Assembly: GCF_014904695.1 (NCBI RefSeq)
Contig: NZ_JACXXN010000009.1
Span: 1-64,000, forward strand
Origin: Nostoc sp. MG11
Lineage (GTDB): Bacteria; Cyanobacteriota; Cyanobacteriia; Cyanobacteriales; Nostocaceae
Direction: 5' to 3'
DNA length: 64,000 bases
The translations under genes and the position numbers were made by a program. Position 1 is the first letter of the stretch. Each line of letters starts with the position of its first letter. Shown in pieces: positions 1 to 64,000 of the stretch. The notes beneath the pieces were generated by a model. That model worked only from the letters and a program-made list of their open reading frames with translations. It ran no database searches and was not told where the DNA came from.

Positions 1-1
1 T

Positions 2-370
2 TCTGGCTTAAGGTTTTTTACCTTTTCGTACGTCATAGATGTCAAGAATGCTCTAACCTACTTGTCCCACCCTCATGGGACTTTTGCAAGAGGTCTATTG
101 TTTGAAAACTTTGGTCAGCGATATTTAAAACCAAATGTTAGCAAAGCAGTAGCAGCTTATGTAGAAATAGCCAAACGCCATCAATTAAGTCCTGCACAAT
201 TAGCGATCGCATTCGTGCGGAGTTGTTGGTTTGTTGCTAGTACGATTATTGGTGCTACTACATTAGAACAACTCAAAGAGAATATAGAAAGCATCAATGT
301 AGTTCTTGATAAAGATATCTTGGCTGAATTGGATGCAGTTCATACTCAATATCCAAATCCAGCACCATAA
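2..370 (+). CDS. Aldo/keto reductase, C-terminal part (cut by window edge)
   Basis: The frame is open from base 2 to the TAA at 368-370, so only the C-terminal end of the gene is present. From about base 95 onward the product (GLLFENFGQRY, LAFVRS, STIIGATTLEQLKENI, ending PNPAP) matches the last part of the TIM barrel of NADPH-dependent aldo/keto reductases of the Tas-like group; the S-x-I-x-G...QL-x-EN stretch is the family's loop that holds the 2'-phosphate of NADP. These enzymes reduce aldehydes and ketones in the cytosol. The roughly 30 codons before this do not resemble the family, so the gene may be frameshifted or disrupted just at or outside the window edge. TTG at 62 is an unlikely true start. 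Confidence 0.7.
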   Translation, partial: SGLRFFTFSYVIDVKNALTYLSHPHGTFARGLLFENFGQRYLKPNVSKAVAAYVEIAKRHQLSPAQLAIAFVRSCWFVASTIIGATTLEQLKENIESINVVLDKDILAELDAVHTQYPNPAP

Positions 371-398
371 GAGTACTGAGTGCTGAGTAGAAAAGTAG

Positions 399-425
399 GT
401 TGGGTTAAGCGTAGCGCAACCCAAC
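399..425. repeat. Interspersed palindrome GTTGGGTT-n11-AACCCAAC
   Basis: Perfect 8-bp arms at 399-406 and 418-425 around an 11-base spacer. This inverted repeat, usually read as GGTTGGGTT..GCGCAACCCAAC, is a familiar dispersed element between genes in Nostoc-type genomes. It lies between the reductase stop and the next start and could fold in the RNA; no T-run follows, so it is not called a terminator. Confidence 0.6.
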
Positions 426-475
426 AAAACAATGCAAATTTGGGTTTAGAAATAGTCTCTAGTCTCTTTAAAATT

Positions 476-1597
476 ATGACGATCGCAACAGCATTAGTTG
501 ACCAAAATACTATTCGTCGGCGTGGTACTGGTTTAAGAGCTTATAATCCTGACAAAGTATTCAAGGGTTATACACTTTTTACACCACTTACAGGTAACGG
601 AGAAGTATATCTTCTGAATCTAGAAGGAGAAGTGGTACATCAATGGGATTTACCTTATTCACCAGGTTTGTACGGTTATCTTTTACCCAATGGCAACCTT
701 TTTTATAATGGTAAGACGTTAGATATTCCGCCACATTTTCCTTTGTGGGCTGCTTTTAAAGGTGGGGTTGTCTTAGAAGCAGATTCCAAGGGAAATATTA
801 TTTGGGAGTATAAACATCCAAACCACCATCACGACGGACGCAGATTACGCAACGGCAACACGATTTTATTGGCTATTGAAAAGATACCTCAGTCTTTAAT
901 TCCCCGCATCAAAGGCGGTGTACCGGGAACAGAAGCCGACGGTGATATCTATGCTGATGTGCTTTATGAAGTTACTCCTGGAGGTGAGATTGTTTGGACT
1001 TGGCACGCCTACGAACACTTAGATCCAGATATTTTTACTATCACTCTTCAAGATCAACGACACGAATGGACTCATGGCAATACTGTAGGCGAACTCGCTG
1101 ACGGTAATATTATAGTCAGCTTCCGCAACATCTCTACCGTCGTAATTATCGATCGCCACACAGGAGAGATTATTTGGACACTTGGAGATGACGTATTAGC
1201 ACAGCAGCACTTTCCTAACGAATTAGCTAACGGCAATATCCTAATTTTTGATAATGGCGCACATCGCCGTCACACTGCGCTCAATTTCTCTCGTGTGATT
1301 GAAGTCAGCCGTCAAACTAAAGAGATAGTTTGGGAATACACTGACAAACCACCTCAAAATTTCTTCAGTTCGTATATATCAGGCGCACAGCGTCTAGCGA
1401 ATGGCAACACTTTAATTACAGAAGGTGCTTACGGTCGGATATTTGAGGTGACAGTTACAGGAGAGATTGTTTGGGAATATGTTAATCCCCACTTTGCTGT
1501 GAGAAATCTGGGTGAGAAGTCAGCAGTAGCTAGTGGGGAGCAAAATTCAGTTTTCCGCGCCTTTCGTTATGCACCTGAAGAAGTGCCTTGGCTGTGA
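476..1597 (+). CDS. Arylsulfotransferase (ASST)-like beta-propeller protein
   Basis: A 373-residue product built of at least six repeats of the type G-E-I-V-W-E-Y (for example GEVVHQW, GNIIWEY, GEIVWTW, GEIIWTL, KEIVWEY, GEIVWEY), each followed 15-25 residues later by a LxNGN turn. That pattern is the six-bladed propeller of the arylsulfotransferase / PQQ-like repeat superfamily. Several histidines (NHHHDGR, RHEWTHGN, GAHRRH) lie in the blade loops where ASST enzymes carry the sulfate-transfer histidine, but the catalytic residue cannot be assigned by eye. No signal peptide is visible, unlike secreted enterobacterial ASST. The start at 476 is preferred to an upstream ATG at 380 because the 32 extra codons overlap the interspersed palindrome and look non-coding. 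Substrate unknown. Confidence 0.7.
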   Translation: MTIATALVDQNTIRRRGTGLRAYNPDKVFKGYTLFTPLTGNGEVYLLNLEGEVVHQWDLPYSPGLYGYLLPNGNLFYNGKTLDIPPHFPLWAAFKGGVVLEADSKGNIIWEYKHPNHHHDGRRLRNGNTILLAIEKIPQSLIPRIKGGVPGTEADGDIYADVLYEVTPGGEIVWTWHAYEHLDPDIFTITLQDQRHEWTHGNTVGELADGNIIVSFRNISTVVIIDRHTGEIIWTLGDDVLAQQHFPNELANGNILIFDNGAHRRHTALNFSRVIEVSRQTKEIVWEYTDKPPQNFFSSYISGAQRLANGNTLITEGAYGRIFEVTVTGEIVWEYVNPHFAVRNLGEKSAVASGEQNSVFRAFRYAPEEVPWL

Positions 1598-1666
1598 GAA
1601 GGCAGGAGGGTTTTTGATTCGTAATTCTGCTAATAAACAAGTTTTAACTAATAGAGGAATATCAAC

Positions 1667-2332
1667 ATGGCTGAAATCAAGATATATAGTGCAGTCGTTT
1701 GCCCTTATGCTCACCGTTCACGTTTGGTACTTCAAGAAAAAGGCATCGATTTTGATTTGATTGAGATTGATTTGCAGAATAAACCAGCGGGATTTACAGA
1801 TATTTCTCCTTATGGAAAAGTACCTGCGATCGCACATCATAATCATCGAGTTTGGGAATCGGCAGTAATTAACGAATATCTTAATGAGGTGTTTCCTAAT
1901 CCGCCTCTTTTACCCAGTAGTCCTATTGCTAAAGCCCAGGCTCGCATCTGGATTGATTTTGCTAATACTCGACTTGTTCCAGCTTTTTCTACTCTGTTGC
2001 GTAGTTCTGAAATCGAACAGCAAGAAGCAGCTAAACAAGAACTATATAAACATCTGGAATTTATCGAGAATGAAGCTTTTGGGAAATTATCAGGAGACGG
2101 CCCCTACTGGTTTGGTGAGTCCATCAGTCTGGTTGATTTCACCTTTTACCCCTGGTTTGAGCGTTGGCCTGCACTGAAGCACCATCGAGGCTTTGGGATA
2201 CCAGAGGAATTTACTCGTCTACGTCAGTGGAAAAAGGCTTTAAAACAACGTGATTCTGTAGTAGCGATCGCTAATAGCAAGGAGTTCTACATAGAGCGAT
2301 ATGCTAGATTTGCTACTCCTGTTGCTGCCTAG
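1667..2332 (+). CDS. Glutathione S-transferase family protein (omega/DHAR-like)
   Basis: A 221-residue protein with an N-terminal thioredoxin-fold GST domain (residues ~3-80) and an alpha-helical C-terminal domain (~85-215). The motif CPYAHRSRL near residue 12 has a cysteine rather than serine or tyrosine as the predicted catalytic residue, as in omega-class and dehydroascorbate-reductase-like GSTs; KVPAI and ESAVINEYL are the glutathione gamma-glutamyl-binding segments. Likely role: glutathione-dependent thiol transfer or reduction in oxidative stress defence. A GAGGAA ribosome-binding site precedes the ATG by a suitable distance. It follows the ASST-like gene by 69 bases in the same direction and may be cotranscribed. 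Confidence 0.85.
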   Translation: MAEIKIYSAVVCPYAHRSRLVLQEKGIDFDLIEIDLQNKPAGFTDISPYGKVPAIAHHNHRVWESAVINEYLNEVFPNPPLLPSSPIAKAQARIWIDFANTRLVPAFSTLLRSSEIEQQEAAKQELYKHLEFIENEAFGKLSGDGPYWFGESISLVDFTFYPWFERWPALKHHRGFGIPEEFTRLRQWKKALKQRDSVVAIANSKEFYIERYARFATPVAA

Positions 2333-2373
2333 CACAGCTTTTTGGTAGTCAAAATAGTTTTATCTTACCCTTA

Positions 2374-2411
2374 GTTTTCGCCGCCCAAAGTCTTTTTGAG
2401 CGGCGAAAAAC
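2374..2411 (+). terminator. Hairpin after the GST gene
   Basis: The arms GTTTTCGCCGC (2374-2384) and GCGGCGAAAAAC (2400-2411) pair with one bulged A around a 15-base loop, 40 bases downstream of the GST stop codon. The flanking T/A tracts make it a plausible bidirectional intrinsic terminator. Confidence 0.5.
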
Positions 2412-2503
2412 TATAGATAGTGGGAAAAGTATGAATTTAGGTATAACGACAAGTCTGCTATAAATTAGGCAACTTAATCCTGGGGGAGAAATCAGCTAGA
2501 TAG

Positions 2504-3583
2504 TAACGCAAGTTGCTAGTTACTCACTCCAGAGCTTCGGGCTGGGGTATCGTGCATGGTTACTCAGATAATAAAATCCCCTCCAGTGAGATCAAAAGAG
2601 GGGAAGATGCTAAACGAAATAATTACGGTCTATGCTATCATCGACGACTTGTTAAAGGCTGTTGGGCATGATGAAGACAGTCGTCGAGAGATGAGCGATG
2701 CAAAAATTATATAACGGCGTTAGTAGCAGCGATGTTCTTTAATGGCAATCAAAGCAAAGCTTGCAATTATACGAAAGACCATCTGCTAGTGCCTAAGATA
2801 TTAGAAAAATCACGCTTCAATCGACGATTACATCATGTATCAATGTTGCTCAACGATGTATTTCATCAAGTGGGAATGATAGTCAAAGAAATTAGTGATT
2901 GTACGGAATACCTTTTAGACTCATTTCCAGTACCAATGTGCGATAACATCCGAATATTTAACGTGGGATTAATCAAATCAGAAGATTATAGAGGTTACAT
3001 AGCATCAAAAAAACGCTATTTCTACGGGGTGAGAGTGCAGTTATTAACCACTAAAAGCGGTATCCCAGTAGAGTTTGCCTTCATGCCTGGTAGTGCAAAT
3101 GATGTTAGAGCTTTGAAGCGTTGCCATTCAATTTACCAACAGCGAGTGAGATATATACTGATTCAGCTTATACAGACTATACGCTGGAAGATGACATTTT
3201 TCATCCCAGTCAAATCACACTAAAAGTCATGCGTAAAAAGAATTCCAAGCGTCAAGATCAACCTTGGAATCAATATATTAAACAATCGACTCGACATTAC
3301 ATAGAAACTGTATTTAGCGCAATTACTTGTATTTTTCCCAAATCGATTCACGCAGTCACATATGAGGGATTTCTACTGAAGCTTGAAGCATTTATTTTAG
3401 CTTTTACTCTTAAACAGGCATTTAGCCAACAAGTATTGTTTAGTACTTATTATCTAAGTAAAATGCTTTTTTAATCCATTGAAATCGCGGTTGCACCCAG
3501 CGTCACCGTCGATTCTTTGCGTTCAATTATGTTCACTTCTAGGCGCGTTGCGCCTAAAGTTTGATAACTCGCAACTTGGGTTA
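2504..3583 (+). mobile_element. IS982-family insertion sequence, decayed
   Basis: Imperfect terminal inverted repeats bound the element: left TAACGCAAGTTGCTAGTTA (2504-2522) and, as reverse complement at the right end (3565-3583), TAACCCAAGTTGCGAGTTA, 17 of 19 identical. Between them lies one transposase gene (2607-3474) with two frameshifts, so the copy is dead. The length, about 1.08 kb, suits IS982. The right end abuts a codon of the tnsB remnant (minus strand), showing that the IS landed inside that gene. No clear target duplication was seen; the left flank no longer encodes tnsB, so sequence was probably lost there. Confidence 0.75.
2607..3474 (+). pseudogene. IS982-family transposase, two frameshifts
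   Basis: Frame 1 (2607 to ~2712) reads IITVYAIIDDLLKAVGHDED then hits a stop after a likely 2-base TA insertion; frame 2 (~2712 to ~3117) reads the conserved core LLDSFPVPMCDNIRIF...SEDYRGYIASKKRYFYGVRVQLLTT; a single-base loss near 3117 shifts to frame 3, which reads IYTDSAYTDYTLEDD, KKNSKRQDQPWNQYIKQ, IETVFSAI and PKSIHAVT. These are the DDE-fold blocks of IS982 transposases: the aspartate of LDSFPV, the aspartate of IYTDSAY and the glutamate of IETVFS are the expected catalytic triad. Rejoined length is about 288 residues, normal for the family. Two independent frameshifts make it non-functional. Confidence 0.85.
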
Positions 3584-3936
3584 TTAGCCGTCGCACTGTA
3601 CGTACTGACTTACCAAGCTTTTCTGCTGCTTCCTTGAGCTTTTGAGTGTATCAGAACTTACGCACTCAGATCCCCCAACCCCCTTAGAAAGGGGGCTTTA
3701 GACGTTCCCCCCTTAAAAAGGGGGGTTAGGGGGGATCAGGGTTTCAGGCTTCAGTGCGTAAGTCCTATGTATGTAGTGCGATCGCTATTTTCCAAAAGAC
3801 TTTGAATCACCTCCATTTTCAGCAAAGCTTCATCCGAAAGTTTAGAAACAATAACGTTTGCTTCAGCAAGATCGTTGTTAACATCTGCGGAACTTGCCCA
3901 AGTTGTAGAGGTTGTAGAAGATTTTGCATCTTGCAT
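3584..3936 (-). pseudogene. tnsB (Tn7-like/CAST TniA-type transposase) N-terminal remnant
   Basis: On the minus strand an ATG at 3936 opens a frame that reads KLSDEALLKMEVIQSLLE, then NSDRTTY, where it is interrupted by a 119-bp MITE (3651-3769). On the far side of the MITE the frame resumes TQKLKEAAEKLGKSVRTVRRL, where the IS982 end cuts it off at 3584. Removing the MITE and one TA joins DRTTY to TQKLKEAAEK with no frameshift. This is the N-terminal helix-turn-helix region of TniA/TnsB Mu-type DDE transposases, and from memory closest to TnsB of type V-K CRISPR-associated transposons (ShTnsB reads VIQSLLEPCDRTTYGQKLR). The catalytic DDE core, tnsC and tniQ are absent from the window. About 80 codons survive. 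Confidence 0.8.
3651..3769. mobile_element. 119-bp MITE with TA target duplication
   Basis: Bounded by TA dinucleotides at 3649-3650 and 3770-3771. The ends share an inverted core, AACTTACGCACT on the left and AGTGCGTAAGTC on the right; the interior holds strong G/C-rich inverted repeats (ATCCCCCAACCCCC and GGGGGGTTAGGGGGGAT). It has no coding capacity. Removing it with one TA restores the tnsB reading frame, which fixes the boundaries. TA duplication and small size suggest mobilisation by an IS630/Tc1-type transposase. Confidence 0.8.
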
Positions 3937-3978
3937 ACAGTGTTTTATCAAAACATGATTGTATTATACTAATAAATT

Positions 3979-4213
3979 GACAAATAATTTGTTAATTTAT
4001 GAAAAGTTATGATTTTTCCAGGTTTCTGGAAAGTGACAATTAAATTGTGAAATATCTGGTATTTGACATCTAATTAGTGAATACCGACTTAGATGGGTAT
4101 AACTGTCTTAAATAGGAAAAACCCTGACATAATCCTTGCTATGTCAGGGTTTTAGGCATTTAGAATGCTGTGACAAGTTTTTGTTAAATGGACAAATAAT
4201 TAGTGAATGTACA
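3979..4213 (-). other. Putative Tn7-like transposon end with five TnsB-site-like repeats
   Basis: Just upstream of the tnsB remnant are same-orientation copies of a ~17-bp motif: GACAAATAATTTGTTAA (3979), GACAATTAAATTGTGAA (4035), GACATCTAATTAGTGAA (4065), a shorter GACAAGTTTTTGTTAAA (4172) and GACAAATAATTAGTGAA (4191). The last runs into TGTACA ending at 4213; read on the minus strand the element therefore starts TGTACATTCAC. Tn7-like and CAST elements have 5'-TGT ends, several spaced TnsB-binding repeats, and tnsB transcribed away from this end; all three are seen. The opposite end was not found. Confidence 0.65.
4117..4153. terminator. Strong bidirectional hairpin inside the transposon end
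   Basis: AAAACCCTGACATA (4117-4130 plus one) pairs perfectly with TATGTCAGGGTTTT (4140-4153) around an 8-base loop, flanked by A and T tracts on the two sides, so it can terminate in both directions. It lies between the TnsB-like repeats and may insulate the element from outside transcription. Confidence 0.6.
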
Positions 4214-4527
4214 ATAACGCCTCTATTTTCAGTTTTAGGTAGAATAACCTTTAGCTTTATCCCGCTTGTTATAGAGAATTGTAGAGCTAGGTATTACAGC
4301 TTAAATCCTATGAAGGCTAATCATTCAACACCACAATTATGCTTATACAGCTAAAGTAGCACCGTCATAGAATTCATCCATACAATATCGCCTACATTCA
4401 ACTGACTAGTAACCCAGCGGTTCTTGACTTCCAATTTGATTATGAATGGTTGTAGAGGTTTAATAGCAAGCGCACTCCCAAAAACCTTAGAATAATTAAG
4501 GTGTATTCAACTTTGTAGTAAATATTT
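4214..4527. other. Gap without a confident gene; possible short coding scrap
   Basis: No complete gene. On the minus strand from about 4500 down to the TAG at ~4353 there is an open stretch without a start codon that reads ALAIKPLQPFI, IKLEVKNRWVTSQL and NVGDIVW. It has protein-like composition and could be a fragment left by transposon decay, but no family is recognised and chance is not excluded. Confidence 0.3.
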
Positions 4528-4785
4528 ATGCCTCCTCGTTGGCCTCGCAAACCCGATCGCAATGACCCAGAATTCCGCAAATTAGATGACCGGATGAATT
4601 TTGCCATACATGTGGCGATTGCTGCTGCGATTAATTCCGGGTTATGGTTTGTCCACAACTTGAAAACAACTACCTGGGAGTGGTTGCCCTGGTTAACAGC
4701 AAGCTGGACAGTAGTATTATTGGTGCATCTCATTTATATTGCTGCGATCGCCAACTACACCGAAACACCATCCAAATCCACCTGA
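4528..4785 (+). CDS. Small 2TM-domain membrane protein
   Basis: An 85-residue protein: a charged N-terminus (RKPDRNDPEFRKLDDRM), two hydrophobic helices (about residues 28-45, IHVAIAAAINSGLWFVHN, and 52-74, WLPWLTASWTVVLLVHLIYI) and a short hydrophilic tail. Helix spacing with WF in the first helix and W-x-x-VLLVHL in the second resembles the 2TM domain family found beside kinases and in cyanobacterial stand-alone proteins. Function unknown. The ATG at 4528 is the only start that includes the conserved charged N-terminus. Confidence 0.65.
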   Translation: MPPRWPRKPDRNDPEFRKLDDRMNFAIHVAIAAAINSGLWFVHNLKTTTWEWLPWLTASWTVVLLVHLIYIAAIANYTETPSKST

Positions 4786-4905
4786 AGACGGACTACCAAT
4801 GCTAGGGCGATTGTAACCTGTGGCAGTAGAATCAGCCTGGTTTATTGAGCGATAATGTAAAAAAGCCTGAGAGTTAACACTCTTTCTTAATTTAAGGTTA
4901 TTTTT

Positions 4906-5214
4906 ATGGCTAAGACTAACACCACAGAAATCCTGGAAGCCCTAGCAGCTGAAATTGGCGAAAATGTCTATATAGATATTGCCAAGTGGCATCTTTATTT
5001 ATCTGATGCCAAACTGCATACAGTGGTTGCTGAACAACTGTATCCCTTAATCACTTCCAATACTATAAATGAAGACCGAGTTGTAAAAGTTTTGGAATCT
5101 ATTACAGTAAAAATTGGTGGTGGAAGACGTGAACTTCCTCTAATCGATTTACTACCGCTACAATGTCAAGTCACCCTAGTAGATATTTTAGAAAAATATC
5201 AACACGAAATCTAA
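4906..5214 (+). CDS. DUF3181 family protein
   Basis: A 102-residue soluble, acidic, mostly helical protein (AALAAEIGENVYIDIAKWH...LPLIDLLPLQCQVTLVDIL) that I recognise as the cyanobacteria-specific DUF3181 family; family length is about 100 residues, so it is complete. Function unknown. It is monocistronic as far as can be seen, with an A/T-rich leader containing an AAGGTTATTTTT segment in front of the ATG. No membrane segment or signal peptide. Confidence 0.7.
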   Translation: MAKTNTTEILEALAAEIGENVYIDIAKWHLYLSDAKLHTVVAEQLYPLITSNTINEDRVVKVLESITVKIGGGRRELPLIDLLPLQCQVTLVDILEKYQHEI

Positions 5215-5565
5215 TTGCTAAATCGAGGGTATATCTTAAGTTAAACAGTTTACTAAGTAAGCATTTCCTAATTCAATTGGGATTTAAACTTTTGAGTTGC
5301 AAATCTGTTTAACTACAATTAAAAATTTTGTAACCCGCTTTTTATAAAACTAAAAACACAGATGCACAGCGAAAAGTTTGCGTGTCTGGCTAAAAGGAGC
5401 GCAAAACTTTTCAAGATAGATAAATTTTGTGAATCTGTATACATATTTGGTAACAATTTTCCTTAAATATTAAGGAATTTTAGTGTTCCAAACTAGGTCA
5501 AATGTGAGCAAGTTTATCTTGAAACTCACACCTAATTTTCATGCAAACTTATTGAGGATAGTTAC
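5215..5565. other. 351-bp non-coding gap with one large hairpin
   Basis: No ORF of substance. An imperfect inverted repeat at 5371-5412 (GAAAAGTTTGCG ... CGCAAAACTTTTC, 17-base loop) could be a dispersed repeat or a terminator for the DUF3181 gene. The rest is A/T-rich and probably carries the promoter of the 69-residue gene that follows. Confidence 0.45.
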
Positions 5566-5775
5566 ATGCTTTTACAAATCAAAGAGTCTGGTGAATTGGT
5601 AGAAATTGAGGAAATTCAAGAATTAATCGACCCAAATAATGATGTTATTCACGGACGAGAACAACAAGGAGAAGAAGAACAACCACCTGAATCTTATAAA
5701 AAAGAAAATCTCGTTTTTCCTTCTGGTGAAGATTTACCACGCTGTTGGTTAGATGCCGACTATAGAAAAGCCTAA
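5566..5775 (+). CDS. Small acidic protein of unknown function
   Basis: A 69-residue protein rich in Glu (IEEIQELIDPNN, REQQGEEEQPPESYKKEN) ending in PRCWLDADYRKA. No family recognised; no membrane segment. A TTGAGGATAG ribosome-binding region 7-14 bases before the ATG, and a 16-bp perfect terminator hairpin 20 bases after the stop, support a real one-gene unit despite its size. The acidic middle is likely disordered. Confidence 0.6.
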   Translation: MLLQIKESGELVEIEEIQELIDPNNDVIHGREQQGEEEQPPESYKKENLVFPSGEDLPRCWLDADYRKA

Positions 5776-5795
5776 GCTTCGTGATTCTAAAATCA

Positions 5796-5833
5796 GGCGA
5801 TAGGTAATTGAAAAAATTCAATTACCTATCGCC
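5796..5833 (+). terminator. 16-bp perfect hairpin
   Basis: GGCGATAGGTAATTGA (5796-5811) and its exact complement (5818-5833) flank a 6-base A-rich loop. It lies between the convergent 69-residue gene and the ABA4-like gene and can serve both. Confidence 0.65.
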
Positions 5834-5889
5834 ACAATATTTGAATCTACCTCTTTCTCTAATTATGTGCTAGTTGGCGACGCAGCTTT

Positions 5890-6342
5890 TTATGCTGTAG
5901 TCGCCTCTTTACTTGGCTGCAATTTGGGGAAAAATGCCTGCGAAATCCAGTTAGTCAAAATGTGAGAAAGCAATCCTAAAGGGCCAGCAAACAAACACAA
6001 TGATAGGGAGTGAACCGTCCAAACACCTGTTTTCTGTCCTTCCCAATATATCCAACGACCAACAAACAAATCCATCACTAAAAAATGAATCCAACCCGCT
6101 GCTGCCACTTTCTCATCGGCAAAAAGTCGGGCAACATCAGCTAACTGAATATTTGAGTAATCTTGAGCATTTTCGGGTGTAATGCTGTTGATAAACAAAT
6201 ATAAATATACTCCAGCTAACAGCACAAAAGGCAAATATGATTCCATTACCCGCCGTGTAACTTTCCAGTTTGGCAATAGAATCATCAAGGCCCAAAAGGG
6301 CAAAACGAAAAGATTGGCAACGTTAAACAGTTGAGAGATCAT
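5890..6342 (-). CDS. ABA4-like (DUF4281) integral membrane protein
   Basis: A 150-residue protein with four hydrophobic helices: ~5-24, ~37-52, ~85-103 (WIHFLVMDLFVGRWIY) and ~107-132. The LPFWALMILLPNW start, the WIHFLVMDLFVGRWIYW block and the GPLGLLSHIL block are the signature of ABA DEFICIENT 4-like proteins, known from plants where ABA4 is needed for neoxanthin formation. In cyanobacteria, which lack neoxanthin, the role is unsettled; a carotenoid-linked membrane function is inference only. It lies 48 bases downstream of the CobW-type GTPase gene on the same strand, so the two probably form one transcript. Confidence 0.8.
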   Translation of the reverse strand: MISQLFNVANLFVLPFWALMILLPNWKVTRRVMESYLPFVLLAGVYLYLFINSITPENAQDYSNIQLADVARLFADEKVAAAGWIHFLVMDLFVGRWIYWEGQKTGVWTVHSLSLCLFAGPLGLLSHILTNWISQAFFPKLQPSKEATTA

Positions 6343-6390
6343 AAAAATGAGGACAAGGAATGAGGGAATAGGAGATTACTTACTCAGCAC

Positions 6391-7431
6391 TCACAAAGCT
6401 ACTAATTGTGATTCTATTTCTGAAGATTTCAAATCACGACCGATGAAAACTAAGCGGGTTTGTCTTGTTTCTTCTGGTAGCCAGGGGCGATCGTAAAATT
6501 TATCAAATCGTGTTCCCACGCCTTGCATCACTAAGCGCATGGGTTTATTGGGTACAGCCACAAAGCCTTTAATCCGATAAATTTCTTGTTGGTGCGCCAG
6601 TGTTTGTAACTGATTTTGTAGCTTTTCTGGATCAAAGGCACGGTCTAAAATGAGATGAGTTGAGGTAATCTCTTCGTCGTGGGTGTGGTCTTCTTCAGTG
6701 TCGTGATGACTAGGGCGAGAATCTAAATTGTCTTCAACTGCGGCTTGGAATCCTAATAATATAGATGGGTCTAGTTGAGAGCAATTGCTTTCTACAATCT
6801 TCACTACTCTAGGCAACTCTTGTTTAATAAACTCTTCAACTTGAGCTAATGTCTCGGCATCAACTAAATCAGTTTTATTTAACACCACTAAATCTGCACA
6901 AGCAAGCTGGTCTTCAAACAATTCTTGCAAGGGTGTTTCATGTTCTAAGCTATCATCTGCTTGCCGTTGGGCTGCGACTGCCTCTGGGTCACTGGCAAAT
7001 GTCCCCGCTGCGACAGCTGCACAATCTACCACCGTAATCACCGCGTCTACAGTAGCAGCGTTGCGAATTTCCTGCCAGCGAAAAGCCTTCACTAAAGGTT
7101 TTGGTAAGGCTAAACCAGATGTTTCAATCAAAATACAATCAATGCTATCTCGCCGCTTGATTAACTCTTGCATTGTGGGAAAAAATTCTTCCTGCACAGT
7201 GCAACATAAGCAACCGTTTGTTAATTCAAAAATATTACTGCCACCATCAGCATCTTCGGGGCAAATTTGACAAGATTTCAACAATTCGCCATCAATACCG
7301 AGTTCGCCAAATTCATTGACTAAAACAGCAATGCGGCGTCCTTGGTTGTTTTGTAGTAGGTGACGAATTAGGCTGGTTTTACCACTACCTAAGAAGCCTG
7401 TAATTACTGTGACAGGAATTTTTGCAGCCAT
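6391..7431 (-). CDS. CobW/COG0523-family zinc/metal chaperone GTPase
   Basis: A 346-residue GTPase. Walker A is GFLGSGKTSL (residues ~12-21); the COG0523 hallmark GCLCC (CxCC metal site) is at about 73-77; guanine specificity comes from NKTD at ~186. A histidine/acidic stretch near residues 240-255 (HHDTEEDHTHDEE) is the usual metal-sensing linker before the C-terminal CobW domain. Family members insert or deliver Zn, Co or other metals; which metal is served cannot be told. There is no cobalamin-synthesis gene nearby. No convincing Zur box was found upstream. The start at 7431 gives the compact N-terminus MAAKIPVTVITGFLGSGK seen in the family. Confidence 0.85.
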   Translation of the reverse strand: MAAKIPVTVITGFLGSGKTSLIRHLLQNNQGRRIAVLVNEFGELGIDGELLKSCQICPEDADGGSNIFELTNGCLCCTVQEEFFPTMQELIKRRDSIDCILIETSGLALPKPLVKAFRWQEIRNAATVDAVITVVDCAAVAAGTFASDPEAVAAQRQADDSLEHETPLQELFEDQLACADLVVLNKTDLVDAETLAQVEEFIKQELPRVVKIVESNCSQLDPSILLGFQAAVEDNLDSRPSHHDTEEDHTHDEEITSTHLILDRAFDPEKLQNQLQTLAHQQEIYRIKGFVAVPNKPMRLVMQGVGTRFDKFYDRPWLPEETRQTRLVFIGRDLKSSEIESQLVAL

Positions 7432-7599
7432 ATTTGTGCCTGGTTTTATCAGTATAATAAGTTATAAAAATTACAACCTTTAATACTGAGAATGAGCTTA
7501 GCTTAAAGTTTGACTTAGTTATTCTAAGCTGATTATTCAGCAAGCTCTGCAAATAGATCCAAAAAATGCTCTGAAGAACTTGCTGATTAAACATAATTG

Positions 7600-7660
7600 A
7601 GGGGCAATCTCCCTATGGTTGCTTTCATCAATGTAAAGCAGTCACAGGGCTATTGCCCCT
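7600..7660. terminator. Long inverted repeat with AGGGGCAAT arms
   Basis: AGGGGCAAT (7600-7608) pairs with ATTGCCCCT (7652-7660). The loop is long (43 bases) with smaller internal pairing. It lies upstream of cobW (minus strand) and downstream of the heme oxygenase stop, so it may end heme oxygenase transcripts. Confidence 0.4.
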
Positions 7661-7782
7661 AAATATTTTGAGCATTTTTAGCGCTCATTCTTTCTCCAAA
7701 GACACCGATGAATTATCCTTCATTAGGCTGTCTCGACTTATGACTCCACAATCCACACTCCGCACCCTGTACTGGGAATTCA

Positions 7783-8499
7783 TTATTCAGCAGTAGCGAG
7801 TTCAGTGCTGCCGCGTGCGCGTCGCCGTGTGAGGCTATTGTACAGCATCAAACCGATCGCCTTAATCAAATTGCCTTCCAATTCTTGGAACATCTTCATG
7901 TTCATGCCAAAGGCGGCGTTAGCTTCATCAACTATGCGATCGCTTGTAGCATCATCAAGTGGCAATTCGTCCAAAGCTTGACGATATTTAGCTTTGAATG
8001 CCTTCTCGTCAGAAATTTCATCAAATTCATAGAAGGCGGTACCTTGTCCATCAGACAGATTCATCGCCGTTTGGGCAATGCCTTTGAGAATTTGTCCTCC
8101 AGATAAATCGCCTAAGTAACGTGTGTAGGAATGTGCAATTAGCAGTTCCGGTTCTGTTGCAGATATTTCCCGGATGCGTTGTACATAAGCTTCACCTGCG
8201 GAAGATAACTGGATTTGCTCCCGCCAGTTAGCACCAAAGTAATAACTTAGGTCTTTCTCTAGAGTCTGCTTGCGGTCTAACTGAGGAAAGTTAATTTTAG
8301 AAACAATCGGATGCTGACGATGCTTTTCCATCTCCTCTTCCATCGCTGAGTAGATGAAGTAGAAGTTAGCAACAAGCTTTCGGTAAGAGTGTTTTTCCAC
8401 CACTCCTTTTAAAAAGCACTTGACAAAACCCACATTTTCCGCCATTGTGTGGGCTTTTTTAGTACCTACACGTAATTTGGTTGCTAAATTGCTGCTCAT
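7783..8499 (-). CDS. ho1: Heme oxygenase (biliverdin-producing)
   Basis: A 238-residue soluble enzyme that opens heme to biliverdin IX-alpha, CO and iron with ferredoxin as electron donor; biliverdin is the precursor of phycocyanobilin for phycobilisomes and phytochromes. The axial heme histidine is in KKAHTMAEN (residue ~17) and the distal-helix glycine motif is GDLSGGQ (~133). Length and sequence match cyanobacterial HO-1 rather than the low-oxygen-induced HO-2 type, but that distinction is inferred. The gene stands alone, with nearly 600 bases of A/T-rich DNA upstream. Confidence 0.93.
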   Translation of the reverse strand: MSSNLATKLRVGTKKAHTMAENVGFVKCFLKGVVEKHSYRKLVANFYFIYSAMEEEMEKHRQHPIVSKINFPQLDRKQTLEKDLSYYFGANWREQIQLSSAGEAYVQRIREISATEPELLIAHSYTRYLGDLSGGQILKGIAQTAMNLSDGQGTAFYEFDEISDEKAFKAKYRQALDELPLDDATSDRIVDEANAAFGMNMKMFQELEGNLIKAIGLMLYNSLTRRRARGSTELATAE

Positions 8500-9083
8500 G
8501 CTAAATTTCTCAACTTTAAAAAGTTAACTGTCGGAGTTTTGATTTTAGGAACGGCTAAAAAAGCCATTAAAACGTTACCTTAAAACTTTTTGATGAGAAT
8601 TTATATTAAAATTTTTTAAGCTAGGATATTTTTGAGTTCTTAACACAGCAACAGCTATAAGGCAATATAAGCGCTGTCCAAGAGTTTTAATTTTTTGATT
8701 TTATTAGCTAAATTTCGCTTTTATTCTTGGCTTCGCTGAGAAATACTTGCGATTACTCTAAAAGTAGGATTATCATAGCTTATTTTGGATCTGTGGCATT
8801 GTTAAAGTGTGAACTAATACTTTTATAAAGCTTAGACTGACGTTGGAATTATAAAAATAATAATTAGCTAGAATATGTAAACTTCACTCTTAACGTCAAA
8901 ATCAATACTTAAATTCACGAAAAATTTACATAAAAGAGACATATTTTTACGTGTTTTTGCGGAAAAATAGTTTTATTAGAATATTTTTATAAAAATAAGA
9001 ACAATCATAGATAAGGTATTCTGTCGAAGTGGAATAAAGTTTCAAGTACTATTTTTCAGTGTGAGTGTGGAGTGTTTAAACTT
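8500..9083. other. Divergent promoter region between ho1 and glmM
   Basis: 584 bases without a coding frame, strongly A/T-rich and free of obvious repeats or known riboswitch folds. It must hold the promoters of both flanking genes. An AACTTTAAAAAGTT palindrome lies just upstream of the ho1 start (about 8511-8524) and might be an operator; this is only a visual impression. Confidence 0.4.
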
Positions 9084-10556
9084 ATGGTTTCATCTATAAC
9101 TCGGACTCCGGGCATACCTGGAGGTTCTGCTTCCGAAATTAACGGATTGGGCAAAGGTATTGAGGGCAGTTTTGCACTGAATTTAATACCACTACCAGCG
9201 AGTACTCTATTTGGTACAGATGGCATTCGCGGACGAGTGGGAGAATTGTTGAATGCGCCTTTAGCATTGCAAGTTGGTTTTTGGGCAGGTATTGTTTTAC
9301 GTACCCATGCTGCTCAAGTAGGGCCAGTTATTCTCGGACAGGACTCTAGAAATTCCAGCGATATGTTGGCAATGGCTTTGAGTGCAGGATTAACGGCCGC
9401 AGGAATAGAGGTTTGGTATTTGGGCTTATGTCCCACTCCTTGCGTTGCTTATCTCACCAGCATTAGTGATGCCATTGGCGGAGTCATGATTTCTGCTAGC
9501 CATAATCCACCAGAGGACAACGGCATTAAGATTTTTGGTGCAGATGGTGCGAAGTTACCTCAAGTATTGCAGGCTGAAATTGAAGCGGGACTACGTGGCA
9601 AGATATCATCTATTACTAGCATCAGTAATTGGGGACGGCATTACTCACGCTTCGAGTTAGTGGGGCATTATGGCGAAGCCTTGAAAAAACCCTTGCACAG
9701 TGCCATAAATCTTCAAGGTATGAAGATTGTTTTGGATTTGGCGTGGGGAGCAGCAGTCGGGTTAGCACCATCCGTTTTTCGAGAAATGGGGGCAGAAGTA
9801 ATCTGCTTGCATAATGAAGCAGATGGCGATCACATCAATGTTAACTGCGGTTCCACTCACCTAGAAATTTTGCAAGCTGTTGTTAAAGAACACAATGCTA
9901 ACTTGGGTTTTGCCTTTGATGGCGATGCCGATCGCGTCTTAGCTGTAGATAATACAGGACGGCAAGTTAATGGCGACTACATTCTCTATCTCTGGGGACG
10001 TCACTTACAACAAAGGCAACAATTGCCAGACAACCTGATTGTATCCACAGTCATGGCCAACTTAGGCTTTGAGAGAGCTTGGAAGCAACAAGGTGGAAAC
10101 TTAATTCGCACCGCAGTCGGCGACCAATATGTGCAAGCAGAAATGCTCCGAACTGGGGGAATGCTAGGCGGCGAACAATCAGGTCACATTCTTTGCCGTC
10201 ATTATGGCGTTACTGGCGATGGTTTGTTAACAGCCTTGCATTTAGCGGCTTTAGTAAAAGAGGCTGGTGTTTCCTTAGCAGAATTAGTAAACCAAAGCTT
10301 TCAGACTTATCCGCAACTTTTGCACAATGTGAGAGCAACTGATCGCGATCGCCGTTTAGGATGGAAAGATTGCCAATCTCTGCAACAAGCGATCGCCCTT
10401 GCCGAATCATCAATGGGCGATTCTGGTAGAATCTTGGTGCGCGCTTCTGGTACAGAACCAGTAATTAGAGTTATGGTGGAAGCCGTCAACGCTGAACTTG
10501 CCAACCACTGGACAAGTGAATTAGTCTCAAAAGTCCAGCAATATTTAATGAGCTAA
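9084..10556 (+). CDS. glmM: Phosphoglucosamine mutase
   Basis: A 490-residue enzyme converting glucosamine-6-phosphate to glucosamine-1-phosphate, an early step to UDP-GlcNAc for peptidoglycan. Motifs: [15 protein letters not shown] near residue 45, the phosphoserine loop [16 protein letters not shown] (Ser ~139), the Mg site DGDADR (~281), sugar loop GGEQSGH and the phosphate loop [13 protein letters not shown] near the C-terminus. The ~40 residues before TDGIRG are an extra N-terminal segment typical of heterocystous cyanobacteria. ATG at 9084 is preferred to GTG at 9072; a GGAG lies 11 bases before it. A terminator follows at 10635. Confidence 0.92.
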
Positions 10557-10634
10557 GTTAGCTATTATCCTTGCTTTTAACAAGCACAAATCCCTTATAG
10601 CTTTTGCAAACCTAAATCATTCGTGAACAACAAG

Positions 10635-10663
10635 ATTCCCGAATTCTTTAAGAATTCGGGAAT
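10635..10663 (+). terminator. Hairpin after glmM
   Basis: ATTCCCGAATTC (10635-10646) pairs with GAATTCGGGAAT (10652-10663) around a short TTTAA loop and is followed by TT. It lies 78 bases after the glmM stop. Confidence 0.55.
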
Positions 10664-10706
10664 TTGAAGCTTTCGATTTTCACAAATTAAATAGGATTGC
10701 TATATA

Positions 10707-11459
10707 ATGCTTGTTTTTATTATTCCACTCAAAAGCCCCCAAGTTTCCAATTCCTGGGAGCGTGTTACACAATTATTTGAAAGATGCATTAAATCAGTTT
10801 GCAATCAAACCTCACCTAACTTTCGCGTTATTGTTGTTTGTCACGAAAAGCCAAAAATAGAATTTAATCATTCCCACATTACATATATTACAGTTGATTT
10901 TTCACCTGCAAACGAGACTAACCCTGTAGCTCAAGGAGACACAGATAAAGGACGTAAAATCTTGAAAGGATTGATTTACGCTCGTCAATTTTGTCCTACT
11001 CATACTATGGCGGTTGATGCTGACGATTGTGTCAGTAAAAAGTTAGCCAAATTTATTCAACAACATCCTGATTCTAATGGATGGTTTATAAATAAAGGTT
11101 ATAAATATCAAGAAGGAAGTAAATATATATATATTAAAAGAAACAATTTTTATAAAATGTGCGGTACTTGTAACATTACTCGATATGATTTGAATTATTT
11201 ACCAGAAACCGCAGAATATAATCGTGGCTATGGATACTACAGATATTATATAGACCACGCCAAAGTTAGGGATATTCTCAAAAACAAAGCGAAAGCCATT
11301 AAATCATTACCATTCCCCGGTGCAGTTTATATCCTGGAAACAGGAGAAAATCTTTTTGATAATTCCAAAAGATTAAGATTCAGCATTTTTAATCGCAAAC
11401 TATTAAATCAATCAATTAGAGATGAATTCGGACTGTACAACTTACAGCAAATATCATAA
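10707..11459 (+). CDS. Glycosyltransferase-like (GT-A fold) protein in the polysaccharide cluster
   Basis: A 250-residue protein. The N-terminus (LVFIIPLKSPQVSNSWERV), a nucleotide-binding beta strand FRVIVVCHEKP and the acidic motif AVDADDCVS near residue 107 fit a family-2-like GT-A glycosyltransferase; the DxD-type motif would bind the divalent metal and nucleotide sugar. It has no membrane helix, unlike many processive GT2 enzymes. It is the first gene of a same-strand run leading into the hpsL-like polymerase, 53 bases downstream, so a part in the same exopolysaccharide is inferred. Donor and acceptor sugars are unknown. A possible AGGATT ribosome-binding site precedes the ATG. Confidence 0.65.
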   Translation: MLVFIIPLKSPQVSNSWERVTQLFERCIKSVCNQTSPNFRVIVVCHEKPKIEFNHSHITYITVDFSPANETNPVAQGDTDKGRKILKGLIYARQFCPTHTMAVDADDCVSKKLAKFIQQHPDSNGWFINKGYKYQEGSKYIYIKRNNFYKMCGTCNITRYDLNYLPETAEYNRGYGYYRYYIDHAKVRDILKNKAKAIKSLPFPGAVYILETGENLFDNSKRLRFSIFNRKLLNQSIRDEFGLYNLQQIS

Positions 11460-11512
11460 ATTTATCAACTATAATATATTGTTTTCCGAGGCTGATAGGC
11501 TACAGCGCCACT

Positions 11513-13165
11513 ATGCCAAAATTCAAATCAAAATCTCAGTCATCTAAAAATTCAAAAAAGCAGGCTAAAAAGGAAACTCCTACCCTTAGCCTCAAAGAAA
11601 GGTTAGCTCAAAAGCGCAAAGCAGCCCAAGCCCGTAAAGAACTCACTAGCTTGCTTACCACCGCCACCTTTGGCGGTGTCTTTGTTGGCATTCTGCTCTT
11701 TTTCGTAGGTGGAATTAAAATGGCGGCTCCTGCGGTCTTGGGGATACTTGTCATGTCCTTTTCCTTCAAATATCCCCGCCAAGCTCTATTTGCTTTCATC
11801 ATTTATGTACCTATTGGGGGTACTATTACTTACTATTTGGGCAATAGTCCCATACTCCAATTGGCTAAAGATTCCTTTTACGTTCCAGCATTAATTGGAT
11901 TTTGGCAAACTTGTCGCAAGCAGGGACTACCCCTAATTATTCCCCAAGGCATTAAAATTCCGCTGTATATTGTCTTGGGTTGCAGTCTATTAACGCTGTT
12001 GTTTATCAATGGTGGACAGCAGTTTAACCCGCCTAGTGTCGGACTACTAGAAAATGCACCCAAAGAAATACCCATAGGTATGGGAATTTTGGGACTTAAA
12101 GTATTTTTAGGTTACGTTCCTCTGATTGGTTGTGCTTACTATCTAATTCGCAACAAGCAGGATTTTCTATTTTTATCGCGCTTACAGATTGTTCTCATCA
12201 TCATTTGCTGTGTACTAGGACTTATTCAGTATTTGTTACTACTAACTGGTGTATGCCAAGGTACTAGAGGACTCGAAGGAGACGCCTTATTTAGAGCTAC
12301 ACTCGAAGCTCGGTGTTATTTTGGTGGAGCGCTAGTATATAGTCCCGAAGAAGGGATTATTCGCCTACCAGGAACTTTTGTGGCTCCTTGGCAATGGGCG
12401 TGGTTCTTAATTGCCAGTACCTTTTTTACGTTTGCCACAGGCTTCACCGACCCATCGGTAATATGGCGGATGCTCGGTTTAGGTTCTTTGGCATTGGTCT
12501 TTATTAATGCTGTAGTCTCTGGGCAAAGAATTGCTCTAGCTTTAGTACCAACCTGCTTCATTATTTTGCTATTGCTTACTGGTCAAATTGCCAACCTCAA
12601 ACGGTTTATCCCCATTGGTATAGGACTTGCGTTGATTCTGGGAATTGCGATGGTAACTAACCCTGCTGTCGTGCAAGAGAGAACCGAGAGTTTTACGAGC
12701 CGCTGGGACGCTTCACCACCTCAAGATTTTATCGTCCAGCAATTTGAAGAGAATTGGAAAAATGTAGACGGCCCCTTGGGAAGTGGCTTAGGCCGAGCTA
12801 CAAACTCTGCCCGTGCAATGGGTTCAACTAAGTTAGTGGAAACCTACTACCCCAAAGTACTTTTTGAAGTGGGAATTGTTGGATTATTAGCGTTCTTGGC
12901 TTTGGTGACAACTTTAACAATCATTGCCTTCAAAACGTATCGCTCCATAAAAAACCGTAATTTCCGCAGTTACGGAGCTGCTTTATGGGTGTTTATATTG
13001 TTTATTAGCTACAACACCTATTACTACCCTCTGGATGTAGACCCGGTTGCTGTCTATTATTGGTTTTTTGCGGGAGTTCTTTTCAAATTGCCAGTCTTGG
13101 AGAAACAAGAGAAGGAAGATACTGAGCCTCAACAAACAACTAAGCGAAAACGGTTACAAACATAA
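11513..13165 (+). CDS. hpsL: Hormogonium polysaccharide polymerase/ligase-like protein HpsL
   Basis: A 550-residue polytopic membrane protein. Residues 1-45 are a Lys/Arg/Ser/Gln-rich cytoplasmic segment (KERLAQKRKAAQARKE); about eleven hydrophobic helices follow between ~47 and ~520, with a large periplasmic loop at ~385-440 (RTESFTSRWDASPPQDF, GSGLGRATNSARAMG) of the kind that carries catalytic residues in Wzy/O-antigen-ligase-fold proteins; the tail is charged. I recognise it as the HpsL family of filamentous cyanobacteria, required for the exopolysaccharide that supports gliding hormogonia. The place in a run with HpsN-, HpsO- and HpsP-like genes supports this. Whether it polymerises or ligates the glycan is not known. 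Confidence 0.8.
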   Translation: MPKFKSKSQSSKNSKKQAKKETPTLSLKERLAQKRKAAQARKELTSLLTTATFGGVFVGILLFFVGGIKMAAPAVLGILVMSFSFKYPRQALFAFIIYVPIGGTITYYLGNSPILQLAKDSFYVPALIGFWQTCRKQGLPLIIPQGIKIPLYIVLGCSLLTLLFINGGQQFNPPSVGLLENAPKEIPIGMGILGLKVFLGYVPLIGCAYYLIRNKQDFLFLSRLQIVLIIICCVLGLIQYLLLLTGVCQGTRGLEGDALFRATLEARCYFGGALVYSPEEGIIRLPGTFVAPWQWAWFLIASTFFTFATGFTDPSVIWRMLGLGSLALVFINAVVSGQRIALALVPTCFIILLLLTGQIANLKRFIPIGIGLALILGIAMVTNPAVVQERTESFTSRWDASPPQDFIVQQFEENWKNVDGPLGSGLGRATNSARAMGSTKLVETYYPKVLFEVGIVGLLAFLALVTTLTIIAFKTYRSIKNRNFRSYGAALWVFILFISYNTYYYPLDVDPVAVYYWFFAGVLFKLPVLEKQEKEDTEPQQTTKRKRLQT

Positions 13166-13182
13166 ATTTGAGTGAAACAAAA

Positions 13183-14340
13183 ATGGTAAAAGTTATTATA
13201 GGAGGTCAAAAACACCTCAGTATTCCTAATCTACCTCGTAATTCTAGACATACACTAATCCGCCCCAAGCCTTTTCCCGCAGGTAGATATCCAATAGAAA
13301 AAATTTGGTATCCTTTAGGCAGTTTTATTGCTTGGCAGCCTTTGTGGGGAAGATATCAAGCTATTCATTCTTTTAATAGAATTTTATATACGAATAAACC
13401 TTGGTTTGTCACATTTGAAGATCATCGGCTTCTATATAGAAATCCTCAAAATCAACAAGAAGCTGTAATTTATGAGTTATTAAATAATCGCTTAGCGCTC
13501 GATAATTGCCAGAAAATTATAGCTATCTCAGATTATGCCAAGTTGAGATTAACTAAGCGGATAGAAGGCTGGAAGATAGAAAAAAGAATTAACAATAAAT
13601 TGGATGTTATTCATCCAAGTTTCCCTGTCAGAGTTGACTCATTTAAACGTTATCAAGAACAACAAAATCTCCAGTTTGTCTTTATAGGAAACCACTTTGC
13701 TAGAAAAGGTGGGATTGTTGCTTTAAGGCTAGCAAAAAAAGCCGAAAAACTAAGTTTACCTATTACTATACACATAATATCTGGACTTGAATATGGTTCA
13801 GGAGTACCTACTGATTTCCCTGAACGCAGCAGATATGTAGAAGATTTAAAATTACTTAATTTGAATAACGTTGTTTTTCACAAAAATATTCCTAACGAAA
13901 AAGTTATTGAATTATTATCACAAAGCCATTTTCAACTAATGGCTACATTACATGATACGTACGGCTATAGTATTATCGAAGGTTTTTCAGTTGCTACTCC
14001 TGCAATTACGACTAATGTCTGCGCTTTGCCAGAGTTTCTTCGTCATGGTGAAAATGGATATATTTTAGAATTGCCAATTAACGAAATTAGGCACTGGAGT
14101 AATTGGCTGCACGGAGAAAAAACCAAAACTGATGAATATTGGGATATTGTGAATAGCACCTATGACTATTTAGCAGAACAAGCATTACAACAAATAATCA
14201 AATTTCTTGATAGAACAGATAAACCAGAACATTACGAATATTTAAGTGCAGGAGCGTTAGCTCAAGCCCAAAATGTGCATAACTCCGAAAAACAAAATGA
14301 GTTATTTGACAATCTATATGCAGCAGCAGGAGTATACTGA
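13183..14340 (+). CDS. GT4-family glycosyltransferase in the hps cluster
   Basis: About 385 residues, GT-B fold. The C-terminal half shows the donor-site pattern of GT4 enzymes: LQFVFIGNHFARKGG (residues ~162-176), then the E-x7-E-like block SIIEGFSVATPAITT and ALPEFLRHGENGYI near 270-300. The N-terminal acceptor domain is less conserved. It begins 18 bases after hpsL and is followed 76 bases later by hpsN, so it is probably cotranscribed. ATG 13183 is chosen; TTG 13168 would add five residues. Position suggests it could be the gene called hpsM in other species, but I do not recognise the sequence well enough to assign that name. Confidence 0.75.
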   Translation: MVKVIIGGQKHLSIPNLPRNSRHTLIRPKPFPAGRYPIEKIWYPLGSFIAWQPLWGRYQAIHSFNRILYTNKPWFVTFEDHRLLYRNPQNQQEAVIYELLNNRLALDNCQKIIAISDYAKLRLTKRIEGWKIEKRINNKLDVIHPSFPVRVDSFKRYQEQQNLQFVFIGNHFARKGGIVALRLAKKAEKLSLPITIHIISGLEYGSGVPTDFPERSRYVEDLKLLNLNNVVFHKNIPNEKVIELLSQSHFQLMATLHDTYGYSIIEGFSVATPAITTNVCALPEFLRHGENGYILELPINEIRHWSNWLHGEKTKTDEYWDIVNSTYDYLAEQALQQIIKFLDRTDKPEHYEYLSAGALAQAQNVHNSEKQNELFDNLYAAAGVY

Positions 14341-14416
14341 ATTTTCCTAAAACTAATTATTACTTGGTTATCATCTAATTATCAAAATAGCAAAATTAAG
14401 TTAGTATAAAAAACTC

Positions 14417-15397
14417 ATGAATTATTGTCCTTTGATTTCAGTGATTATCCCGACCTACAGTCGAGAGGAACCGCTACGAGATAGTATTGTAGATGTCCTC
14501 AAGCAGGACTATCCGAATTTTGAAGTTTTGGTTGTAGACCAAACCCCAAAACACCAACCAGAAATTCAAGCTTATCTGGAGGAACAAGCGAGAGCAGGTA
14601 AAATTAAATGGTTGCGTTTAGATTGGGCGAGTTTACCAGGGGCGCGAAATTATGCTGTACGGCGGTCATCTGGTGAAATAGTATTGTTTATTGATGATGA
14701 TGTTCAGTTAACCCCTGGATTTTTAGCAGCCCATGCAAAAAACTATGTACAAAATCCAGAAGTTGGGGCGATCGCAGGACGAGTATTTGACAGAATGAAA
14801 TTGGGTGACTCTGGGGGTGATGTGCAAATTGAATATTTGCCTCCCCAGGCAATGGATCCAGGAATTGCCTGGTATCATATTGATTTAGTGCATACAACTA
14901 AACCCCAGCAGGTGTTGACAGCCAGGGGTTGCAATATGTCTTTTCGCCGCGAAATTTTTACTAAGCACGGACTGAGGTTTGATGAAAGGTTTCGCGGTAG
15001 CGCAGTGCGAGAAGAATCAGATTTTTGTTTGCGAGTGCGCCAAACGGGATATAAGATTTGGTACGACCCAGAAGCCCATCTAGTGCATTTAGGCGAAGAA
15101 ACGGGGGGTTGTCATGATATTAGTATGCGATCACTTAAATATCAACTCACCTTTTACCACAACCATTTCTTACTGGGGCTAAAAAACCTCACCGCTACCC
15201 AAGCCTTACGCTTATACGCCCGTTTATTTGATTGTCACGTCTTGGGACGCCCGCCTTGTCACAAAAGTGGTTCCCCAATCAAAATTGCAACTCGCGCCGT
15301 TTTCTACACTTTGGGTTTTTTCAAAGCTTTGGGTACTGTCATCCAATCAATCTGGAATGATGGTCAAATTTACAGTCGCTTAGATCAACAAGTTTAA
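14417..15397 (+). CDS. hpsN: Glycosyltransferase family 2, HpsN-like
   Basis: A 326-residue GT-A enzyme. SVIIPTYSREEPLRDSI is the classic GT2 opening, FIDDDVQLTPGFL near residue 92 is the metal/nucleotide DxD site, and AREESDFCLRV-type sequence (VREESDFCLRVRQTGY, ~205) carries the catalytic-base region. Only a weak hydrophobic stretch near the C-terminus, so it is peripheral at the membrane. Matches the hormogonium polysaccharide glycosyltransferase HpsN. It precedes hpsO by 90 bases, a gap filled with heptamer-type repeats. Confidence 0.8.
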   Translation: MNYCPLISVIIPTYSREEPLRDSIVDVLKQDYPNFEVLVVDQTPKHQPEIQAYLEEQARAGKIKWLRLDWASLPGARNYAVRRSSGEIVLFIDDDVQLTPGFLAAHAKNYVQNPEVGAIAGRVFDRMKLGDSGGDVQIEYLPPQAMDPGIAWYHIDLVHTTKPQQVLTARGCNMSFRREIFTKHGLRFDERFRGSAVREESDFCLRVRQTGYKIWYDPEAHLVHLGEETGGCHDISMRSLKYQLTFYHNHFLLGLKNLTATQALRLYARLFDCHVLGRPPCHKSGSPIKIATRAVFYTLGFFKALGTVIQSIWNDGQIYSRLDQQV

Positions 15398-15446
15398 TCA
15401 TTAGTCATTAGTCATTAGTCATTGGTTAGTAGCAACAAACTAACCA
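15398..15446. repeat. Short tandem TCATTAG repeats between hpsN and hpsO
   Basis: Repeated 7-mer CATTAGT (TCATTAGTCATTAGTCATTAG) followed by degenerate ACTAACCAGTGAC units. Related TGAC/AATGAC heptamer tracts recur at 16668-16690, 31097-31127, 35671-35712 and 39231-39302. Such short tandemly repeated sequences are common between genes in heterocystous cyanobacteria. Confidence 0.7.
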
Positions 15447-15487
15447 GTGACAATTGACAACGAACACATAATAACTACCAAATACCA

Positions 15488-16663
15488 ATGAAAATCTTAA
15501 TTGCTAGTCATACTTATATTGTAGACCTTAACTGTGAGAAATTACGCGCTTTATCACGATTAAAACCAGGAATTGAAGTTACAGTTGTCGTCCCGAAGCG
15601 CTGGAAACCCGGTGGCGTACAAAACAAAATCATTGAAACTGAATACTGCGATGAAGGCGCATTTAAAACAGTGCCTATTTCTAATTTTAGTCAAAATCAT
15701 CAGGGACTTCTCACTTTTGGTGCTGATTTAATCCCATTATTACAGCAGTTTCGTCCCCAAATCATCCAGGTAGAACAAGGTTCTAGGGGACTTGCTTATA
15801 GTCAGATGATTGCTTTAAATCAGCTATTAGGACTCAAGGCCAAAAATGTGTTTTTTACCTGGTGGAATCTACCTTATGAACTAAAATTACCAGTTGCTTT
15901 ATTAGAAAAATATAACTTGAATCATAGCCACGGCATCATTTCCGGCAATCAGGATGGAGCAGAAATTTTACGCCAACGCGGATATCAAGGGCCAATTAAA
16001 GTTATGCCACAACTGGGTATAGATGAAAGTCTGTTTACTCTCCAAAACCAACCAGAATTAGCATCAAATTTGGGCATTAAAACAGGAGATTTTGTAGTAG
16101 GGTTTGTTGGACGCTTTGTGCAAGAAAAGGGATTGTTAACACTTTTGCAAGCATTATTCAGTTTAAAAAATAAACCTTGGAAGCTACTACTATTAGGACG
16201 GGGAGAGTTGCAATCTGAATTAATCAAGTTAGTAGCAGAAAATAATCTTCAAGAGCGCGTACTTTTTGTAGAAAGTGTTGCTCATGACAAAGTTGCCAAC
16301 TATATCAATTTAATGAGTACTTTAGTGTTACCTTCGGAAACAACTTACAAGTTTAAAACTTTAACTTCAGTTGGCTGGAAAGAACAATTTGGTCATGTAT
16401 TAATTGAGGCAATGGCTTGTCAAGTACCTGTAATTGGTTCTAATTCTGGTGAAATACCGCATGTAATTGGCGATGCTGGTTTAGTATTTCCCGAAGGTGA
16501 TGCTCAAGCTCTTGCTAATTGCTTAGTTCAATTAATGGATAAACCAGATTTTGCCCACACTCTCGGTGAAATGGGTTATCAAAAAGCAATGATTAAATAC
16601 ACGAATAAAGCTTTAGCTAAGCAACAATTAGAGTTTTATCAAGAATTAGTTAATAGTCCTTAG
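15488..16663 (+). CDS. hpsO: Glycosyltransferase family 4, HpsO-like
   Basis: A 391-residue GT-B enzyme. MKILIASHTYIVD opens the acceptor domain; the donor domain has FVGRFVQEKGLLTLL (~200-214), LLLGRGELQSEL (~237) and the E-x7-E sugar-nucleotide motif HVLIEAMACQVPVIGSNSGE near 305-325. It matches the hormogonium polysaccharide glycosyltransferase HpsO. It is followed at 28 bases by the HpsP-like gene. The cluster order polymerase, GT4, hpsN, hpsO, hpsP argues for a shared product made at the inner membrane. Confidence 0.8.
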   Translation: MKILIASHTYIVDLNCEKLRALSRLKPGIEVTVVVPKRWKPGGVQNKIIETEYCDEGAFKTVPISNFSQNHQGLLTFGADLIPLLQQFRPQIIQVEQGSRGLAYSQMIALNQLLGLKAKNVFFTWWNLPYELKLPVALLEKYNLNHSHGIISGNQDGAEILRQRGYQGPIKVMPQLGIDESLFTLQNQPELASNLGIKTGDFVVGFVGRFVQEKGLLTLLQALFSLKNKPWKLLLLGRGELQSELIKLVAENNLQERVLFVESVAHDKVANYINLMSTLVLPSETTYKFKTLTSVGWKEQFGHVLIEAMACQVPVIGSNSGEIPHVIGDAGLVFPEGDAQALANCLVQLMDKPDFAHTLGEMGYQKAMIKYTNKALAKQQLEFYQELVNSP

Positions 16664-16690
16664 CAAATGACAGATGACAAATGACAAAAA

Positions 16691-17884
16691 ATGAAAATTC
16701 TACAAGTTGTCCCCTCAATTTCTCTGATTTATGGCGGCCCCAGTCAAATGGTATTAGGACTAGCTCCAGCATTAGCGCAAGAAGGAGTAGAAGTTACAAT
16801 TCTCACAACTGATAGTAATGGCGATATTGGTCAAAAACCCCTAGATGTTCCCTTAAATCGCCCAATTAAACAAGATGGCTATGAAATAATTTACTTTCGT
16901 TGTGCGCCGTTTCGTCGCTACAAATTTTCTCTAGACCTACTAAATTGGCTAAAGCGTCATGCTCAGGAGTTTGACTTAGCACACATTCATGCTCTATTCT
17001 CTCCTGTAAGTAGTGCTGCTGCGATCGCGTGTCGTCAAAAAAAGCTACCTTATATTTTGCGTCCTCTGGGTACTCTCGATCCAGCTGATTTACGTAAGAA
17101 AAAGCAGTTAAAGCAGATTTATGCCGCAATTCTAGAACGTCAAAATTTAGCTGGTGCAGCAGCAATTCATTTTACCAGCAATCAAGAAGCCAAAATATCA
17201 GAAAGATTTGGGGTATCTACGCCGGATTTGGTGATTCCCTTGGGTGTTAAAGAGGAGGAGAGGAGGAGAGGGGGAGAGGGGGAGAATGTCCTGCGTAAGC
17301 AATTTAATATTCCTGCTGAAATTCCTTTGGTGCTGTTTATGTCACGAATTGACCCGAAAAAGGGGTTAAATCTGTTGATTCCGGCACTAGAAAAGTTGGT
17401 ATCAATGAGTTATGAGTTTCACTTTGTTTTAGCTGGAACAAATCCGCAAGATCCAGATTATGAACAAAAAATAATATCTCAGATTCAAAATTCACCACTG
17501 CGATCGCACACTACAATCACTGGCTTTGTTACTGGTGAACTCAAAGTTAGTTTACTACAAGCTGCTGATTTATTTGTCTTGCCTTCCTACTACGAAAATT
17601 TTGGGATTGCTGTAGCTGAAGCGATGGTTGCAGGTGTACCCGTAGTTATTTCTGATCAAGTGCATATTTGTCAACAGATACGTGATAGTGAATCTGGCTG
17701 GGTGGGTGCAACAGATGTGCAAGCACTGGTAGAGTTAATGCAAGAAGCTTTGCAAAATCCCGAAGAACGCCAGCGACGGGGATTAAATGCCCGACAATAT
17801 GCATTACAGCATTTTAGTTGGGATGCGATCGCTCGTCAAACAATCCAAGCCTACCAGAAAATTCTGACAAACAAATTATTGTGA
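16691..17884 (+). CDS. hpsP: Glycosyltransferase family 4, HpsP-like
   Basis: A 397-residue GT-B enzyme: ILQVVPSISLIYGGPSQMV start, FMSRIDPKKGLNLLI donor-domain strand, and ENFGIAVAEAMVAGVPVVIS as the E-x7-E motif. Matches HpsP of the hormogonium polysaccharide set. Odd feature: between IPLGV and NVLRKQFN the product has EEERRRGGEGE, encoded by an all-purine tract (17251-17286) that looks like an inserted low-complexity repeat kept in frame; the enzyme probably tolerates it as a surface loop between the two Rossmann domains. Last gene of the run; it converges on the Uma2-like gene. Confidence 0.8.
   Translation: MKILQVVPSISLIYGGPSQMVLGLAPALAQEGVEVTILTTDSNGDIGQKPLDVPLNRPIKQDGYEIIYFRCAPFRRYKFSLDLLNWLKRHAQEFDLAHIHALFSPVSSAAAIACRQKKLPYILRPLGTLDPADLRKKKQLKQIYAAILERQNLAGAAAIHFTSNQEAKISERFGVSTPDLVIPLGVKEEERRRGGEGENVLRKQFNIPAEIPLVLFMSRIDPKKGLNLLIPALEKLVSMSYEFHFVLAGTNPQDPDYEQKIISQIQNSPLRSHTTITGFVTGELKVSLLQAADLFVLPSYYENFGIAVAEAMVAGVPVVISDQVHICQQIRDSESGWVGATDVQALVELMQEALQNPEERQRRGLNARQYALQHFSWDAIARQTIQAYQKILTNKLL
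17251..17286. repeat. Purine-only repeat inside the hpsP coding region
   Basis: A 36-base run made only of A and G (GAGGAGGAG, GGGGGAGAGGGGGAG) inside the gene. The same kind of tract lies between genes at 40947-40977 and 47918-47955. It is a multiple of three and keeps the frame. Confidence 0.7.
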
Positions 17885-17941
17885 TCGCTGTTTTTAAGCT
17901 TAGTTTTATTCAGCGATAATATTACATTTTGTCTGACATTT

Positions 17942-18505
17942 TTATACTTGTAACTCAAATCCAGGTAAGATATTTTCTCCATAAAGAATCGCTGGCATTT
18001 GAATCACTTCTACAGCTTTTCCTATTCGGTAAATCTCCACATTTGCATCTTGAGGATTAATCAGCCATCCCAAACGCAAACCATTTTCTATATACTCCTG
18101 CATTTTCTGTTGGATAGGTTTGAGTCGGTCTGTTTGTGAACGTAGTTCAATGGCAAAATCGGGTACAAGTGGCGGAAATTTTTGGCGCTGTTCTGGCGTT
18201 AAAACTTCCCATCTCTCTAATTTGACCCAAGCCGCATCAGGGGAACGTTTTGCACTATTTGGCAGGATAAAAATAGTTGAAGAACTAAAAACTTTGCCTA
18301 ATTTAGTTTGACGATTCCAATTATTCAAGTCTGTAATTAGGTCTGCTTCTTGATTTCCGCTTTCTCCTCCTACTGGTGGCACAATGATTAATTCTCCTGC
18401 TGCATTCATTTCCAGGCTTAAATCACGATTGGCAAGACACAATTGATAAAATTGCTCATCACTTAAATGAGCTATCGGTTCTAGATTGAGGACAACAGTA
18501 TTCAT
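17942..18505 (-). CDS. Uma2-family (DUF820) PD-(D/E)XK nuclease-like protein
   Basis: A 187-residue protein of the DUF820/Uma2 family, greatly expanded in cyanobacteria. It shows the family's blocks: LSDEQFYQLC, LIIVPPVGGESGNQEADL, FILPNSAKRSPDAAWV (the aspartate of the nuclease core) and VPDFAIELRSQTD (E-x-R variant of E-x-K), ending ILPGFEL. The fold is that of restriction-endonuclease-like enzymes, but DNA cleavage has hardly been shown in this family and its cellular role is unsettled. It is convergent with hpsP and not obviously in an operon. Confidence 0.85.
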   Translation of the reverse strand: MNTVVLNLEPIAHLSDEQFYQLCLANRDLSLEMNAAGELIIVPPVGGESGNQEADLITDLNNWNRQTKLGKVFSSSTIFILPNSAKRSPDAAWVKLERWEVLTPEQRQKFPPLVPDFAIELRSQTDRLKPIQQKMQEYIENGLRLGWLINPQDANVEIYRIGKAVEVIQMPAILYGENILPGFELQV

Positions 18506-18652
18506 TAAACCTTTCCTCGTACCTTTTTTGCTAACGTTAGTTACCTTTAGTTAAAAGTTTAGCAGGAGAAAATTAAGCTCAACGATGTCAAAGTATTATT
18601 GACTCGTAAGCTATAGAAGCATTTTGACTGCAAACACCACCAAAAAAGTGCT

Positions 18653-18685
18653 GTTAGCGGTAGCGGGCGTTTAGCCCGTGCTGAG
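18653..18685. repeat. Dispersed GC-rich repeat GCGGTAGCGGGCGTTTAGCCC
   Basis: The segment TTAGCGGTAGCGGGCGTTTAGCCCGTGCTGAG-like region is near-identical, in reverse complement, to the 32-bp tandem unit at 36340-36402. It lies in the 430-base gap (18506-18935) between the Uma2-like gene and the peroxiredoxin; GGGCGTTTAGCCC within it forms a small hairpin. Apart from this repeat and the leader hairpin at 18857 the gap shows nothing. Confidence 0.65.
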
Positions 18686-18856
18686 TCACGAATGAGTACT
18701 TTTACTCAGCACTACTAGTCTTTGTTACCCCTGAATGGACAAGTTCTGATTCCCCTTAACCGAAAGATGTTGAGCATCAAACTTGTCAAATATATTGGTT
18801 TCTCTGTCTGTATCAGAGAAAGCCGACAACTTAAAATTTTGTTTCAAACAGCTCAA

Positions 18857-18876
18857 CTCCGATTGGGGAATCGGGG
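18857..18876 (+). promoter_or_regulatory. Leader hairpin upstream of the peroxiredoxin gene
   Basis: CTCCGATT (18857-18864), GGGG loop, AATCGGGG (18869-18876), then TTTT: an 8-bp stem plus U-run about 60 bases before the start codon. It has the form of an intrinsic terminator, so it could act as an attenuator or simply end an upstream transcript. Confidence 0.4.
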
Positions 18877-18935
18877 TTTTATGTCATGATGGCAAAGTAG
18901 AACACATAAGCCTTTTTAACTACAGGGAATCTCTC

Positions 18936-19574
18936 ATGGCTCTCCGTCTAGGTGATACAGTACCCAACTTTACGCAAGCCTCTACACACGGCGACATCGA
19001 TTTTTACGAATGGGCAGGTGACAGCTGGGTTGTGCTGTTCTCTCACCCCGCTGATTTTACACCTGTTTGCACTACAGAACTAGGCACAGTTGCCAAGCTA
19101 AAACCAGAATTTGACAAGCGCAACGTTAAAGCGATCGCACTCAGTGTTGATGATGTAGAATCCCACAAAGGATGGGTGGGAGATATCGAAGAAACTCAAA
19201 GCACCACTCTCAACTACCCAATTTTGGCAGATGCGGATCGCAAGGTTTCTGACCTTTACGATATGATCCACCCCAATGCTAATGCAGCTGTGACAGTGCG
19301 ATCAGTTTTCGTTATCGACCCCAATAAGAAACTGCGTCTGAGTTTCACATACCCTCCCAGCACTGGACGCAACTTTGACGAACTTTTGCGAGTAATTGAT
19401 TCTCTGCAATTGACCGATAATTACAGCGTGGCTACACCAGCTGACTGGAAAGACGGTGAGGATGTCGTAATTGTCCCCTCACTCAAAGATCCAGAAGTCC
19501 TCAAACAAAAATTTCCCAAAGGCTACGAGGAAATTAAACCCTATCTGCGGATGACTCCTCAGCCTAACAAGTAA
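18936..19574 (+). CDS. 1-Cys peroxiredoxin (Prx6 type)
   Basis: A 212-residue thiol peroxidase reducing H2O2 and alkyl hydroperoxides. The peroxidatic cysteine is in HPADFTPVCTTELG (Cys ~47), with Thr and a later Arg completing the site; the long C-terminal domain with NYSVATPADWKDGEDVVIVPS is typical of the Prx6 subfamily, and there is no resolving cysteine in the usual 2-Cys position. ATG 18936 is chosen because AGGGA precedes it and because it gives the standard MALRLGDTVPNF start; an upstream open frame to 18783 reads through the leader hairpin. A strong terminator follows. Confidence 0.93.
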   Translation: MALRLGDTVPNFTQASTHGDIDFYEWAGDSWVVLFSHPADFTPVCTTELGTVAKLKPEFDKRNVKAIALSVDDVESHKGWVGDIEETQSTTLNYPILADADRKVSDLYDMIHPNANAAVTVRSVFVIDPNKKLRLSFTYPPSTGRNFDELLRVIDSLQLTDNYSVATPADWKDGEDVVIVPSLKDPEVLKQKFPKGYEEIKPYLRMTPQPNK

Positions 19575-19597
19575 ATCTGAAAATGATTTATTGTATT

Positions 19598-19636
19598 AGA
19601 CGCAAAGACGCCATGTAACTTGGCGTTTTTGCGTCT
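19598..19636 (+). terminator. Strong intrinsic terminator
   Basis: AGACGCAAAGACGCCA (19598-19613) and TGGCGTTTTTGCGTCT (19621-19636) form a 16-bp stem with a 7-base loop, 24 bases after the peroxiredoxin stop. Confidence 0.7.
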
Positions 19637-19716
19637 TTAGTATAAGAATAATGAAAAAGTCAAAGTAGCAATATTCCTTTATCTTGGTTTTACACCCTCA
19701 AAACCAGATCTAGACC

Positions 19717-20790
19717 ATGAAAAAGCTGATCAATAAGCCAGAAGACTTTGTGCGGGAAAGTCTAGAAGGTATGGCGGCGGCTCATGCCGATTTAATTAAG
19801 GTAAACTATGACCCTACCTTTGTCTACCGAGCCACTGCACCTATACCAGGAAAAGTAGCAATTATTTCTGGCGGTGGTAGCGGTCACGAACCGATGCACG
19901 CTGGTTTTGTAGGCAAAGGAATGCTTGATGCTGCTTGTCCTGGCGAAGTTTTTACCTCACCCACACCTGACCAAATGCTGGAAGCCGCTAAGCAGGTAGA
20001 TGGTGGGGCTGGTATCCTTTATATCGTCAAAAATTATAGCGGCGATGTCATGAACTTTGAAATGGCAACAGAGTTAGCCCGTGCTGAAGGGAACCGAGTT
20101 CTAAATATTCTAATTGATGACGATGTGGCAGTGAAAGACAGCCTGTATACACAAGGACGCCGGGGTGTAGGAATAACGATATTGGCAGAAAAAATTTGTG
20201 GAGCGGCGGCGGAGCAAGGGTATGATTTAACACAAATAGCAGATTTATGCCGTCGAGTGAATCTGCATGGACGGAGCATGGGAATTGCCTTGACTTCATG
20301 TACAGTGCCAGCTAAAGGCTCGCCGACATTTGAATTGAGCGATCGCGAAATCGAATTGGGTATCGGTATTCACGGTGAGCCAGGCAGGCAGCGCACAGAA
20401 CTAAAACCAGTAGATGAGATTACAGAGATTTTAACGCGCTCAATAATTGAGGATGCAGCCTACAGCCGCACAGTGCGCGAGTGGCATGAAGATAAAGGAG
20501 AATGGGTAGATGTGGAACTGATTAATCCGCCATTCCAAAAAGGCGATCGCCTGCTAGCTTTTGTCAACAGTATGGGTGGAACTCCTCTTTCGGAACTGTA
20601 TATTGTCTACCGCAAACTAGCCGAAATCTGCGAACAGCAAGGATTGCAAATTGTGCGAAACTTGATTGGGCCTTACATTACATCTCTGGAAATGCAAGGT
20701 TGCTCAATTACCCTGCTGAAGTTGGATGATGAGATGATTAGGCTGTGGGATGCACCAGTAAAAACGCCGAGTTGGCACTGGGGGGCTTAA
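19717..20790 (+). CDS. dhaK: Dihydroxyacetone kinase, DhaK subunit
   Basis: A 357-residue DAK1-domain protein that binds dihydroxyacetone covalently for phosphorylation to DHAP. The [15 protein letters not shown] loop near residue 50 binds the substrate, and the histidine of [12 protein letters not shown] (~217) is the expected hemiaminal-forming residue. It ends one base before dhaL, so the two are translationally coupled. Family knowledge: DhaK works with DhaL, and either with the phosphotransferase protein DhaM or, in ATP-using forms, with a fused or separate DhaL that binds ATP directly. Confidence 0.93.
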
Positions 20791-20791
20791 C

Positions 20792-21433
20792 ATGGTGAAT
20801 CAGGCGCAGATTTTACAATGGTTGCAGTCCTTTGCAACCGAGATCGAGCAGAATAAAGAATATTTGACAGAATTAGATGCTGCGATCGGTGATGCTGATC
20901 ATGGGATTAATATGGATCGCGGTTTTAAAAAGGTAAGCAGTCAGTTACCGAGTCTTGCAGATCAGGACATCAGCAGCATTTTGAAAACAGTAAGCATGAC
21001 TTTGATTTCTTCTATTGGTGGTGCTAGTGGCCCTCTATATGGCACTTGGTTTTTGCGAGCAAGTACAGCAGTAGCAGGTAAACAAGAATTGACAGAGCAA
21101 GATTTGCTAAAACTACTCCAGGCTGGTTTAGACGGTGTGCTAGGGCGTGGCAAAGCCCAACTGGGAGACAAGACAATGGTGGATGTGCTATCTCCATCTG
21201 TGGCGGCTTTTGAGCAAGCTATAGGAGAGGGTAAGAAGACACTAGAAGCTTTGAATACGGCTGTAGTAGCTGCTGAACAAGGGTTGCATAAAACCACGCC
21301 AATGCTAGCAAAAAAGGGGCGAGCCAGCTATCTTGGCGATCGCAGTATCGGACATCAAGATCCAGGAGGGACTTCTGCTTATTTGATGTTGAAAAGTTTT
21401 TTGGAAGTGCTGGAAGGTTCTGAAGGGTTCTAA
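20792..21433 (+). CDS. dhaL: Dihydroxyacetone kinase, DhaL subunit
   Basis: A 213-residue DAK2-domain all-helical protein that holds the nucleotide and two Mg ions. The metal-binding aspartates are in AAIGDADHGINMDRGF (residues ~27-42); GGASGPLYGTWF and RSIGHQDPGGTSAYL are nucleotide-lid and C-terminal family blocks. No dhaM gene or PTS component is in the window; the pair may therefore use ATP or a distant DhaM. It converges on the Ser/Thr kinase gene with a hairpin repeat in between. Confidence 0.92.
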   Translation: MVNQAQILQWLQSFATEIEQNKEYLTELDAAIGDADHGINMDRGFKKVSSQLPSLADQDISSILKTVSMTLISSIGGASGPLYGTWFLRASTAVAGKQELTEQDLLKLLQAGLDGVLGRGKAQLGDKTMVDVLSPSVAAFEQAIGEGKKTLEALNTAVVAAEQGLHKTTPMLAKKGRASYLGDRSIGHQDPGGTSAYLMLKSFLEVLEGSEGF

Positions 21434-21473
21434 ATATTACCAATTTAAAAAAAGAATGTGACACATAGGCCAT

Positions 21474-21502
21474 GTAGAGACGTTGCAATACAACGTCTCT
21501 AC
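21474..21502. repeat. GTAGAGACGTTG inverted repeat
   Basis: GTAGAGACGTTG (21474-21485) and CAACGTCTCTAC (21491-21502) are perfect arms around CAATA. This is a common intergenic repeat of Nostoc-like genomes. Here it lies between convergent genes and may serve as a bidirectional terminator. Confidence 0.7.
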
Positions 21503-21555
21503 CAAAGGATTTGTTGCAATCATTAATTGAATCGGTATTATTTACGCCTATCTGC

Positions 21556-23499
21556 TTACAATTCACTTTTAGGTTTTTCTGTGTTGTCGGGACTTTCTGG
21601 AGTTAAAAATTTGTCAGTATTAAAAAATCCTTGTTGAGGATTATCAAATTTAGGTCTTTCCTGTTGGGAGTTCTCCTGATTATCTACTTTAGGGAGTGCC
21701 TGTTTTACAAGATTTTCGGCTGCTTGTCTAAACATGGGTTCTAATTTATTTCGCCAGTATTGAGTATTAGGCAACTTTTCTGGATGGTTTTTATAATCTA
21801 AGACTTTATCCCATTGACCGTCTTCCAGCGCTTTGTTGATATCATTAGATAAAGCTTCAGCTTTAGCCCAATCTTCTTTCCACTGAGCAATCATTTTACC
21901 TGTTTCTTTAATACTAGAAACCGTATTTGCCGGAATAGATCGCAGAAGTGCGATCGCACCTTGCAAGTCTCCAGATTCATACTTCTGTCTTGCTTGTTCT
22001 ATAATCTTGGTACTATTACCATTAGGCTGTGATTGATCTGATGTTTCATCGGAAGTTGACCTGTCCGATTTTTCTGGTAATGGCGTTGCGACATCACGAG
22101 ATTTTGGCCTTGGCTTGGGAATTGGTCGAATAGCAATCAGAGTATTATCATCTACTGTCTTAATTGCCATGCCTTTGTCGCGTAGACAAGAAACCCATTG
22201 GTCATTATTAGCTATTACATCCGAGTGCGCCCAAGCTAAACGACCAGAATTAAGCTTAACTTCTATCCATCCCCGTTTTGTCCGCTTGCCAGTAACTTCA
22301 AACTTGGCATCTTGAGCAACAGTTCGCACAATATTATCAGAATTTATCGAACTAGGTTCAGAACGAATATTAGAGTTTTCCACAACAACAGCTAAGCAAT
22401 TGTTTGCCAAAGCGGTATCATTACCCGTGAAATTGGCAGCTAAGTTTTTCACATTTGGATACACGTTTGCTACCAAAGCCGCTGCACCACCTGCCAAAAA
22501 TATACCAATTAATAGCGGCCATGGGTCGGGCGAATCTTTGCGAGCAGGTTTAGCGGGTGCAGGATTTGCTGGTGCAACTGCGACAGTTTGCTGGCGAGAT
22601 ACTTGAGGTAAAGATTTGGTTTCTTGGTAACTATAATTTGTGGCGGATGCTTGAGGTATGGAAAGTGCAGGCACAAGATTAATCGCGTCTTGACACGCTT
22701 GCAGTGCTTCCGTTGCGTTTTGGTAGCGGTCTTTGAAGTGATAACGCACCATCTTGTTTAAGACTGCTGCCAAACGGTAGTTTACAGGTACTAAATGCTG
22801 CCAGAGGATCTCACCCGTCTCAGGGTCTTCTTGCAACTCTGTTGGCGATAATCCTGTTAATGCTTGAATAGCTATAATGCCAAGAGAATAGATATCACTG
22901 TTGGGGCGGGGTTTGCCTTGCCCTTGTTCCGTAGGCATATACCCAGGAGTGCCAATAACTACTGTAGCAGTAGCTTGCCCACCAGCTGCGACTATTGATG
23001 TACGCAGTTGCTTCACTGCGCCAAAGTCCACTAAAACTAATTTCTGATCAGAGGCGCGACGGATGATATTATCTGGTTTGATGTCGCGGTGGATCACGCC
23101 TTGGCGGTGGACAAAATCTAGAATGCCCAGAACTTCCTGTAACAGTTCAATTACTTGGCTTTCACTCCAGCGCTTACCAGGTATGAGTTCTTCAGTTAGA
23201 GTATGCCCTTCAATATATTCTTGGACTAAATAGAACTCTTGGTTTTCGTCAAAGTAAGCCAGAAGTCGGGGTATCCGGTCATGGTTCCCCAAGTGTTCTA
23301 AGGATTCAGCTTCACTATTAAACAGACGCTTAGCAGTTTCAAAAACTCTGGGGTCGGAACTTGCAGGTTTAAGATGCTTAACAACACAGATAGGATTACC
23401 TGGCCGCCTGGTATCTTGGGCAATGTAGGTTTGACCAAATCCTCCCGTCGCCAGGACTCGAATTACTTGGTAACGATGGTCTAGTAGCTTGCCTATCAT
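21556..23499 (-). CDS. Membrane-anchored Ser/Thr protein kinase with SH3-like domain
   Basis: About 647 residues. The N-terminal kinase domain (~8-275) has the glycine loop LATGGFGQTYIA, ATP lysine in CVVKHLK, catalytic loop VIHRDIKPDNII, DFG, and activation segment GTPGYMPTEQ: all catalytic residues are present. A proline-rich linker, one transmembrane helix (~WPLLIGIFLAGGAAALVANV), then a bacterial SH3-like domain (NSNIRSEPSSINSDNIV ... GRLAWAHSDVI) follow outside the membrane, and a TPR-like helical tail. It likely senses an envelope signal. The start at 23499 is chosen over 23565 because GGGGAGAGG lies just before it and MIGKLLDHRYQV is the family N-terminus. Confidence 0.88.
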   Translation of the reverse strand: MIGKLLDHRYQVIRVLATGGFGQTYIAQDTRRPGNPICVVKHLKPASSDPRVFETAKRLFNSEAESLEHLGNHDRIPRLLAYFDENQEFYLVQEYIEGHTLTEELIPGKRWSESQVIELLQEVLGILDFVHRQGVIHRDIKPDNIIRRASDQKLVLVDFGAVKQLRTSIVAAGGQATATVVIGTPGYMPTEQGQGKPRPNSDIYSLGIIAIQALTGLSPTELQEDPETGEILWQHLVPVNYRLAAVLNKMVRYHFKDRYQNATEALQACQDAINLVPALSIPQASATNYSYQETKSLPQVSRQQTVAVAPANPAPAKPARKDSPDPWPLLIGIFLAGGAAALVANVYPNVKNLAANFTGNDTALANNCLAVVVENSNIRSEPSSINSDNIVRTVAQDAKFEVTGKRTKRGWIEVKLNSGRLAWAHSDVIANNDQWVSCLRDKGMAIKTVDDNTLIAIRPIPKPRPKSRDVATPLPEKSDRSTSDETSDQSQPNGNSTKIIEQARQKYESGDLQGAIALLRSIPANTVSSIKETGKMIAQWKEDWAKAEALSNDINKALEDGQWDKVLDYKNHPEKLPNTQYWRNKLEPMFRQAAENLVKQALPKVDNQENSQQERPKFDNPQQGFFNTDKFLTPESPDNTEKPKSEL

Positions 23500-23664
23500 A
23501 TTCCTCTCCCCAGAGTTATTACCTAATTTTCCAGCTGGTAATAAATATCTCCAAATTTTCTTCAATGAAATCCGCTATCTTGAGAAAAGATTTAGATTAA
23601 AAACGCAGCTTTTTAATAAACGCAGACTAGATTATTTTTCTTTTAGTGCCCCTGTTTATTACCA

Positions 23665-24153
23665 ATGCCACCCAGAATCACAAACCCAGTTGCATGGCAG
23701 CAGGCTGAAATCCTCATGCAACCTGCTTTCATTCGCGTTGTCGATAATCTTCGCAAGTTGCTTGATGCATCTAACTGGACGGGAACCTACCACGACGTAC
23801 TAATTTGGCCGCCTAACACCACTGATGAGCTAAAAGCATTGGTGACTCGTCTGTTGCAAGAGATGGAAACTGCAACACCAGAAGAAGCAGAAAACATCAA
23901 AGAGACTCTTGCTCCTCTGCCTATGCCCCATCCAGGATATCATTTACGTTTGCAGCGTCAAGGGCAAGAGGTCAGTATCGATTTGTGGGAACTGTGTTAT
24001 CAAGTGTGTTTTCTTGAGTATGACCCGGATAATGAAGCGGTTAATATCGATACTAGTTTAATGGATGAGTTTGGTGAAGTGGATTGGCAGCGTTTGGATG
24101 CTAAGGCTAAGGAGTTAGTTGAGCAAGCGTTTGCAAGTTTACCAGAGAGTTAA
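23665..24153 (+). CDS. Conserved cyanobacterial protein of unknown function
   Basis: A 162-residue soluble acidic protein (PVAWQQAEILMQPAFIRVVDNLRK, TGTYHDVLIWPP, PHPGYHLRLQRQGQEVSIDLWEL, MDEFGEVDWQRLDAKAKELVEQAF). I recall close relatives across filamentous cyanobacteria but no assigned function. No membrane segment, signal peptide or known catalytic motif. It is divergent from the kinase gene with 165 bases between starts and is followed by a terminator, so it is probably transcribed alone. Confidence 0.7.
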   Translation: MPPRITNPVAWQQAEILMQPAFIRVVDNLRKLLDASNWTGTYHDVLIWPPNTTDELKALVTRLLQEMETATPEEAENIKETLAPLPMPHPGYHLRLQRQGQEVSIDLWELCYQVCFLEYDPDNEAVNIDTSLMDEFGEVDWQRLDAKAKELVEQAFASLPES

Positions 24154-24227
24154 TAAGTGCTGATTGCTGAGTTGGTTAATATACAGCATGGTTGCAGAAT
24201 AGAATTCATTCTGAAGCTACATGAACG

Positions 24228-24247
24228 AAGCCCACTTCCGTGGGCTT
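24228..24247. terminator. AAGCCCA/TGGGCTT hairpin
   Basis: Arms 24228-24234 and 24241-24247 around CTTCCG, between convergent genes; a T-rich stretch follows further on. Confidence 0.55.
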
Positions 24248-24289
24248 TGAGGTAAAAGGGGCGATCGCTTTTTTAAGCTATGTTATTGC

Positions 24290-26643
24290 TTATCTAATTC
24301 CTTTCATTGGCTTCCAATTATCCAAAGATGCTTGAATAGGAACCAATTCGCTCAAATATTCATTAAGCTTTGCTTTCTGGACTTCAAGGGTTGCAAGAAT
24401 TTGCACCTTCTCAACCTCTCTAGTTTCCCGTTCTCTTAGTACAAGGTCAAACTGCTCTTGAAACCTATTCATGTATTCATTAATTTGCTGTTCTGCATCT
24501 CTAAAGTCTTTCGATACCTGTTTATCAATAACTCTCTCTAGTAGATATTGGTTTCTTAAAACTTGCTCATCTATCTTTTGCTGAATTAATCTTGCTGTTT
24601 CTTTTAAGTCAATGTCGTAAACATCTCCTTTAATTGGAACATCAACATAATAATCAGGTTGACAGCAAGTACCGCTTCTCTTTTCTGGAGTTTTTCCGAT
24701 AATGACATCTTGCTGATGTTGAATTACTGCATCAATACCTTTAAACTTAAATTTTGGAAATTGAATCGTGTTAATATTAAGTTCAACCTCTAAAGTTTTT
24801 CCCAGATAATCAGACAAATCATTTGATATCGATTGAATATCTTCTTGTATTATTTGTACTAATTCCTCTCTGATTATTGTTCCGTCTCTAACTAATCTAT
24901 CTTGCGTTTCTAACCACAATTTTTGAATATGCGGAGCACAAAATTCATTAATTGTTAATTTAATGGTTTCAGCATCTTTTTTAGACTTAACTCTAATTTT
25001 ATACGGATCGGCAATTTTTGTTTGATCTATTTCCACAAAGGAATCTTTGCTATCCAAATATTCTGGAAAAGACTTGCTCAAAGAACTGAGTAACGATTCT
25101 CCTACTTTAATACCTACTCTAAATATTTTACTTAAACCTCTTAAAGCAGGAAAAAATTCCAGTATACCTTCACTAAACTCCTCTATAATTCCTCCCATGT
25201 TATCTGTATTAGATTCCTGCATTTTAATATTTTGATAATTATTTTGAAATTCGATTGTTTGATATTTGGCAGACCTAGAGTGAGCAATCTGATCAATTTC
25301 TTTTTGAATATTAGCTTTAGCACCCTCAGCGAACATATTAATTCCTTTGCTAAATCCCTTCATTAACTTCTGTTTTTGTTGCTCTACAGAGTTTTTTACC
25401 TCTTCAACCTTTTGTTTAGCCGAATCAGCGCGTCCCCTGTAGTCTTCTACTTTTTGTTTAAGGCTCTCAATCTCCATTTCCCAACCAATGAACCGTGTAT
25501 TCAGACTATCCTCTATTGCCAGACCTGCCTTAATAAGGCTTGCCAAAACATCACTTAGAAGATTCCAGCCAGAGTTTTGAACTACAGTTTGAATCACTGA
25601 TTCTTCAATAGTAGGAATCAAACTATCTTTTAAAGATAGTGGTGCAATTTTCTTTGGAGCAGGGGTTACAAGGTCGCCTTCCTCATTTTCTACAGCATAC
25701 TTAGCACTAAAGAATCTTTTGAAGTTTTTTAAATGGCTATCGTTAGCTGTACCTTGCTGGATTAATTTAGCTAAAAGTCCTTGCCATGCACTCGTAGGGT
25801 AAATTATGGGATCTGGAATGCCAAATCCTATCAAAGCCTGTGTCAAATCTGCTATTACATCATCAATAGCTCGATCTCCTTCTGCTTTTCGATCAACCTT
25901 GTTGAGAATGAAGTAGATTTTACCGGTATTCTTTGCGAGAAATTCTCCACGCTGCGCTATCAACTCTTGAAGCAACTCTGAATTAGTGTTGTCTTTGAAG
26001 GATGAGTAATCTAAAACAAATAAAATAGCATCACATGTTCGCAGCGCTTCCAAAGCTGTTTGCTTGAGTGCAACTGTACTAAACCTGCTGATTCCCACTC
26101 GTTGGGGCCTGGAGTGTCAACTAAGGTAAAACCAGTTAGTGATGACAGTTTGCTGATCGCTTCTATAGGATGCTCTAGTTCAAAGCGTGTGGTGTTGTCA
26201 TGATTAGCTGTAGCTCGAAGCTTGTGAGTGTGATCTAGAAATTTTTGCCGAATCAGACCAGAGTCACCCTCGGCAATAACAACAGGTTTCTTTTGCCCCT
26301 GCCGATACTCCAGCAGTCTTGGTATGGCCTTAGCATCAATTGGTCGGATATCGGTACGACAGACTGTACAGGCTTCTGCTTCACTTGCTAGAACATCAGC
26401 ACCAATCACGGCATTCAGAAAGGTACTCTTGCCAGCTTTCATCGCTGCAATGACAGCCACCTGATACTTTTGCTCTTTCAATGCGTGTAGGGCTTTGTTG
26501 ATCTCAACCTCGACACTCTGCAAACCTTTAGTTTCGTCTCCTTCACTGAGGCGACTTTGGTGAATTTCTTGAAGGTACTGTAAGAGATGTGTGCCAGCGT
26601 TGTAGATGCTGTCATGTGCTGCCTGAAACTGTTCAGAAGACAT
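24290..26643 (-). pseudogene. Dynamin-family GTPase, split by a frameshift
   Basis: Two minus-strand frames overlap and together make one ~780-residue dynamin-like protein. The first (26643 down to ~26080) has P-loop AAMKAGKSTFLNAVIG, the conserved TVCRTDIRP switch region and LVDTPGPNEWESAG (G3). It then leaves the frame; the second continues VALKQTALEALRTCDAILFVLDYSS, ILNKVDRKAEGD (G4) and a long helical stalk with coiled coil (KQKVEDYRGRADSAKQKVEEVKNSV) to 24290. The switch is at about 26075-26082, in or beside GGTTTAG, consistent with loss of one base. All G motifs are otherwise kept, so the lesion is recent or a sequencing error. Such GTPases remodel membranes; some bacterial relatives are stress or phage-defence proteins. 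A TA cluster follows upstream. Confidence 0.8.
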
Positions 26644-26792
26644 AATTACGTAAGTGTTGAGGTAAAGATTAGCTAAAGCACGTATAGCTTAGATGACTAA
26701 TCAAAAGATTGGCGTCAGTGATTGCACTGCTACGTTAAAAGCGATCGCATCTCATCCTCTAATCAACAAACCTTCTAGCTACTCGCATCCAA

Positions 26793-26957
26793 GTGGGTGA
26801 TGCTACTGCTAATAATCAACAGCGTGATTTCATTTTGGGCTATTCTCTTTCTCAACGCTTATTACTCGTAGTTTATCTAGAACGTGGTAGTAGAACACGC
26901 ATTATATCCGCTCGTCCAGCTACTCGCACAGAAAGAAAGCTATATGAACAAGCCTGA
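26793..26957 (+). pseudogene. BrnT-like toxin, 5'-truncated remnant
   Basis: The frame ending TGA 26955-26957 reads QQRDFILGYSLSQRLLLVVY, then LERGSRTRIISARPAT and RTERKLYEQA, which is the C-terminal two thirds of BrnT ribonuclease toxins (family pattern R-x-x-x-LG-S-x-x-R-L-LVV, RIISAR-x-AT-x-x-ER). In-frame DNA upstream of about 26790 no longer reads as the BrnT N-terminus (no W-D-x-x-K-x-x-x-N block), so the 5' part is lost or scrambled. Its stop overlaps the start of the antitoxin gene, the normal brnTA arrangement. Confidence 0.7.
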
Positions 26958-27240
26958 TGAAAAACTCGAACTACATTTAAAACCTCGTGATACAGAAACA
27001 GTATCAATAAAGATACCAACAGATACATTAGAATCGCTCAAAAAAGTCGCAGCTAATCGAGATATGTCACTTGAAGCATTACTCAAATTTTACATTGGGC
27101 AGAGTTTGCGGCAAGACTTAGCTAAATTATTCTCTGAGCGCGTGCTTGAATCAACCGCTCAAGTATTAGCACGGCATATTCAATCAGAAGAAGAAATTTT
27201 AACAATCATTCAAGAAATTCAAGCTGAAATAAGTCTTTAG
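26944..27240 (+). CDS. BrnA/CopG-like antitoxin
   Basis: A 98-residue protein whose ATG at 26944 overlaps the brnT remnant by 14 bases. VSIKIPTDTLESLKKVAANRDMSLEALLKFYIGQSLRQDL is a ribbon-helix-helix DNA-binding domain: a beta strand (SIKIP) followed by two helices, as in antitoxins that repress their own promoter. The C-terminal helix (STAQVLARHIQSEEEILTII) would be the toxin-neutralising part. With the toxin damaged, the antitoxin may persist as an orphan repressor or cross-antitoxin. An ATG at 26884 in frame is inside the toxin region and not preferred. Confidence 0.7.
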   Translation: MNKPDEKLELHLKPRDTETVSIKIPTDTLESLKKVAANRDMSLEALLKFYIGQSLRQDLAKLFSERVLESTAQVLARHIQSEEEILTIIQEIQAEISL

Positions 27241-27266
27241 TTAATTACAGTAAAGAGCGATCGCAT

Positions 27267-27488
27267 TTACAAACTGTCAAACTCTTCTACACTTATGCCA
27301 ATTTGTCTTAAAATGCTGCTAAGTGTACCAATCGTGACTTCTCGATGACGAGGCACAATTGCAGTACGGGTTCCTTCATCGGTAGATTTGGCAAACTTTA
27401 CGTGACTACCTTTTTGGCTAACTTCCTCAAAGCCTGCTGCCTCTAATCTACGCTTCACTTCACGATAAGGTAATGGTTTAAGCGACAC
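27267..27488 (-). CDS. hicA: HicA-family mRNA interferase toxin
   Basis: A 73-residue double-stranded-RNA-binding-fold protein: LPYREVKRRLEAAGFEEVSQKGSHVKF contains the GSH motif whose histidine is essential for HicA ribonuclease activity, followed by TAIVPRHREVTIGTLSSILRQIGISVEEF, the standard C-terminal half. Complete in length. It begins inside the end of hicB (11-base overlap), giving the less common but well-known hicB-hicA order. The pair is convergent with the BrnA-like antitoxin gene. Confidence 0.88.
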   Translation of the reverse strand: MSLKPLPYREVKRRLEAAGFEEVSQKGSHVKFAKSTDEGTRTAIVPRHREVTIGTLSSILRQIGISVEEFDSL

Positions 27489-27705
27489 CTATTTCTACCT
27501 GAAGTGTCTTAATTTGAGGAATAATAGTAGCTACTGGTGATTCAAAATGCAATGACAAAGCTTCCTCAAGATTAGCCAATGCCTCAGTTTCAGTCTCGCC
27601 TTGGCTAGCAATATCAATCTCTAAACACTGTGCCACAAACCAATTACCTTCTTGCCACACACTCGCGCTAAAAGCTCTTTTCATAACTTTTTTAACTTTT
27701 GTCAT
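27478..27705 (-). CDS. hicB: HicB-family antitoxin
   Basis: A 75-residue partial-RNase-H-fold protein: FSASVWQEGNWFVAQCLEIDIASQGETETEALANLEEALSLHFE is the HicB core. It has no C-terminal ribbon-helix-helix or HTH domain, so any self-regulation would need another DNA-binding partner. Translation may begin at 27705 or at the internal ATG eight codons later (MKRAFSASVW). It shares a 82-base divergent promoter region with the next TA pair. Confidence 0.88.
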   Translation of the reverse strand: MTKVKKVMKRAFSASVWQEGNWFVAQCLEIDIASQGETETEALANLEEALSLHFESPVATIIPQIKTLQVEIGVA

Positions 27706-27787
27706 TATCTTCTGATTTTATTACATATATGGAAGTTGAGATAATACGTACGCTACTATCAAGAAAAATTAAGTAACTAAAATATAT

Positions 27788-27997
27788 ATGGCTGAAATGA
27801 ACTTAGACGAGATTAAACTTAAGGAACTATTGAAAACAGCAATTATTGAAGTACTTCAAGAGCAAAAAGAGATGTTTTCTGATTTATTGACACAAATCAT
27901 GGAAGATATAGCTTTAGAAAGAGCTATCAAGGAAGGTGAAAATACTGAAGCTGTCAGCCGCGAAGCTATTTTCAAAGTTTTGGACAGTCAAGAATGA
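27788..27997 (+). CDS. Antitoxin of a RelBE/ParDE-like pair
   Basis: A 69-residue helical acidic protein (IKLKELLKTAIIEVLQEQKEMFSDLLTQIMEDIALERAIKEGENTEAVSREAIFKVL) of the kind found next to RelE-type toxins in cyanobacteria. Its stop overlaps the toxin start (ATGA), which is the normal coupled arrangement. No DNA-binding domain is clear; function is assigned mainly from the partner. Confidence 0.7.
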   Translation: MAEMNLDEIKLKELLKTAIIEVLQEQKEMFSDLLTQIMEDIALERAIKEGENTEAVSREAIFKVLDSQE

Positions 27998-28245
27998 ACG
28001 CAGAGTTCAGAAAAAGCTTTGAGAAAGATTTAAAAAATATTCGGAACGAAGCTTTGCTTCAAAGGATTAAGACGGCTATTGAAGAAGTAGAGAACGTTGA
28101 AAATCTGGCGGATGTAGGTAGTATTAAAAAACTCAAAGCTGATTGTGACTATTATCTCATCAGAATTGGTATTGCTGTGTACGAAGATGCGGTAATTTTT
28201 GTAAGGGTATTGCACAGAAAAGATGTTTACAAATACTTTCCGTAA
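27994..28245 (+). CDS. RelE/ParE-family toxin, possibly internally deleted
   Basis: An 83-residue protein with the RelE-fold plan: FRKSFEKDLKNIRNEALLQRIKTAIEEVE, then SIKKLKADCDYYLIRIGIAVYEDAVIFVRVLHRKDVYKYFP. In typical relatives the centre reads YY-R-IRIG-DYRIG-IAV; here IRIG runs straight into IAV, so about five residues including the usual catalytic-region arginine appear to be missing, in frame. The C-terminal HRKDVYKYFP is intact. It may be an inactive toxin. It overlaps the antitoxin gene by four bases. Confidence 0.75.
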   Translation: MNAEFRKSFEKDLKNIRNEALLQRIKTAIEEVENVENLADVGSIKKLKADCDYYLIRIGIAVYEDAVIFVRVLHRKDVYKYFP

Positions 28246-28342
28246 TTTCGCCCTTTCCGCCCCTATGTCATTGAAGCCGCAAACTCTTATTTGCTAAGAT
28301 TTCCAGTGCAACAACATTGAAACAGGGCAACTCTTCATCATC

Positions 28343-29338
28343 ATGCCAACATCTACAATTGACGGTAAAGACGCAGCAGCTATCGAAGCCGCAAGAGTTG
28401 GGGTTGCTGTATGCGATCGCTCTCACTGGGGACGCATCAAAGTAGCTGGCGATGATCGCCTCAACTTTTTGCATAATCAAAGTACTAACAATTTCCAAAT
28501 ACTCAAGCCAGGACAAGGTTGTGATACTGTTTTCGTCACTTCCACGGCCAGGACAATTGATCTAGCAACCGCCTACGTTAGAGAAGATGCGGTAATCTTG
28601 CTAGTTTCACCTAACCGCCGCCAGTTTTTGATGGAATGGCTGGATAAATATATTTTCTTTACCGATAAGGTGGAATTATCTGATATTACAGAATACACCA
28701 ACACCTTCAGCCTCATCGGCCCAGGAAGCGATGCTGTTATGGAAAAGTTGGATATTGGTGAGCTAATTGGACAACCTTACGCTAGTCACCAAGTATATAC
28801 AATTCCTCCCGCTGAGGGTGTACGAATCGCTGTCGGTAGCGGGTTAGCGGCTCCGGGATACACCTTTACTTTCCCCTATACTGATAAAGCCACAGTGTGG
28901 AACAAACTGTTAGAGGCGGGGGCGGTAGAAATGAGCGATCGCGCTTGGGATGCATTGCGAATCTTAGAAGGACGCCCATTTCCCGATTCTGAATTGACTG
29001 ATGATTACAACCCTTTGGAAGTTGGTTTGTGGCAGACTATTTCTTTTAACAAGGGTTGCTACATCGGGCAAGAAACCATCGCTCGGTTAAACACATACAA
29101 AGGTGTAAAACAACACCTCTGGGGTATCCGCCTCAGTGCTCCTGCTGAAGTTGGAAGTGCGATCGCCGTTGGAGACGAAAAAGTCGGCAAACTTACCAGT
29201 TACACAGAAACCGCTGATGGTTACTTTGGACTGGGTTACATCCGCACCAAAGCCGGTGGCGTTGGTTTAAAAGTTCAAGTGGGAGAAACTGAGGGCGAAA
29301 TAGTCGTAATCCCCTTTGTTTCTCACGAATACCCATAG
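28343..29338 (+). CDS. ygfZ: YgfZ/GcvT-family folate-binding protein
   Basis: A 331-residue protein with the aminomethyltransferase (T-protein) fold. The YgfZ signature K-G-C-Y-x-G-Q-E is present as FNKGCYIGQETIARL near residue 230; its cysteine is essential in E. coli YgfZ, which supports repair or assembly of certain Fe-S enzymes using tetrahydrofolate. The N-terminal part (CDRSHWGRIKVAGDDRLNFLHNQSTN) forms the folate-binding ring. There is no gcvP or gcvH nearby, which also favours YgfZ over a glycine-cleavage role. Monocistronic, with a terminator-like inverted repeat at 29392. Confidence 0.82.
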   Translation: MPTSTIDGKDAAAIEAARVGVAVCDRSHWGRIKVAGDDRLNFLHNQSTNNFQILKPGQGCDTVFVTSTARTIDLATAYVREDAVILLVSPNRRQFLMEWLDKYIFFTDKVELSDITEYTNTFSLIGPGSDAVMEKLDIGELIGQPYASHQVYTIPPAEGVRIAVGSGLAAPGYTFTFPYTDKATVWNKLLEAGAVEMSDRAWDALRILEGRPFPDSELTDDYNPLEVGLWQTISFNKGCYIGQETIARLNTYKGVKQHLWGIRLSAPAEVGSAIAVGDEKVGKLTSYTETADGYFGLGYIRTKAGGVGLKVQVGETEGEIVVIPFVSHEYP

Positions 29339-29391
29339 TTTGCATCGTTGCAGGATGAATAGAGTCAGTAGACACTCAATTTCCACCTGTC

Positions 29392-29434
29392 GGTTAAAAG
29401 GGAAAGGCTGAAATTCACTCCTTACCCTTTAACC
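29392..29434. terminator. Imperfect inverted repeat between convergent genes
   Basis: GGTTAAAAGGGAAAGG (29392-29407) pairs with CCTTACCCTTTAACC (about 29420-29434) with a few mismatches around a 12-base loop. Confidence 0.5.
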
Positions 29435-29486
29435 TTTGCCCAGACTACAAAGGAGATTCATAGTGCTTATAGGCGAAAGTATTAAC

Positions 29487-30377
29487 TCAATCCCTTCCAG
29501 TGCCTTGACAAAACTCATCTACCCACGAGGCTAGACTACGGGCATTAGTGTTGAGTGATAAATTAAGTTTTTTCTTAACGTCTTGTAGTTGTATATTCAG
29601 ATGTTTGCCATTACGAGGAATCTCGGTGGTAATTGCCAGTGATGGTACTGAAGGTAGCCGCCCAAGGGGTCGTACTGTGCCATTACCGGAACCCTCAGCA
29701 GCCAATGCTAAAGAGGGCATGGTTTTGGCTTTGCGGGGAACCTCAGTGGTAATTGTTAGCGATGTCGCTGAAGAGAGCATCTCAAGTTGCAATCGCGCTT
29801 GTTTTTCACGTAGTAAAGCGGCTGGTGACTTGGCAGGAGGCTCAGGTGCAATCTTAGTAGCAGTTGCGATCGCTGGTACAGGTTTGTGTGTGCGAGCCAC
29901 TTCCGTAGTAACTGTAAACAATGGTATTAACTTGTGTGTGCGTAGTAGATCTGATGGCAGCTTTTGGGAGTCTGACGTCTTGGCAATAGGCTGGGGAGCT
30001 ATCTTAGTAGCAGTTGTAACAAATGGCATAGCTTTGCTCTCCTCTAAACCTATATCCTCTGAAGATGTGTAATCAACCTGATTTGCAGCCACAGAATGCT
30101 CTAATTTTATTAAACTTAACTCTTCATCGGGATTGAAGTTGAGGCCTAAAGCTGCAACTATTTTGTCAGGATTATTACTTAGCTCAGAGAGAAAAGTAAG
30201 TATCTCATCAAACTGGGGCTCCAAAACAGACAGCGTTGCCAAAATAAAACCAGATAAAGGACGCCGCACACCATCGTAAGTGCCCCAAATTCGCATTTTG
30301 GCAAGCCAGGGACAATTTTGCTCGTAGTAACTTAGCCACTTCTGTTTCAAGGATTGACGTAGCAGCTGGATGTTCAT
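29487..30377 (-). CDS. DUF5331-like protein with internal repeats
   Basis: About 296 residues. The N-terminal ~90 residues (LRQSLKQKWLSYYEQNCPWLAKMRIWGTY, PLSGFILATLSVLEPQF, LSELSNNPDKIVAALGLNFNPDEEL) match a cyanobacterial domain I recall as DUF5331. The middle is low-complexity and carries imperfect repeats of a T-x-T-T-E/K-(I/V)-x-(R/P) unit (VTTATKIAPQP, VTTEVARTHKP, TATKIAPEPP, ITTEVPRKAKT, ITTEIPRNGK), visible in DNA as recurring GGTAATTG blocks. The C-terminus (DVKKKLNLSLNTNARSLASWVDEF) is conserved again. Function unknown; the repeat zone is probably disordered. ATG 30377 is preferred over 30401. Confidence 0.65.
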   Translation of the reverse strand: MNIQLLRQSLKQKWLSYYEQNCPWLAKMRIWGTYDGVRRPLSGFILATLSVLEPQFDEILTFLSELSNNPDKIVAALGLNFNPDEELSLIKLEHSVAANQVDYTSSEDIGLEESKAMPFVTTATKIAPQPIAKTSDSQKLPSDLLRTHKLIPLFTVTTEVARTHKPVPAIATATKIAPEPPAKSPAALLREKQARLQLEMLSSATSLTITTEVPRKAKTMPSLALAAEGSGNGTVRPLGRLPSVPSLAITTEIPRNGKHLNIQLQDVKKKLNLSLNTNARSLASWVDEFCQGTGRD

Positions 30378-30437
30378 TGGATGCCTCGCTTCAGTCAACA
30401 AGAGTGCAGACCTGTATGATTTTAATTAGGTTTATCC

Positions 30438-30596
30438 GGCATTGCTGAATTGAAGTATGAAATTTAAAAACTTAATATCTTAAACTCTTACTCTCTGCGC
30501 CTCTGTCTTGAAAAGTTCTGTTCGCCGGAAGCCGGCGCTCAGACTTTCCGCTGCGTCTCTGCGTGAGATAAATTCATACCTGGATTCAGCAACGCC
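30438..30596. mobile_element. 159-bp MITE, copy 1 (GGCATTGCTGAA ends)
   Basis: Ends are GGCATTGCTGAATTGAAGTA and, as reverse complement at the right, GGCGTTGCTGAATCCAGGTA. An 8-bp target duplication GTTTATCC is present at 30430-30437 and 30597-30604. A second copy is at 58090-58293; the two are nearly identical except for a 45-bp block present only in copy 2. No coding capacity. The right-hand duplication contains the stop codon of the 2Fe-2S protein gene. Confidence 0.88.
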
Positions 30597-30598
30597 GT

Positions 30599-30931
30599 TT
30601 ATCCTTGTGGATGAAATCGATAATAAAGCATCTGTTTGACTCTTTTACCACTTCGTAAATGTTGTTCTACCAGTAAAGGTACTTCATTGGGTTGAACGCC
30701 GCTATACCAAACCATGTCGGGTAATGTCAGTACCATCGGGCCATTACCGCATTGTCCCAAACAACTGCTAGCACTCACCGTCACTTCCGGGACTGGTAAA
30801 GCCGCAAAAGCTTCTAATACCTTGGCTGCGCCTTGCTTTTTACAAGTGCGATTTTGGCATACTCGCACGCATTTAGGAGAAGAGGGTTGGTCTATTGTGG
30901 GGAAGTTTGATGATTGAGTTATGTTTGTCAT
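30599..30931 (-). CDS. Thioredoxin-fold (2Fe-2S) ferredoxin
   Basis: A 110-residue protein of the thioredoxin-like 2Fe-2S ferredoxin family. Cluster cysteines are visible as CVRVCQNRTC (the first and last of the three being spaced as in the family's C-x(8-12)-C) and SSCLGQCGNGPMV. It would carry single electrons to an unidentified partner in the cytosol; related domains occur in hydrogenase and formate dehydrogenase subunits. The ATG at 30931 is chosen because everything upstream to 31045 lies in a repeat-like segment. The stop codon sits in the target duplication of the adjoining MITE. Confidence 0.8.
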   Translation of the reverse strand: MTNITQSSNFPTIDQPSSPKCVRVCQNRTCKKQGAAKVLEAFAALPVPEVTVSASSCLGQCGNGPMVLTLPDMVWYSGVQPNEVPLLVEQHLRSGKRVKQMLYYRFHPQG

Positions 30932-30948
30932 TTGTTCTTTATTGCTAG

Positions 30949-31092
30949 AACTTATGCACACTCTACGAATTATTGGCGATTTTCTCTGTGAAACGCTGCT
31001 TTGTCGCTTGCTTCCACTAAGGAGTAGGCGGTATGCCTCCGGCACGCTACGCGAACAATAAATTAAATTTCTAGCGATTTTTGCGTAAGTCC
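30949..31092. repeat. MITE-like segment with ends related to the 3651 element
   Basis: Left end TAGAACTTATGCAC and right end GCGTAAGTCC (about 31082-31091) resemble the AACTTACGCAC / GTGCGTAAGTCC ends of the 119-bp MITE at 3651-3769, at a similar spacing (~144 bp). The interior differs and holds a CTCCGGCACGCTACGCGAAC repeat seen in other gaps. Target duplication is not clear, so the exact borders are uncertain. It covers the 5' leader of the ferredoxin gene. Confidence 0.45.
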
Positions 31093-31126
31093 TTCTTGCT
31101 CATAACTAATGACGAATGACTAATGA

Positions 31127-32101
31127 CTAATCTACTGACAGTCCTTTAGAGGTAAGCCATTCGCGGTTAAATATCCGCGACTGATACCGGGAACCACTAT
31201 CACATAAGATGGTAACGATGGTATGTCCTGGGCCCAATTGCTTAGCTAGGGCAACAGCTGCACCAACATTAATACCTGTGGAACCACCCATTAACAGCCC
31301 ATCTTTTCGTAGTAGCTGATAAACTACCCGCAATGCTTCTGTATCATCTATCTGGATGGCATCATCAGCGGGTGCGCCTTCCATATTGGCTGTGACGCGA
31401 CTGTTACCAATACCTTCGGTGATGGAACTTCCTTCGATCTTGATTTCACCAGTTTTGATATAGCTATAAAGTCCGCTACCCAGCGGATCGGCAACAATGC
31501 ATTTAATCGCTGGATTTTGTTCTTTAAAGTACAACGCCACACCAGCAAAAGTACCGCCAGTACCAGTTGCAGCTACCCACCCATCAATTTTACCATCTGT
31601 CTGCGCCCAAATTTCCGTCCCTGTGGTTTCGTAGTGGGCGCGGCGGTTGGCTAAATTATCAAACTGATTTGCCCAAATGGCATTTTCCAACTCAGCAGCT
31701 ATTCTGCCAGATAGCCTGACGTAGTTGTTGGGGTCTTTGTAGGGTACAGCGGGGACGGGGCGAACTTCTGCCCCTAACGCTGTCAGTGCGTCTATCTTTT
31801 CTTGTGATTGGGTATCAGGAATAATAATTAGGCATTTGTAGCCTTTGGCGTTGCATATATGTGCTAGTCCAATGCCAGTATTACCAGCAGTTCCTTCTAC
31901 GACAGTACCACCAGGTTTAAGTAGACCTTTCTCTTCTGCATCTTTGATAATGTAAAGTGCGGCCCGGTCTTTGACGGAACCACCAGGATTCAGAAATTCT
32001 GCTTTACCGAGGATTTCGCAACCTGTTTCTTCACTGAAGCTGTTTAAGCGAATCAGAGGTGTGTTACCAATAGTGCCTACAAAGCCATTTTTGATATCCA
32101 T
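31127..32101 (-). CDS. cysK: Cysteine synthase / O-acetylserine sulfhydrylase-type PLP enzyme
   Basis: A 324-residue fold-type II PLP enzyme. The PLP lysine is in NPGGSVKDRAA (residue ~42), the carboxylate/phosphate loop is EGTAGNTGIGLA (~69-80), and the phosphate-binding glycine loop is ATGTGGTFAG (~175). This makes cysteine from O-acetylserine and sulfide, or a close relative reaction. The EGTAGNTGIG loop instead of EPTSGNTGIG marks a divergent subgroup, so a cysK versus cysM-like assignment is uncertain. It is transcribed toward the ferredoxin gene with ~195 bases between. Confidence 0.8.
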   Translation of the reverse strand: MDIKNGFVGTIGNTPLIRLNSFSEETGCEILGKAEFLNPGGSVKDRAALYIIKDAEEKGLLKPGGTVVEGTAGNTGIGLAHICNAKGYKCLIIIPDTQSQEKIDALTALGAEVRPVPAVPYKDPNNYVRLSGRIAAELENAIWANQFDNLANRRAHYETTGTEIWAQTDGKIDGWVAATGTGGTFAGVALYFKEQNPAIKCIVADPLGSGLYSYIKTGEIKIEGSSITEGIGNSRVTANMEGAPADDAIQIDDTEALRVVYQLLRKDGLLMGGSTGINVGAAVALAKQLGPGHTIVTILCDSGSRYQSRIFNREWLTSKGLSVD

Positions 32102-32428
32102 TTTGAATTTACCTAACGCCTAACGTGAGTATCTATAAAAATTTTGGCTTATAGTGGTGGCAAGATAACGATCGCCTTCCATTCTTTAGGCAAGTGCGAT
32201 CGCTACCATACCTGACTCAAATTTAGAATAAACTTTAGAATAAACCCTGGCAATATGCGATCGCCCCTGGCGGTAGCAAGATTTGCTAGATATTTCTCTG
32301 ACACATCAGGATGATTTTTTAGCTTTGTCAGCAATACAATACTGCTTACTTAGACGTGAGCTAATATACAAAAAGACTAACTAATAAGTACTGATATTAT
32401 TTTATTGTTCTCAAAGGGGTGGATACTG
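32102..32428. other. 327-bp gap with HIP1 sites, no gene
   Basis: Three GCGATCGC or near-HIP1 sites lie in a row (about 32197, 32257). No coding frame or strong hairpin is visible. It holds the promoters of the divergent cysteine synthase and the small membrane protein. Confidence 0.4.
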
Positions 32429-32761
32429 ATGACATCTCAAGACGATCGCTATAAAGAAATTGAACAACGGGAACGTACACTACGAGAACGAGAAATGCAA
32501 GTCAGACTCCGAGAGATGGAAGCTGACATCCATGCTTCTGATGCGCCTTTTCATAAAACTGTTAAGCATAAGCATCAGCTGGAAAATTCCTCAAAATCGT
32601 TGATGAAAAAACTTATTCTCGCTGGAAAACTTTTTGCTTTGGGTGTTGCGGTGCTAGTTGCAGTAAGAATAGCCTCAGTGGTTGCCGGGATTATTATTGT
32701 TGCAGCATTGACATGGATATCTTACAAACTATTTTTTGAATCCCCAAAAAACAAGCTTTAA
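32429..32761 (+). CDS. Small coiled-coil membrane protein, unknown function
   Basis: A 110-residue protein: a highly charged N-terminal helix (IEQRERTLREREMQVRLREMEADI) with coiled-coil heptad spacing, a short linker, then one long or two closely packed membrane helices (LILAGKLFALGVAVLVAVRIASVVAGIIIVAALTW; quoted in part, residues ~65-100). The architecture resembles small membrane anchors. No family is recognised. The ATG at 32429 is preceded by AGGGGTGG; TTG 32405 is rejected. Confidence 0.6.
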   Translation: MTSQDDRYKEIEQRERTLREREMQVRLREMEADIHASDAPFHKTVKHKHQLENSSKSLMKKLILAGKLFALGVAVLVAVRIASVVAGIIIVAALTWISYKLFFESPKNKL

Positions 32762-32794
32762 TTTTTATACCAAGTTGCCACTGCTTGTCATTCT

Positions 32795-32875
32795 GAGTCA
32801 AGAGTACCCTGCGGGAAGCAAGCTACGCGCAGCGTTCCGTAGGAAAGAATCTTGAGTACACTACACTGCGTTTCT
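32795..32875. repeat. Dispersed repeat with CGGGAAGCAAGCTACGCG core
   Basis: Segment TGAGTCAAGAGTACCC...AAGAATCTTGAGTACAC contains the ACGCG/CGCAGCG core also seen at 30990-31060, 37140-37245 and 40980-41040. It forms part of the 186-base gap between convergent genes. Confidence 0.5.
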
Positions 32876-32947
32876 TACTCTGCGAAAACCAAGGCAAACA
32901 GTATGACAAAATAGTATATTTGGCAACTTGATATTATTTATAACTTG

Positions 32948-34315
32948 TTACCGTTTTTCAGCCTGGGTTGATATTGTTAATACTTGCGGTGGTGTAGCAT
33001 CGGGCGGATAGAGAAAGTCTACTTCTACTAAGGAGCGATCGCCTGGTTTCATATTTAATAAAACTAACGGTTCTCCTGGTTGACCTCTCTTTTGCACTAG
33101 ATGTACAAACTTGGTTTGTGACTGACCTTGGTCATTTTTGTAACGTACCCGCACTGTACCCCGGAAGAAAACTTGGCGGGCTGGTGTACTAAAAAAGCGT
33201 AAACCTGGTTTTACCAATTGATCCTCTTTGAGTGGTGTTTGCATGGATACACTCACAGTCTGAGGACTTTGATTATTGTTATATAGCGGCAACTTGAGAC
33301 TATATTGAATCCCATAGTTACCGTGAGCACGATATGCGGTGTCAGGATAGCGCACCAGCATGGTTGCACTCTGAATTTGACCAGTCCCCAGAGTCCCGCC
33401 ATGCAGGGTACTTAGAGCGTAAGAAAACACTTGACCAGGCTGCGGAATAGTTAGATACCTAGCTTTAGGACTATCCACCAAAAAGGTTTTCCATTGGGAA
33501 CCCCCAGCTACTCCAGCAACACGTCCATAAATTCTCGGCTTGCCAGTATCTTCTAGAGGTGTAGGGGTTTTATCACGTGGGCCAGCTAAGTCACCATTAT
33601 CTAGTAAATTTTGCCACTCTGCTAAAGTAGGCGATCGCTCGCTACCGTCAGGATTTGTGCGTGCAAACATCGCTAGGCTAGCTGCATAGACAGTGCTATT
33701 ACTCCACAGTCGCATCAACGTAGACCGACCATTCAAAGGCGGTGTCAATCCTTGCACTGGTATTGGCAGATTTAGTAACATCTGACTTTGCCCTGATGGA
33801 ATCTCTATTTGAGCCGGGAAAATCTCTTGTCGCCTTCCTCTTAAGATATCAGACATGACGCGATCGCCCGGCCCGGCAAAAACTGTACCCAAAAGATTTT
33901 GACTCAAAGATGGTAACTGAATAAATGGTGCATCGGGTTGACTCAAATAACTCGCTGCTTGCCAAATATTTACTTTCGCTGGTTGTGAACCAGGGTTATG
34001 CAAAATTATCCCCAAATAGAGCGAGCGCAAATTCTCTGGTGGATCAGCTTTAGCAACGTGATGGGCAAAAATATCAAATCGCCCCCGAAAGGGAAAATTT
34101 AGATGTGCCGTTGGCACTTTTTTACCATCTGGTGGAAAGGTAGAGAGTAAAATCCCTTCTTTCAAAACTAATTCTGGACTATTACTGTTAAATGTTGGTA
34201 TTGTATCCAGCTTGCCTGGTAAAGGACGCACTTCTTGCGGTTCTACCACTTCTTCAGGCGGTGGCGTAGCAGGAGTTAATTGGGCGATTGGGAAAAATAG
34301 TAACAATGGCCACAT
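32948..34315 (-). CDS. DUF3370 domain secreted protein
   Basis: About 455 residues. A hydrophobic N-terminus (MWPLLLFFPIAQLTPATPP) acts as a signal peptide, then a Pro/Glu linker (PPEEVVEPQEVRPLPGKL) and a long beta-rich domain. Blocks such as LNFPFRGRFDIFAHHVAK, LYLGIILHNPGSQPAKVNIWQAASYL and GNYGIQYSLKLPLYNN are those of the cyanobacterial DUF3370 family, thought to be exported and of unknown role. ATG 34315 is chosen over TTG 34339. It lies just downstream (about 40 bases) of the peptidase-like gene on the same strand. Confidence 0.8.
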   Translation of the reverse strand: MWPLLLFFPIAQLTPATPPPEEVVEPQEVRPLPGKLDTIPTFNSNSPELVLKEGILLSTFPPDGKKVPTAHLNFPFRGRFDIFAHHVAKADPPENLRSLYLGIILHNPGSQPAKVNIWQAASYLSQPDAPFIQLPSLSQNLLGTVFAGPGDRVMSDILRGRRQEIFPAQIEIPSGQSQMLLNLPIPVQGLTPPLNGRSTLMRLWSNSTVYAASLAMFARTNPDGSERSPTLAEWQNLLDNGDLAGPRDKTPTPLEDTGKPRIYGRVAGVAGGSQWKTFLVDSPKARYLTIPQPGQVFSYALSTLHGGTLGTGQIQSATMLVRYPDTAYRAHGNYGIQYSLKLPLYNNNQSPQTVSVSMQTPLKEDQLVKPGLRFFSTPARQVFFRGTVRVRYKNDQGQSQTKFVHLVQKRGQPGEPLVLLNMKPGDRSLVEVDFLYPPDATPPQVLTISTQAEKR

Positions 34316-34355
34316 ATTTTTAGATATTTTGTCCTCCAAAAAGACGCTGACAACT

Positions 34356-34868
34356 TTATATAAGTGCCAGATTGTTAATAATTAATACGAAATCTCCAAG
34401 AATTCCGAGCAAATTTTCTTGATTTATAACCGGAACGTGGACAAAAATACAACACTTTGTGAGTTGATTTTGACACAGGTAGTTCAGGACTGAATAATAA
34501 AGACTCTCGCAGACAAATTTACCGCAGTCGTGACTAATCTCAATTTCCGCAGTTCCCATGACTAATTTTTTTAAATCAACGCTCGTCTGCAAAATACTTT
34601 TTCCCCAGCTAGCACCTACTTCCACACTTAATTGCTTACGGCTTACAGCCATCCCACAACAGATGATGCAATCAGGTTGCATTTCATTGATTTTTTCAAT
34701 TACCTGAGAACTGGCAAGCTGCACATCTACGGGTAACTGGCGTAAAAAAGTTAAATCATGGGGTAGCGATTCAAGTTTGGTAACTTCTAGTAATAAATCA
34801 TCAGAAGAATTTGACTGTTGATCGCTTAACCAAGTAGCAAAAGAAGTTAATAGTATTCTTTTCTTCAT
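34356..34868 (-). CDS. Peptidase C15 (pyroglutamyl peptidase)-like protein
   Basis: A 170-residue protein, shorter than the usual ~200-215. RILLTSFATW, PDCIICCGMAVSRKQLSVE and DCGKFVCESLYYSVL correspond to the beta strands and the catalytic glutamate and cysteine of C15 peptidases, and FVHVP holds the histidine position. These enzymes remove N-terminal pyroglutamate. The loop pattern is degenerate (GMAVSRKQ in place of GLAxGRxE), so substrate may differ. It may be cotranscribed with the DUF3370 gene and is divergent from hisH. Confidence 0.65.
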   Translation of the reverse strand: MKKRILLTSFATWLSDQQSNSSDDLLLEVTKLESLPHDLTFLRQLPVDVQLASSQVIEKINEMQPDCIICCGMAVSRKQLSVEVGASWGKSILQTSVDLKKLVMGTAEIEISHDCGKFVCESLYYSVLNYLCQNQLTKCCIFVHVPVINQENLLGILGDFVLIINNLALI

Positions 34869-34926
34869 AACAAATATTATTTAGAATAGAAAAACCCTCC
34901 ATAATAAATTTACAAGGAGCAGGTAA

Positions 34927-35562
34927 ATGCCAGTAATTGCGGTCGTAGATTACGAGATGGGAAATTTGCACTCAGTCTGCAAAGGCTTGGAAAAAGCTGG
35001 GGCAACTCCTAATATTACTTATTCTCCAAAGGAATTAGAACAGGCAGATGCAGTTATTTTGCCTGGAGTCGGTTCATTTGATCCCGCAGTGCAACACCTG
35101 CGGGCCCGTGGTTTGGAACAACCCATTAAGGATGCGATCGCATCTGGTAAACCTTTTTTGGGAATTTGTCTGGGACTGCAAATTCTCTTTGAATCGAGTT
35201 CAGAAGGTACTCAACCAGGACTGGGAATTGTTAAGGGAAAAGTGCGGCGCTTTCTTGCCGAACCTGACATTGCGATACCTCACATGGGTTGGAATCAACT
35301 GCAAGTGACTCAGCCAAAAAGTATTTTGTGGGAGCATTTGCCATCAGATCCTTGGGTATATTTTGTCCATTCCTATTATGTTGACCCAATTGACCCGCAA
35401 ATCCGTGCAGCAACCGTTACCCACGGTACTCAAACGGTAACAGCTGCGATCGCCTACGAAAACCTTATGGCAGTTCAATTTCACCCGGAAAAATCCTCTA
35501 ATATTGGATTGCAAATCTTGTCTAATTTTGTTGCTCAAGTCCGCGAAAAAATTGCTGCATAA
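34927..35562 (+). CDS. hisH: Imidazole glycerol phosphate synthase, glutaminase subunit
   Basis: A 211-residue class I glutamine amidotransferase that feeds ammonia to HisF in histidine synthesis. The triad is Cys in LGICLGLQILFE (~79), His and Glu in AVQFHPEKSS (~184-186); the oxyanion strand is LPGVGSFDPAV. AAGGAG precedes the ATG. No other his gene is close, which is normal in cyanobacteria where his genes are scattered. Confidence 0.93.
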   Translation: MPVIAVVDYEMGNLHSVCKGLEKAGATPNITYSPKELEQADAVILPGVGSFDPAVQHLRARGLEQPIKDAIASGKPFLGICLGLQILFESSSEGTQPGLGIVKGKVRRFLAEPDIAIPHMGWNQLQVTQPKSILWEHLPSDPWVYFVHSYYVDPIDPQIRAATVTHGTQTVTAAIAYENLMAVQFHPEKSSNIGLQILSNFVAQVREKIAA

Positions 35563-35670
35563 TCCTATTTTTAATTTTGTTTTTTGTCTTCTCTTACAAA
35601 GTTATGATCGCCGGAAGCCAGCGCCCAGACTTTGCGCTTTGTCATTTGTCTTTTGTCCTTTGTTAATATC

Positions 35671-35712
35671 CAATGACCAATTACCAACGACCAATGACTA
35701 ATGACTAATTAA
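35671..35712. repeat. Heptamer-type tandem repeat before rsmD
   Basis: Degenerate ATGACCA/ATGACTA units (CCAATGACTAATGACTAATT) fill the DNA directly before the rsmD start, as at other starts in this window. Confidence 0.65.
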
Positions 35713-35714
35713 TC

Positions 35715-36293
35715 ATGAGCCTGAGAATTTACGGGAATCGTCAGCTAAAAACTTTACCGGGAACAGAAACTAGACCCACCAGTGGGCGGGTAAGGGAGGC
35801 AGTGTTTAATATTTGGCAGGGAGGAATAGCAGGTTGTCACTGGCTAGATGTGTGCGCTGGTACTGGTTCAATGGGCGCAGAGGCTTTGTGTAGAGGAGCC
35901 AGCTTAGTAGTGGGAATTGAACAATCGAGCCGAGCCTGTGTCATTATTCAACAAAACTGGCAGGCGGTGGCTGATTCCGAGCAAGAATGGAAGGTATTGC
36001 GGGGAGATGCAATCCAACAGTTAAAGACCTTATCAGGAAAGCAGTTTGATAGAATTTACTTTGATCCGCCTTATGCCAGTGGTTTGTACCAGCCAGTCAT
36101 AGAAGCGATCGCTCATTGTCAACTTTTAGATCCTAGCGGCGAAATTGCAGTTGAACATAATCCAGGTTGGACACCGCCACTGATTTCTACTTGGGAAATT
36201 TGCCGCGAGAAAGTTTATGGCAACACAGCTCTGACTTTCTACAGAACTGTGGAATTGGGAGATGGGAGAGATGAGGAAGATAAGGGAGAGTAA
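35715..36293 (+). CDS. rsmD: 16S rRNA (guanine966-N2)-methyltransferase
   Basis: A 192-residue SAM-dependent enzyme. The N-terminal RPTSGRVREAVFNIW block, SAM loop LDVCAGTGSMGAEALCRGA and the catalytic DPPY in FDRIYFDPPYASG are the RsmD pattern. It methylates G966 of 16S rRNA in the small subunit. The last dozen residues (GDGRDEEDKGE) come from a purine-rich repeat-like tract that seems to have replaced the natural tail. Convergent with petG. Confidence 0.9.
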   Translation: MSLRIYGNRQLKTLPGTETRPTSGRVREAVFNIWQGGIAGCHWLDVCAGTGSMGAEALCRGASLVVGIEQSSRACVIIQQNWQAVADSEQEWKVLRGDAIQQLKTLSGKQFDRIYFDPPYASGLYQPVIEAIAHCQLLDPSGEIAVEHNPGWTPPLISTWEICREKVYGNTALTFYRTVELGDGRDEEDKGE

Positions 36294-36333
36294 TTGTTAA
36301 GCATCTTTCTTTACTTCCTCATCTTCCCCACTT

Positions 36334-36402
36334 AGCACAGGCTAAACGCCCCGCTACCGCGCTTCAGCACGGGCTAAACGCCCCGCTACCGCGCTTCAGC
36401 AC
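36334..36402. repeat. Two-copy tandem 32-bp repeat
   Basis: The unit GGCTAAACGCCCCGCTACCG + CGCTTCAGCACG starts at 36340 and again at 36372, identical throughout. The same sequence occurs once, inverted, at 18653-18685. It lies between convergent rsmD and petG. Confidence 0.8.
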
Positions 36403-36406
36403 TAAT

Positions 36407-36523
36407 TCACCCCCCTCCCAACTGGTTGTCGCGCTTATATTGCTTATAAGCAGCGTAAAACAGTCCAGCGAGTGTGACGACAATCAAACCAAGGACAATT
36501 CCTGAGAGCAGGGGTTCAACCAC
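36407..36523 (-). CDS. petG: Cytochrome b6f complex subunit PetG
   Basis: A 38-residue single-helix protein ([20 protein letters not shown], then [17 protein letters not shown]), the full PetG sequence. PetG is a small peripheral helix of cytochrome b6f in the thylakoid membrane and needed for its stability. The GTG at 36521-36523 is the start: GAGGAG lies eight bases before it, and the product begins MVEPLL as in all PetG. A longer frame to 36589 is an artefact. Confidence 0.95.
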
Positions 36524-36731
36524 TGTAAATCTCCTCTTTGCAGTTATTAAATATTCGTTTCCTGTTTTTGATTTTACCAAATCCGGCACAAATCCGCGCC
36601 CTACAGCGTTTTAGACCCCGACTACCGACAACAAAATCATCTTCTGTGCTTGCAGACACAATCAAGAACTTTTAAGCTATGTGTAGGAAATGATAACTTT
36701 TAAGTACACCTAGACTTTTACAGCAAACCTT

Positions 36732-37106
36732 TTGGATAACCAGATTACCAAACCTGAAATTCTGATTCAGCGGATCGCTTTGTTGGCTCTGGCGATACTG
36801 CTAGCAGTCCCTTTGGGCTTTTTTGGTGTTCAGTTGGTTCGAGCCTCTGATCCATACGTCAAAAGCGTTCTATCTTTAACAGGAAACCCAGTTCAAGGAC
36901 ACGCTATCTTTCAAATCAACTGTGCTGGTTGTCATGGAATACAAGCAGACGGGCGAGTCGGGCCCAGTTTGCAAGCTGTCTCAAAACACAAGTCTCGGTA
37001 TGGACTGATTCACCAAGTGATTAGTGGTGAAACGCCGCCAATGCCAAAATTCCAACCTAGCGTCCAAGAAATGGCGGATCTTTTGAGTTACTTAGAGTCG
37101 TTGTAG
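36732..37106 (+). CDS. cytM: Cytochrome cM
   Basis: A 124-residue membrane-anchored monoheme cytochrome: an N-terminal helix (IALLALAILLAVPLGFFGVQ), then SDPYVKSVLSLTGNPVQG, heme site NCAGCHG (CxxCH) and axial methionine in TPPMPKFQPS. It matches cyanobacterial CytM, a low-abundance cytochrome affecting electron flow under stress and dark heterotrophy. TTG at 36732 is the only fitting start; no clear ribosome-binding site. It is divergent from petG, with 208 bases between. Confidence 0.88.
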   Translation: MDNQITKPEILIQRIALLALAILLAVPLGFFGVQLVRASDPYVKSVLSLTGNPVQGHAIFQINCAGCHGIQADGRVGPSLQAVSKHKSRYGLIHQVISGETPPMPKFQPSVQEMADLLSYLESL

Positions 37107-37406
37107 TGTGTATCATTAACTTTGATGGTCATACGTGTTTGTAGTGAGTTAGCGCGGTCTTCTCTACGAGAGGCTGCGCCAAGGGGGTTTCCCCCATGAG
37201 CGACTAACGAACCCGTTCGCGCAGCGTCTCCGTTAGGAGAAGGGTAAGGACTTTAGTCCTTGATTTTTTTAAGCACTAAAGTGCTTACTACGAACCTTTC
37301 ACGACGTGTAGCTGGGAATACGGCTTAAAAGAAGTGGCAAACCGTCGCCTCTTTGGGTGATCTAAGATTGTTGGGTATCTGATAATTTGCGATCGCCACA
37401 ACACAG
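37107..37406. repeat. Repeat-filled gap with hairpins after cytM
   Basis: Contains several dispersed cyanobacterial repeats: GGGGGTTTCCCCC, CGCGCAGCG, and two perfect hairpins, AAGGAC-TTTA-GTCCTT (37246-37261, followed by GATTTTTTT, an intrinsic terminator form) and AAGCAC-TAAA-GTGCTT (37271-37286). No gene. Confidence 0.6.
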
Positions 37407-38420
37407 ATGATTGAAGTTGAACATCTCAGTAAAATATACGGATCTACCTCAGCCATTACTGATGTCACTTTTAGCGTTGAGCCAGGGGAGATTTTAGGGT
37501 TTTTGGGGCCAAATGGTGCTGGTAAAACCACAACCATGCGAATTCTGGCTGGTTATTTACCTGCAACAAATGGTAAAGCCAAGATTGCTGGTTATGATGT
37601 TAATGAAAATTCCCTAGCTGTACGCCAGCGGATTGGCTATTTACCGGAAACACCGCCGTTATATCCAGAGATGACGGTGGAAGGGTTTTTGCATTTTGTA
37701 GCAAGAATTAAAGGAGTATCAGCAGGCGATCGCCCCAATAAGGTGACAGCAGCAATAAAACGTTGCAATTTAGAAGAAAAGCGCCGAGTAATTATTCGCA
37801 AACTTTCTAAAGGATATCGCCAACGAGTCGGCATTGCTCAAGCGATCGTTCATGATCCACCGGCGATTATTCTAGATGAACCCACAGTCGGACTAGACCC
37901 CCGACAAATCATTGAAGTGCGGAATTTAATTAAAAGTCTTGCAGGGACTCATACAATTATTCTTTCCACGCACATTCTGCCAGAAGTGAGCATGACTTGT
38001 AGCCGCGTAGCTATCATCAATCGGGGCAAAATAGTTGCAACTAACACACCAGAAAATCTGATGATGCAGTTGACAGGTGGCTCTGGATATGAGTTAGAGA
38101 TAGAAGGAGAAGCCGCCTTAGCCAAACAAGTACTGCAAAATATTGCGGGTGTGGCTTTAGTAGAATCGTTTCCCACAGCAGGAATGCATAGTCAAACCCC
38201 TCTGCAAGGTAAACGCGCTTACCTGCGGGTGATATCGCAACCAGGAAAAGAACCAGGACGAGATATTGCTACAACATTAGTGCGTGCAGGATTTGGTCTA
38301 CATGAAATGCGGCGTGTCAACGCTACTCTGGAAGATGTGTTCTTGCAACTGACTACAGAAGAAAAGAATTTAGAGATTGAGGTAGATTCAACCGCAGCCA
38401 ATGAAGGAGAAGCAGCATAA
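37407..38420 (+). CDS. ABC transporter ATPase, Gld-like
   Basis: A 337-residue ABC ATPase: Walker A GPNGAGKTTTMR (~38), signature LSKGYRQRVGIAQA (~135), Walker B AIILDEPTVGLD (~157) and the H-loop STHILPE. The C-terminal ~90 residues are an extra regulatory domain (VLQNIAGVALVES, GRDIATTLVRAGF) as in GldA/NatA-type proteins. It begins a four-gene operon: stop and next ATG are adjacent (TAAATG). The set ATPase + permease + GldG-like + DUF4340 is an exporter related to Bacteroidetes gliding-motility GldAFG; the cargo in cyanobacteria is unknown. Confidence 0.85.
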   Translation: MIEVEHLSKIYGSTSAITDVTFSVEPGEILGFLGPNGAGKTTTMRILAGYLPATNGKAKIAGYDVNENSLAVRQRIGYLPETPPLYPEMTVEGFLHFVARIKGVSAGDRPNKVTAAIKRCNLEEKRRVIIRKLSKGYRQRVGIAQAIVHDPPAIILDEPTVGLDPRQIIEVRNLIKSLAGTHTIILSTHILPEVSMTCSRVAIINRGKIVATNTPENLMMQLTGGSGYELEIEGEAALAKQVLQNIAGVALVESFPTAGMHSQTPLQGKRAYLRVISQPGKEPGRDIATTLVRAGFGLHEMRRVNATLEDVFLQLTTEEKNLEIEVDSTAANEGEAA

Positions 38421-39233
38421 ATGGGTGTAGTACTGGCTAATATCATTGCTATTTATCGCCGAGAGTTACAGAGTTATTTTGTATCACCTTTGGCCTATGC
38501 GATCGCTGGCGTGTTTTGGTTCATTGCGGGGTTGTTCTTTGTCATGATTTTGCTGGGGCCAGATGGGATCTTGCCAACAGTTGCGGCAATAGATTTACAA
38601 GGACAACAAATAGGAGTACCAGTACCGCCAATAGATGTCCCTTACGAATTTATCCGGGCATTTTTGGATCGGATGGGGTGGCTATTGTTGTTTGTGCTGC
38701 CAATTCTCTCAATGGGACTTTATGCCGAAGAACGCAAACGAGGCACTTTAGAACTGTTAGCCACGTCACCAGTCACAAACTGGGCGGTAGCCATAGGTAA
38801 ATTATTAGGAGTGCTAACATTTTTTACAGCGATGGTCGCGCCTATGCTAATTTTTGAAGCGATCGCAATCAGTGGAGCAAATCCACCAATGTCACCTTCA
38901 ATACCCTTGCTAGGTCATTTTGGATTAATCTTGTTAGCAGCAGCAATTTTGTCTTTAGGAATGTTTATTTCCTCTTTAACAGAAAGCACAATTCTATCTG
39001 CTGTTCTCACGTTTGCAGTCATCTTATTACTGTTATTTATTGATTTAATCGCCAAACTTATCCCTGGCCCTATAGGCGGGACCCTGGGTCATCTGTCGTT
39101 GCTAAAACATTACAACACCTTAATCCAAGGCATTTTTGATACTAGTAGCTTGATTTTATTTGCTAGTTACATTTTTTTAGGCATCTTTCTCACAGCTCAA
39201 TCAATTGATGCACTACGTTTTCAACGTCAGTAG
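38421..39233 (+). CDS. ABC-2 type permease, GldF-like
   Basis: A 270-residue permease with six hydrophobic helices. YRRELQSYFVSPLAYAI is the standard cytoplasmic coupling helix start of the ABC-2 family, and LLATSPVTNWAVAIGKLLG is the conserved loop that docks on the ATPase. ATG follows the ATPase stop directly, so it is translated with it. Ends 58 bases before the GldG-like gene, a gap filled with heptamer repeats. Confidence 0.85.
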   Translation: MGVVLANIIAIYRRELQSYFVSPLAYAIAGVFWFIAGLFFVMILLGPDGILPTVAAIDLQGQQIGVPVPPIDVPYEFIRAFLDRMGWLLLFVLPILSMGLYAEERKRGTLELLATSPVTNWAVAIGKLLGVLTFFTAMVAPMLIFEAIAISGANPPMSPSIPLLGHFGLILLAAAILSLGMFISSLTESTILSAVLTFAVILLLLFIDLIAKLIPGPIGGTLGHLSLLKHYNTLIQGIFDTSSLILFASYIFLGIFLTAQSIDALRFQRQ

Positions 39234-39302
39234 TCATTAGTCATTAGTCATTAGTAAAGACAAATGACCAAGGACAAATGACCAGGACAAATGACAAATA
39301 AC
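39231..39302. repeat. Heptamer-type tandem repeats
   Basis: AGTCATTAGTCATTAGTCAT followed by AAATGACC/AAATGAC units up to and across the start of the next gene. The units supply the ATG at 39291. Confidence 0.7.
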
Positions 39303-40946
39303 ATGAAGAAAATCGCAAAAAAAACACTGTGGCAATATCTGTTTTGGCTAGGCCCGTTTTTATTTATTGTTGGCTTAACAGCTGGGTTAGTGTCTGAACA
39401 GTGGGGAACAATTCCATTAGCATTCCTGATTTCAGGAATTGTGATCACCGGGTTGTGGGTAGTATGGCAAAGCCAGCAGAGTAACTGGTGGAAGCGTCGT
39501 TCTACCCAAGCTGGGACTAATGCCTTGGTGGCGACTTTGGCAATCTTGGCGATTTTGGGATTGATTAACTTTTTAGGCGATCGCTACCATTTGCGGGCAG
39601 ACTTAACAGAGACTCAGTTATTTACCCTTGCCCCCCAGTCACGAGAATTGGCAAGTACCTTGCCACAACCAGTTAAAGTGTGGGTATTTGATGTAACTCA
39701 AAATCCTCAAGACCGAGAATTGTTGAATAATTATCAGCGGCAAAGTTCAAAATTTAAATTTGAGTATATTGATCCCCAAGCTAGGCCTGGACTAGCAGAC
39801 AAGTTTGGCGTCAAAGATTACGGAGAAGTTTATCTGGAATCTGGAGATAAACGGCAATTAGTACAGGTGGTAAATGAAAATGAACGCCTATCGGAAGTCA
39901 GATTAACTAGTCGCCTGCAACAAATCACTAGTGCAACCACAGCTAAAGTTTACCTACTTCAAGGTCATGGCGAACGCCAACTCTCAGCCGCTAAAGGTGC
40001 AATATCACAAGCGATTCAGGGGTTAGGCGATAAAAATTACACAACATCACCGCTGAATCTAGCAGACAACCCCAAAGTTCCTGAAGATGCTGCTGTAGTG
40101 GTAGTAGCCGGGCCCAAGCGAGGGTTGTTTGAGGGCGAAGTCAAAGCCTTGCAAGAGTATCTCAATCGCGGCGGTAACTTAATGCTGATGATTGATCCCA
40201 ATACAGATCCCAAACTCGATAGCTTGTTGCAAGCATGGGGCGTTCGCCTAGACAATCGTTTAGCTGTGGATGTCTCCGGTGAAAAAGTCGGACTTGGCCC
40301 AGCTGCTCCCCTAGTGACAGAATACGGACAACATCCGATTACCAAAGATTTTGGCAACGGTATTTCTTTTTATCCACTTGCAAGACCTATAGAAATTACC
40401 CCGGTAGCTGGTGTTGAAGCTACTCCCCTACTGCAAACTAAGCCTTATCCCAACAGTTGGGCTGAAAGCGACCTGCAAAGCGAAAAATTAGAATTTAATC
40501 CCGACCAAGACCTCAAAGGGCCTCTAACATTGGGCGCGGCTTTAACAAAGAAACTACCAGCTAAATCTACTTCCACTCCTCAAGTACCAACACCTTCACC
40601 CCTACTATCACCAACCACCCAAAGTAAAACTCCTCCCTCTCCCCTTCCTTCTCCCACTTCCTCATCTCAAACAGCCACCGAATCACGGTTAGTGGTTTTA
40701 GGAAACTCAGATTTCGTTACCGATGGCTTATTTCAACAACAACTAAATGGAGATGTGTTTCTCAACTCAGTTACCTGGCTGAGTCAACAAGATCAGCAAC
40801 CCCTTTCCATTCGTCCCAAAGAAGCCAAAAACCGACGCATAAATCTGACAACCATGCAAGCCAATCTTTTAATACTGTCGTCTCTATTGTTTTTACCTCT
40901 AATTGGCTTAATTGCCGCAGCTGTTATCTGGTGGAAACGACGGTAA
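39291..40946 (+). CDS. GldG-like ABC transporter auxiliary protein
   Basis: About 551 residues. Two N-terminal helices (YLFWLGPFLFIVGLTAGLVS and TLAILAILGLINFLGDRY-like), a periplasmic domain of the ABC_transp_aux/GldG family (RADLTETQLFTLAPQSRELA, VKVWVFDVTQNPQDRELL, LLQGHGERQLS, GGNLMLMIDPNTDPKLDSLL) and a final helix with KRR tail. A 45-residue Pro/Ser/Thr linker (STSTPQVPTPSPLLSPTT..) before the last block is encoded by a pyrimidine-rich repeat-like tract (40570-40680), the complement of the purine tracts elsewhere in this window. ATG 39291 lies in tandem repeats; 39303 is an equally possible start. Confidence 0.8.
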   Translation: MTNNMKKIAKKTLWQYLFWLGPFLFIVGLTAGLVSEQWGTIPLAFLISGIVITGLWVVWQSQQSNWWKRRSTQAGTNALVATLAILAILGLINFLGDRYHLRADLTETQLFTLAPQSRELASTLPQPVKVWVFDVTQNPQDRELLNNYQRQSSKFKFEYIDPQARPGLADKFGVKDYGEVYLESGDKRQLVQVVNENERLSEVRLTSRLQQITSATTAKVYLLQGHGERQLSAAKGAISQAIQGLGDKNYTTSPLNLADNPKVPEDAAVVVVAGPKRGLFEGEVKALQEYLNRGGNLMLMIDPNTDPKLDSLLQAWGVRLDNRLAVDVSGEKVGLGPAAPLVTEYGQHPITKDFGNGISFYPLARPIEITPVAGVEATPLLQTKPYPNSWAESDLQSEKLEFNPDQDLKGPLTLGAALTKKLPAKSTSTPQVPTPSPLLSPTTQSKTPPSPLPSPTSSSQTATESRLVVLGNSDFVTDGLFQQQLNGDVFLNSVTWLSQQDQQPLSIRPKEAKNRRINLTTMQANLLILSSLLFLPLIGLIAAAVIWWKRR

Positions 40947-41096
40947 GGCAGAGTGGGAGAGTGGGAGAGTGGGGCAGTGCTTCGACTTCTCTACGAGACG
41001 CTACGCGTAGCCTGCTTCCCCGTAGGGGTACGCTCAGCAACCGGGGCAGAGGAGCAGAGGGGCAATAAATACTGACTCTTAACAAATGACTAAAAA
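40947..41096. repeat. Low-complexity and dispersed repeats between the GldG-like and DUF4340 genes
   Basis: GGGAGAGTGGGAGAGTGGGG purine tract (40950-40975), then TCTCTACGAGACGCTACGCG and CCCCGTAGGGG palindromes, then a second purine tract. No gene. Confidence 0.55.
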
Positions 41097-41720
41097 ATGA
41101 AATTGCCGCGAACGACTCTAATTTTAATATTGCTAGCGCTGGGTTTAGGTGGTTTTGTTTACTTCTATGAAATTCAAGGTGCGACTCAGCGAGAAGAAAT
41201 CAAGGAGAAAAACCAGCAAATTTTCTCTTTTGGAGAAGATGATGTGCAGTCTTTAACAGTAAAGACTAAAAATATAACTTTGAGCCTGGAACGTAACACT
41301 CAATCTAGCAATCCTAAGTGGTCGCTAAAATCTCCCACATCTGGCCCAGCAAATGATGCTATTGTTTCTTATCTGATGGATTTGTTGGTCAAAGGTAAAA
41401 GCGATAAAACTTTATCAATCCCAGCAAACCAACGGGGAGAATTTGCTTTAGATAAACCCCAGGCGACTATTAATATCACCCTAAAGAATCAGCAAAACCA
41501 TCAGTTGATTTTGGGTAAACCTGACTTTAGCGATCGTTTCTTGTATGCTCAAGCTGACCCCGCTGCTAAACCAGATGGAAATATAGATGTATTGTTGGTA
41601 TCTACAGATTTTGCAAATGCGGTAAATCGGGAACTATCAGAATGGAGACAACCTGTAGATAATAGTCAGAAACTACCTCCACTAAATATTCCTCTTCCGA
41701 CTCCGACAAAGAGCAACTAA
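41097..41720 (+). CDS. DUF4340 domain membrane-anchored protein
   Basis: A 207-residue protein: one N-terminal membrane helix (LILILLALGLGGFVYFYEI), then a periplasmic beta-rich domain (FSFGEDDVQSLTVKTKNITLSLER, FALDKPQATINITLKN, DVLLVSTDFANAVN) of the DUF4340 family, and a Pro-rich tail. DUF4340 proteins are regularly the last gene of GldAFG-like ABC operons, as here. Exact role unknown; inferred to be a periplasmic partner of the transporter. purU follows after 11 bases. Confidence 0.8.
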   Translation: MKLPRTTLILILLALGLGGFVYFYEIQGATQREEIKEKNQQIFSFGEDDVQSLTVKTKNITLSLERNTQSSNPKWSLKSPTSGPANDAIVSYLMDLLVKGKSDKTLSIPANQRGEFALDKPQATINITLKNQQNHQLILGKPDFSDRFLYAQADPAAKPDGNIDVLLVSTDFANAVNRELSEWRQPVDNSQKLPPLNIPLPTPTKSN

Positions 41721-41731
41721 GCAATATTTCC

Positions 41732-42607
41732 ATGACTAACCCGACTGCAACATTGCTAATTTCTTGCCCCGATCAACGGGGACTGGTGGCGAAAATTGCT
41801 AATTTTATCTATGCAAATGGCGGCAATATCATCCACGCAGATCAGCATACAGACTTTGCTGCTGGATTGTTTCTCACTCGTATTGAATGGCAGTTAAATG
41901 GGTTTAATTTGCCACGAGAGTTGATTGCACCTGCATTTAATGCGTTTGCGAAGCATCACGAAGTGGTCGCTCAACCTTTAAATGCCAAATGGGAAATACG
42001 CTTTTCTGATACAGTACCACGCATTGCTATTTGGGTAAGTCGACAAGACCACTGTCTATTTGACTTGATTTGGCGGCAACGTGCCAAAGAATTTATTGCA
42101 GAGATTCCTTTAATTATCAGCAACCATCCTAATTTAAAGGTAGTAGCAGAGCAATTTGGTATCGATTATCAGTACTTTCCTATCACCAAAGACAACAAAC
42201 TGGAACAGGAAGCTCAACAACTAGAATTACTACAACATTACAAAATTGATTTAGTTGTATTAGCAAAGTATATGCAGATTGTTAGTGGAGATTTTATTGC
42301 TAAATTTCCACAAATTATTAATATTCATCATTCATTTTTACCAGCCTTTGTTGGTGCAAATCCTTATCACAGAGCTTTTGAACGTGGTGTCAAAATTATT
42401 GGTGCTACCGCTCATTATGCTACCCCTGATTTAGATGCCGGCCCCATTATTGAGCAAGATGTGGTACGAGTCAGCCACCGCGATGAAGTTGAGGATTTGG
42501 TAAGAAAAGGCAAAGATTTAGAGCGAGTCGTATTAGCTAGAGCAGTGCGTTTACACTTGCGAAATCGGGTATTAGTCTATGACAATCGCACAGTAGTGTT
42601 TGAGTAA
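41732..42607 (+). CDS. purU: Formyltetrahydrofolate deformylase
   Basis: A 291-residue enzyme that hydrolyses 10-formyl-THF to formate and THF. An N-terminal ACT domain (LLISCPDQRGLVAKIANFIY) is followed by a formyltransferase-like catalytic domain with NIHHSFLPAF, YHRAFERGVKIIGATAHYAT and DLDAGPIIEQDVVRVSH; the Asn-His and Asp of this site are conserved. In cyanobacteria PurU balances one-carbon units from photorespiratory glycine metabolism. Only 11 bases separate it from the DUF4340 gene, so it may be read through. Confidence 0.93.
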   Translation: MTNPTATLLISCPDQRGLVAKIANFIYANGGNIIHADQHTDFAAGLFLTRIEWQLNGFNLPRELIAPAFNAFAKHHEVVAQPLNAKWEIRFSDTVPRIAIWVSRQDHCLFDLIWRQRAKEFIAEIPLIISNHPNLKVVAEQFGIDYQYFPITKDNKLEQEAQQLELLQHYKIDLVVLAKYMQIVSGDFIAKFPQIINIHHSFLPAFVGANPYHRAFERGVKIIGATAHYATPDLDAGPIIEQDVVRVSHRDEVEDLVRKGKDLERVVLARAVRLHLRNRVLVYDNRTVVFE

Positions 42608-42724
42608 TGCCCAGGCGGCTGGAAGTCGCGGCTATACAAACGTTTGAGTAGTGTTCCGCAGGGAAGTCCGCTTAGTCTGCGGCTTCTGTAAAGCAGTACG
42701 CAGACTTTAAAAACAAGAGAGTAG

Positions 42725-44020
42725 TTAAACTAATTCTACCTCATCTTGTGATTCATCTCTAATTTGGAAATAGTAGTAAAAATTAGCAATAGTTAGGTCT
42801 GATGCATGTTGTAAATTAGATGCAACTAATGTTTTGTAACCGACAATTCTAGCTTGTTGACTGATATAAAATTCGTACTTTCGACGTAGTTCAGGCTCAA
42901 ATATAAATAGCAATTGGTCACGAAGAGAATAGAAATGGGACTTTTCAGTTAAACTCTCATATACTAATTGTTCTGGCGGTGATGCTAAATTGATTACTGA
43001 ATGGTAAGTATCTGAATTATTAGTAAGTTGTGAACTATTAAAATCAGTGCTGCTTAAAAGCTTTAATTCTGAAGAAGGGAGCGAACGCATCCAATCAACA
43101 TGATTTTGCCATGAGTTTAATACTGCTAAATCATGGTTGTGAATACGGCTAATTTCAGGAAAAAGAAAATCCAGTTCATCATTTGATTCACAACGATTAA
43201 TCACAATGAGGGCATCTTCACAAATTTTATCTTGAAGATGAGACAGGCGATCGCTCACCGCTGAAACCTCATTTTGCACTTGATAAGTTGCAATAATTAC
43301 CTGTTCAATTGCCCAAGCGCATTCGAGTCTACGAAGTTGTCCAGATGCACAGGTTTCTTCCAGCAAATGTGGATTGCTGTAATCTGCTAAAGCTGCAAAT
43401 AACATTCCCCTGACGCCATCAATCTCAGCATTTCTCCGGCTGAAATCTTGTAATTGCATAGTTGAACGGAAGCGGTTCATCGCTTGGATAAACACTCCAT
43501 ACGCCCTCACTAAAGCTGTGCGATGTTGTTCAAATTTAATATCTTGGGCTACTTGCTCAATAATGTGTCTAATTTCTACTCTTTGGTCTTTTAAAGCTTG
43601 TTTCAAGTCAATAAAGCCGTTTTTGACTTCCAGCCTCATTTGCTCCACTTCTTTCCTTAGTTTCATTGTCTGGTGCAGATTTACTGCTGTCAGTGCTACA
43701 CCCGCAACTGTTCCCACACCAATCAAAGCTGTAGTTGCTTGTAGCACACCCAAGCTAGTCTGTATAGTTTGCAAGCTATTCATTACTGCTGTAAAGCCTT
43801 GCTGAGTTTGATACATCTGCATCCCACTCGTAACAAGATTAGAAGCAGCTACCAATGGTGATAGAGGGCTGTTGTTGACTGTAGCACCAATAGCATGGGC
43901 AATAAACTGCCCGTTAACTGCATCTCTAGCCATGCTTATGGGTACTCCATTGCTAAAGACTTGTAGATATTTTCCAGCATCAATACCAGCTTGAATTGCA
44001 GGAGCGAATTGAAACAACAT
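42725..44020 (-). CDS. Unknown protein with helical membrane-like segment, divergent from a TerB-dynamin
   Basis: About 431 residues, no recognised family. The N-terminal ~35 residues are conserved-looking (QFAPAIQAGIDAGKYLQVFS). A glycine/alanine hydrophobic segment (~65-120: LGVLQATTALIGVGTVAGVALTAV) could insert in a membrane, then a coiled coil (LRKEVEQMRLEVKNGFIDLK, DQRVEIRHIIEQVAQDIKF) leads into a long helical domain with no catalytic motif. I recall relatives in other filamentous cyanobacteria but no function. It is divergent from the dynamin-like gene with 144 bases between starts, suggesting shared control. ATG 44020 is preferred over 44047. Confidence 0.6.
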   Translation of the reverse strand: MLFQFAPAIQAGIDAGKYLQVFSNGVPISMARDAVNGQFIAHAIGATVNNSPLSPLVAASNLVTSGMQMYQTQQGFTAVMNSLQTIQTSLGVLQATTALIGVGTVAGVALTAVNLHQTMKLRKEVEQMRLEVKNGFIDLKQALKDQRVEIRHIIEQVAQDIKFEQHRTALVRAYGVFIQAMNRFRSTMQLQDFSRRNAEIDGVRGMLFAALADYSNPHLLEETCASGQLRRLECAWAIEQVIIATYQVQNEVSAVSDRLSHLQDKICEDALIVINRCESNDELDFLFPEISRIHNHDLAVLNSWQNHVDWMRSLPSSELKLLSSTDFNSSQLTNNSDTYHSVINLASPPEQLVYESLTEKSHFYSLRDQLLFIFEPELRRKYEFYISQQARIVGYKTLVASNLQHASDLTIANFYYYFQIRDESQDEVELV

Positions 44021-44164
44021 ATTTATTTTTAGGTTACTAAAAGCCAATTTTCTTGAGATTAACTGGTATAAAAAAGCAATATAACCGTATTTATTCGGTA
44101 TATTAATTAATTTTGTCTAAATCTGGGCATACTAAGCCTGAAAACTTATCGCCTTACACAGTTT

Positions 44165-46744
44165 ATGGATACTTCACTAGTTAACTCTCAGACTGTTGAG
44201 CTATTGTCGCAGATTACTGGACAAAAACTGACTCAAAAGAATCTCACACCACCTGTAATATTTCTGGCAAATTTAGTCACAGTGCTACTGGGAGTGATAT
44301 TTGTAGATGGCACAGTAGCAGAGTCAGAAAAGCAACGTTTACTGACAACCCTTTATCGATTTAGTAATCCAGAAAGTGATGTGCGTAAGTTGACACATTT
44401 GATGATTAAGGGAGTTAAAGAGAATCAAGTTTATAAGCAAGTTAATAGCTTACTAGTATTGGCGGCTCCACTTTCAGAGTCAGAAAAGCTGTTATTAATT
44501 AGCTTTGGCTATCAAATGTCAGCAGCAGATGGTGAAATTGATCCTCACGAGAAAAAATATTTGGAGATAGTTGCCAAGCACTTAGGCATTCAATCACAAC
44601 ATTTAGCAGTTTTAGAGGCTGGTTTTACTCATCAACAAAATGCCGAAACTATTCCTTTAAATGAAGTGCATTTTTTACTCGATCCTGCTAGGTTCCAAGA
44701 ATTGGACACTATATTTGTTAAGGCTGCAAGTGATATCCTAATGTCTCTACCTGCTAAAGCAGAACACAAAATAACTAAACCGCCCAGAAAGGTATCTTAT
44801 GGAGAATTGAAAAAGTTCCAAGAATATCGCAAGCAATTAGACAATTATTGTTATCAGCTATCTCAGATAATTCAAGACTGTACTAATCGTGGCTTCCTAC
44901 CTCATACTTTGATAGAGGAGTTAGGGGAAGTCTCACAAAAAGTACAATCCCAGCGCTTTCGATTATCAGTGCTAGGCGAGTTTAGTCAAGGAAAATCAAC
45001 TTTACTTAATGCCTTACTAGGTGAAGAAATTCAACCTGTGAGGGAAATTCCCTGTAGTGGTGCTGTGACAGTTTTAAAATATGGAACCCAAAAGCGTGTA
45101 GTCTGTCGTTATAAAGATGGACGGGAAGAAGAAATTCCTTTTGAGCAATATCAACTAAAGGCAACAATTTCAGAAGATGCAGCACTTGGATGTCTGAGTG
45201 ATGAATTAGCACATAATGAAATTGATGAAATTGTTTTTGAGCATCCTGATTTAGAGTTATGTAGTAATGGAGTAGAAATTGTAGATTCTCCGGGATTAAA
45301 CGAACACCCTGACCGCACAGCCATTACTCAAAAACTGCTGAAGGATACTGATGCAGTGATATTTCTAACTAATGCTTCACGTCCTATAACTCAGGTAGAA
45401 CGCCACTTACTCCAGGATGTAAGAACTCAACTAAATCATGGTAAAGACAATAAATCTGCCAACAATATTTTTGTAGTAGGAAATTTTATAGATTTAGTCC
45501 GTAGCGAAAAAGGACGTGAGCAAGTTCGACAGAGGATCGAAAGATTTGTACAAGGTCAAAATATAGTTACAGGTGAAAATCGTGTTCATTTTATTTCTGC
45601 TCAAGCTGCGCTAGACGCAATTTTGCAGGGAACAGAAGATGAGTATTTGAAAGCCTTCCAAAATTTTACCGAGTCTATTGAGAAGTTTTTGACGTTTGAT
45701 AGTGGAATAGTAAAAATTAAGCACTCTATTAGTCAAATAAATCAAGTCCTTGAAAAAGGTTTAGATGGGCTATATCAATCGCAGGACACTTTAGATGGAA
45801 AAATTCAAATTTCTGAAGCAGAAAAGCAGAAAGTTTTAGAAAAAATAGGAGAAGCCAGTGGACGCGATGTCAGAATCCGTCTATTGGCTTCTCAAGCGAT
45901 AGACACAGTATTTGACCAAGCTGCTGAATCCTGGGATGAATGGCGTGAAGGATTAGGCGATCGCATGGCTAATAAAAGTCAACACTGGTATTCTGAACAT
46001 AGCCCTGTTTGGAGCCAAGACAAACTCATTAGAGATTACACAAATCAATTTATTAGAGACTTGTCAAAAGAAATAGATGAATGGGGAAATACAAAACTTA
46101 AAGATGTAATTTTACAAAAAAATCTTAAGTATTTAGATACTAGTATTGCGTATGAACTAGATGCAATTCAAGGCCAGTTTAAAAGCCTTGACGAACATAT
46201 ACAAACAAATTTCAGTCAACAGCTTCAACTTTCAATCAATGGTATAAATGATGACTTTACGGGTATGGGAGGATTTGGCGGTGGTGTTGGAATAGGTGGT
46301 GCTTTAGCTACTGGATTAATAGTATTTACAGGAGTTGGTTTTATTGCCGTAATTGTTGCAAGTGTAGCTGCTGCAATTGCAGGTTCGTTTGGTTTTGGAA
46401 TGCTAGATTTTGATGGACTAAAAGACCAGATAAAGGGAAAAATTTTTGAATTAGGATTTAAAAATTTTGATGAATCAATGGATAAATTAACCGATAAATT
46501 AGATGAAATTGTTGGCTCTGTTTTTGAAAACCGAGTTGAATCAGCTAGTCGAATAATCGCCCAAGCGATCGCACTTTACGAAAATCTCCTAGAACAGCAG
46601 GAAAAAGCTCACAACGAAACTCTAGAACAACGTGAGGCTGACAAAGTATGGATTTACCAAAAACGCCAAGAACTTGAGCAGGTAAAAAATGAATTGGAAG
46701 TAATTCTCAATATAAACACTGCGATCGCATCTTCCATCACGTAG
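44165..46744 (+). CDS. TerB-domain dynamin-like GTPase
   Basis: An 859-residue fusion. Residues ~30-155 are a TerB-like helical domain (VLLGVIFVDGTVAESEKQRL, then SAADGEIDPHEKKYLEIV with the acidic pattern of TerB). The GTPase domain follows: G1 GEFSQGKSTLLNALLG (~272), G3 IVDSPGLNEHPDRT (~382), while the usual G4 N-K-x-D reads VGNFIDLV. A long stalk leads to a very hydrophobic Gly/Ala paddle (~699-760: GIGGALATGLIVFTGVGFIA) for membrane insertion and a C-terminal coiled coil (EQQEKAHNETLEQREADKVW). Dynamins bend or fuse membranes; TerB proteins belong to stress and phage-resistance (tellurite) systems. The TerB-dynamin fusion suggests a membrane-stress or defence role; this is inference. Confidence 0.82.
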   Translation: MDTSLVNSQTVELLSQITGQKLTQKNLTPPVIFLANLVTVLLGVIFVDGTVAESEKQRLLTTLYRFSNPESDVRKLTHLMIKGVKENQVYKQVNSLLVLAAPLSESEKLLLISFGYQMSAADGEIDPHEKKYLEIVAKHLGIQSQHLAVLEAGFTHQQNAETIPLNEVHFLLDPARFQELDTIFVKAASDILMSLPAKAEHKITKPPRKVSYGELKKFQEYRKQLDNYCYQLSQIIQDCTNRGFLPHTLIEELGEVSQKVQSQRFRLSVLGEFSQGKSTLLNALLGEEIQPVREIPCSGAVTVLKYGTQKRVVCRYKDGREEEIPFEQYQLKATISEDAALGCLSDELAHNEIDEIVFEHPDLELCSNGVEIVDSPGLNEHPDRTAITQKLLKDTDAVIFLTNASRPITQVERHLLQDVRTQLNHGKDNKSANNIFVVGNFIDLVRSEKGREQVRQRIERFVQGQNIVTGENRVHFISAQAALDAILQGTEDEYLKAFQNFTESIEKFLTFDSGIVKIKHSISQINQVLEKGLDGLYQSQDTLDGKIQISEAEKQKVLEKIGEASGRDVRIRLLASQAIDTVFDQAAESWDEWREGLGDRMANKSQHWYSEHSPVWSQDKLIRDYTNQFIRDLSKEIDEWGNTKLKDVILQKNLKYLDTSIAYELDAIQGQFKSLDEHIQTNFSQQLQLSINGINDDFTGMGGFGGGVGIGGALATGLIVFTGVGFIAVIVASVAAAIAGSFGFGMLDFDGLKDQIKGKIFELGFKNFDESMDKLTDKLDEIVGSVFENRVESASRIIAQAIALYENLLEQQEKAHNETLEQREADKVWIYQKRQELEQVKNELEVILNINTAIASSIT

Positions 46745-46817
46745 CAGTACATTAATGAAATAAACTTGTGGTTTTGGGAATACTAAATCTATTACCAAGC
46801 TTAACAGGAAGGGGTCA

Positions 46818-47915
46818 ATGCCCAGAGACTCATGGAATAATAGCTCGAAAAATACTGTTCCCTTGCAGTTACCTGCAACATATCTCAAACCAGTGAAGCG
46901 CAATACAATTACCCATGAATTTAACCCAACACAACCGGAAATACTACTTCCACAGGAACATGATGACCACCTATTAGATGCATCTAAGCTAATGCACCAA
47001 GGAATTCAACAGCAACAGGCTGGTGAATTGATAGCGGCGATGAAGTCATTACAGCAATCTCTAGAGATGTTTCAGGCAGTTGGAGATTTGCAAAAACAGG
47101 CACAGGTGCTTTCTTTTTTGGGATTGGTAACTTACACCGCAGGGGACTATAAGAGTACTATCTCTTACTCTCATCAGTGTCTATCCTTAATCAAGGATAC
47201 TTCAGACTTGGCGGTGCAGATGCAAGCGCTTTCCCATTTGGGTAATGCTTATCGACACCTGAATGATCATAAAAAAGCAACTGAGTTTCTAGAAAAGTGT
47301 TTGGAAATAACGCAGCAGTTGCAAGACAGGCGAAGTCAAGTGGCGGCACTAAATAATTTGGGATTGGTGTATAAAGCTTTGGGCAACTTTACACAAGCAA
47401 TTGAGTATCAGCAGCAAAGTCTAGAAATTGTACGGGAACTCAAAGACAACTGGGGTGAAGAACAGGTATTAAAGAATCTAGGCAATGCTTGGTATGCTTT
47501 GGACAATTACCCAACAGCGATCGCCTACTATGAGCAGTGTGTAGTACTAGCACGCTCCTTAAAAAATGTTCGCAGTGCTTCTCAGGTGCTCAAAAATTTG
47601 GGTAATGCTTGCTATGCTTTAGGGGATTATGCCAAAGCCATTAAGTATTATGAAGAACGTTTGCAATTAGCTAGAGAAATTGGAGACAAGCGCAGCGAAG
47701 AACAATCTTTAGGTAGTTTAGGAGTTGCTTGTGAAGCTTTGGGTGACTATACCAAAGCAATTTCATATTATGAAGAACGTTTACTGTTAGCTAGGACTAT
47801 TAAAGATCGCCGCAGTGAAGAACAAGCCCTTGCCAGTTTGAGAGTCGCTTGCTACGCTTTGGGCGATTATGCTAAAGCAATGCAATACCAGCAGGGGACA
47901 TCTGCGAATAGTTAA
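46818..47915 (+). CDS. Tetratricopeptide repeat protein (40-residue repeats)
   Basis: A 365-residue protein. After ~55 variable residues come seven 40-residue TPRs of the LGN/rapsyn-like spacing, e.g. LGNAYRHLNDHKKATEFLEK, LGLVYKALGNFTQAIEYQQQ, LGNACYALGDYAKAIKYYEE, each ending with D/N-x-R-S-(E/Q)-x-(Q)-x-L. The last four are nearly identical in DNA, suggesting recent duplication. No catalytic or signalling domain is fused. It is a protein-interaction scaffold, partner unknown. It starts 74 bases after the TerB-dynamin in the same direction, so a link is possible. Confidence 0.85.
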   Translation: MPRDSWNNSSKNTVPLQLPATYLKPVKRNTITHEFNPTQPEILLPQEHDDHLLDASKLMHQGIQQQQAGELIAAMKSLQQSLEMFQAVGDLQKQAQVLSFLGLVTYTAGDYKSTISYSHQCLSLIKDTSDLAVQMQALSHLGNAYRHLNDHKKATEFLEKCLEITQQLQDRRSQVAALNNLGLVYKALGNFTQAIEYQQQSLEIVRELKDNWGEEQVLKNLGNAWYALDNYPTAIAYYEQCVVLARSLKNVRSASQVLKNLGNACYALGDYAKAIKYYEERLQLAREIGDKRSEEQSLGSLGVACEALGDYTKAISYYEERLLLARTIKDRRSEEQALASLRVACYALGDYAKAMQYQQGTSANS

Positions 47916-48008
47916 ATCGGGGGAGAGGGAAGAGGAGAGGGAGAAAGAAAGAGAGGAAAAATGAATAATTCACAATTTAAAGTGCAAAATTTAAAATTAA
48001 AATTACTT

Positions 48009-48692
48009 TCACTCCTCCGTGTTCTTTTGTTGCTGGAGATACACAATAACCTCTGAGGTATCTACTTGGGGAAATTCTATATAAAAATTACTCACACTCC
48101 AGAAGAGTTCCGGTGTTTCCAACACAATTAGGCGATCGCACCACTGACTCAGCCAAGGTAGCAATTTCTGGGGTGCTACTGGAGTACATAGCCAAACTGC
48201 TGCCGGAGAAAGTGCTTTGATAGCAGTTGCCGCTACCGCTATTGTCATCCCTGTAGCAACACCATCATCAACTAAAATCAACGTAGCTCCCTCTGCATTC
48301 ACCTGCGGACAAGCAGAAATTAATTGAGCCTCAAGCGACTTAGCTTGGGTAATCGCTTGATTTAAAGCTAATTCTCGCCACCACAAATCATCTCTGGGGC
48401 GCAATAGCTTTTGCTGAGTCCAAAGAACATTCCCTGAAGTCGTTACTGCTCCAATTGCTAACTCTGAGTTGTCTGGATGGCTAATTTTTTTCGCTACAAC
48501 TATTGTCAGTGGACAACCCAAAAGGCTAGCTATTGGTGCTGCTACTGGCACACCTCCTCTTGGCAAAGCATAGACAATTGGTACAGGCTTTACCCCAAAT
48601 TCAATAGTTTGCTGAGCCAAAACATCATGAATCACTCGCGCCAATTCTTCACCTGCATGGGTGCGATCGGCAAAAAGTGGGGTATATGACAT
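48009..48692 (-). CDS. Phosphoribosyltransferase-fold protein
   Basis: A 227-residue type I PRTase-fold protein. The PRPP loop is LILVDDGVATGMTI (~137), and IVYALPRGGVPVAAPIA near residue 40 is a second conserved block of the family often annotated as predicted phosphoribosyltransferase (COG1926). The base substrate is unknown; relatives are commonly found in stress-related operons. ATG 48692 is chosen because GGGGGAAACC stands directly before it; 48707 is upstream of this site. Confidence 0.8.
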   Translation of the reverse strand: MSYTPLFADRTHAGEELARVIHDVLAQQTIEFGVKPVPIVYALPRGGVPVAAPIASLLGCPLTIVVAKKISHPDNSELAIGAVTTSGNVLWTQQKLLRPRDDLWWRELALNQAITQAKSLEAQLISACPQVNAEGATLILVDDGVATGMTIAVAATAIKALSPAAVWLCTPVAPQKLLPWLSQWCDRLIVLETPELFWSVSNFYIEFPQVDTSEVIVYLQQQKNTEE

Positions 48693-48882
48693 GGTTTCCC
48701 CCAGCATCTTAGGACGGCATTGCTTTTATCATGACTGAATTTTGACTCAAATTAACTGATACAATAAGACTTGTGCAAATAGTAAGTATTTCAGCAAAAG
48801 TCTATTTCTGAAAAATCTCCAACCAGAGCCATATTTAACTCAGATTCGGACAGCTGACACTAAGGCCAATATCCAGATTTTC

Positions 48883-49563
48883 ATGAGCAGCGAAACCCAA
48901 CTCAGCCTCTTCGACGACTCAACTTTTAACCAACAAGAGCTGATTCCCACAGACGCAAAAATTTCTATCCCTCCCGGAACCTATTCCAGCATGACCGAGT
49001 TGGCACAGCATTGTAATCAGTGTCATCGTTGTGCATTAGGAGACACTCGGACTCATGCTGTTGTCGGACGCGGCAATCTTAAAGCATCAATCATGATTGT
49101 GGGAGAAGCACCAGGTCAAAACGAAGATGAAACGGGTCTACCATTTGTAGGCAAATCAGGACAATTGCTAGAAAAAATTCTAGCATCTGTGAACTTGTCT
49201 ACTGAGAATGATGTATACATTGCTAATATTAATAAATGCCGCCCACCAAATAACCGAGTTCCGACTACAGATGAAATGGCGGCTTGCAAACCCTACTTAC
49301 TAGAACAAATTCGTTTAGTTGACCCAAAAATAATTCTGTTAACAGGTGCAAGTGCGCTCAAAGGATTAACAGGGGATAAACGGGCAATTACCAAAATTCG
49401 CGGACAGTGGCTAGAGTGGGAAGGACGTTTTTGTATGCCAATTTTCCACCCCGCCTACTTGCTGCGTAACTCTTCGCGTGAAGTTGGTGCACCCAAATGG
49501 TTGATGTGGCAAGATATTCAAGCAGTGCGTGCTAAGTTCGATGAAATCCAGAAAAATAGATGA
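48883..49563 (+). CDS. Uracil-DNA glycosylase, Fe-S type (family 4-like)
   Basis: A 226-residue enzyme that excises uracil from DNA. Four cysteines for a 4Fe-4S cluster are in place (CNQCHRC at ~44-50 and one near NINKCRPPNN and CKPYL further on). Active-site motif 1 is GEAPGQNEDETGLPFVG and motif 2 is HPAYLLR, both typical of family 4 (UDGa). The first ~40 residues are variable. Preceded by a long leader; no operon partner except a micro-ORF downstream. Confidence 0.9.
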   Translation: MSSETQLSLFDDSTFNQQELIPTDAKISIPPGTYSSMTELAQHCNQCHRCALGDTRTHAVVGRGNLKASIMIVGEAPGQNEDETGLPFVGKSGQLLEKILASVNLSTENDVYIANINKCRPPNNRVPTTDEMAACKPYLLEQIRLVDPKIILLTGASALKGLTGDKRAITKIRGQWLEWEGRFCMPIFHPAYLLRNSSREVGAPKWLMWQDIQAVRAKFDEIQKNR

Positions 49564-49606
49564 AAAAGTTGAAAGATACATCAACTTAAGAGGAAAAATG
49601 TAAACA

Positions 49607-49687
49607 ATGCAGACTGATGACAGCTTGAAGCAAAAGCTAGTTGAAAAAATCAGCGAAATGTCTGCCGAGCAAATTTGCTCTAACTAA
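49607..49687 (+). CDS. Micro-ORF of 26 codons after the uracil-DNA glycosylase
   Basis: ATG 49607 to TAA 49687 encodes MQTDDSLKQKLVEKISEMSA plus six residues. An AAGAGGAAAAAT ribosome-binding-like stretch lies before it. The peptide looks like the N-terminal helix of a longer family (small antitoxin-like proteins start this way), so it may be a truncated gene. Weak evidence only. Confidence 0.3.
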   Translation: MQTDDSLKQKLVEKISEMSAEQICSN

Positions 49688-49711
49688 GCTAGGCGGTTAA
49701 TCAAATTAAAT

Positions 49712-50326
49712 TCACAGATTCCCAGGACGTATCCGCACACTTCCCGCCTGACAATCGCGTAACCAAGCTTTAACCGCTTGGGCGATCGCACCATTACTAC
49801 TATCCCGTGGCGGCGATGGTGGTTGTTGTTTTGGATAAGTACCTGTTTGGGTAAACATCATCACTAAACGCCAACCACTCTTAGCTTTAGTCAACAACAG
49901 CCAGTGAAATTGCTGCAATTCTAACGCTTTGTTACCTGTATACTGCCGCTCCAAGGTAGTAAAGAAAACTTGCTCAACTCCTGATGCAGTGCTTTTAGGC
50001 GCATCTGCGTTATATTCTTCAGAGTTAAGGGGCAGAGGAGTAAACTCAGGTTTTCCTGCCACTAGCATATAGCTGTAAACGTCACCTTTTCTACTGAGGC
50101 GACGGGCGCGTTGAGTGGCACGATTAGCGTAGCTAGGTAAATCTCGCAATAGCTGAGTAGTTAATATTTCTAGGTTTTGCTCAGAACACAAAGGCCTCGC
50201 ACCACTATCTATATTCTGCTTCTGTGCCAACACGGGGTTAGAGACAAGGCTACTTGATATCAAAAACCAGAAGCCACAAGGTACAAACCACAAGCCACAA
50301 TTTTTCTTCCTAACTCCTGCCTTCAT
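49712..50326 (-). CDS. Secreted protein of unknown function
   Basis: A 204-residue protein with a signal peptide ([18 protein letters not shown], cleavage likely after VLA-Q around residue 35). The mature part ([56 protein letters not shown]) is a conserved cyanobacterial domain of unknown role ending with [20 protein letters not shown]. Its ATG overlaps the pyrF stop (4 bases), so the two are cotranscribed. Confidence 0.7.
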
Positions 50327-51042
50327 GCGATCGCAGTTAACTCCTCAGAAATCCTCTTCCAGGCTAACTCAGGCTCACTTGCAGCAGTGATGGGACGCCC
50401 AATCACCAAGTAATCTGCACCCGCTTGAATAGCTTGCGCTGGGGTCAGCGATCGCTTTTGATCGGCTTTGTCTGACCAATTTGGTCGTACCCCTGGACAA
50501 ACTAAGAGAAAATCATTTCCACAAGTTTGCCGCAACTGCGCTACCTCTTGGGGCGAACAAACTGCCCCATCTAACCCCGTTTCTTGCGCCAGCAATGCCA
50601 TTTCTAGGGCATATTCTGGCAATTCTAAAGGAATCTTCAAATCAAACGCCAGTTGCCTAGCAGAAATGCTCGTCAGCAAGGTAATAGCAATTAATTTAGG
50701 CGGTTTCACACCTGCTTGTGTAGCCCCCTCCTGCGCCGCCTCAGTTGCCGCTTTCAAGGCATCTCTACCAGCGGTAGCATGAATTGTGAGCAAATCCACC
50801 CCGTGACGAGCTGCAACTCGGCAAGCACCAGCGACAGTATTAGGAATGTCGTGAAATTTTAAATCCAGAAAAATCCGCTTTTGCCGAGAATTTAGCACTT
50901 CCAGAATTTTTGGCCCAGTGCTGGTAAATAACTCTAAACCAACCTTCCAGAAACCGACTTGCGGAAGTTGATCCACAAGGGCGATCGCACTCTCTGCATC
51001 TGCTACATCTAGGGCAACAATAACCCGCTCATTTATATTCAT
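50323..51042 (-). CDS. pyrF: Orotidine 5'-phosphate decarboxylase
   Basis: A 239-residue TIM-barrel enzyme making UMP. The catalytic D-x-K-x-x-D is [12 protein letters not shown] (~60-71) and the phosphate-binding C-terminal loop is [30 protein letters not shown] is the first strand with the substrate Asp. It follows tyrS by 12 bases on the same strand, suggesting a tyrS-pyrF-secreted protein transcript. Confidence 0.94.
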
Positions 51043-51054
51043 GTGTCACCCTAA

Positions 51055-52248
51055 TTAAGGCACTAAACGCACAAACTTATTTTTACCAACTTGTAAAACC
51101 TTACCTTCTAAATCAGTAGAAGAAGCGAAAGTAGTATCAACATCGGTAATGCGATCGCCATCTAGGCGCACCCCACCCTCTTGGATTTTCCGCTTTCCTT
51201 CACCTGTACTTTTGCACAAGCCGCTGACATTGAGAATATAAGCTAATTTAACCGGATGTGGCAGGCCAGCTAAAGAAAATTCTGGGACAGCACCTTCTTT
51301 ACCACCGCTTTTTGCTGCTTCTTTCGCCTCATTAGCTGCTTGTTCGCCATCGTACTGTTTAACAACTTCCCATGCTAGAAGTGTTTGGCGATCGCGTGGA
51401 TTTTCTGGCAATTTATCCAAAGGTAAATCCGTCAACAGTTCAAAATACTGCTCTAACCGATGATCGGGAATTCCTTGTAACTTCTGATACTTTTGGGCTG
51501 GGTGTTCTGACAAGGCAATATAATTACCGAGAGACTTAGACATTTTTTGCTCTCCATCCGTGCCAATTAAAATTGGTAACAGCATCCCAAACTGAGGCTT
51601 TTGACCAAAATGGCGCTGCAAATCTCTACCTACAGCAATGTTAAACTTTTGATCAGTCCCTCCTAATTCCACATCTGCCTCAACCGCGACAGAATCAAAA
51701 CCCTGCATCAACGGGTACAGGAACTCATGAATAAAAATTGGATTCTCTTTTCTATAGCGTTCTGCAAATCCTTCCTTGGCTAACATCTGCCCCACCGTCA
51801 TCGTGGAAAGTAACTCCAAAATTTTCCCTAAATCAAGCTGGGAGAGCCATTCGGAGTTATAACGCACCTCTAACCTTCCTGGTGTGTCAAAATCCAAGAT
51901 AGGTCGCAATTGGTCAAGATAAGTCTGGGCATTTTGGGCTACGTCTGCTTCTGTAAGCTGACGGCGCACCTCAGATTTTCCCGTCGGATCACCAATACGC
52001 GCTGTAAAATCACCAATAATTAGAACTGCTGTATGACCTGCATCTTGAAACGCTCGCAGTTTCCGCATTGGTATGCTATGACCGAAATGAATGTCGGCTC
52101 CTGTAGGATCAATTCCGTATTTGACCCTTAAGGGCTGGTTTGTAGTTAACAAGCGCTTTTCTAAACTTTCACTTTCACTGTCAGCATCAGCTGGTTGAGG
52201 AAAGACTTCCACTACACCACGACGCAGCCAAGCAAAATTTTGCGCCAT
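51055..52248 (-). CDS. tyrS: Tyrosyl-tRNA synthetase
   Basis: About 397 residues, class I aminoacyl-tRNA synthetase. The HIGH-like motif is HFGHS (in [13 protein letters not shown]) and the KMSKS motif is [20 protein letters not shown] is a tyrosine-pocket block and the C-terminus carries an S4 RNA-binding domain ([16 protein letters not shown]). ATG 52248 ([18 protein letters not shown]) is preferred to the longer frame from 52380, whose extra 44 residues are unlike the family. Confidence 0.93.
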
Positions 52249-52421
52249 ACTAGGAGATTCACTATTAGTTATGTTTTGTACTCTAGAAGTTAGGTTAGTT
52301 ATATTCACTAGCAATTTATCCACTCTCTCATCTGCCAAACTACTATAATTGCAAAAAATTAACCGCCTTGCTTCGCCCAATGAATTACAGTTATATTTAC
52401 AAGTGAGGAAGTGTAATAGCC

Positions 52422-54347
52422 GTGTCTTCGTCTAGGACTTTTGAAGATAAGCAGCCACAACGCCGGGCTTCATCTGGTTTTGAGTTTTTGAAAGGAGTAG
52501 GTCAGGTAACTGGCGGTACTCTTTTATCAATTACCATGCTGGCAAGTTCCATTGTAGCCGGAGGACTAGTTGGTTTAGCCGTTAGTTTCCGTAATTTGCC
52601 AGATGTCAGACAACTCCGTAACTTCTTTCCGTCAGAAACGACTTACATTTATGACGTTAAGGGCAAACTATTAACGAGCATTCACGGGGAAGCCAATCGA
52701 GAAGTCGCATCCCTAGATAGAATTTCGCCAAATTTAAAACGGGCGGTATTAGCAAGCGAAGATAGTCACTTCTACGACCACCACGGAATTAACCCCGTCG
52801 GCGTTGGGCGGGCTGTGGTGGTTAACTGGGCAGCAGGTGGAGTCAAAGAGGGCGGCTCTACCGTTACCATGCAGTTGGTGAAAAACCTGTTTTTGACTCG
52901 CAAACGTGCCTTTACCCGGAAGATAGCAGAGGGGGTGCTGGCAATTCGTTTAGAGCAAATTCTCAGCAAAGACCAAATTTTGGAAATGTACCTCAATCAA
53001 GTTTATTGGGGTCATAACAATTATGGTGTACAAACAGCGGCACGTAGTTATTTTAACAAGTCAGCAGAATATTTAAACTTGGGCGAGTCGGCAATGATGG
53101 CTGGTTTGATCCAAGCGCCAGAAGAATTTAGCCCGTTTATGAGTATGAAGCTGGCAAAACAGAAACAAAAAGAAGTTCTAGGACGAATGCTGGAATTGAA
53201 TTGGATCAACCAGCAAGAGTACGATAATGCTCTCAAGCAAGAAATCAAACTTGGTAAAATTAAGTCTTTTCAAGGTAGTGCCCTACCTTATGTAACCAAT
53301 GCGGTGGCGCAGGAGTTAGCTAAGAAATTTGGGCGTGATGCACTGCTTAAAGGCGGAATGCGGGTGCAAACAACTGTTGACGCCGAGTTCCAACAAATGG
53401 CGGAGCAAACTGTCAGCAAGTGGCACAAGTCACTCTTAGGTCAAGGCTTATCTAAGAATCAAATTGCTTTAGTGGCAATTGATCCGCGCACGCATTTTAT
53501 CAAAGCACTAGTAGGTGGCGTCGATTCTAAAACCAGCGAGTTCAACCGGGCAACTCAAGCTCAGCGTCAACCAGGATCCGCTTTTAAACCGTTTGTTTAC
53601 TATACTGCTTTTGCTACTGGTAAATTTGCGCCAGACACAACAGTGGTAGATGCTCCAGTTAGCTATCGAGATGGTGACGGTTGGTACTATCCGAAAAACT
53701 ATGATCATGGCTTTAGTGGTGCAATGTCAATTCGCCAAGCTCTATCCGTGTCACGCAACATCCCTGTTATTAAGATTGGTAAGAGTGTGGGGATGAATAA
53801 AGTGATAGAAGCCTGCCGCACTTTAGGAATTATGAGTCCGATGGAACCCGTGACTTCTTTACCCCTAGGTGCAATTGGCGTCACACCTCTAGAAATGGCT
53901 AGTGCTTATGCTACCTTTGCCAATTATGGCTGGCAGTCGCCACCAACAGTAATTGTCCGTGTCACCGATAGTAGTGGCAACGTGTTGCTAGATAATACAC
54001 CAAAACCCCAGCTAGTTCTAGATCCTTGGGCATCGGCAGCTATTATCGATGTGATGCGAACAGTGATGACTGATGGTACAGGTAAAGGTGCTGCCATAGG
54101 TCGCCCAGCCGCAGGCAAGACGGGAACAACTTCCTCAGAAAAGGATATTTGGTTTGTTGGGACTGTGCCACAGTTAACAACTGCTGTCTGGGTGGGGAGA
54201 GACGACAACAAACAATTAGCTAGTGGTGCGACGGGTGGTGGTATGGTTGCTCCCGTCTGGCGTGATTTTATGCAAAAGGCACTAAAGGACGTACCAGCAG
54301 AAAATTTCAAGCCACCTTCCAAGTTTCCTCGTCCTAAGTCTAATTAG
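52422..54347 (+). CDS. Class A penicillin-binding protein (PBP1A type)
   Basis: A 641-residue bifunctional peptidoglycan synthase. A membrane anchor (~30-58) precedes the GT51 glycosyltransferase domain ([19 protein letters not shown] with catalytic Glu, [16 protein letters not shown]), then the transpeptidase domain with SxxK in [11 protein letters not shown] (~385), SRN (~445) and KTGTT (~565). All catalytic motifs are present. The GTG start at 52422 has GAGGAA before it. Divergent from tyrS. Confidence 0.93.
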
Positions 54348-54413
54348 CAGGATTGGTGATTGGGTATTAGGTATTAGAGAAGAATTTCCCTAGTCCCCAG
54401 TCCCCATTCTCCT

Positions 54414-54737
54414 TTAGGACTGTGCTTCTAACTCGGATTTCATCCGTTGTAGGGTAAAGTTCATTTGGTCAAACATTTGTTGCGGGGTGACACCAAACTG
54501 ACCCAGCTGAGTTTTGAGTTGCTGTACAGTCATTTGTGCCATAAAATCTTCTGACAGCTCGAAACGCTTCATAAAGATGCGATACCGATCCATCATGGCT
54601 TCCATTTGCTCAATAAACAGCTTTTTGCCCTCGCGGTCAAATTTGCCGTAGTTGTTGCCAAGTGCGATCAGCGCTTGATAATCTTCAAACAGCTGTTTTG
54701 CCTCTTGCTGAACTATCTCAGAATCGAAGAATCCCAT
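54414..54737 (-). CDS. DUF1825 family protein
   Basis: A 107-residue helical protein (GFFDSEIVQQEAKQLFEDYQ, FDREGKKLFIEQMEAMMDRY, VTPQQMFDQMNFTLQRMK) of the cyanobacteria-specific DUF1825 family. Complete; function unknown. ATG 54737 gives the standard MGFFDSE N-terminus. A CCCCAGT-type repeat lies just downstream (about 54390-54405). Confidence 0.8.
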   Translation of the reverse strand: MGFFDSEIVQQEAKQLFEDYQALIALGNNYGKFDREGKKLFIEQMEAMMDRYRIFMKRFELSEDFMAQMTVQQLKTQLGQFGVTPQQMFDQMNFTLQRMKSELEAQS

Positions 54738-54862
54738 ATTGCTGATACTAAACTGAGGCATAATACTCAGTAGCTTAACAGTTTTGCTTATACTTTTATT
54801 TTAGTCTAGGGGACTACCAAAAAGAACAGGCTTCGGTTTTAGTACGGTTTTCTGCCGAAATT

Positions 54863-55798
54863 TCAACACTTGACTTGAGAACGTTTCCCTTCGCCAAACC
54901 AACTTAATAAAGCCGCAATACTCACAGCTTTGGCCATTGATTGAGGATTGGCGTTTTCACCTGGTTTAATTTTGAGTTTGGGAGCGTATTTTAAAGCTAG
55001 TGAATGTTGCGGGTTAAGTTTTAAGGCTTGACGGATATAAACTCTGGCCATCCCTGGAAATTTCTGTTGCAGATGTACCAACCCTAATAAAGCATGATAA
55101 TCGCTGTTGTTTGGCTCTAATTTGATAGCATCACGCAGTTCTTGCACAGCGAGTGCCCAGTTGGCTAGTCTGACATACTGAATACCTCGCTGGTAATGAC
55201 GTTGAGCGTAGTTTTTTAGAACTGGCTTGACATTAGTTTTTTCACATAGTGTCAATTCAACTGATTTGGCTTGCATCTCAAGGATGAGCGGATTAGGTTC
55301 TTGCGGCAAGAATAGGTCATGTTTATGCAAGCCTAAGTAAAGTAAATTGAGTATGCTGATCTGCTGAGTTACCTGATAAAATTGACGGATTGATTTATAT
55401 TGAGCTTTTGCATAGGAAGCGATCGCCTCTTCATAAAAAAACTCTACTTCCAGTGCAGACATTTCCATCAGTTCTTGAGCTAGGAGACTTTGAGGAGATG
55501 TGGTTGGCTTCTGGTTCCAGCATTTTGCTTCTAATCGCAATGTAGCTATGGTGTTAAAACGCTTTTGTGTGTGCTTGAGTTGCTCGTAAGCGGGATTAAT
55601 CAGATGGCTAAATATTGCTGTTGCTAATTCTTGGTCTGGATTGTGGCTTGCGGTATGGCGATCGGGATGTAGCAGCTTCGCTAAAGTATGATAGCGTTTG
55701 AGAATCTGACGTTCATCAGCAGTCACAGAAATTCCTAGCACAGCGTAGGGATCAAAAAGCTGTTCAAGCCATTTTGGTGGTAAGAAAGTCTGTGACAT
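54863..55798 (-). CDS. J-domain protein with C-terminal TPR repeats
   Basis: About 311 residues. Residues ~15-80 are a J domain with HPD in LLHPDRHTASH, which would stimulate an Hsp70 (DnaK). The middle is a helical region (LMEMSALEVEFFYEEAIASY), and ~205-290 holds two TPR-like units (WALAVQELRDAIKLEPNNSDYHALLGLVHL, quoted by position). It lacks the Gly/Phe and zinc regions of DnaJ, so it is a type III co-chaperone, client unknown. ATG 55798 chosen over 55840. Confidence 0.82.
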   Translation of the reverse strand: MSQTFLPPKWLEQLFDPYAVLGISVTADERQILKRYHTLAKLLHPDRHTASHNPDQELATAIFSHLINPAYEQLKHTQKRFNTIATLRLEAKCWNQKPTTSPQSLLAQELMEMSALEVEFFYEEAIASYAKAQYKSIRQFYQVTQQISILNLLYLGLHKHDLFLPQEPNPLILEMQAKSVELTLCEKTNVKPVLKNYAQRHYQRGIQYVRLANWALAVQELRDAIKLEPNNSDYHALLGLVHLQQKFPGMARVYIRQALKLNPQHSLALKYAPKLKIKPGENANPQSMAKAVSIAALLSWFGEGKRSQVKC

Positions 55799-56168
55799 TG
55801 CGGTAATGTGAGCCGTTAAAAACTCAAAGTTAGCATTCAAGCTGAATGTACCGTGATGTGAAACCTACTCAAATTTACTTAAAGAGCAAGTTCCCCATAG
55901 AAGTATTTACGGACTTGACCTTTGAGAGTAAAACTAGAATAAAGCGTTTTGAGATTGCAAAAAGGCGATCGCTTTTTGTTGATTACTGGCGAGAAAGTCC
56001 ATCATTGACCTAGTAGAATAGGACTTTTATGACTGGTCTACTTAGTTAACTATTAATTGTAACAGCAAAGCTAGACTGACTTTGTAGTGTACCAAGAAAA
56101 GTTGTTGCTAATAGAACTAGTGAATATTGTCGTGATAACATTTTTATAACTCCGGTAAGTATTAAGTT
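55799..56168. other. 370-bp gap with a HIP1-centred hairpin
   Basis: CAAAAAGGCGATCGCTTTTTG (about 55957-55977, quoted length 21 with the two flanks trimmed in use) is a near-perfect hairpin around HIP1. No gene; the remainder up to the IS701 border is A/T-rich. Confidence 0.4.
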
Positions 56169-56172
56169 TTAA

Positions 56173-57529
56173 CGGGACTTAGACAAAAATCAAGCCCAAA
56201 TGTAACCCAAACTAGCTTTGTAAGCAGCAAACACGTCACGATTTGAGTTCAACCAATCAATAAATCGAAAAGACATAGCTGTTCTGAACGCTTCTAAAGC
56301 TACAGTAAAAGTGTTTAAAGGTTTGTTTGCCCACCGTCGTCTTAATCCTCCAGTTAACTGATGCCAAAGAATAAAAGTATCGGCACAGAAAACCAAAATA
56401 AAATGGCGCAATAAACTCCTTTGCTCGCGAACTTGATATTCTTTAAGTCCTAACCATCCTTTAGCTTCCCTGTAAAAAACTTCTACCCAATTCCTTTGAG
56501 AATATGTATCAACTATCCATTGTGGTGTAACAATTGATGAAGATATATTAGTGATGAAGTAGTCAATATCGGTGGTGGCTGAGAAAGTAGAAGCATTCAT
56601 GACGATCGCAATATTTCGCTTTCCAATTAAACTTGATATTTCCACTTCACAAGTTACTACCCATAATGTTTTGGTTGATCCAAATATATTTGAATTTCTG
56701 TGAAAGCCTCTTCGGGTAAGCGCTGGGCTAATTCATCTAACCGAATTGTTTGTTGAATATTGTCTGTTTGATTAACTGTTATTTTTCGATTTTTAGCTAA
56801 CCCTCCTAAATATTTTAATTGCCGTTTTTCCAACTCTAATAAAAATGATGTATTGTTGCCATATCCAGCATCTACAATTACTATCCCAGGTTGATATTTT
56901 CTGTTTAGGGTTTTATCTATTAACTTGACTGCTAGTTCTGGTTTTTTCTCAAATAGAGGGTCTTGTTTCCCTTGAGCTAAAGAATCAGCGTGTTGATATA
57001 ACTCTATATCTAACGGTAAGCTTTTTCTGCCATCAGATAAATGCGTTGTTACTACTACGATTCCATGAGCTGTTTTGCCAATTTCTCCAATATACTGTCT
57101 CCCCACACCAGCAGTAAAATTACCACTTTTTCTCTGACCAGAATCATCAATTATTAAGCTAAAACCTCTACTAATTCTCGTTTGACTGCACTTATTCATG
57201 ATTTCTAATCGACGCTCATTCACCTGCCCACTAGACCAAGGTGCTTCGGTCAAAAAGTGATGTAATCGGTGGTACGTTACACTACAGCATTATCCGCCAT
57301 TTGAAACAGGTTTTTTCTCTCTCTTTCCCCCAGTAATCCCCCTATATAGTGTCTAAACTCTCTTTTTTGAGCTTTATGAGTAAACACATCATCAAATCTT
57401 TGACACCATCTGTCAAAGCAGGGGGGCATCGCTGTGGGAGTGGTTTCTTTCATGAGCTTTTTCTAACGTGAAAGCTATGTTAGTTAAGCACTATACTCTT
57501 TTTTGGCTTAATTTTTGTTTAAGTCCCGT
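56173..57529 (-). mobile_element. IS701-family insertion sequence, decayed
   Basis: Terminal inverted repeats CGGGACTTAGACAAAAATCA (left, from 56173) and, as reverse complement on the right, CGGGACTTAAACAAAAATTA (ending 57529) differ at two positions. Both ends are flanked by TTAA (56169-56172 and 57530-57533), which fits the 5'-YTAR target duplication of IS701. The one transposase gene is frameshifted twice. Confidence 0.82.
56190..57453 (-). pseudogene. IS701-family transposase, two frameshifts
   Basis: ATG 57453 reads MPPCFDRWCQRFDDVFTHKA and KREFRHYIGGLLGERERKNL, then a one-base lesion near 57280 gives TAA. The next frame (to 56657) has RGFSLIIDDSGQRKSGNFTA (first catalytic Asp) and PGIVIVDAGYGNNTSF (second Asp) before another single-base lesion near 56655. 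The last frame holds the glutamate block NWVEVFYREAKGWLGLKEYQ and ends at 56190. Rejoined length about 420 residues, normal for IS701 (DDE, IS4-like fold). Confidence 0.85.
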
Positions 57530-57587
57530 TAATCAGATAGTGGCTATCTCTGTAAATGGCAATCTTGATATCGCCTGAGTTTTAGAG

Positions 57588-59056
57588 TTAGACTAGATGA
57601 AACTCCACTTTTGGCATAGACACCATCTCTATCCAAAGACCTTCTATTAAGTTCGTATTCAGACTTTCTCTGTAATATATTTCTATTTCTTGCACTGTAT
57701 ATTTGTTGTTGTAGACAAGCTGAATTTGATACATATCCACTTTGAGAACTTTAAAATTCCAGTAGCCACCATCACGAGCAGCAATACTAAGGATAAACTG
57801 GTCACCCTTGCGCCAATAAAGACCAGCTTCTTGAAATAAGGTTGTACTTTCTCCAGGCATAACTAACGGAAAATCAGATTCTAATGGCCTTTTAGTGTGA
57901 CGCCGATAATACCCTCGCAAATGTACCTGACCATCTGCTCCCACAACCTGGGGTATTAAGGTATCAAAAAAGTTAAAACGGACTGGATTGGGGGTATTGT
58001 TGGTAATACAAATCCCTAACTGCACGCGAGTCACAACACGGCGCTTTTTCTCAGGAAGAGTCAACACCCGTTCTGGCACTAAAATTTCAGGCATTGCTGA
58101 ATTGAAGTATGAAATTTAAAAACTTAACATCTTAAACTCTTACTCTCTGCGCCTCTGTCTTGAAAAGTTGAGCCACTGCGTTGGACGGGTTCCCCGGCTT
58201 GAAGCAAGTGGCGTCTGTTCGCCGGAAGCCGGCGCTCAGACTTTCCGCTGCGTCTCTGCGTGAGATAAATTCATACCTGGATTCAGCAACGCCAAATTTC
58301 AAAACGAATGCCATCCACTTCTACTGCATTGTTGCCAACTCCCACAGGTTCAATTAAGCGAAGATTCACGAATTGAGTCGCTAATTGCAGCGGACTCACT
58401 GTTTCTTCTGTCAGCGGGTCTGAGCTTGATTCATTTTCACCATAATTACCCAATATAAACCGAAGCTGATACGACCCTGGTTGGGGAATATTGAAAAACC
58501 AAGATTTGTCAAGAAAGCAAAAAATTATTAATGAAGAGTTAGGGCAATTGATAATTTGAAGTTTCAGATGGTTATTTTGCCAAATGAGTCTTAAAGCTAG
58601 AGTAATAGATATGCCTTTTCCAGGAGCAATTAAACGAGGATAAAACGCTCTAGTCTCACTTCGCTTTAGCCATTGGGCTAAGTTTGTTATGAACTGTATC
58701 AACCTAATTCCAAAACCTATCTGGGGAGGTATGTTCCTTTGAAGTTTGTCAACAGGTTCATCTAAAGTTATTTGCCCTTGCAATACTTGACCATCTGATG
58801 TCAAAAGCTCTGGAATTAAGGTTTTATTTGGGTTGAGATAAAAAGGATTTGGCGTGTTGTTGATTAGGTAAACCTTAGTTTCCACAACTTCTACAGAGAT
58901 ACTGGAGTCAGAGCGATTTTCCGGGATAGGTAACACTATAAGATTGGGTTCACAGATTCTTAAATGGATACCATCTATTTCAAATAAATTGCTTTCATTT
59001 GATTCAAAATATGTCATGTTGGCTATCCTATCAGCTTCTACTTTTTCATGCGCCAT
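57588..59056 (-). pseudogene. Unknown two-domain protein gene split by a MITE
   Basis: Two minus-strand frames, 59056-58294 and 58094-57588, are one gene interrupted by the 204-bp MITE at 58090-58293. The left product ends VEVDGIRFEI and the right one resumes LVPERVLTLPEKKRRVV; deleting the MITE and one 8-bp duplication makes GIRFEILVPERVL in a single frame. The restored protein (~418 residues) has two copies of one beta-rich domain: copy 1 EIDGIHLRICEPNLIVLPIP / YLINNTPNPFYLNPNKTLIP, copy 2 EVDGIRFEILVPERVLTLP / CITNNTPNPVRFNFFDTLIP. No family recognised; the N-terminus has no signal peptide. Confidence 0.85.
58090..58293. mobile_element. 204-bp MITE, copy 2 (GGCATTGCTGAA ends)
   Basis: Same ends as copy 1 at 30438; target duplication AAATTTCA at 58082-58089 and 58294-58301. 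It carries a 45-bp block (58170-58214, starting GAGCCACTGCG) that copy 1 lacks; otherwise the two differ by single bases only. The left end supplies an artificial ATG (58092-58094) to the downstream half of the disrupted gene. Confidence 0.9.
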
Positions 59057-59450
59057 CACACTGATTGGTGTATGGCTTGATGCTTTTATTCTGAAAAAGA
59101 CTAAAACTAACAGCTAAAACCAGCATACTTAGCAAGGCTAAAGTAAGATTCCTATACAGCCCAAGTATTCTGTGCTGCTTAAGATTTTCATACTGCTCAC
59201 AGATGAACTTAATTCATAAACTAACTAGCTACCGAATTCTAGCTTTGGCCTGTAGCTATCCTTAGCACTGTGATTTGGTAGCAGTTCGACATACCCGTTA
59301 TGATCAATCGAAGCTGCTTTACAATTTAGATAATTAGAATAGATTTATATGCTTGCTGGTAACTAAGAATTCTGTAATGCTTAATTTATTAAAGTGCTTT
59401 GCTACTATATCTGTCTTAGGAACTGTGGTAGTAGTAGGTTTGTTGAAAAT
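59057..59450. other. 394-bp divergent intergenic region
   Basis: No gene and no strong repeat. It separates the MITE-split gene from the TM2 gene and should carry both promoters. Confidence 0.4.
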
Positions 59451-59825
59451 ATGTTAACTAAGCGCAAAAGCCGAAGCGTCGCCGCTATTTTAGCTCTTTC
59501 TGGGACGCTGACAATTTCAGGGTTACATAAATTTTATTTGGGACAGCCGCTTTGGGGTCTGTTGTATGTTTTGCTTTCTTGGACGCCAATTCCCAAGGTA
59601 GCTAGTGCTATTGAGGGGGTTTGGTACTTAGCTCAAGACGAAGAAGCTTTTGACCGTAATTTTAATCTGGGTAAGTCAGCAACCAGGAATTCACAGCAGA
59701 CAAGCAATCAGGTAGGAGTGGTGGCTAGCGCTTTGCGTGAGTTAGATGCTCTGCGTCAGGATGGACTAATTTCAGAGTACGAATTTGAGCAAAAGCGCCG
59801 TCAGCTACTAGACCAGATTTCTTGA
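59451..59825 (+). CDS. TM2 domain protein with SHOCT-like tail
   Basis: A 124-residue protein. The TM2 domain (~8-60) has AAILALSGTLTISGLHKFYLGQ and GLLYVLLSWTPIPKVASAIEGVWYL: two helices joined by a short turn with the family's G-x-H-x-FYLG motif. The C-terminus (LRELDALRQDGLISEYEFEQKRRQLL) is a SHOCT-type oligomerisation helix pair. A small membrane protein of unknown role. ATG 59451 follows the natural TM2 start; 59394 is too far upstream. Confidence 0.85.
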   Translation: MLTKRKSRSVAAILALSGTLTISGLHKFYLGQPLWGLLYVLLSWTPIPKVASAIEGVWYLAQDEEAFDRNFNLGKSATRNSQQTSNQVGVVASALRELDALRQDGLISEYEFEQKRRQLLDQIS

Positions 59826-59839
59826 TACAAGCGACCATC

Positions 59840-60373
59840 ATGAACAACTGGCTACCTTTAAACCCCAGGTTACAAAAGCTCCGTGCTAAGCTGCTCAAAG
59901 ATCCGTACTATCGGCTACAATCTGGGGAAGAAATTGAGATAGCGGTAGTATTGGGTATCCGCATTGATGCTAATCAAGCAACTGTGGATGATTGGTTGCG
60001 CTTACCTGGTTTGTCAATTCATCAAGCCCGATCGCTTGTAGAACTTTCGAGATCAGGTGTTAAATTTTACTGTATTGAAGATATTGCTGCGGCTTTGAGT
60101 ATGCCATTACTGCGGCTAGAGCCACTAAAACCACTGCTAAATTTTAGTTACTATGATGACGAATCTCTCACTAATTCTACGCATTTAGTTAACCCGAACA
60201 CGGCAACAGTCGAGAAGCTAGCACAAGTTCCATTTATAGATTTGTCTCTGGCGCAAGCAGTGGTGCAAAATCGGTTATCAGTTGGGCCTTACCGGAATTT
60301 GATTGATTTCCAGCGACGATTGGAACTTCCTGGTGATGCGATTGCCCAACTGATGTATTACTTAAGGTTTTAA
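59840..60373 (+). CDS. Helix-hairpin-helix (ComEA-like) protein
   Basis: A 177-residue protein with two HhH motifs: LRLPGLSIHQARSLVELSRSG (quoted by residues ~60-80; first 20 shown as LRLPGLSIHQARSLVELSRS) and VNPNTATVEKLAQVPFIDLS (~125-144), each followed by a second hairpin. ComEA-type HhH domains bind DNA without sequence preference, but there is no signal peptide here, so a role in DNA uptake is doubtful. It overlaps the end of the methyltransferase gene on the other strand by four bases. ATG 59840 is preferred to TTG 59822. Confidence 0.75.
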   Translation: MNNWLPLNPRLQKLRAKLLKDPYYRLQSGEEIEIAVVLGIRIDANQATVDDWLRLPGLSIHQARSLVELSRSGVKFYCIEDIAAALSMPLLRLEPLKPLLNFSYYDDESLTNSTHLVNPNTATVEKLAQVPFIDLSLAQAVVQNRLSVGPYRNLIDFQRRLELPGDAIAQLMYYLRF

Positions 60374-61110
60374 AACCGCACCTTATATAAATCGAATAAC
60401 TCTCCTGATTGCTGCGCTACAACCTTAGCGCCAACAGCTTTAATCATTTTTTCCCACTCAGCCACAGGCTCTAGAAAAACCTCAGCACCCAAATAAGTTT
60501 CCAGAACTGCCCAATCTTCTGCTAAAGGTTGTTCTGGATTGAGGATATCAAACACGAACTGTCCACCTGGTTTTAATACCCGTTTGACCTCGACCAACAC
60601 AGCATTCCAGTATTCTAGGGGAAAATAGCAGCTAAATCCTGTGGCGATCGCTAAGTCAAACTGATCTAACGAGTAATTTAAGTGATGCGCTGCACCCAAT
60701 GCAACGCCTTTGAACAGCTTGGAGTTTAACTGCGAACCACGAGAATTGAGAGTATCTCTTGCGACGTTACTGACTTCTTGCCCATAAAAAAATGCTTGCC
60801 AATCCCGCCAAGGATAGATTAAAAAGCTGACACCGCAGCCAATATCTAAACAGTGCTGGTTTTTTTGAGGTTGAGCAATTTCCCAGAAAGGAGAAACAAT
60901 TCTCCCTGCTAATATCCCAGTAATCCACTCTCGAAATATTGGCATCGCCTGGACTTCTGTGGGTAGTTCAAAGGATTGATTTTGATACTGTTGGTTGAAG
61001 CGATATGCTACTTGCGCTATTTGTTGTTGCCATTTATCTGAGTGATGAACATTGCTTGTGTAAGGAGTTTGTGAGGTGGACAGACGTTTTTGGTATGGCT
61101 TTTCAGACAT
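60370..61110 (-). CDS. Class I SAM-dependent methyltransferase
   Basis: A 246-residue methyltransferase of the Methyltransf_11 type. The SAM glycine loop is CLDIGCGVSFLIYPW (~88-102), motif II is FDLAIATGFSCYFPLEYW and motif III is VKRVLKPGGQFVFDIL. The substrate is unknown. The N-terminal ~70 residues (HHSDKWQQQIAQVAYRFNQQ) are a variable cap. Convergent overlap with the HhH gene. Confidence 0.8.
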   Translation of the reverse strand: MSEKPYQKRLSTSQTPYTSNVHHSDKWQQQIAQVAYRFNQQYQNQSFELPTEVQAMPIFREWITGILAGRIVSPFWEIAQPQKNQHCLDIGCGVSFLIYPWRDWQAFFYGQEVSNVARDTLNSRGSQLNSKLFKGVALGAAHHLNYSLDQFDLAIATGFSCYFPLEYWNAVLVEVKRVLKPGGQFVFDILNPEQPLAEDWAVLETYLGAEVFLEPVAEWEKMIKAVGAKVVAQQSGELFDLYKVRF

Positions 61111-61313
61111 TAGGTTTACACGATTCCTTGAGGACTTTGGTCAAGTTATATTGGATACAAAGTAACAGAATTTTGAGTAAAGGTAGGTTTACCGTTAGGG
61201 TAAGCTCATCTAATTTGGTAGAGATTATTTTGCCAAGTTCCGCTTCCAAGTTGGCAAAAACGCTGTGATGAGAGCGTCGTCTGGAAAAATACAGGCGATC
61301 GCCTAAAACTACC

Positions 61314-62303
61314 TTAGTACTTGTCAAACAAGAATGACTCGCCTTCAAGATACGGAGGAATATGCTCCCTAGCTATATATTTCACTGTTTCTGAAATCTC
61401 CTCATGCTCTTGTGGATTATTCACATGAAAAGAAAGCACTTCTATCAGTGCCATAATCAAGAAACTTTCTGTAATTTGTAAGTAATTTTCAGGTAGTTTT
61501 CTGATAGTTTGATAACCTTCAAAAAACGAAGCTCTGACAGTAGGAAGTAAATATTGAAGCGAACTAGCAACATCATAAAGATAGTATCCAAAGCCACAGA
61601 CAGCGAAATCGATTGGACGGAATTCCTCGTTATGCAATAGATAGTTGCCTTCATGAAGGTCAGCGTGAATCAGTCCCCAGATATCTTGTGTTTGACCAAG
61701 TTTTTCTATCATGCTTTGAACTCGGCTAACTGCTACTTCGAGGATCTTGTAATTCTCTGCTGAAATCAATTCTTGTAATACTGCTGGATAAAGTGCTAAG
61801 AGTGCTGCTTGCAGCCGATTCTGATCGTAGGCTGGACGAACAAAGTTTTGTGGCAGTTGCCATTGATTACTATGCTGGTGCAATTGAGCCATCAACAAAC
61901 CGAGTCGGTAAGCTTGTTGTGGGGTTCGATGAGAATTAAGAATGTTGCCATCAATCCAGTGCAACAGTGAGCAATAAAACACTTCTGTGATTTCATCTGT
62001 CAAAACTTGAGTAACCCACTGATCTTGTAGATTTTTTACTGGCTCCTGCACAACTATCTCTGTATCACGGTGCAAGGCATTAAGCCACAGAAGTTCAGAC
62101 TCAATAACATCGGGTCTTTGCCATACATTGTCCTGGAGTCTAGATATTGCTTGGTGAATACGGAGAAGAAATTTTTTCTCTTGTATTTCTACGCAAAAGG
62201 TTACGCTTCCACTATGACCTAAAAACCAAAGTTTCCCTTGAGCCATACCATACTGGTCAAGTGCAGCTTTTGCGATGTAGTCATAGGCGCTAGTTTGTGT
62301 CAT
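61314..62303 (-). CDS. APH-family phosphotransferase (kinase-like)
   Basis: A 329-residue protein of the aminoglycoside phosphotransferase / choline kinase fold. The catalytic Brenner loop is GLIHADLHEGNYLL (~227) and the metal aspartate is in RPIDFAVCGFGYYLYDVASS (~245). N-terminal strands VTFCVEIQEKKFLLRIH supply the nucleotide lysine/arginine region. Relatives of this type include homoserine- and stress-response kinases (SrkA-like); small-molecule or protein substrate cannot be told. ATG 62303 is chosen over 62408. Confidence 0.8.
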   Translation of the reverse strand: MTQTSAYDYIAKAALDQYGMAQGKLWFLGHSGSVTFCVEIQEKKFLLRIHQAISRLQDNVWQRPDVIESELLWLNALHRDTEIVVQEPVKNLQDQWVTQVLTDEITEVFYCSLLHWIDGNILNSHRTPQQAYRLGLLMAQLHQHSNQWQLPQNFVRPAYDQNRLQAALLALYPAVLQELISAENYKILEVAVSRVQSMIEKLGQTQDIWGLIHADLHEGNYLLHNEEFRPIDFAVCGFGYYLYDVASSLQYLLPTVRASFFEGYQTIRKLPENYLQITESFLIMALIEVLSFHVNNPQEHEEISETVKYIAREHIPPYLEGESFLFDKY

Positions 62304-62444
62304 GCTTCCACAACGTTTTGCTATACCTGCTTTAACATTAATATTCACCGACAACCTAAGCGGCACAATGACCAGGCTCACCAGACGCAGATAACCTTTG
62401 TTACTCAACCGACCAATATTACGGCATTCCAGTACTGCGACGAG

Positions 62445-62685
62445 TCAAATTTGATTGTAGGCGTTTAAGAATTCTTCCCTGGAAACGCCAACTTGTGTGC
62501 AGACTGCTCTCAGAGTGCCACTTTTGATTTTGGAGTGGTTCGGCATGACTAATGGTGTTTCCGTGCCATCATTCGTTCTCTTTTTTCATAACTATATGCT
62601 CACGTTCACGAACCACTACAAAACCCAGCAACTCAAATGCTGCGATTACTCGGCGTTGTGGGGCATCTACCGGAAATTTCGCCAT
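62445..62685 (-). pseudogene. HicA-like toxin, frameshifted
   Basis: From ATG 62685 the frame reads [20 protein letters not shown] and [16 protein letters not shown], then TGA; a second frame continues DGTETPLVMPNHSKIKSGTL, RAVCTQVGVSREEFLNAYNQ to TGA 62445. Together they make a normal HicA (histidine in REREHIVM), broken by a single-base lesion near 62590. The ATG overlaps the hicB stop (TAATG). Probably inactive. Confidence 0.75.
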
Positions 62686-62906
62686 TAAACAGCAATCTCT
62701 GCCTCAGCGATAAAAACTTCGACGGAAGGTGTATCGTCAAGAATATTCTTACCGAAGACTTCAATATAGCAAGCGATCGCCGACTTTACATCGGCTAAGG
62801 CTTCTTCGTAGGTATCGCCCTGACCAACAACCGCTCCTACAACGCCAACTGGGTAAGCAACATATCCATCTGAATGCTTCTCAATGATGATTTTAAATTG
62901 CTTCAT
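62685..62906 (-). CDS. hicB: HicB-family antitoxin
   Basis: A 73-residue protein: [41 protein letters not shown] and [12 protein letters not shown] form a short HicB partial RNase-H fold. It is intact whereas its toxin gene is frameshifted. Operon order is hicB-hicA with a one-base overlap. It is a different subgroup from the HicB at 27478. Confidence 0.8.
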
Positions 62907-62934
62907 GGGCTTTTCCTGATCAGAATATCAAAGC

Positions 62935-63320
62935 TCAGTTTTGCTTGAATGTTATTTGGCTAGAATCAATTACTACCATATTGTCACACACATCTGTGTA
63001 ATACCAGGAACTTGTAGAACCACAAATTTTAATTGTGATTTTCTCCCTGATTAAACATAAGATAGCTTTGTTTGGAGACTTTCTTACATTTGAAGGAGGA
63101 TCAAAAACGATAGCCACTCCAGTCCTAGTTGAAACAGTTTGTAACAAATCGAGTCCCGACGCATTAAATATTTTACTTTATTTTTTAACTCAGCAATATA
63201 TCTAAAATATCTCTCCATATAGCTATTTTCTAAATTTTTAACCAGTATAAAAACTTCCTGTGATAATGGGGCGATCGCAGATGTATAAAAACCTAGAAAA
63301 ATAGAATATCTGCATTGCAT
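62935..63320 (-). pseudogene. Possible small frameshifted gene, unknown
   Basis: Two minus-strand frames look like one protein: 63320-63160 reads IAPLSQEVFILVKNLENSYM and RYFRYIAELKNKVKYL; after a shift near 63160 the other reads NASGLDLLQTVSTRTGVAIV, FDPPSNVRKSPNKAILCLIR and WYYTDVCDNMVVIDSSQITF to 62935. Composition is protein-like, but no family is recognised and a chance open stretch is not excluded. It ends 29 bases upstream of hicB on the same strand. Confidence 0.4.
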
Positions 63321-63387
63321 AGTCTATATTGATTTCAACAAAAAAATTTATTTTTGAGCTAACCGAAGAGTATTTTGGGTGTAACAA

Positions 63388-64000
63388 GTGAGAAAAATCT
63401 GGCTACTGATGACATTAGTTGGTTTGGGGATATGGCTTGTCTTACGTTCCTATCCACCGTCTGTATCTTCCGTTATACCAACTGTTAAAGCTTCACCATC
63501 AAAAACTATCCGCTACCTTAAGCGCACCTTGCCCCAAAGCATAGCTCATATCCTTGTGATTCCAGCTAATAGCCGATTTTTGGTAACTCCTGCATTATCA
63601 TCCTCGGTAAATACTGTAGAGGAATTTGCCCAGAAGCATCAAGCGATCGCGATCTTAAATGCAGGCTTTTTTGACCCAGCCAACCGAAAATCTACGTCCT
63701 ATGTTGTCATTTCTGGTCAAGTGGTGGCTGACCCCAAAGAAAACGAGCGGCTAGTGAATAATCCCAACTTAAAATCTTACTTGGGCCAGATTTTCAATCG
63801 CACAGAATTGCGGCGCTATGCATGTGGACAGAGTGTCCGCTATGATATTGCCCTGCATAGTGAGTCACCGCCAGCAGGTTGTCAGTTAGTTGATGCCATT
63901 GGCGCAGGGCCACGCCTGTTACCAGAACTCACCTTAGTAAAAGAAGGCTTTGTAGATAATGCTAATGGAAGAGATGCACTTGGCAGCAACCAACCCAACG
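63388..64000 (+). CDS. Phosphodiester glycosidase (NAGPA/DUF2233) family, N-terminal part
   Basis: GTG at 63388 opens a frame that runs off the window end. An N-terminal helix (IWLLMTLVGLGIWLVLRS) is a signal peptide or anchor. The rest carries the NAGPA-domain blocks: EEFAQKHQAIAILNAGFFDP, SYVVISGQVVADP, and GCQLVDAIGAGPRLLPE. The family includes mammalian uncovering enzyme, which removes GlcNAc from phosphodiesters; cyanobacterial members are thought to act on the cell envelope. At least 204 residues are present. Confidence 0.8.
   Translation, partial: MRKIWLLMTLVGLGIWLVLRSYPPSVSSVIPTVKASPSKTIRYLKRTLPQSIAHILVIPANSRFLVTPALSSSVNTVEEFAQKHQAIAILNAGFFDPANRKSTSYVVISGQVVADPKENERLVNNPNLKSYLGQIFNRTELRRYACGQSVRYDIALHSESPPAGCQLVDAIGAGPRLLPELTLVKEGFVDNANGRDALGSNQPN

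Follow-up and report, generated by a model that had tools for sequence, protein, structure and literature searches.

A fragmentary type V-K CAST right end in Nostoc sp. MG11 with a covarying, terminator-like hairpin

Type V-K CRISPR-associated transposons (CASTs), the family of ShCAST and AnCAST, are inserted by TnsB, TnsC, TniQ and Cas12k-crRNA next to a crRNA-matched site, mostly at tRNA genes. In the accessible text of PMC9938897 “left end” denotes the side of these elements that faces the tRNA, and “right end” the one that carries tnsB; anchor spacers of 17 nt, GTN PAMs and distances of 46-82 nt with one exception are given there. Why TnsB sites are so unevenly spaced at either end is, in the available part of PMC9371665, called a “lingering mystery”. 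At the edges of insertion sequences, 5' terminators protecting the transposase gene are known (PMC2965389, which in its accessible text cites Tn10 and IS200 work on the subject).

Here, we describe a locus in a window of 64 kb (the whole stretch of Nostoc sp. MG11 DNA analysed) that we read, with high confidence, as a dead type V-K CAST remnant, cut by an IS982-family element and a multicopy repeat, located at a rearrangement join and carrying a hairpin-bearing end. The locus has in common with type V-K CASTs its TnsB homology, a TGT terminus, several TnsB-site-like repeats and the order of right end followed by tnsB, and a copy in the same genome, on C128, adds Cas12k pieces, a MerR gene, an anchor spacer and a tRNA. 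It differs from them in being a fragment that lacks the left end, tnsC, tniQ, cas12k and array, and in being interrupted by the repeat and cut at the insertion sequence. Like the degenerated loci counted in PMC9938897 it is an incomplete cyanobacterial CAST piece, but that count, as far as the accessible text describes it, starts from cas12k and regulator genes, and our tnsB-end-only remnant has neither.

The remnant itself belongs to a known kind and is unremarkable as such, but valuable as a chromosome-level record of V-K CAST decay amid insertion sequences and rearrangements, and the new part is the covarying hairpin. The 5' terminators of insertion sequences (PMC2965389, accessible text) are likewise edge structures upstream of a transposase, where they block outside transcription; the CAST hairpin, in contrast, is placed among the transposase sites of a Tn7-like element that is CRISPR-guided, and it is covariation that points to it. 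The occurrence of CAST pieces at the joins of one displaced region is also noteworthy, if less so.

A right end cut by an insertion sequence and a multicopy repeat

The remnant spans positions 3582-4213 on the minus strand and consists of the tnsB-side end and the first ~80 codons of tnsB; by the end naming of PMC9938897 (accessible text), the window therefore holds a right end. The initial annotation had reported here a minus-strand remnant with VIQSLLENSDRTTY and KLKEAAEKLGKSVRTVRRL, five ~17-bp repeats ending in TGTACA at 4213, and had read these as the tnsB-side end of a Tn7-like element. Both sequences were located, VIQSLLENSDRTTY within a 66-aa ORF (minus strand, 3751-3951) and KLKEAAEKLGKSVRTVRRL at 3582-3651 (minus strand), on the far side of a ~116-bp insert. 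The proposed comparison of the peptide with TnsB bore out the assignment: up to an E-value of 1, the 66-aa ORF matched three distinct PDB sequences, every one named TnsB (best E 4.4e-6, residues 29-61), which we take to be ShCAST TnsB, while a Pfam search of the same ORF returned no credible family. The 5' part of the tnsB remnant, with a TTG start at 3951, covers 3770-3951 (minus strand) and is defined by these matches together with homology to the C128 copy.

This sibling copy delimits the remnant closely. Window positions 3770-4214 align with C128 3708-3265 at 92% identity (410/445), and the continuation of tnsB past the insert, at 3582-3651, is identical to C128 3775-3706 at 67 of 70 positions. 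Because this homology covers both segments, the edges first proposed prove correct to within 2 bp, and the reading as a tnsB-side end gains support from the sibling as well as from the TnsB matches. The terminal TGTACA lies at 4208-4213 (minus strand), C128 homology stops at 4214, and the outermost 23 bp of the right end are identical in the two copies. This 23-bp terminus has a single match in the 64-kb window and, allowing up to three mismatches, five in the genome, namely two in C128 and one each in the window, C149 (two mismatches) and C161 (three mismatches, a weak end with just 27 bp in common with the C128 stretch). No second or partner end was found within the 64-kb window; the window begins at the contig start, and therefore there is no sequence to its left on that contig. 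A search of plasmids with the right end gave no match.

Inward of the terminus follow five TnsB-site-like repeats on the minus strand, at 4191-4207, 4172-4187, 4065-4081, 4035-4051 and 3979-3995 (repeats 1 to 5), so that a 5'-TGT terminus and several predicted TnsB sites adjoin tnsB. Four of the five stand as annotated: the pattern GACAnnTAAnTnGTnAA has plus-strand matches at 3979, 4035, 4065 and 4191, all within 3979-4207 and none elsewhere in the 64 kb, against 0.02 expected from shuffles of the window. The fifth, at 4172, was found by a relaxed pattern only.

The insert that splits tnsB, at 3652-3769, is a MITE-like repeat of ~116 bp with ends GAACTTACGCAC and GTGCGTAAGTCC, recognised from its genome copies and from the C128 alignment. 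A search of the genome with it gave 59 matching pieces; three come from the window itself or from the CAST on C128, and the other 56 overlap the repeat, some genomic places being split into two pieces. Directly abutting tnsB is an IS982-family element at 2506-3581 (plus strand) with a broken transposase, whose NF033520 match (E 8e-27) scores 94 bits versus a curated cut-off of 130. Its end repeats resemble those of a copy in G004 that has TAGTA on both sides; the window element, which meets tnsB at 3582, is flanked by TAGTA on its left side but by TATTA on its right, a one-base difference that could be a mutation. The element marks a join, since host homology stops at its left side. In the ancestral transposon, TnsB would have bound the repeats of the right and left ends and, together with TnsC, TniQ and Cas12k-crRNA, would have inserted the transposon next to a site matched by the crRNA, in most cases at a tRNA gene. 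Its body is now gone, and what is left of tnsB ends at the IS982-family element and is also split by the multicopy repeat.

Rearrangement joins and a left end on C149

Comparison with G003, a genome of the same genus, places the remnant at a join created by rearrangement. Joins were placed at window positions 2505, 4410 and 42638, at C139 5460-5771, C205 293996, and C149 27798 and 43151; a stretch of ~52 kb has moved from its place and now lies over two contigs, and two other sites have swapped halves. Replicative CAST transposition as the cause is unsupported, as the joins fall either within the element or 196 bp beyond its end, and at the one on C139 there is no CAST match. The displaced region is split between C238, with the window remnant, and C149, where a CAST left-end remnant at tRNA-Arg(ccg) lies at another of its joins. 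No anchor spacer was recognisable by eye at this candidate left end.

It is an evenly balanced proposition, in our judgement, that the window remnant and the C149 left end go back to separate insertions, the former of a V-K CAST, both remnants lying at joins because tRNA-rich, IS-rich places break often. The DNA beside the two remnants forms, in G003, the two ends of one ~52-kb stretch, which speaks for a common origin, yet in the present genome each of the two contigs carrying the displaced region runs on into other DNA. The orientation of the ends is that of one split element, whereas the cas12k scrap on C149 is inverted relative to the C149 left end. In G002, too, tRNA-Arg(ccg) is accompanied by the remnant of a left end, and in two other genomes the core of the window's flank lies 227 bp downstream of this tRNA gene, again against independence; the flank at 4214, however, is unlike what immediately follows tRNA-Arg(ccg) in relatives, and its core is also found downstream of tRNA-Thr, -Lys, -Val and -Met. 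By eye, the window and C149 ends have no target duplication in common, as independent insertions would suggest, although this is weak evidence because the C128 element likewise has 5-bp flanks that do not match each other, while a copy in G192 (L135) has TTATT on either side. That the window right end and the C149 left end are halves of one element is possible, and we place it slightly below an even chance because the displaced region is divided over two contigs, each extending beyond it into different sequence.

Outside the end, the flank occupies 4214-4409, its part 4221-4330 resembling DNA near tRNA genes in other genomes, and host DNA is syntenic from 4410 onward. A search of plasmids with 4210-4412 gave no match; among 118 genomes of the family, six including its own had a match, and of the other five only G039 matched over more than 30 bp. 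The stretch 4214-4330 is conserved downstream of various tRNA genes (L082, L087, L089, L092, L094, L097-L101), and in some family genomes TTTTCTCTCA-like repeats lie between the tRNA and the stretch. In L101 and L087, inverted partial copies of the anticodon arm, reminiscent of anchor spacers, were seen by eye shortly 3' of tRNA-Val and tRNA-Met.

Type V-K membership and distribution of the end

The C128 element extends over L006 3266-11546, bounded by the 23-bp terminus with zero and one mismatch on opposite strands, 8.3 kb apart. Its tnsB is a single 584-aa frame without a stop, which supplies the full-length tnsB that the initial annotation had proposed to look for elsewhere in the genome; the protein matches Pfam Mu-transpos_C, and rve slightly under the cut-off. 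The tnsC frame has a stop after 83 codons (versus 278 in G168) and is followed by a scrap that we take to be TniQ-like, partly for its likeness to a G168 stretch that is itself interrupted by a stop. Cas12k is represented by three pieces with NF038191 matches (E 6e-35, 2e-118 and 9e-111, of which the 6e-35 match is below the curated cut-off), stops occur within cas12k, and a MerR-type gene adjoins it, as CvkR, likewise of MerR type, does in the accessible text of PMC9938897. A short CRISPR repeat at 11404 precedes a spacer of 17 nt, at 11417, whose reverse-orientation match lies in tRNA-Cys at 11587; the PAM is GTG and the distance to the left end 57 nt.

These comparisons support placing the window remnant within a type V-K CAST fossil, at its tnsB-side end. 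Of the parts typical of such elements, it retains the N-terminal portion of a V-K kind of TnsB; tnsC and tniQ went at the break, and their counterparts in C128 are the broken gene and scrap just described, and C128 has at its left end both a tRNA and an anchor spacer. Alongside the window remnant neither a spacer nor a protospacer is preserved. There is no Cas12k match on the window's contig, in agreement with the initial annotation, and the segment that would carry cas12k is lost; with no second end in the window either, membership rests on the sibling and on relatives. The earlier annotation had left open whether the element was CRISPR-guided, and for the family C128, with its Cas12k pieces, anchor spacer and tRNA, now answers that it is of type V-K.

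The end type is widespread. A scan of the GTDB species collection with the query TGTACATTMACTAATTATTTGTC gave 105 stretches, and all 80 among the matches listed are cyanobacterial by title. Within 700 bp inward, 20 of the 105 have tnsB, and in 50 the 3' end of a tRNA lies no more than 120 bp outward. The two groups do not overlap, and 35 stretches belong to neither, five of these with cas12k matches and seven cut short on one side. The earlier concern that the repeats might occur with no link to transposase genes is therefore not borne out. TnsB matches at E 1e-10 or better, distant relatives included, were present in 146 of 208 genomes of the family; two were counted in the source genome, and among the matches listed C128 is one. 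In G168, a CAST (L132, 1121-18584) has long tnsB, tnsC and cas12k ORFs and a MerR gene, with a tniQ-like stretch containing one stop, and cargo ORFs that resemble restriction-modification and reverse-transcriptase genes, named from their translations.

We consider it very improbable that the locus is a non-autonomous element still mobilised in trans by the intact TnsB of C128: the first 23 bp are the same in the two copies and the C128 tnsB frame is free of stops, but the window has no second end and C128 offers only a tnsC that stops after 83 codons, a tniQ scrap and a cas12k with stops. Very improbable as well is that the repeats come from a Tn7-like element without CRISPR and that the TnsB match reflects general family likeness, since against the lack of a Cas12k match on the contig and the spread through the family of TnsB relatives down to ~42% identity among the matches listed stand the C128 sibling, which contradicts it (among the matches listed, the genome's only other full-length TnsB sits with Cas12k pieces), and G168, which shares 93% identity with the remnant in its right end and has a 667-aa ORF like C128 cas12k beside a MerR gene.

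A covarying hairpin between outer and inner repeats

Between repeats 2 and 3, with two repeats on its outer side and three on its inner side, the V-K right end carries a terminator-like hairpin directed towards tnsB (4153-4118, minus strand), consisting of a stem of 15 pairs and a T-run. A terminator scan of the window alone performed at chance level (1 found versus 1.0 expected), and therefore the case rests on covariation, on counts by a strict rule and on a second end type. Sources numbered 136 (the window, L006, L103-L131 and L165-L269) and yielded 39 right ends of TGTACA type that precede tnsB; compared over 125 bp, these comprise 28 distinct sequences. In the alignment of these 28 ends, 14 pairs were followed and 89.0% of 392 cells are paired; sliding the partner by 1-3 columns lowers this to 35-51%, a comparison that favours the unslid version as the pairs were taken from the window sequence. 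Eight of the 14 pairs changed on both sides, a figure reached in 1 of 500 shuffles, and the covariation score is 0.287 versus 0.121 when shuffled, with none of 500 shuffles as high, the shuffles ignoring kinship. RNAalifold, unaided and on the whole alignment, recovered nine of the 14 pairs, of which five have both partners changed; the energy of -6.6 kcal/mol is modest. Thus a GC-containing stem followed by a T-run, as in intrinsic terminators, is kept by covariation. As a known RNA family the hairpin was rejected, the single Rfam hit being partial, below the gathering score (E 0.38) and implausible.

A strict stem-plus-T rule passes in 24 of 31 distinct TGTACA ends and fails in seven; one of the 31, L130, begins at a false TGTACA and has the stem at its true end. 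The same rule also passes in 5 of 31 outside flanks, in 6 of the 40 left ends and, among 310 sequences shuffled at constant composition, in 5. Where no TGTACA lies upstream, the hairpin is present at six of 12 loci, and that of the C128 sibling is degraded. A second type of right end starts with TGTCG, and its TnsB is 72-75% identical to that of C128 in seven. Ten sequence matches of this type were obtained and eight aligned, L170 (a 23-bp end beside a tRNA) and L172 (a match running into unrelated DNA) being left out. All eight have a different stem at the same distance, with 97.7% of 88 cells paired and four of 11 pairs changed on both sides, a figure reached in 3 of 500 shuffles; the number of further pair types does not exceed that of shuffles (305 of 500 as high).

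The structure is thus backed by covariation, and a terminator function may be proposed for it: the hairpin and T-run would stop transcription from the flank ahead of tnsB and may so shield the transposase gene from outside transcription. We think it somewhat more probable than not that V-K CAST right ends possess an intrinsic terminator of their own, set in the gap that separates the outer from the inner TnsB sites and insulating tnsB from neighbouring transcription and leaving it to its own regulated promoter; the structure is kept by covariation and built differently in the two end types. If true, this would help account for the uneven TnsB-site spacing in this end. A working terminator would be an overlooked control part of V-K CASTs, would matter for donor-end design in CAST tools and would bear on the spacing question more widely.

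Among literature titles and abstracts, with most subscription papers outside the scope, there was no description of such a hairpin for CASTs. The words “terminator” and “hairpin” are absent from the main text of PMC9938897 as available, and “terminator” from the accessible portions of PMC9371665 and PMC9527255; in that of PMC10201428 it occurs once. The hairpin may also work outward, from an A-run on its 5' side.
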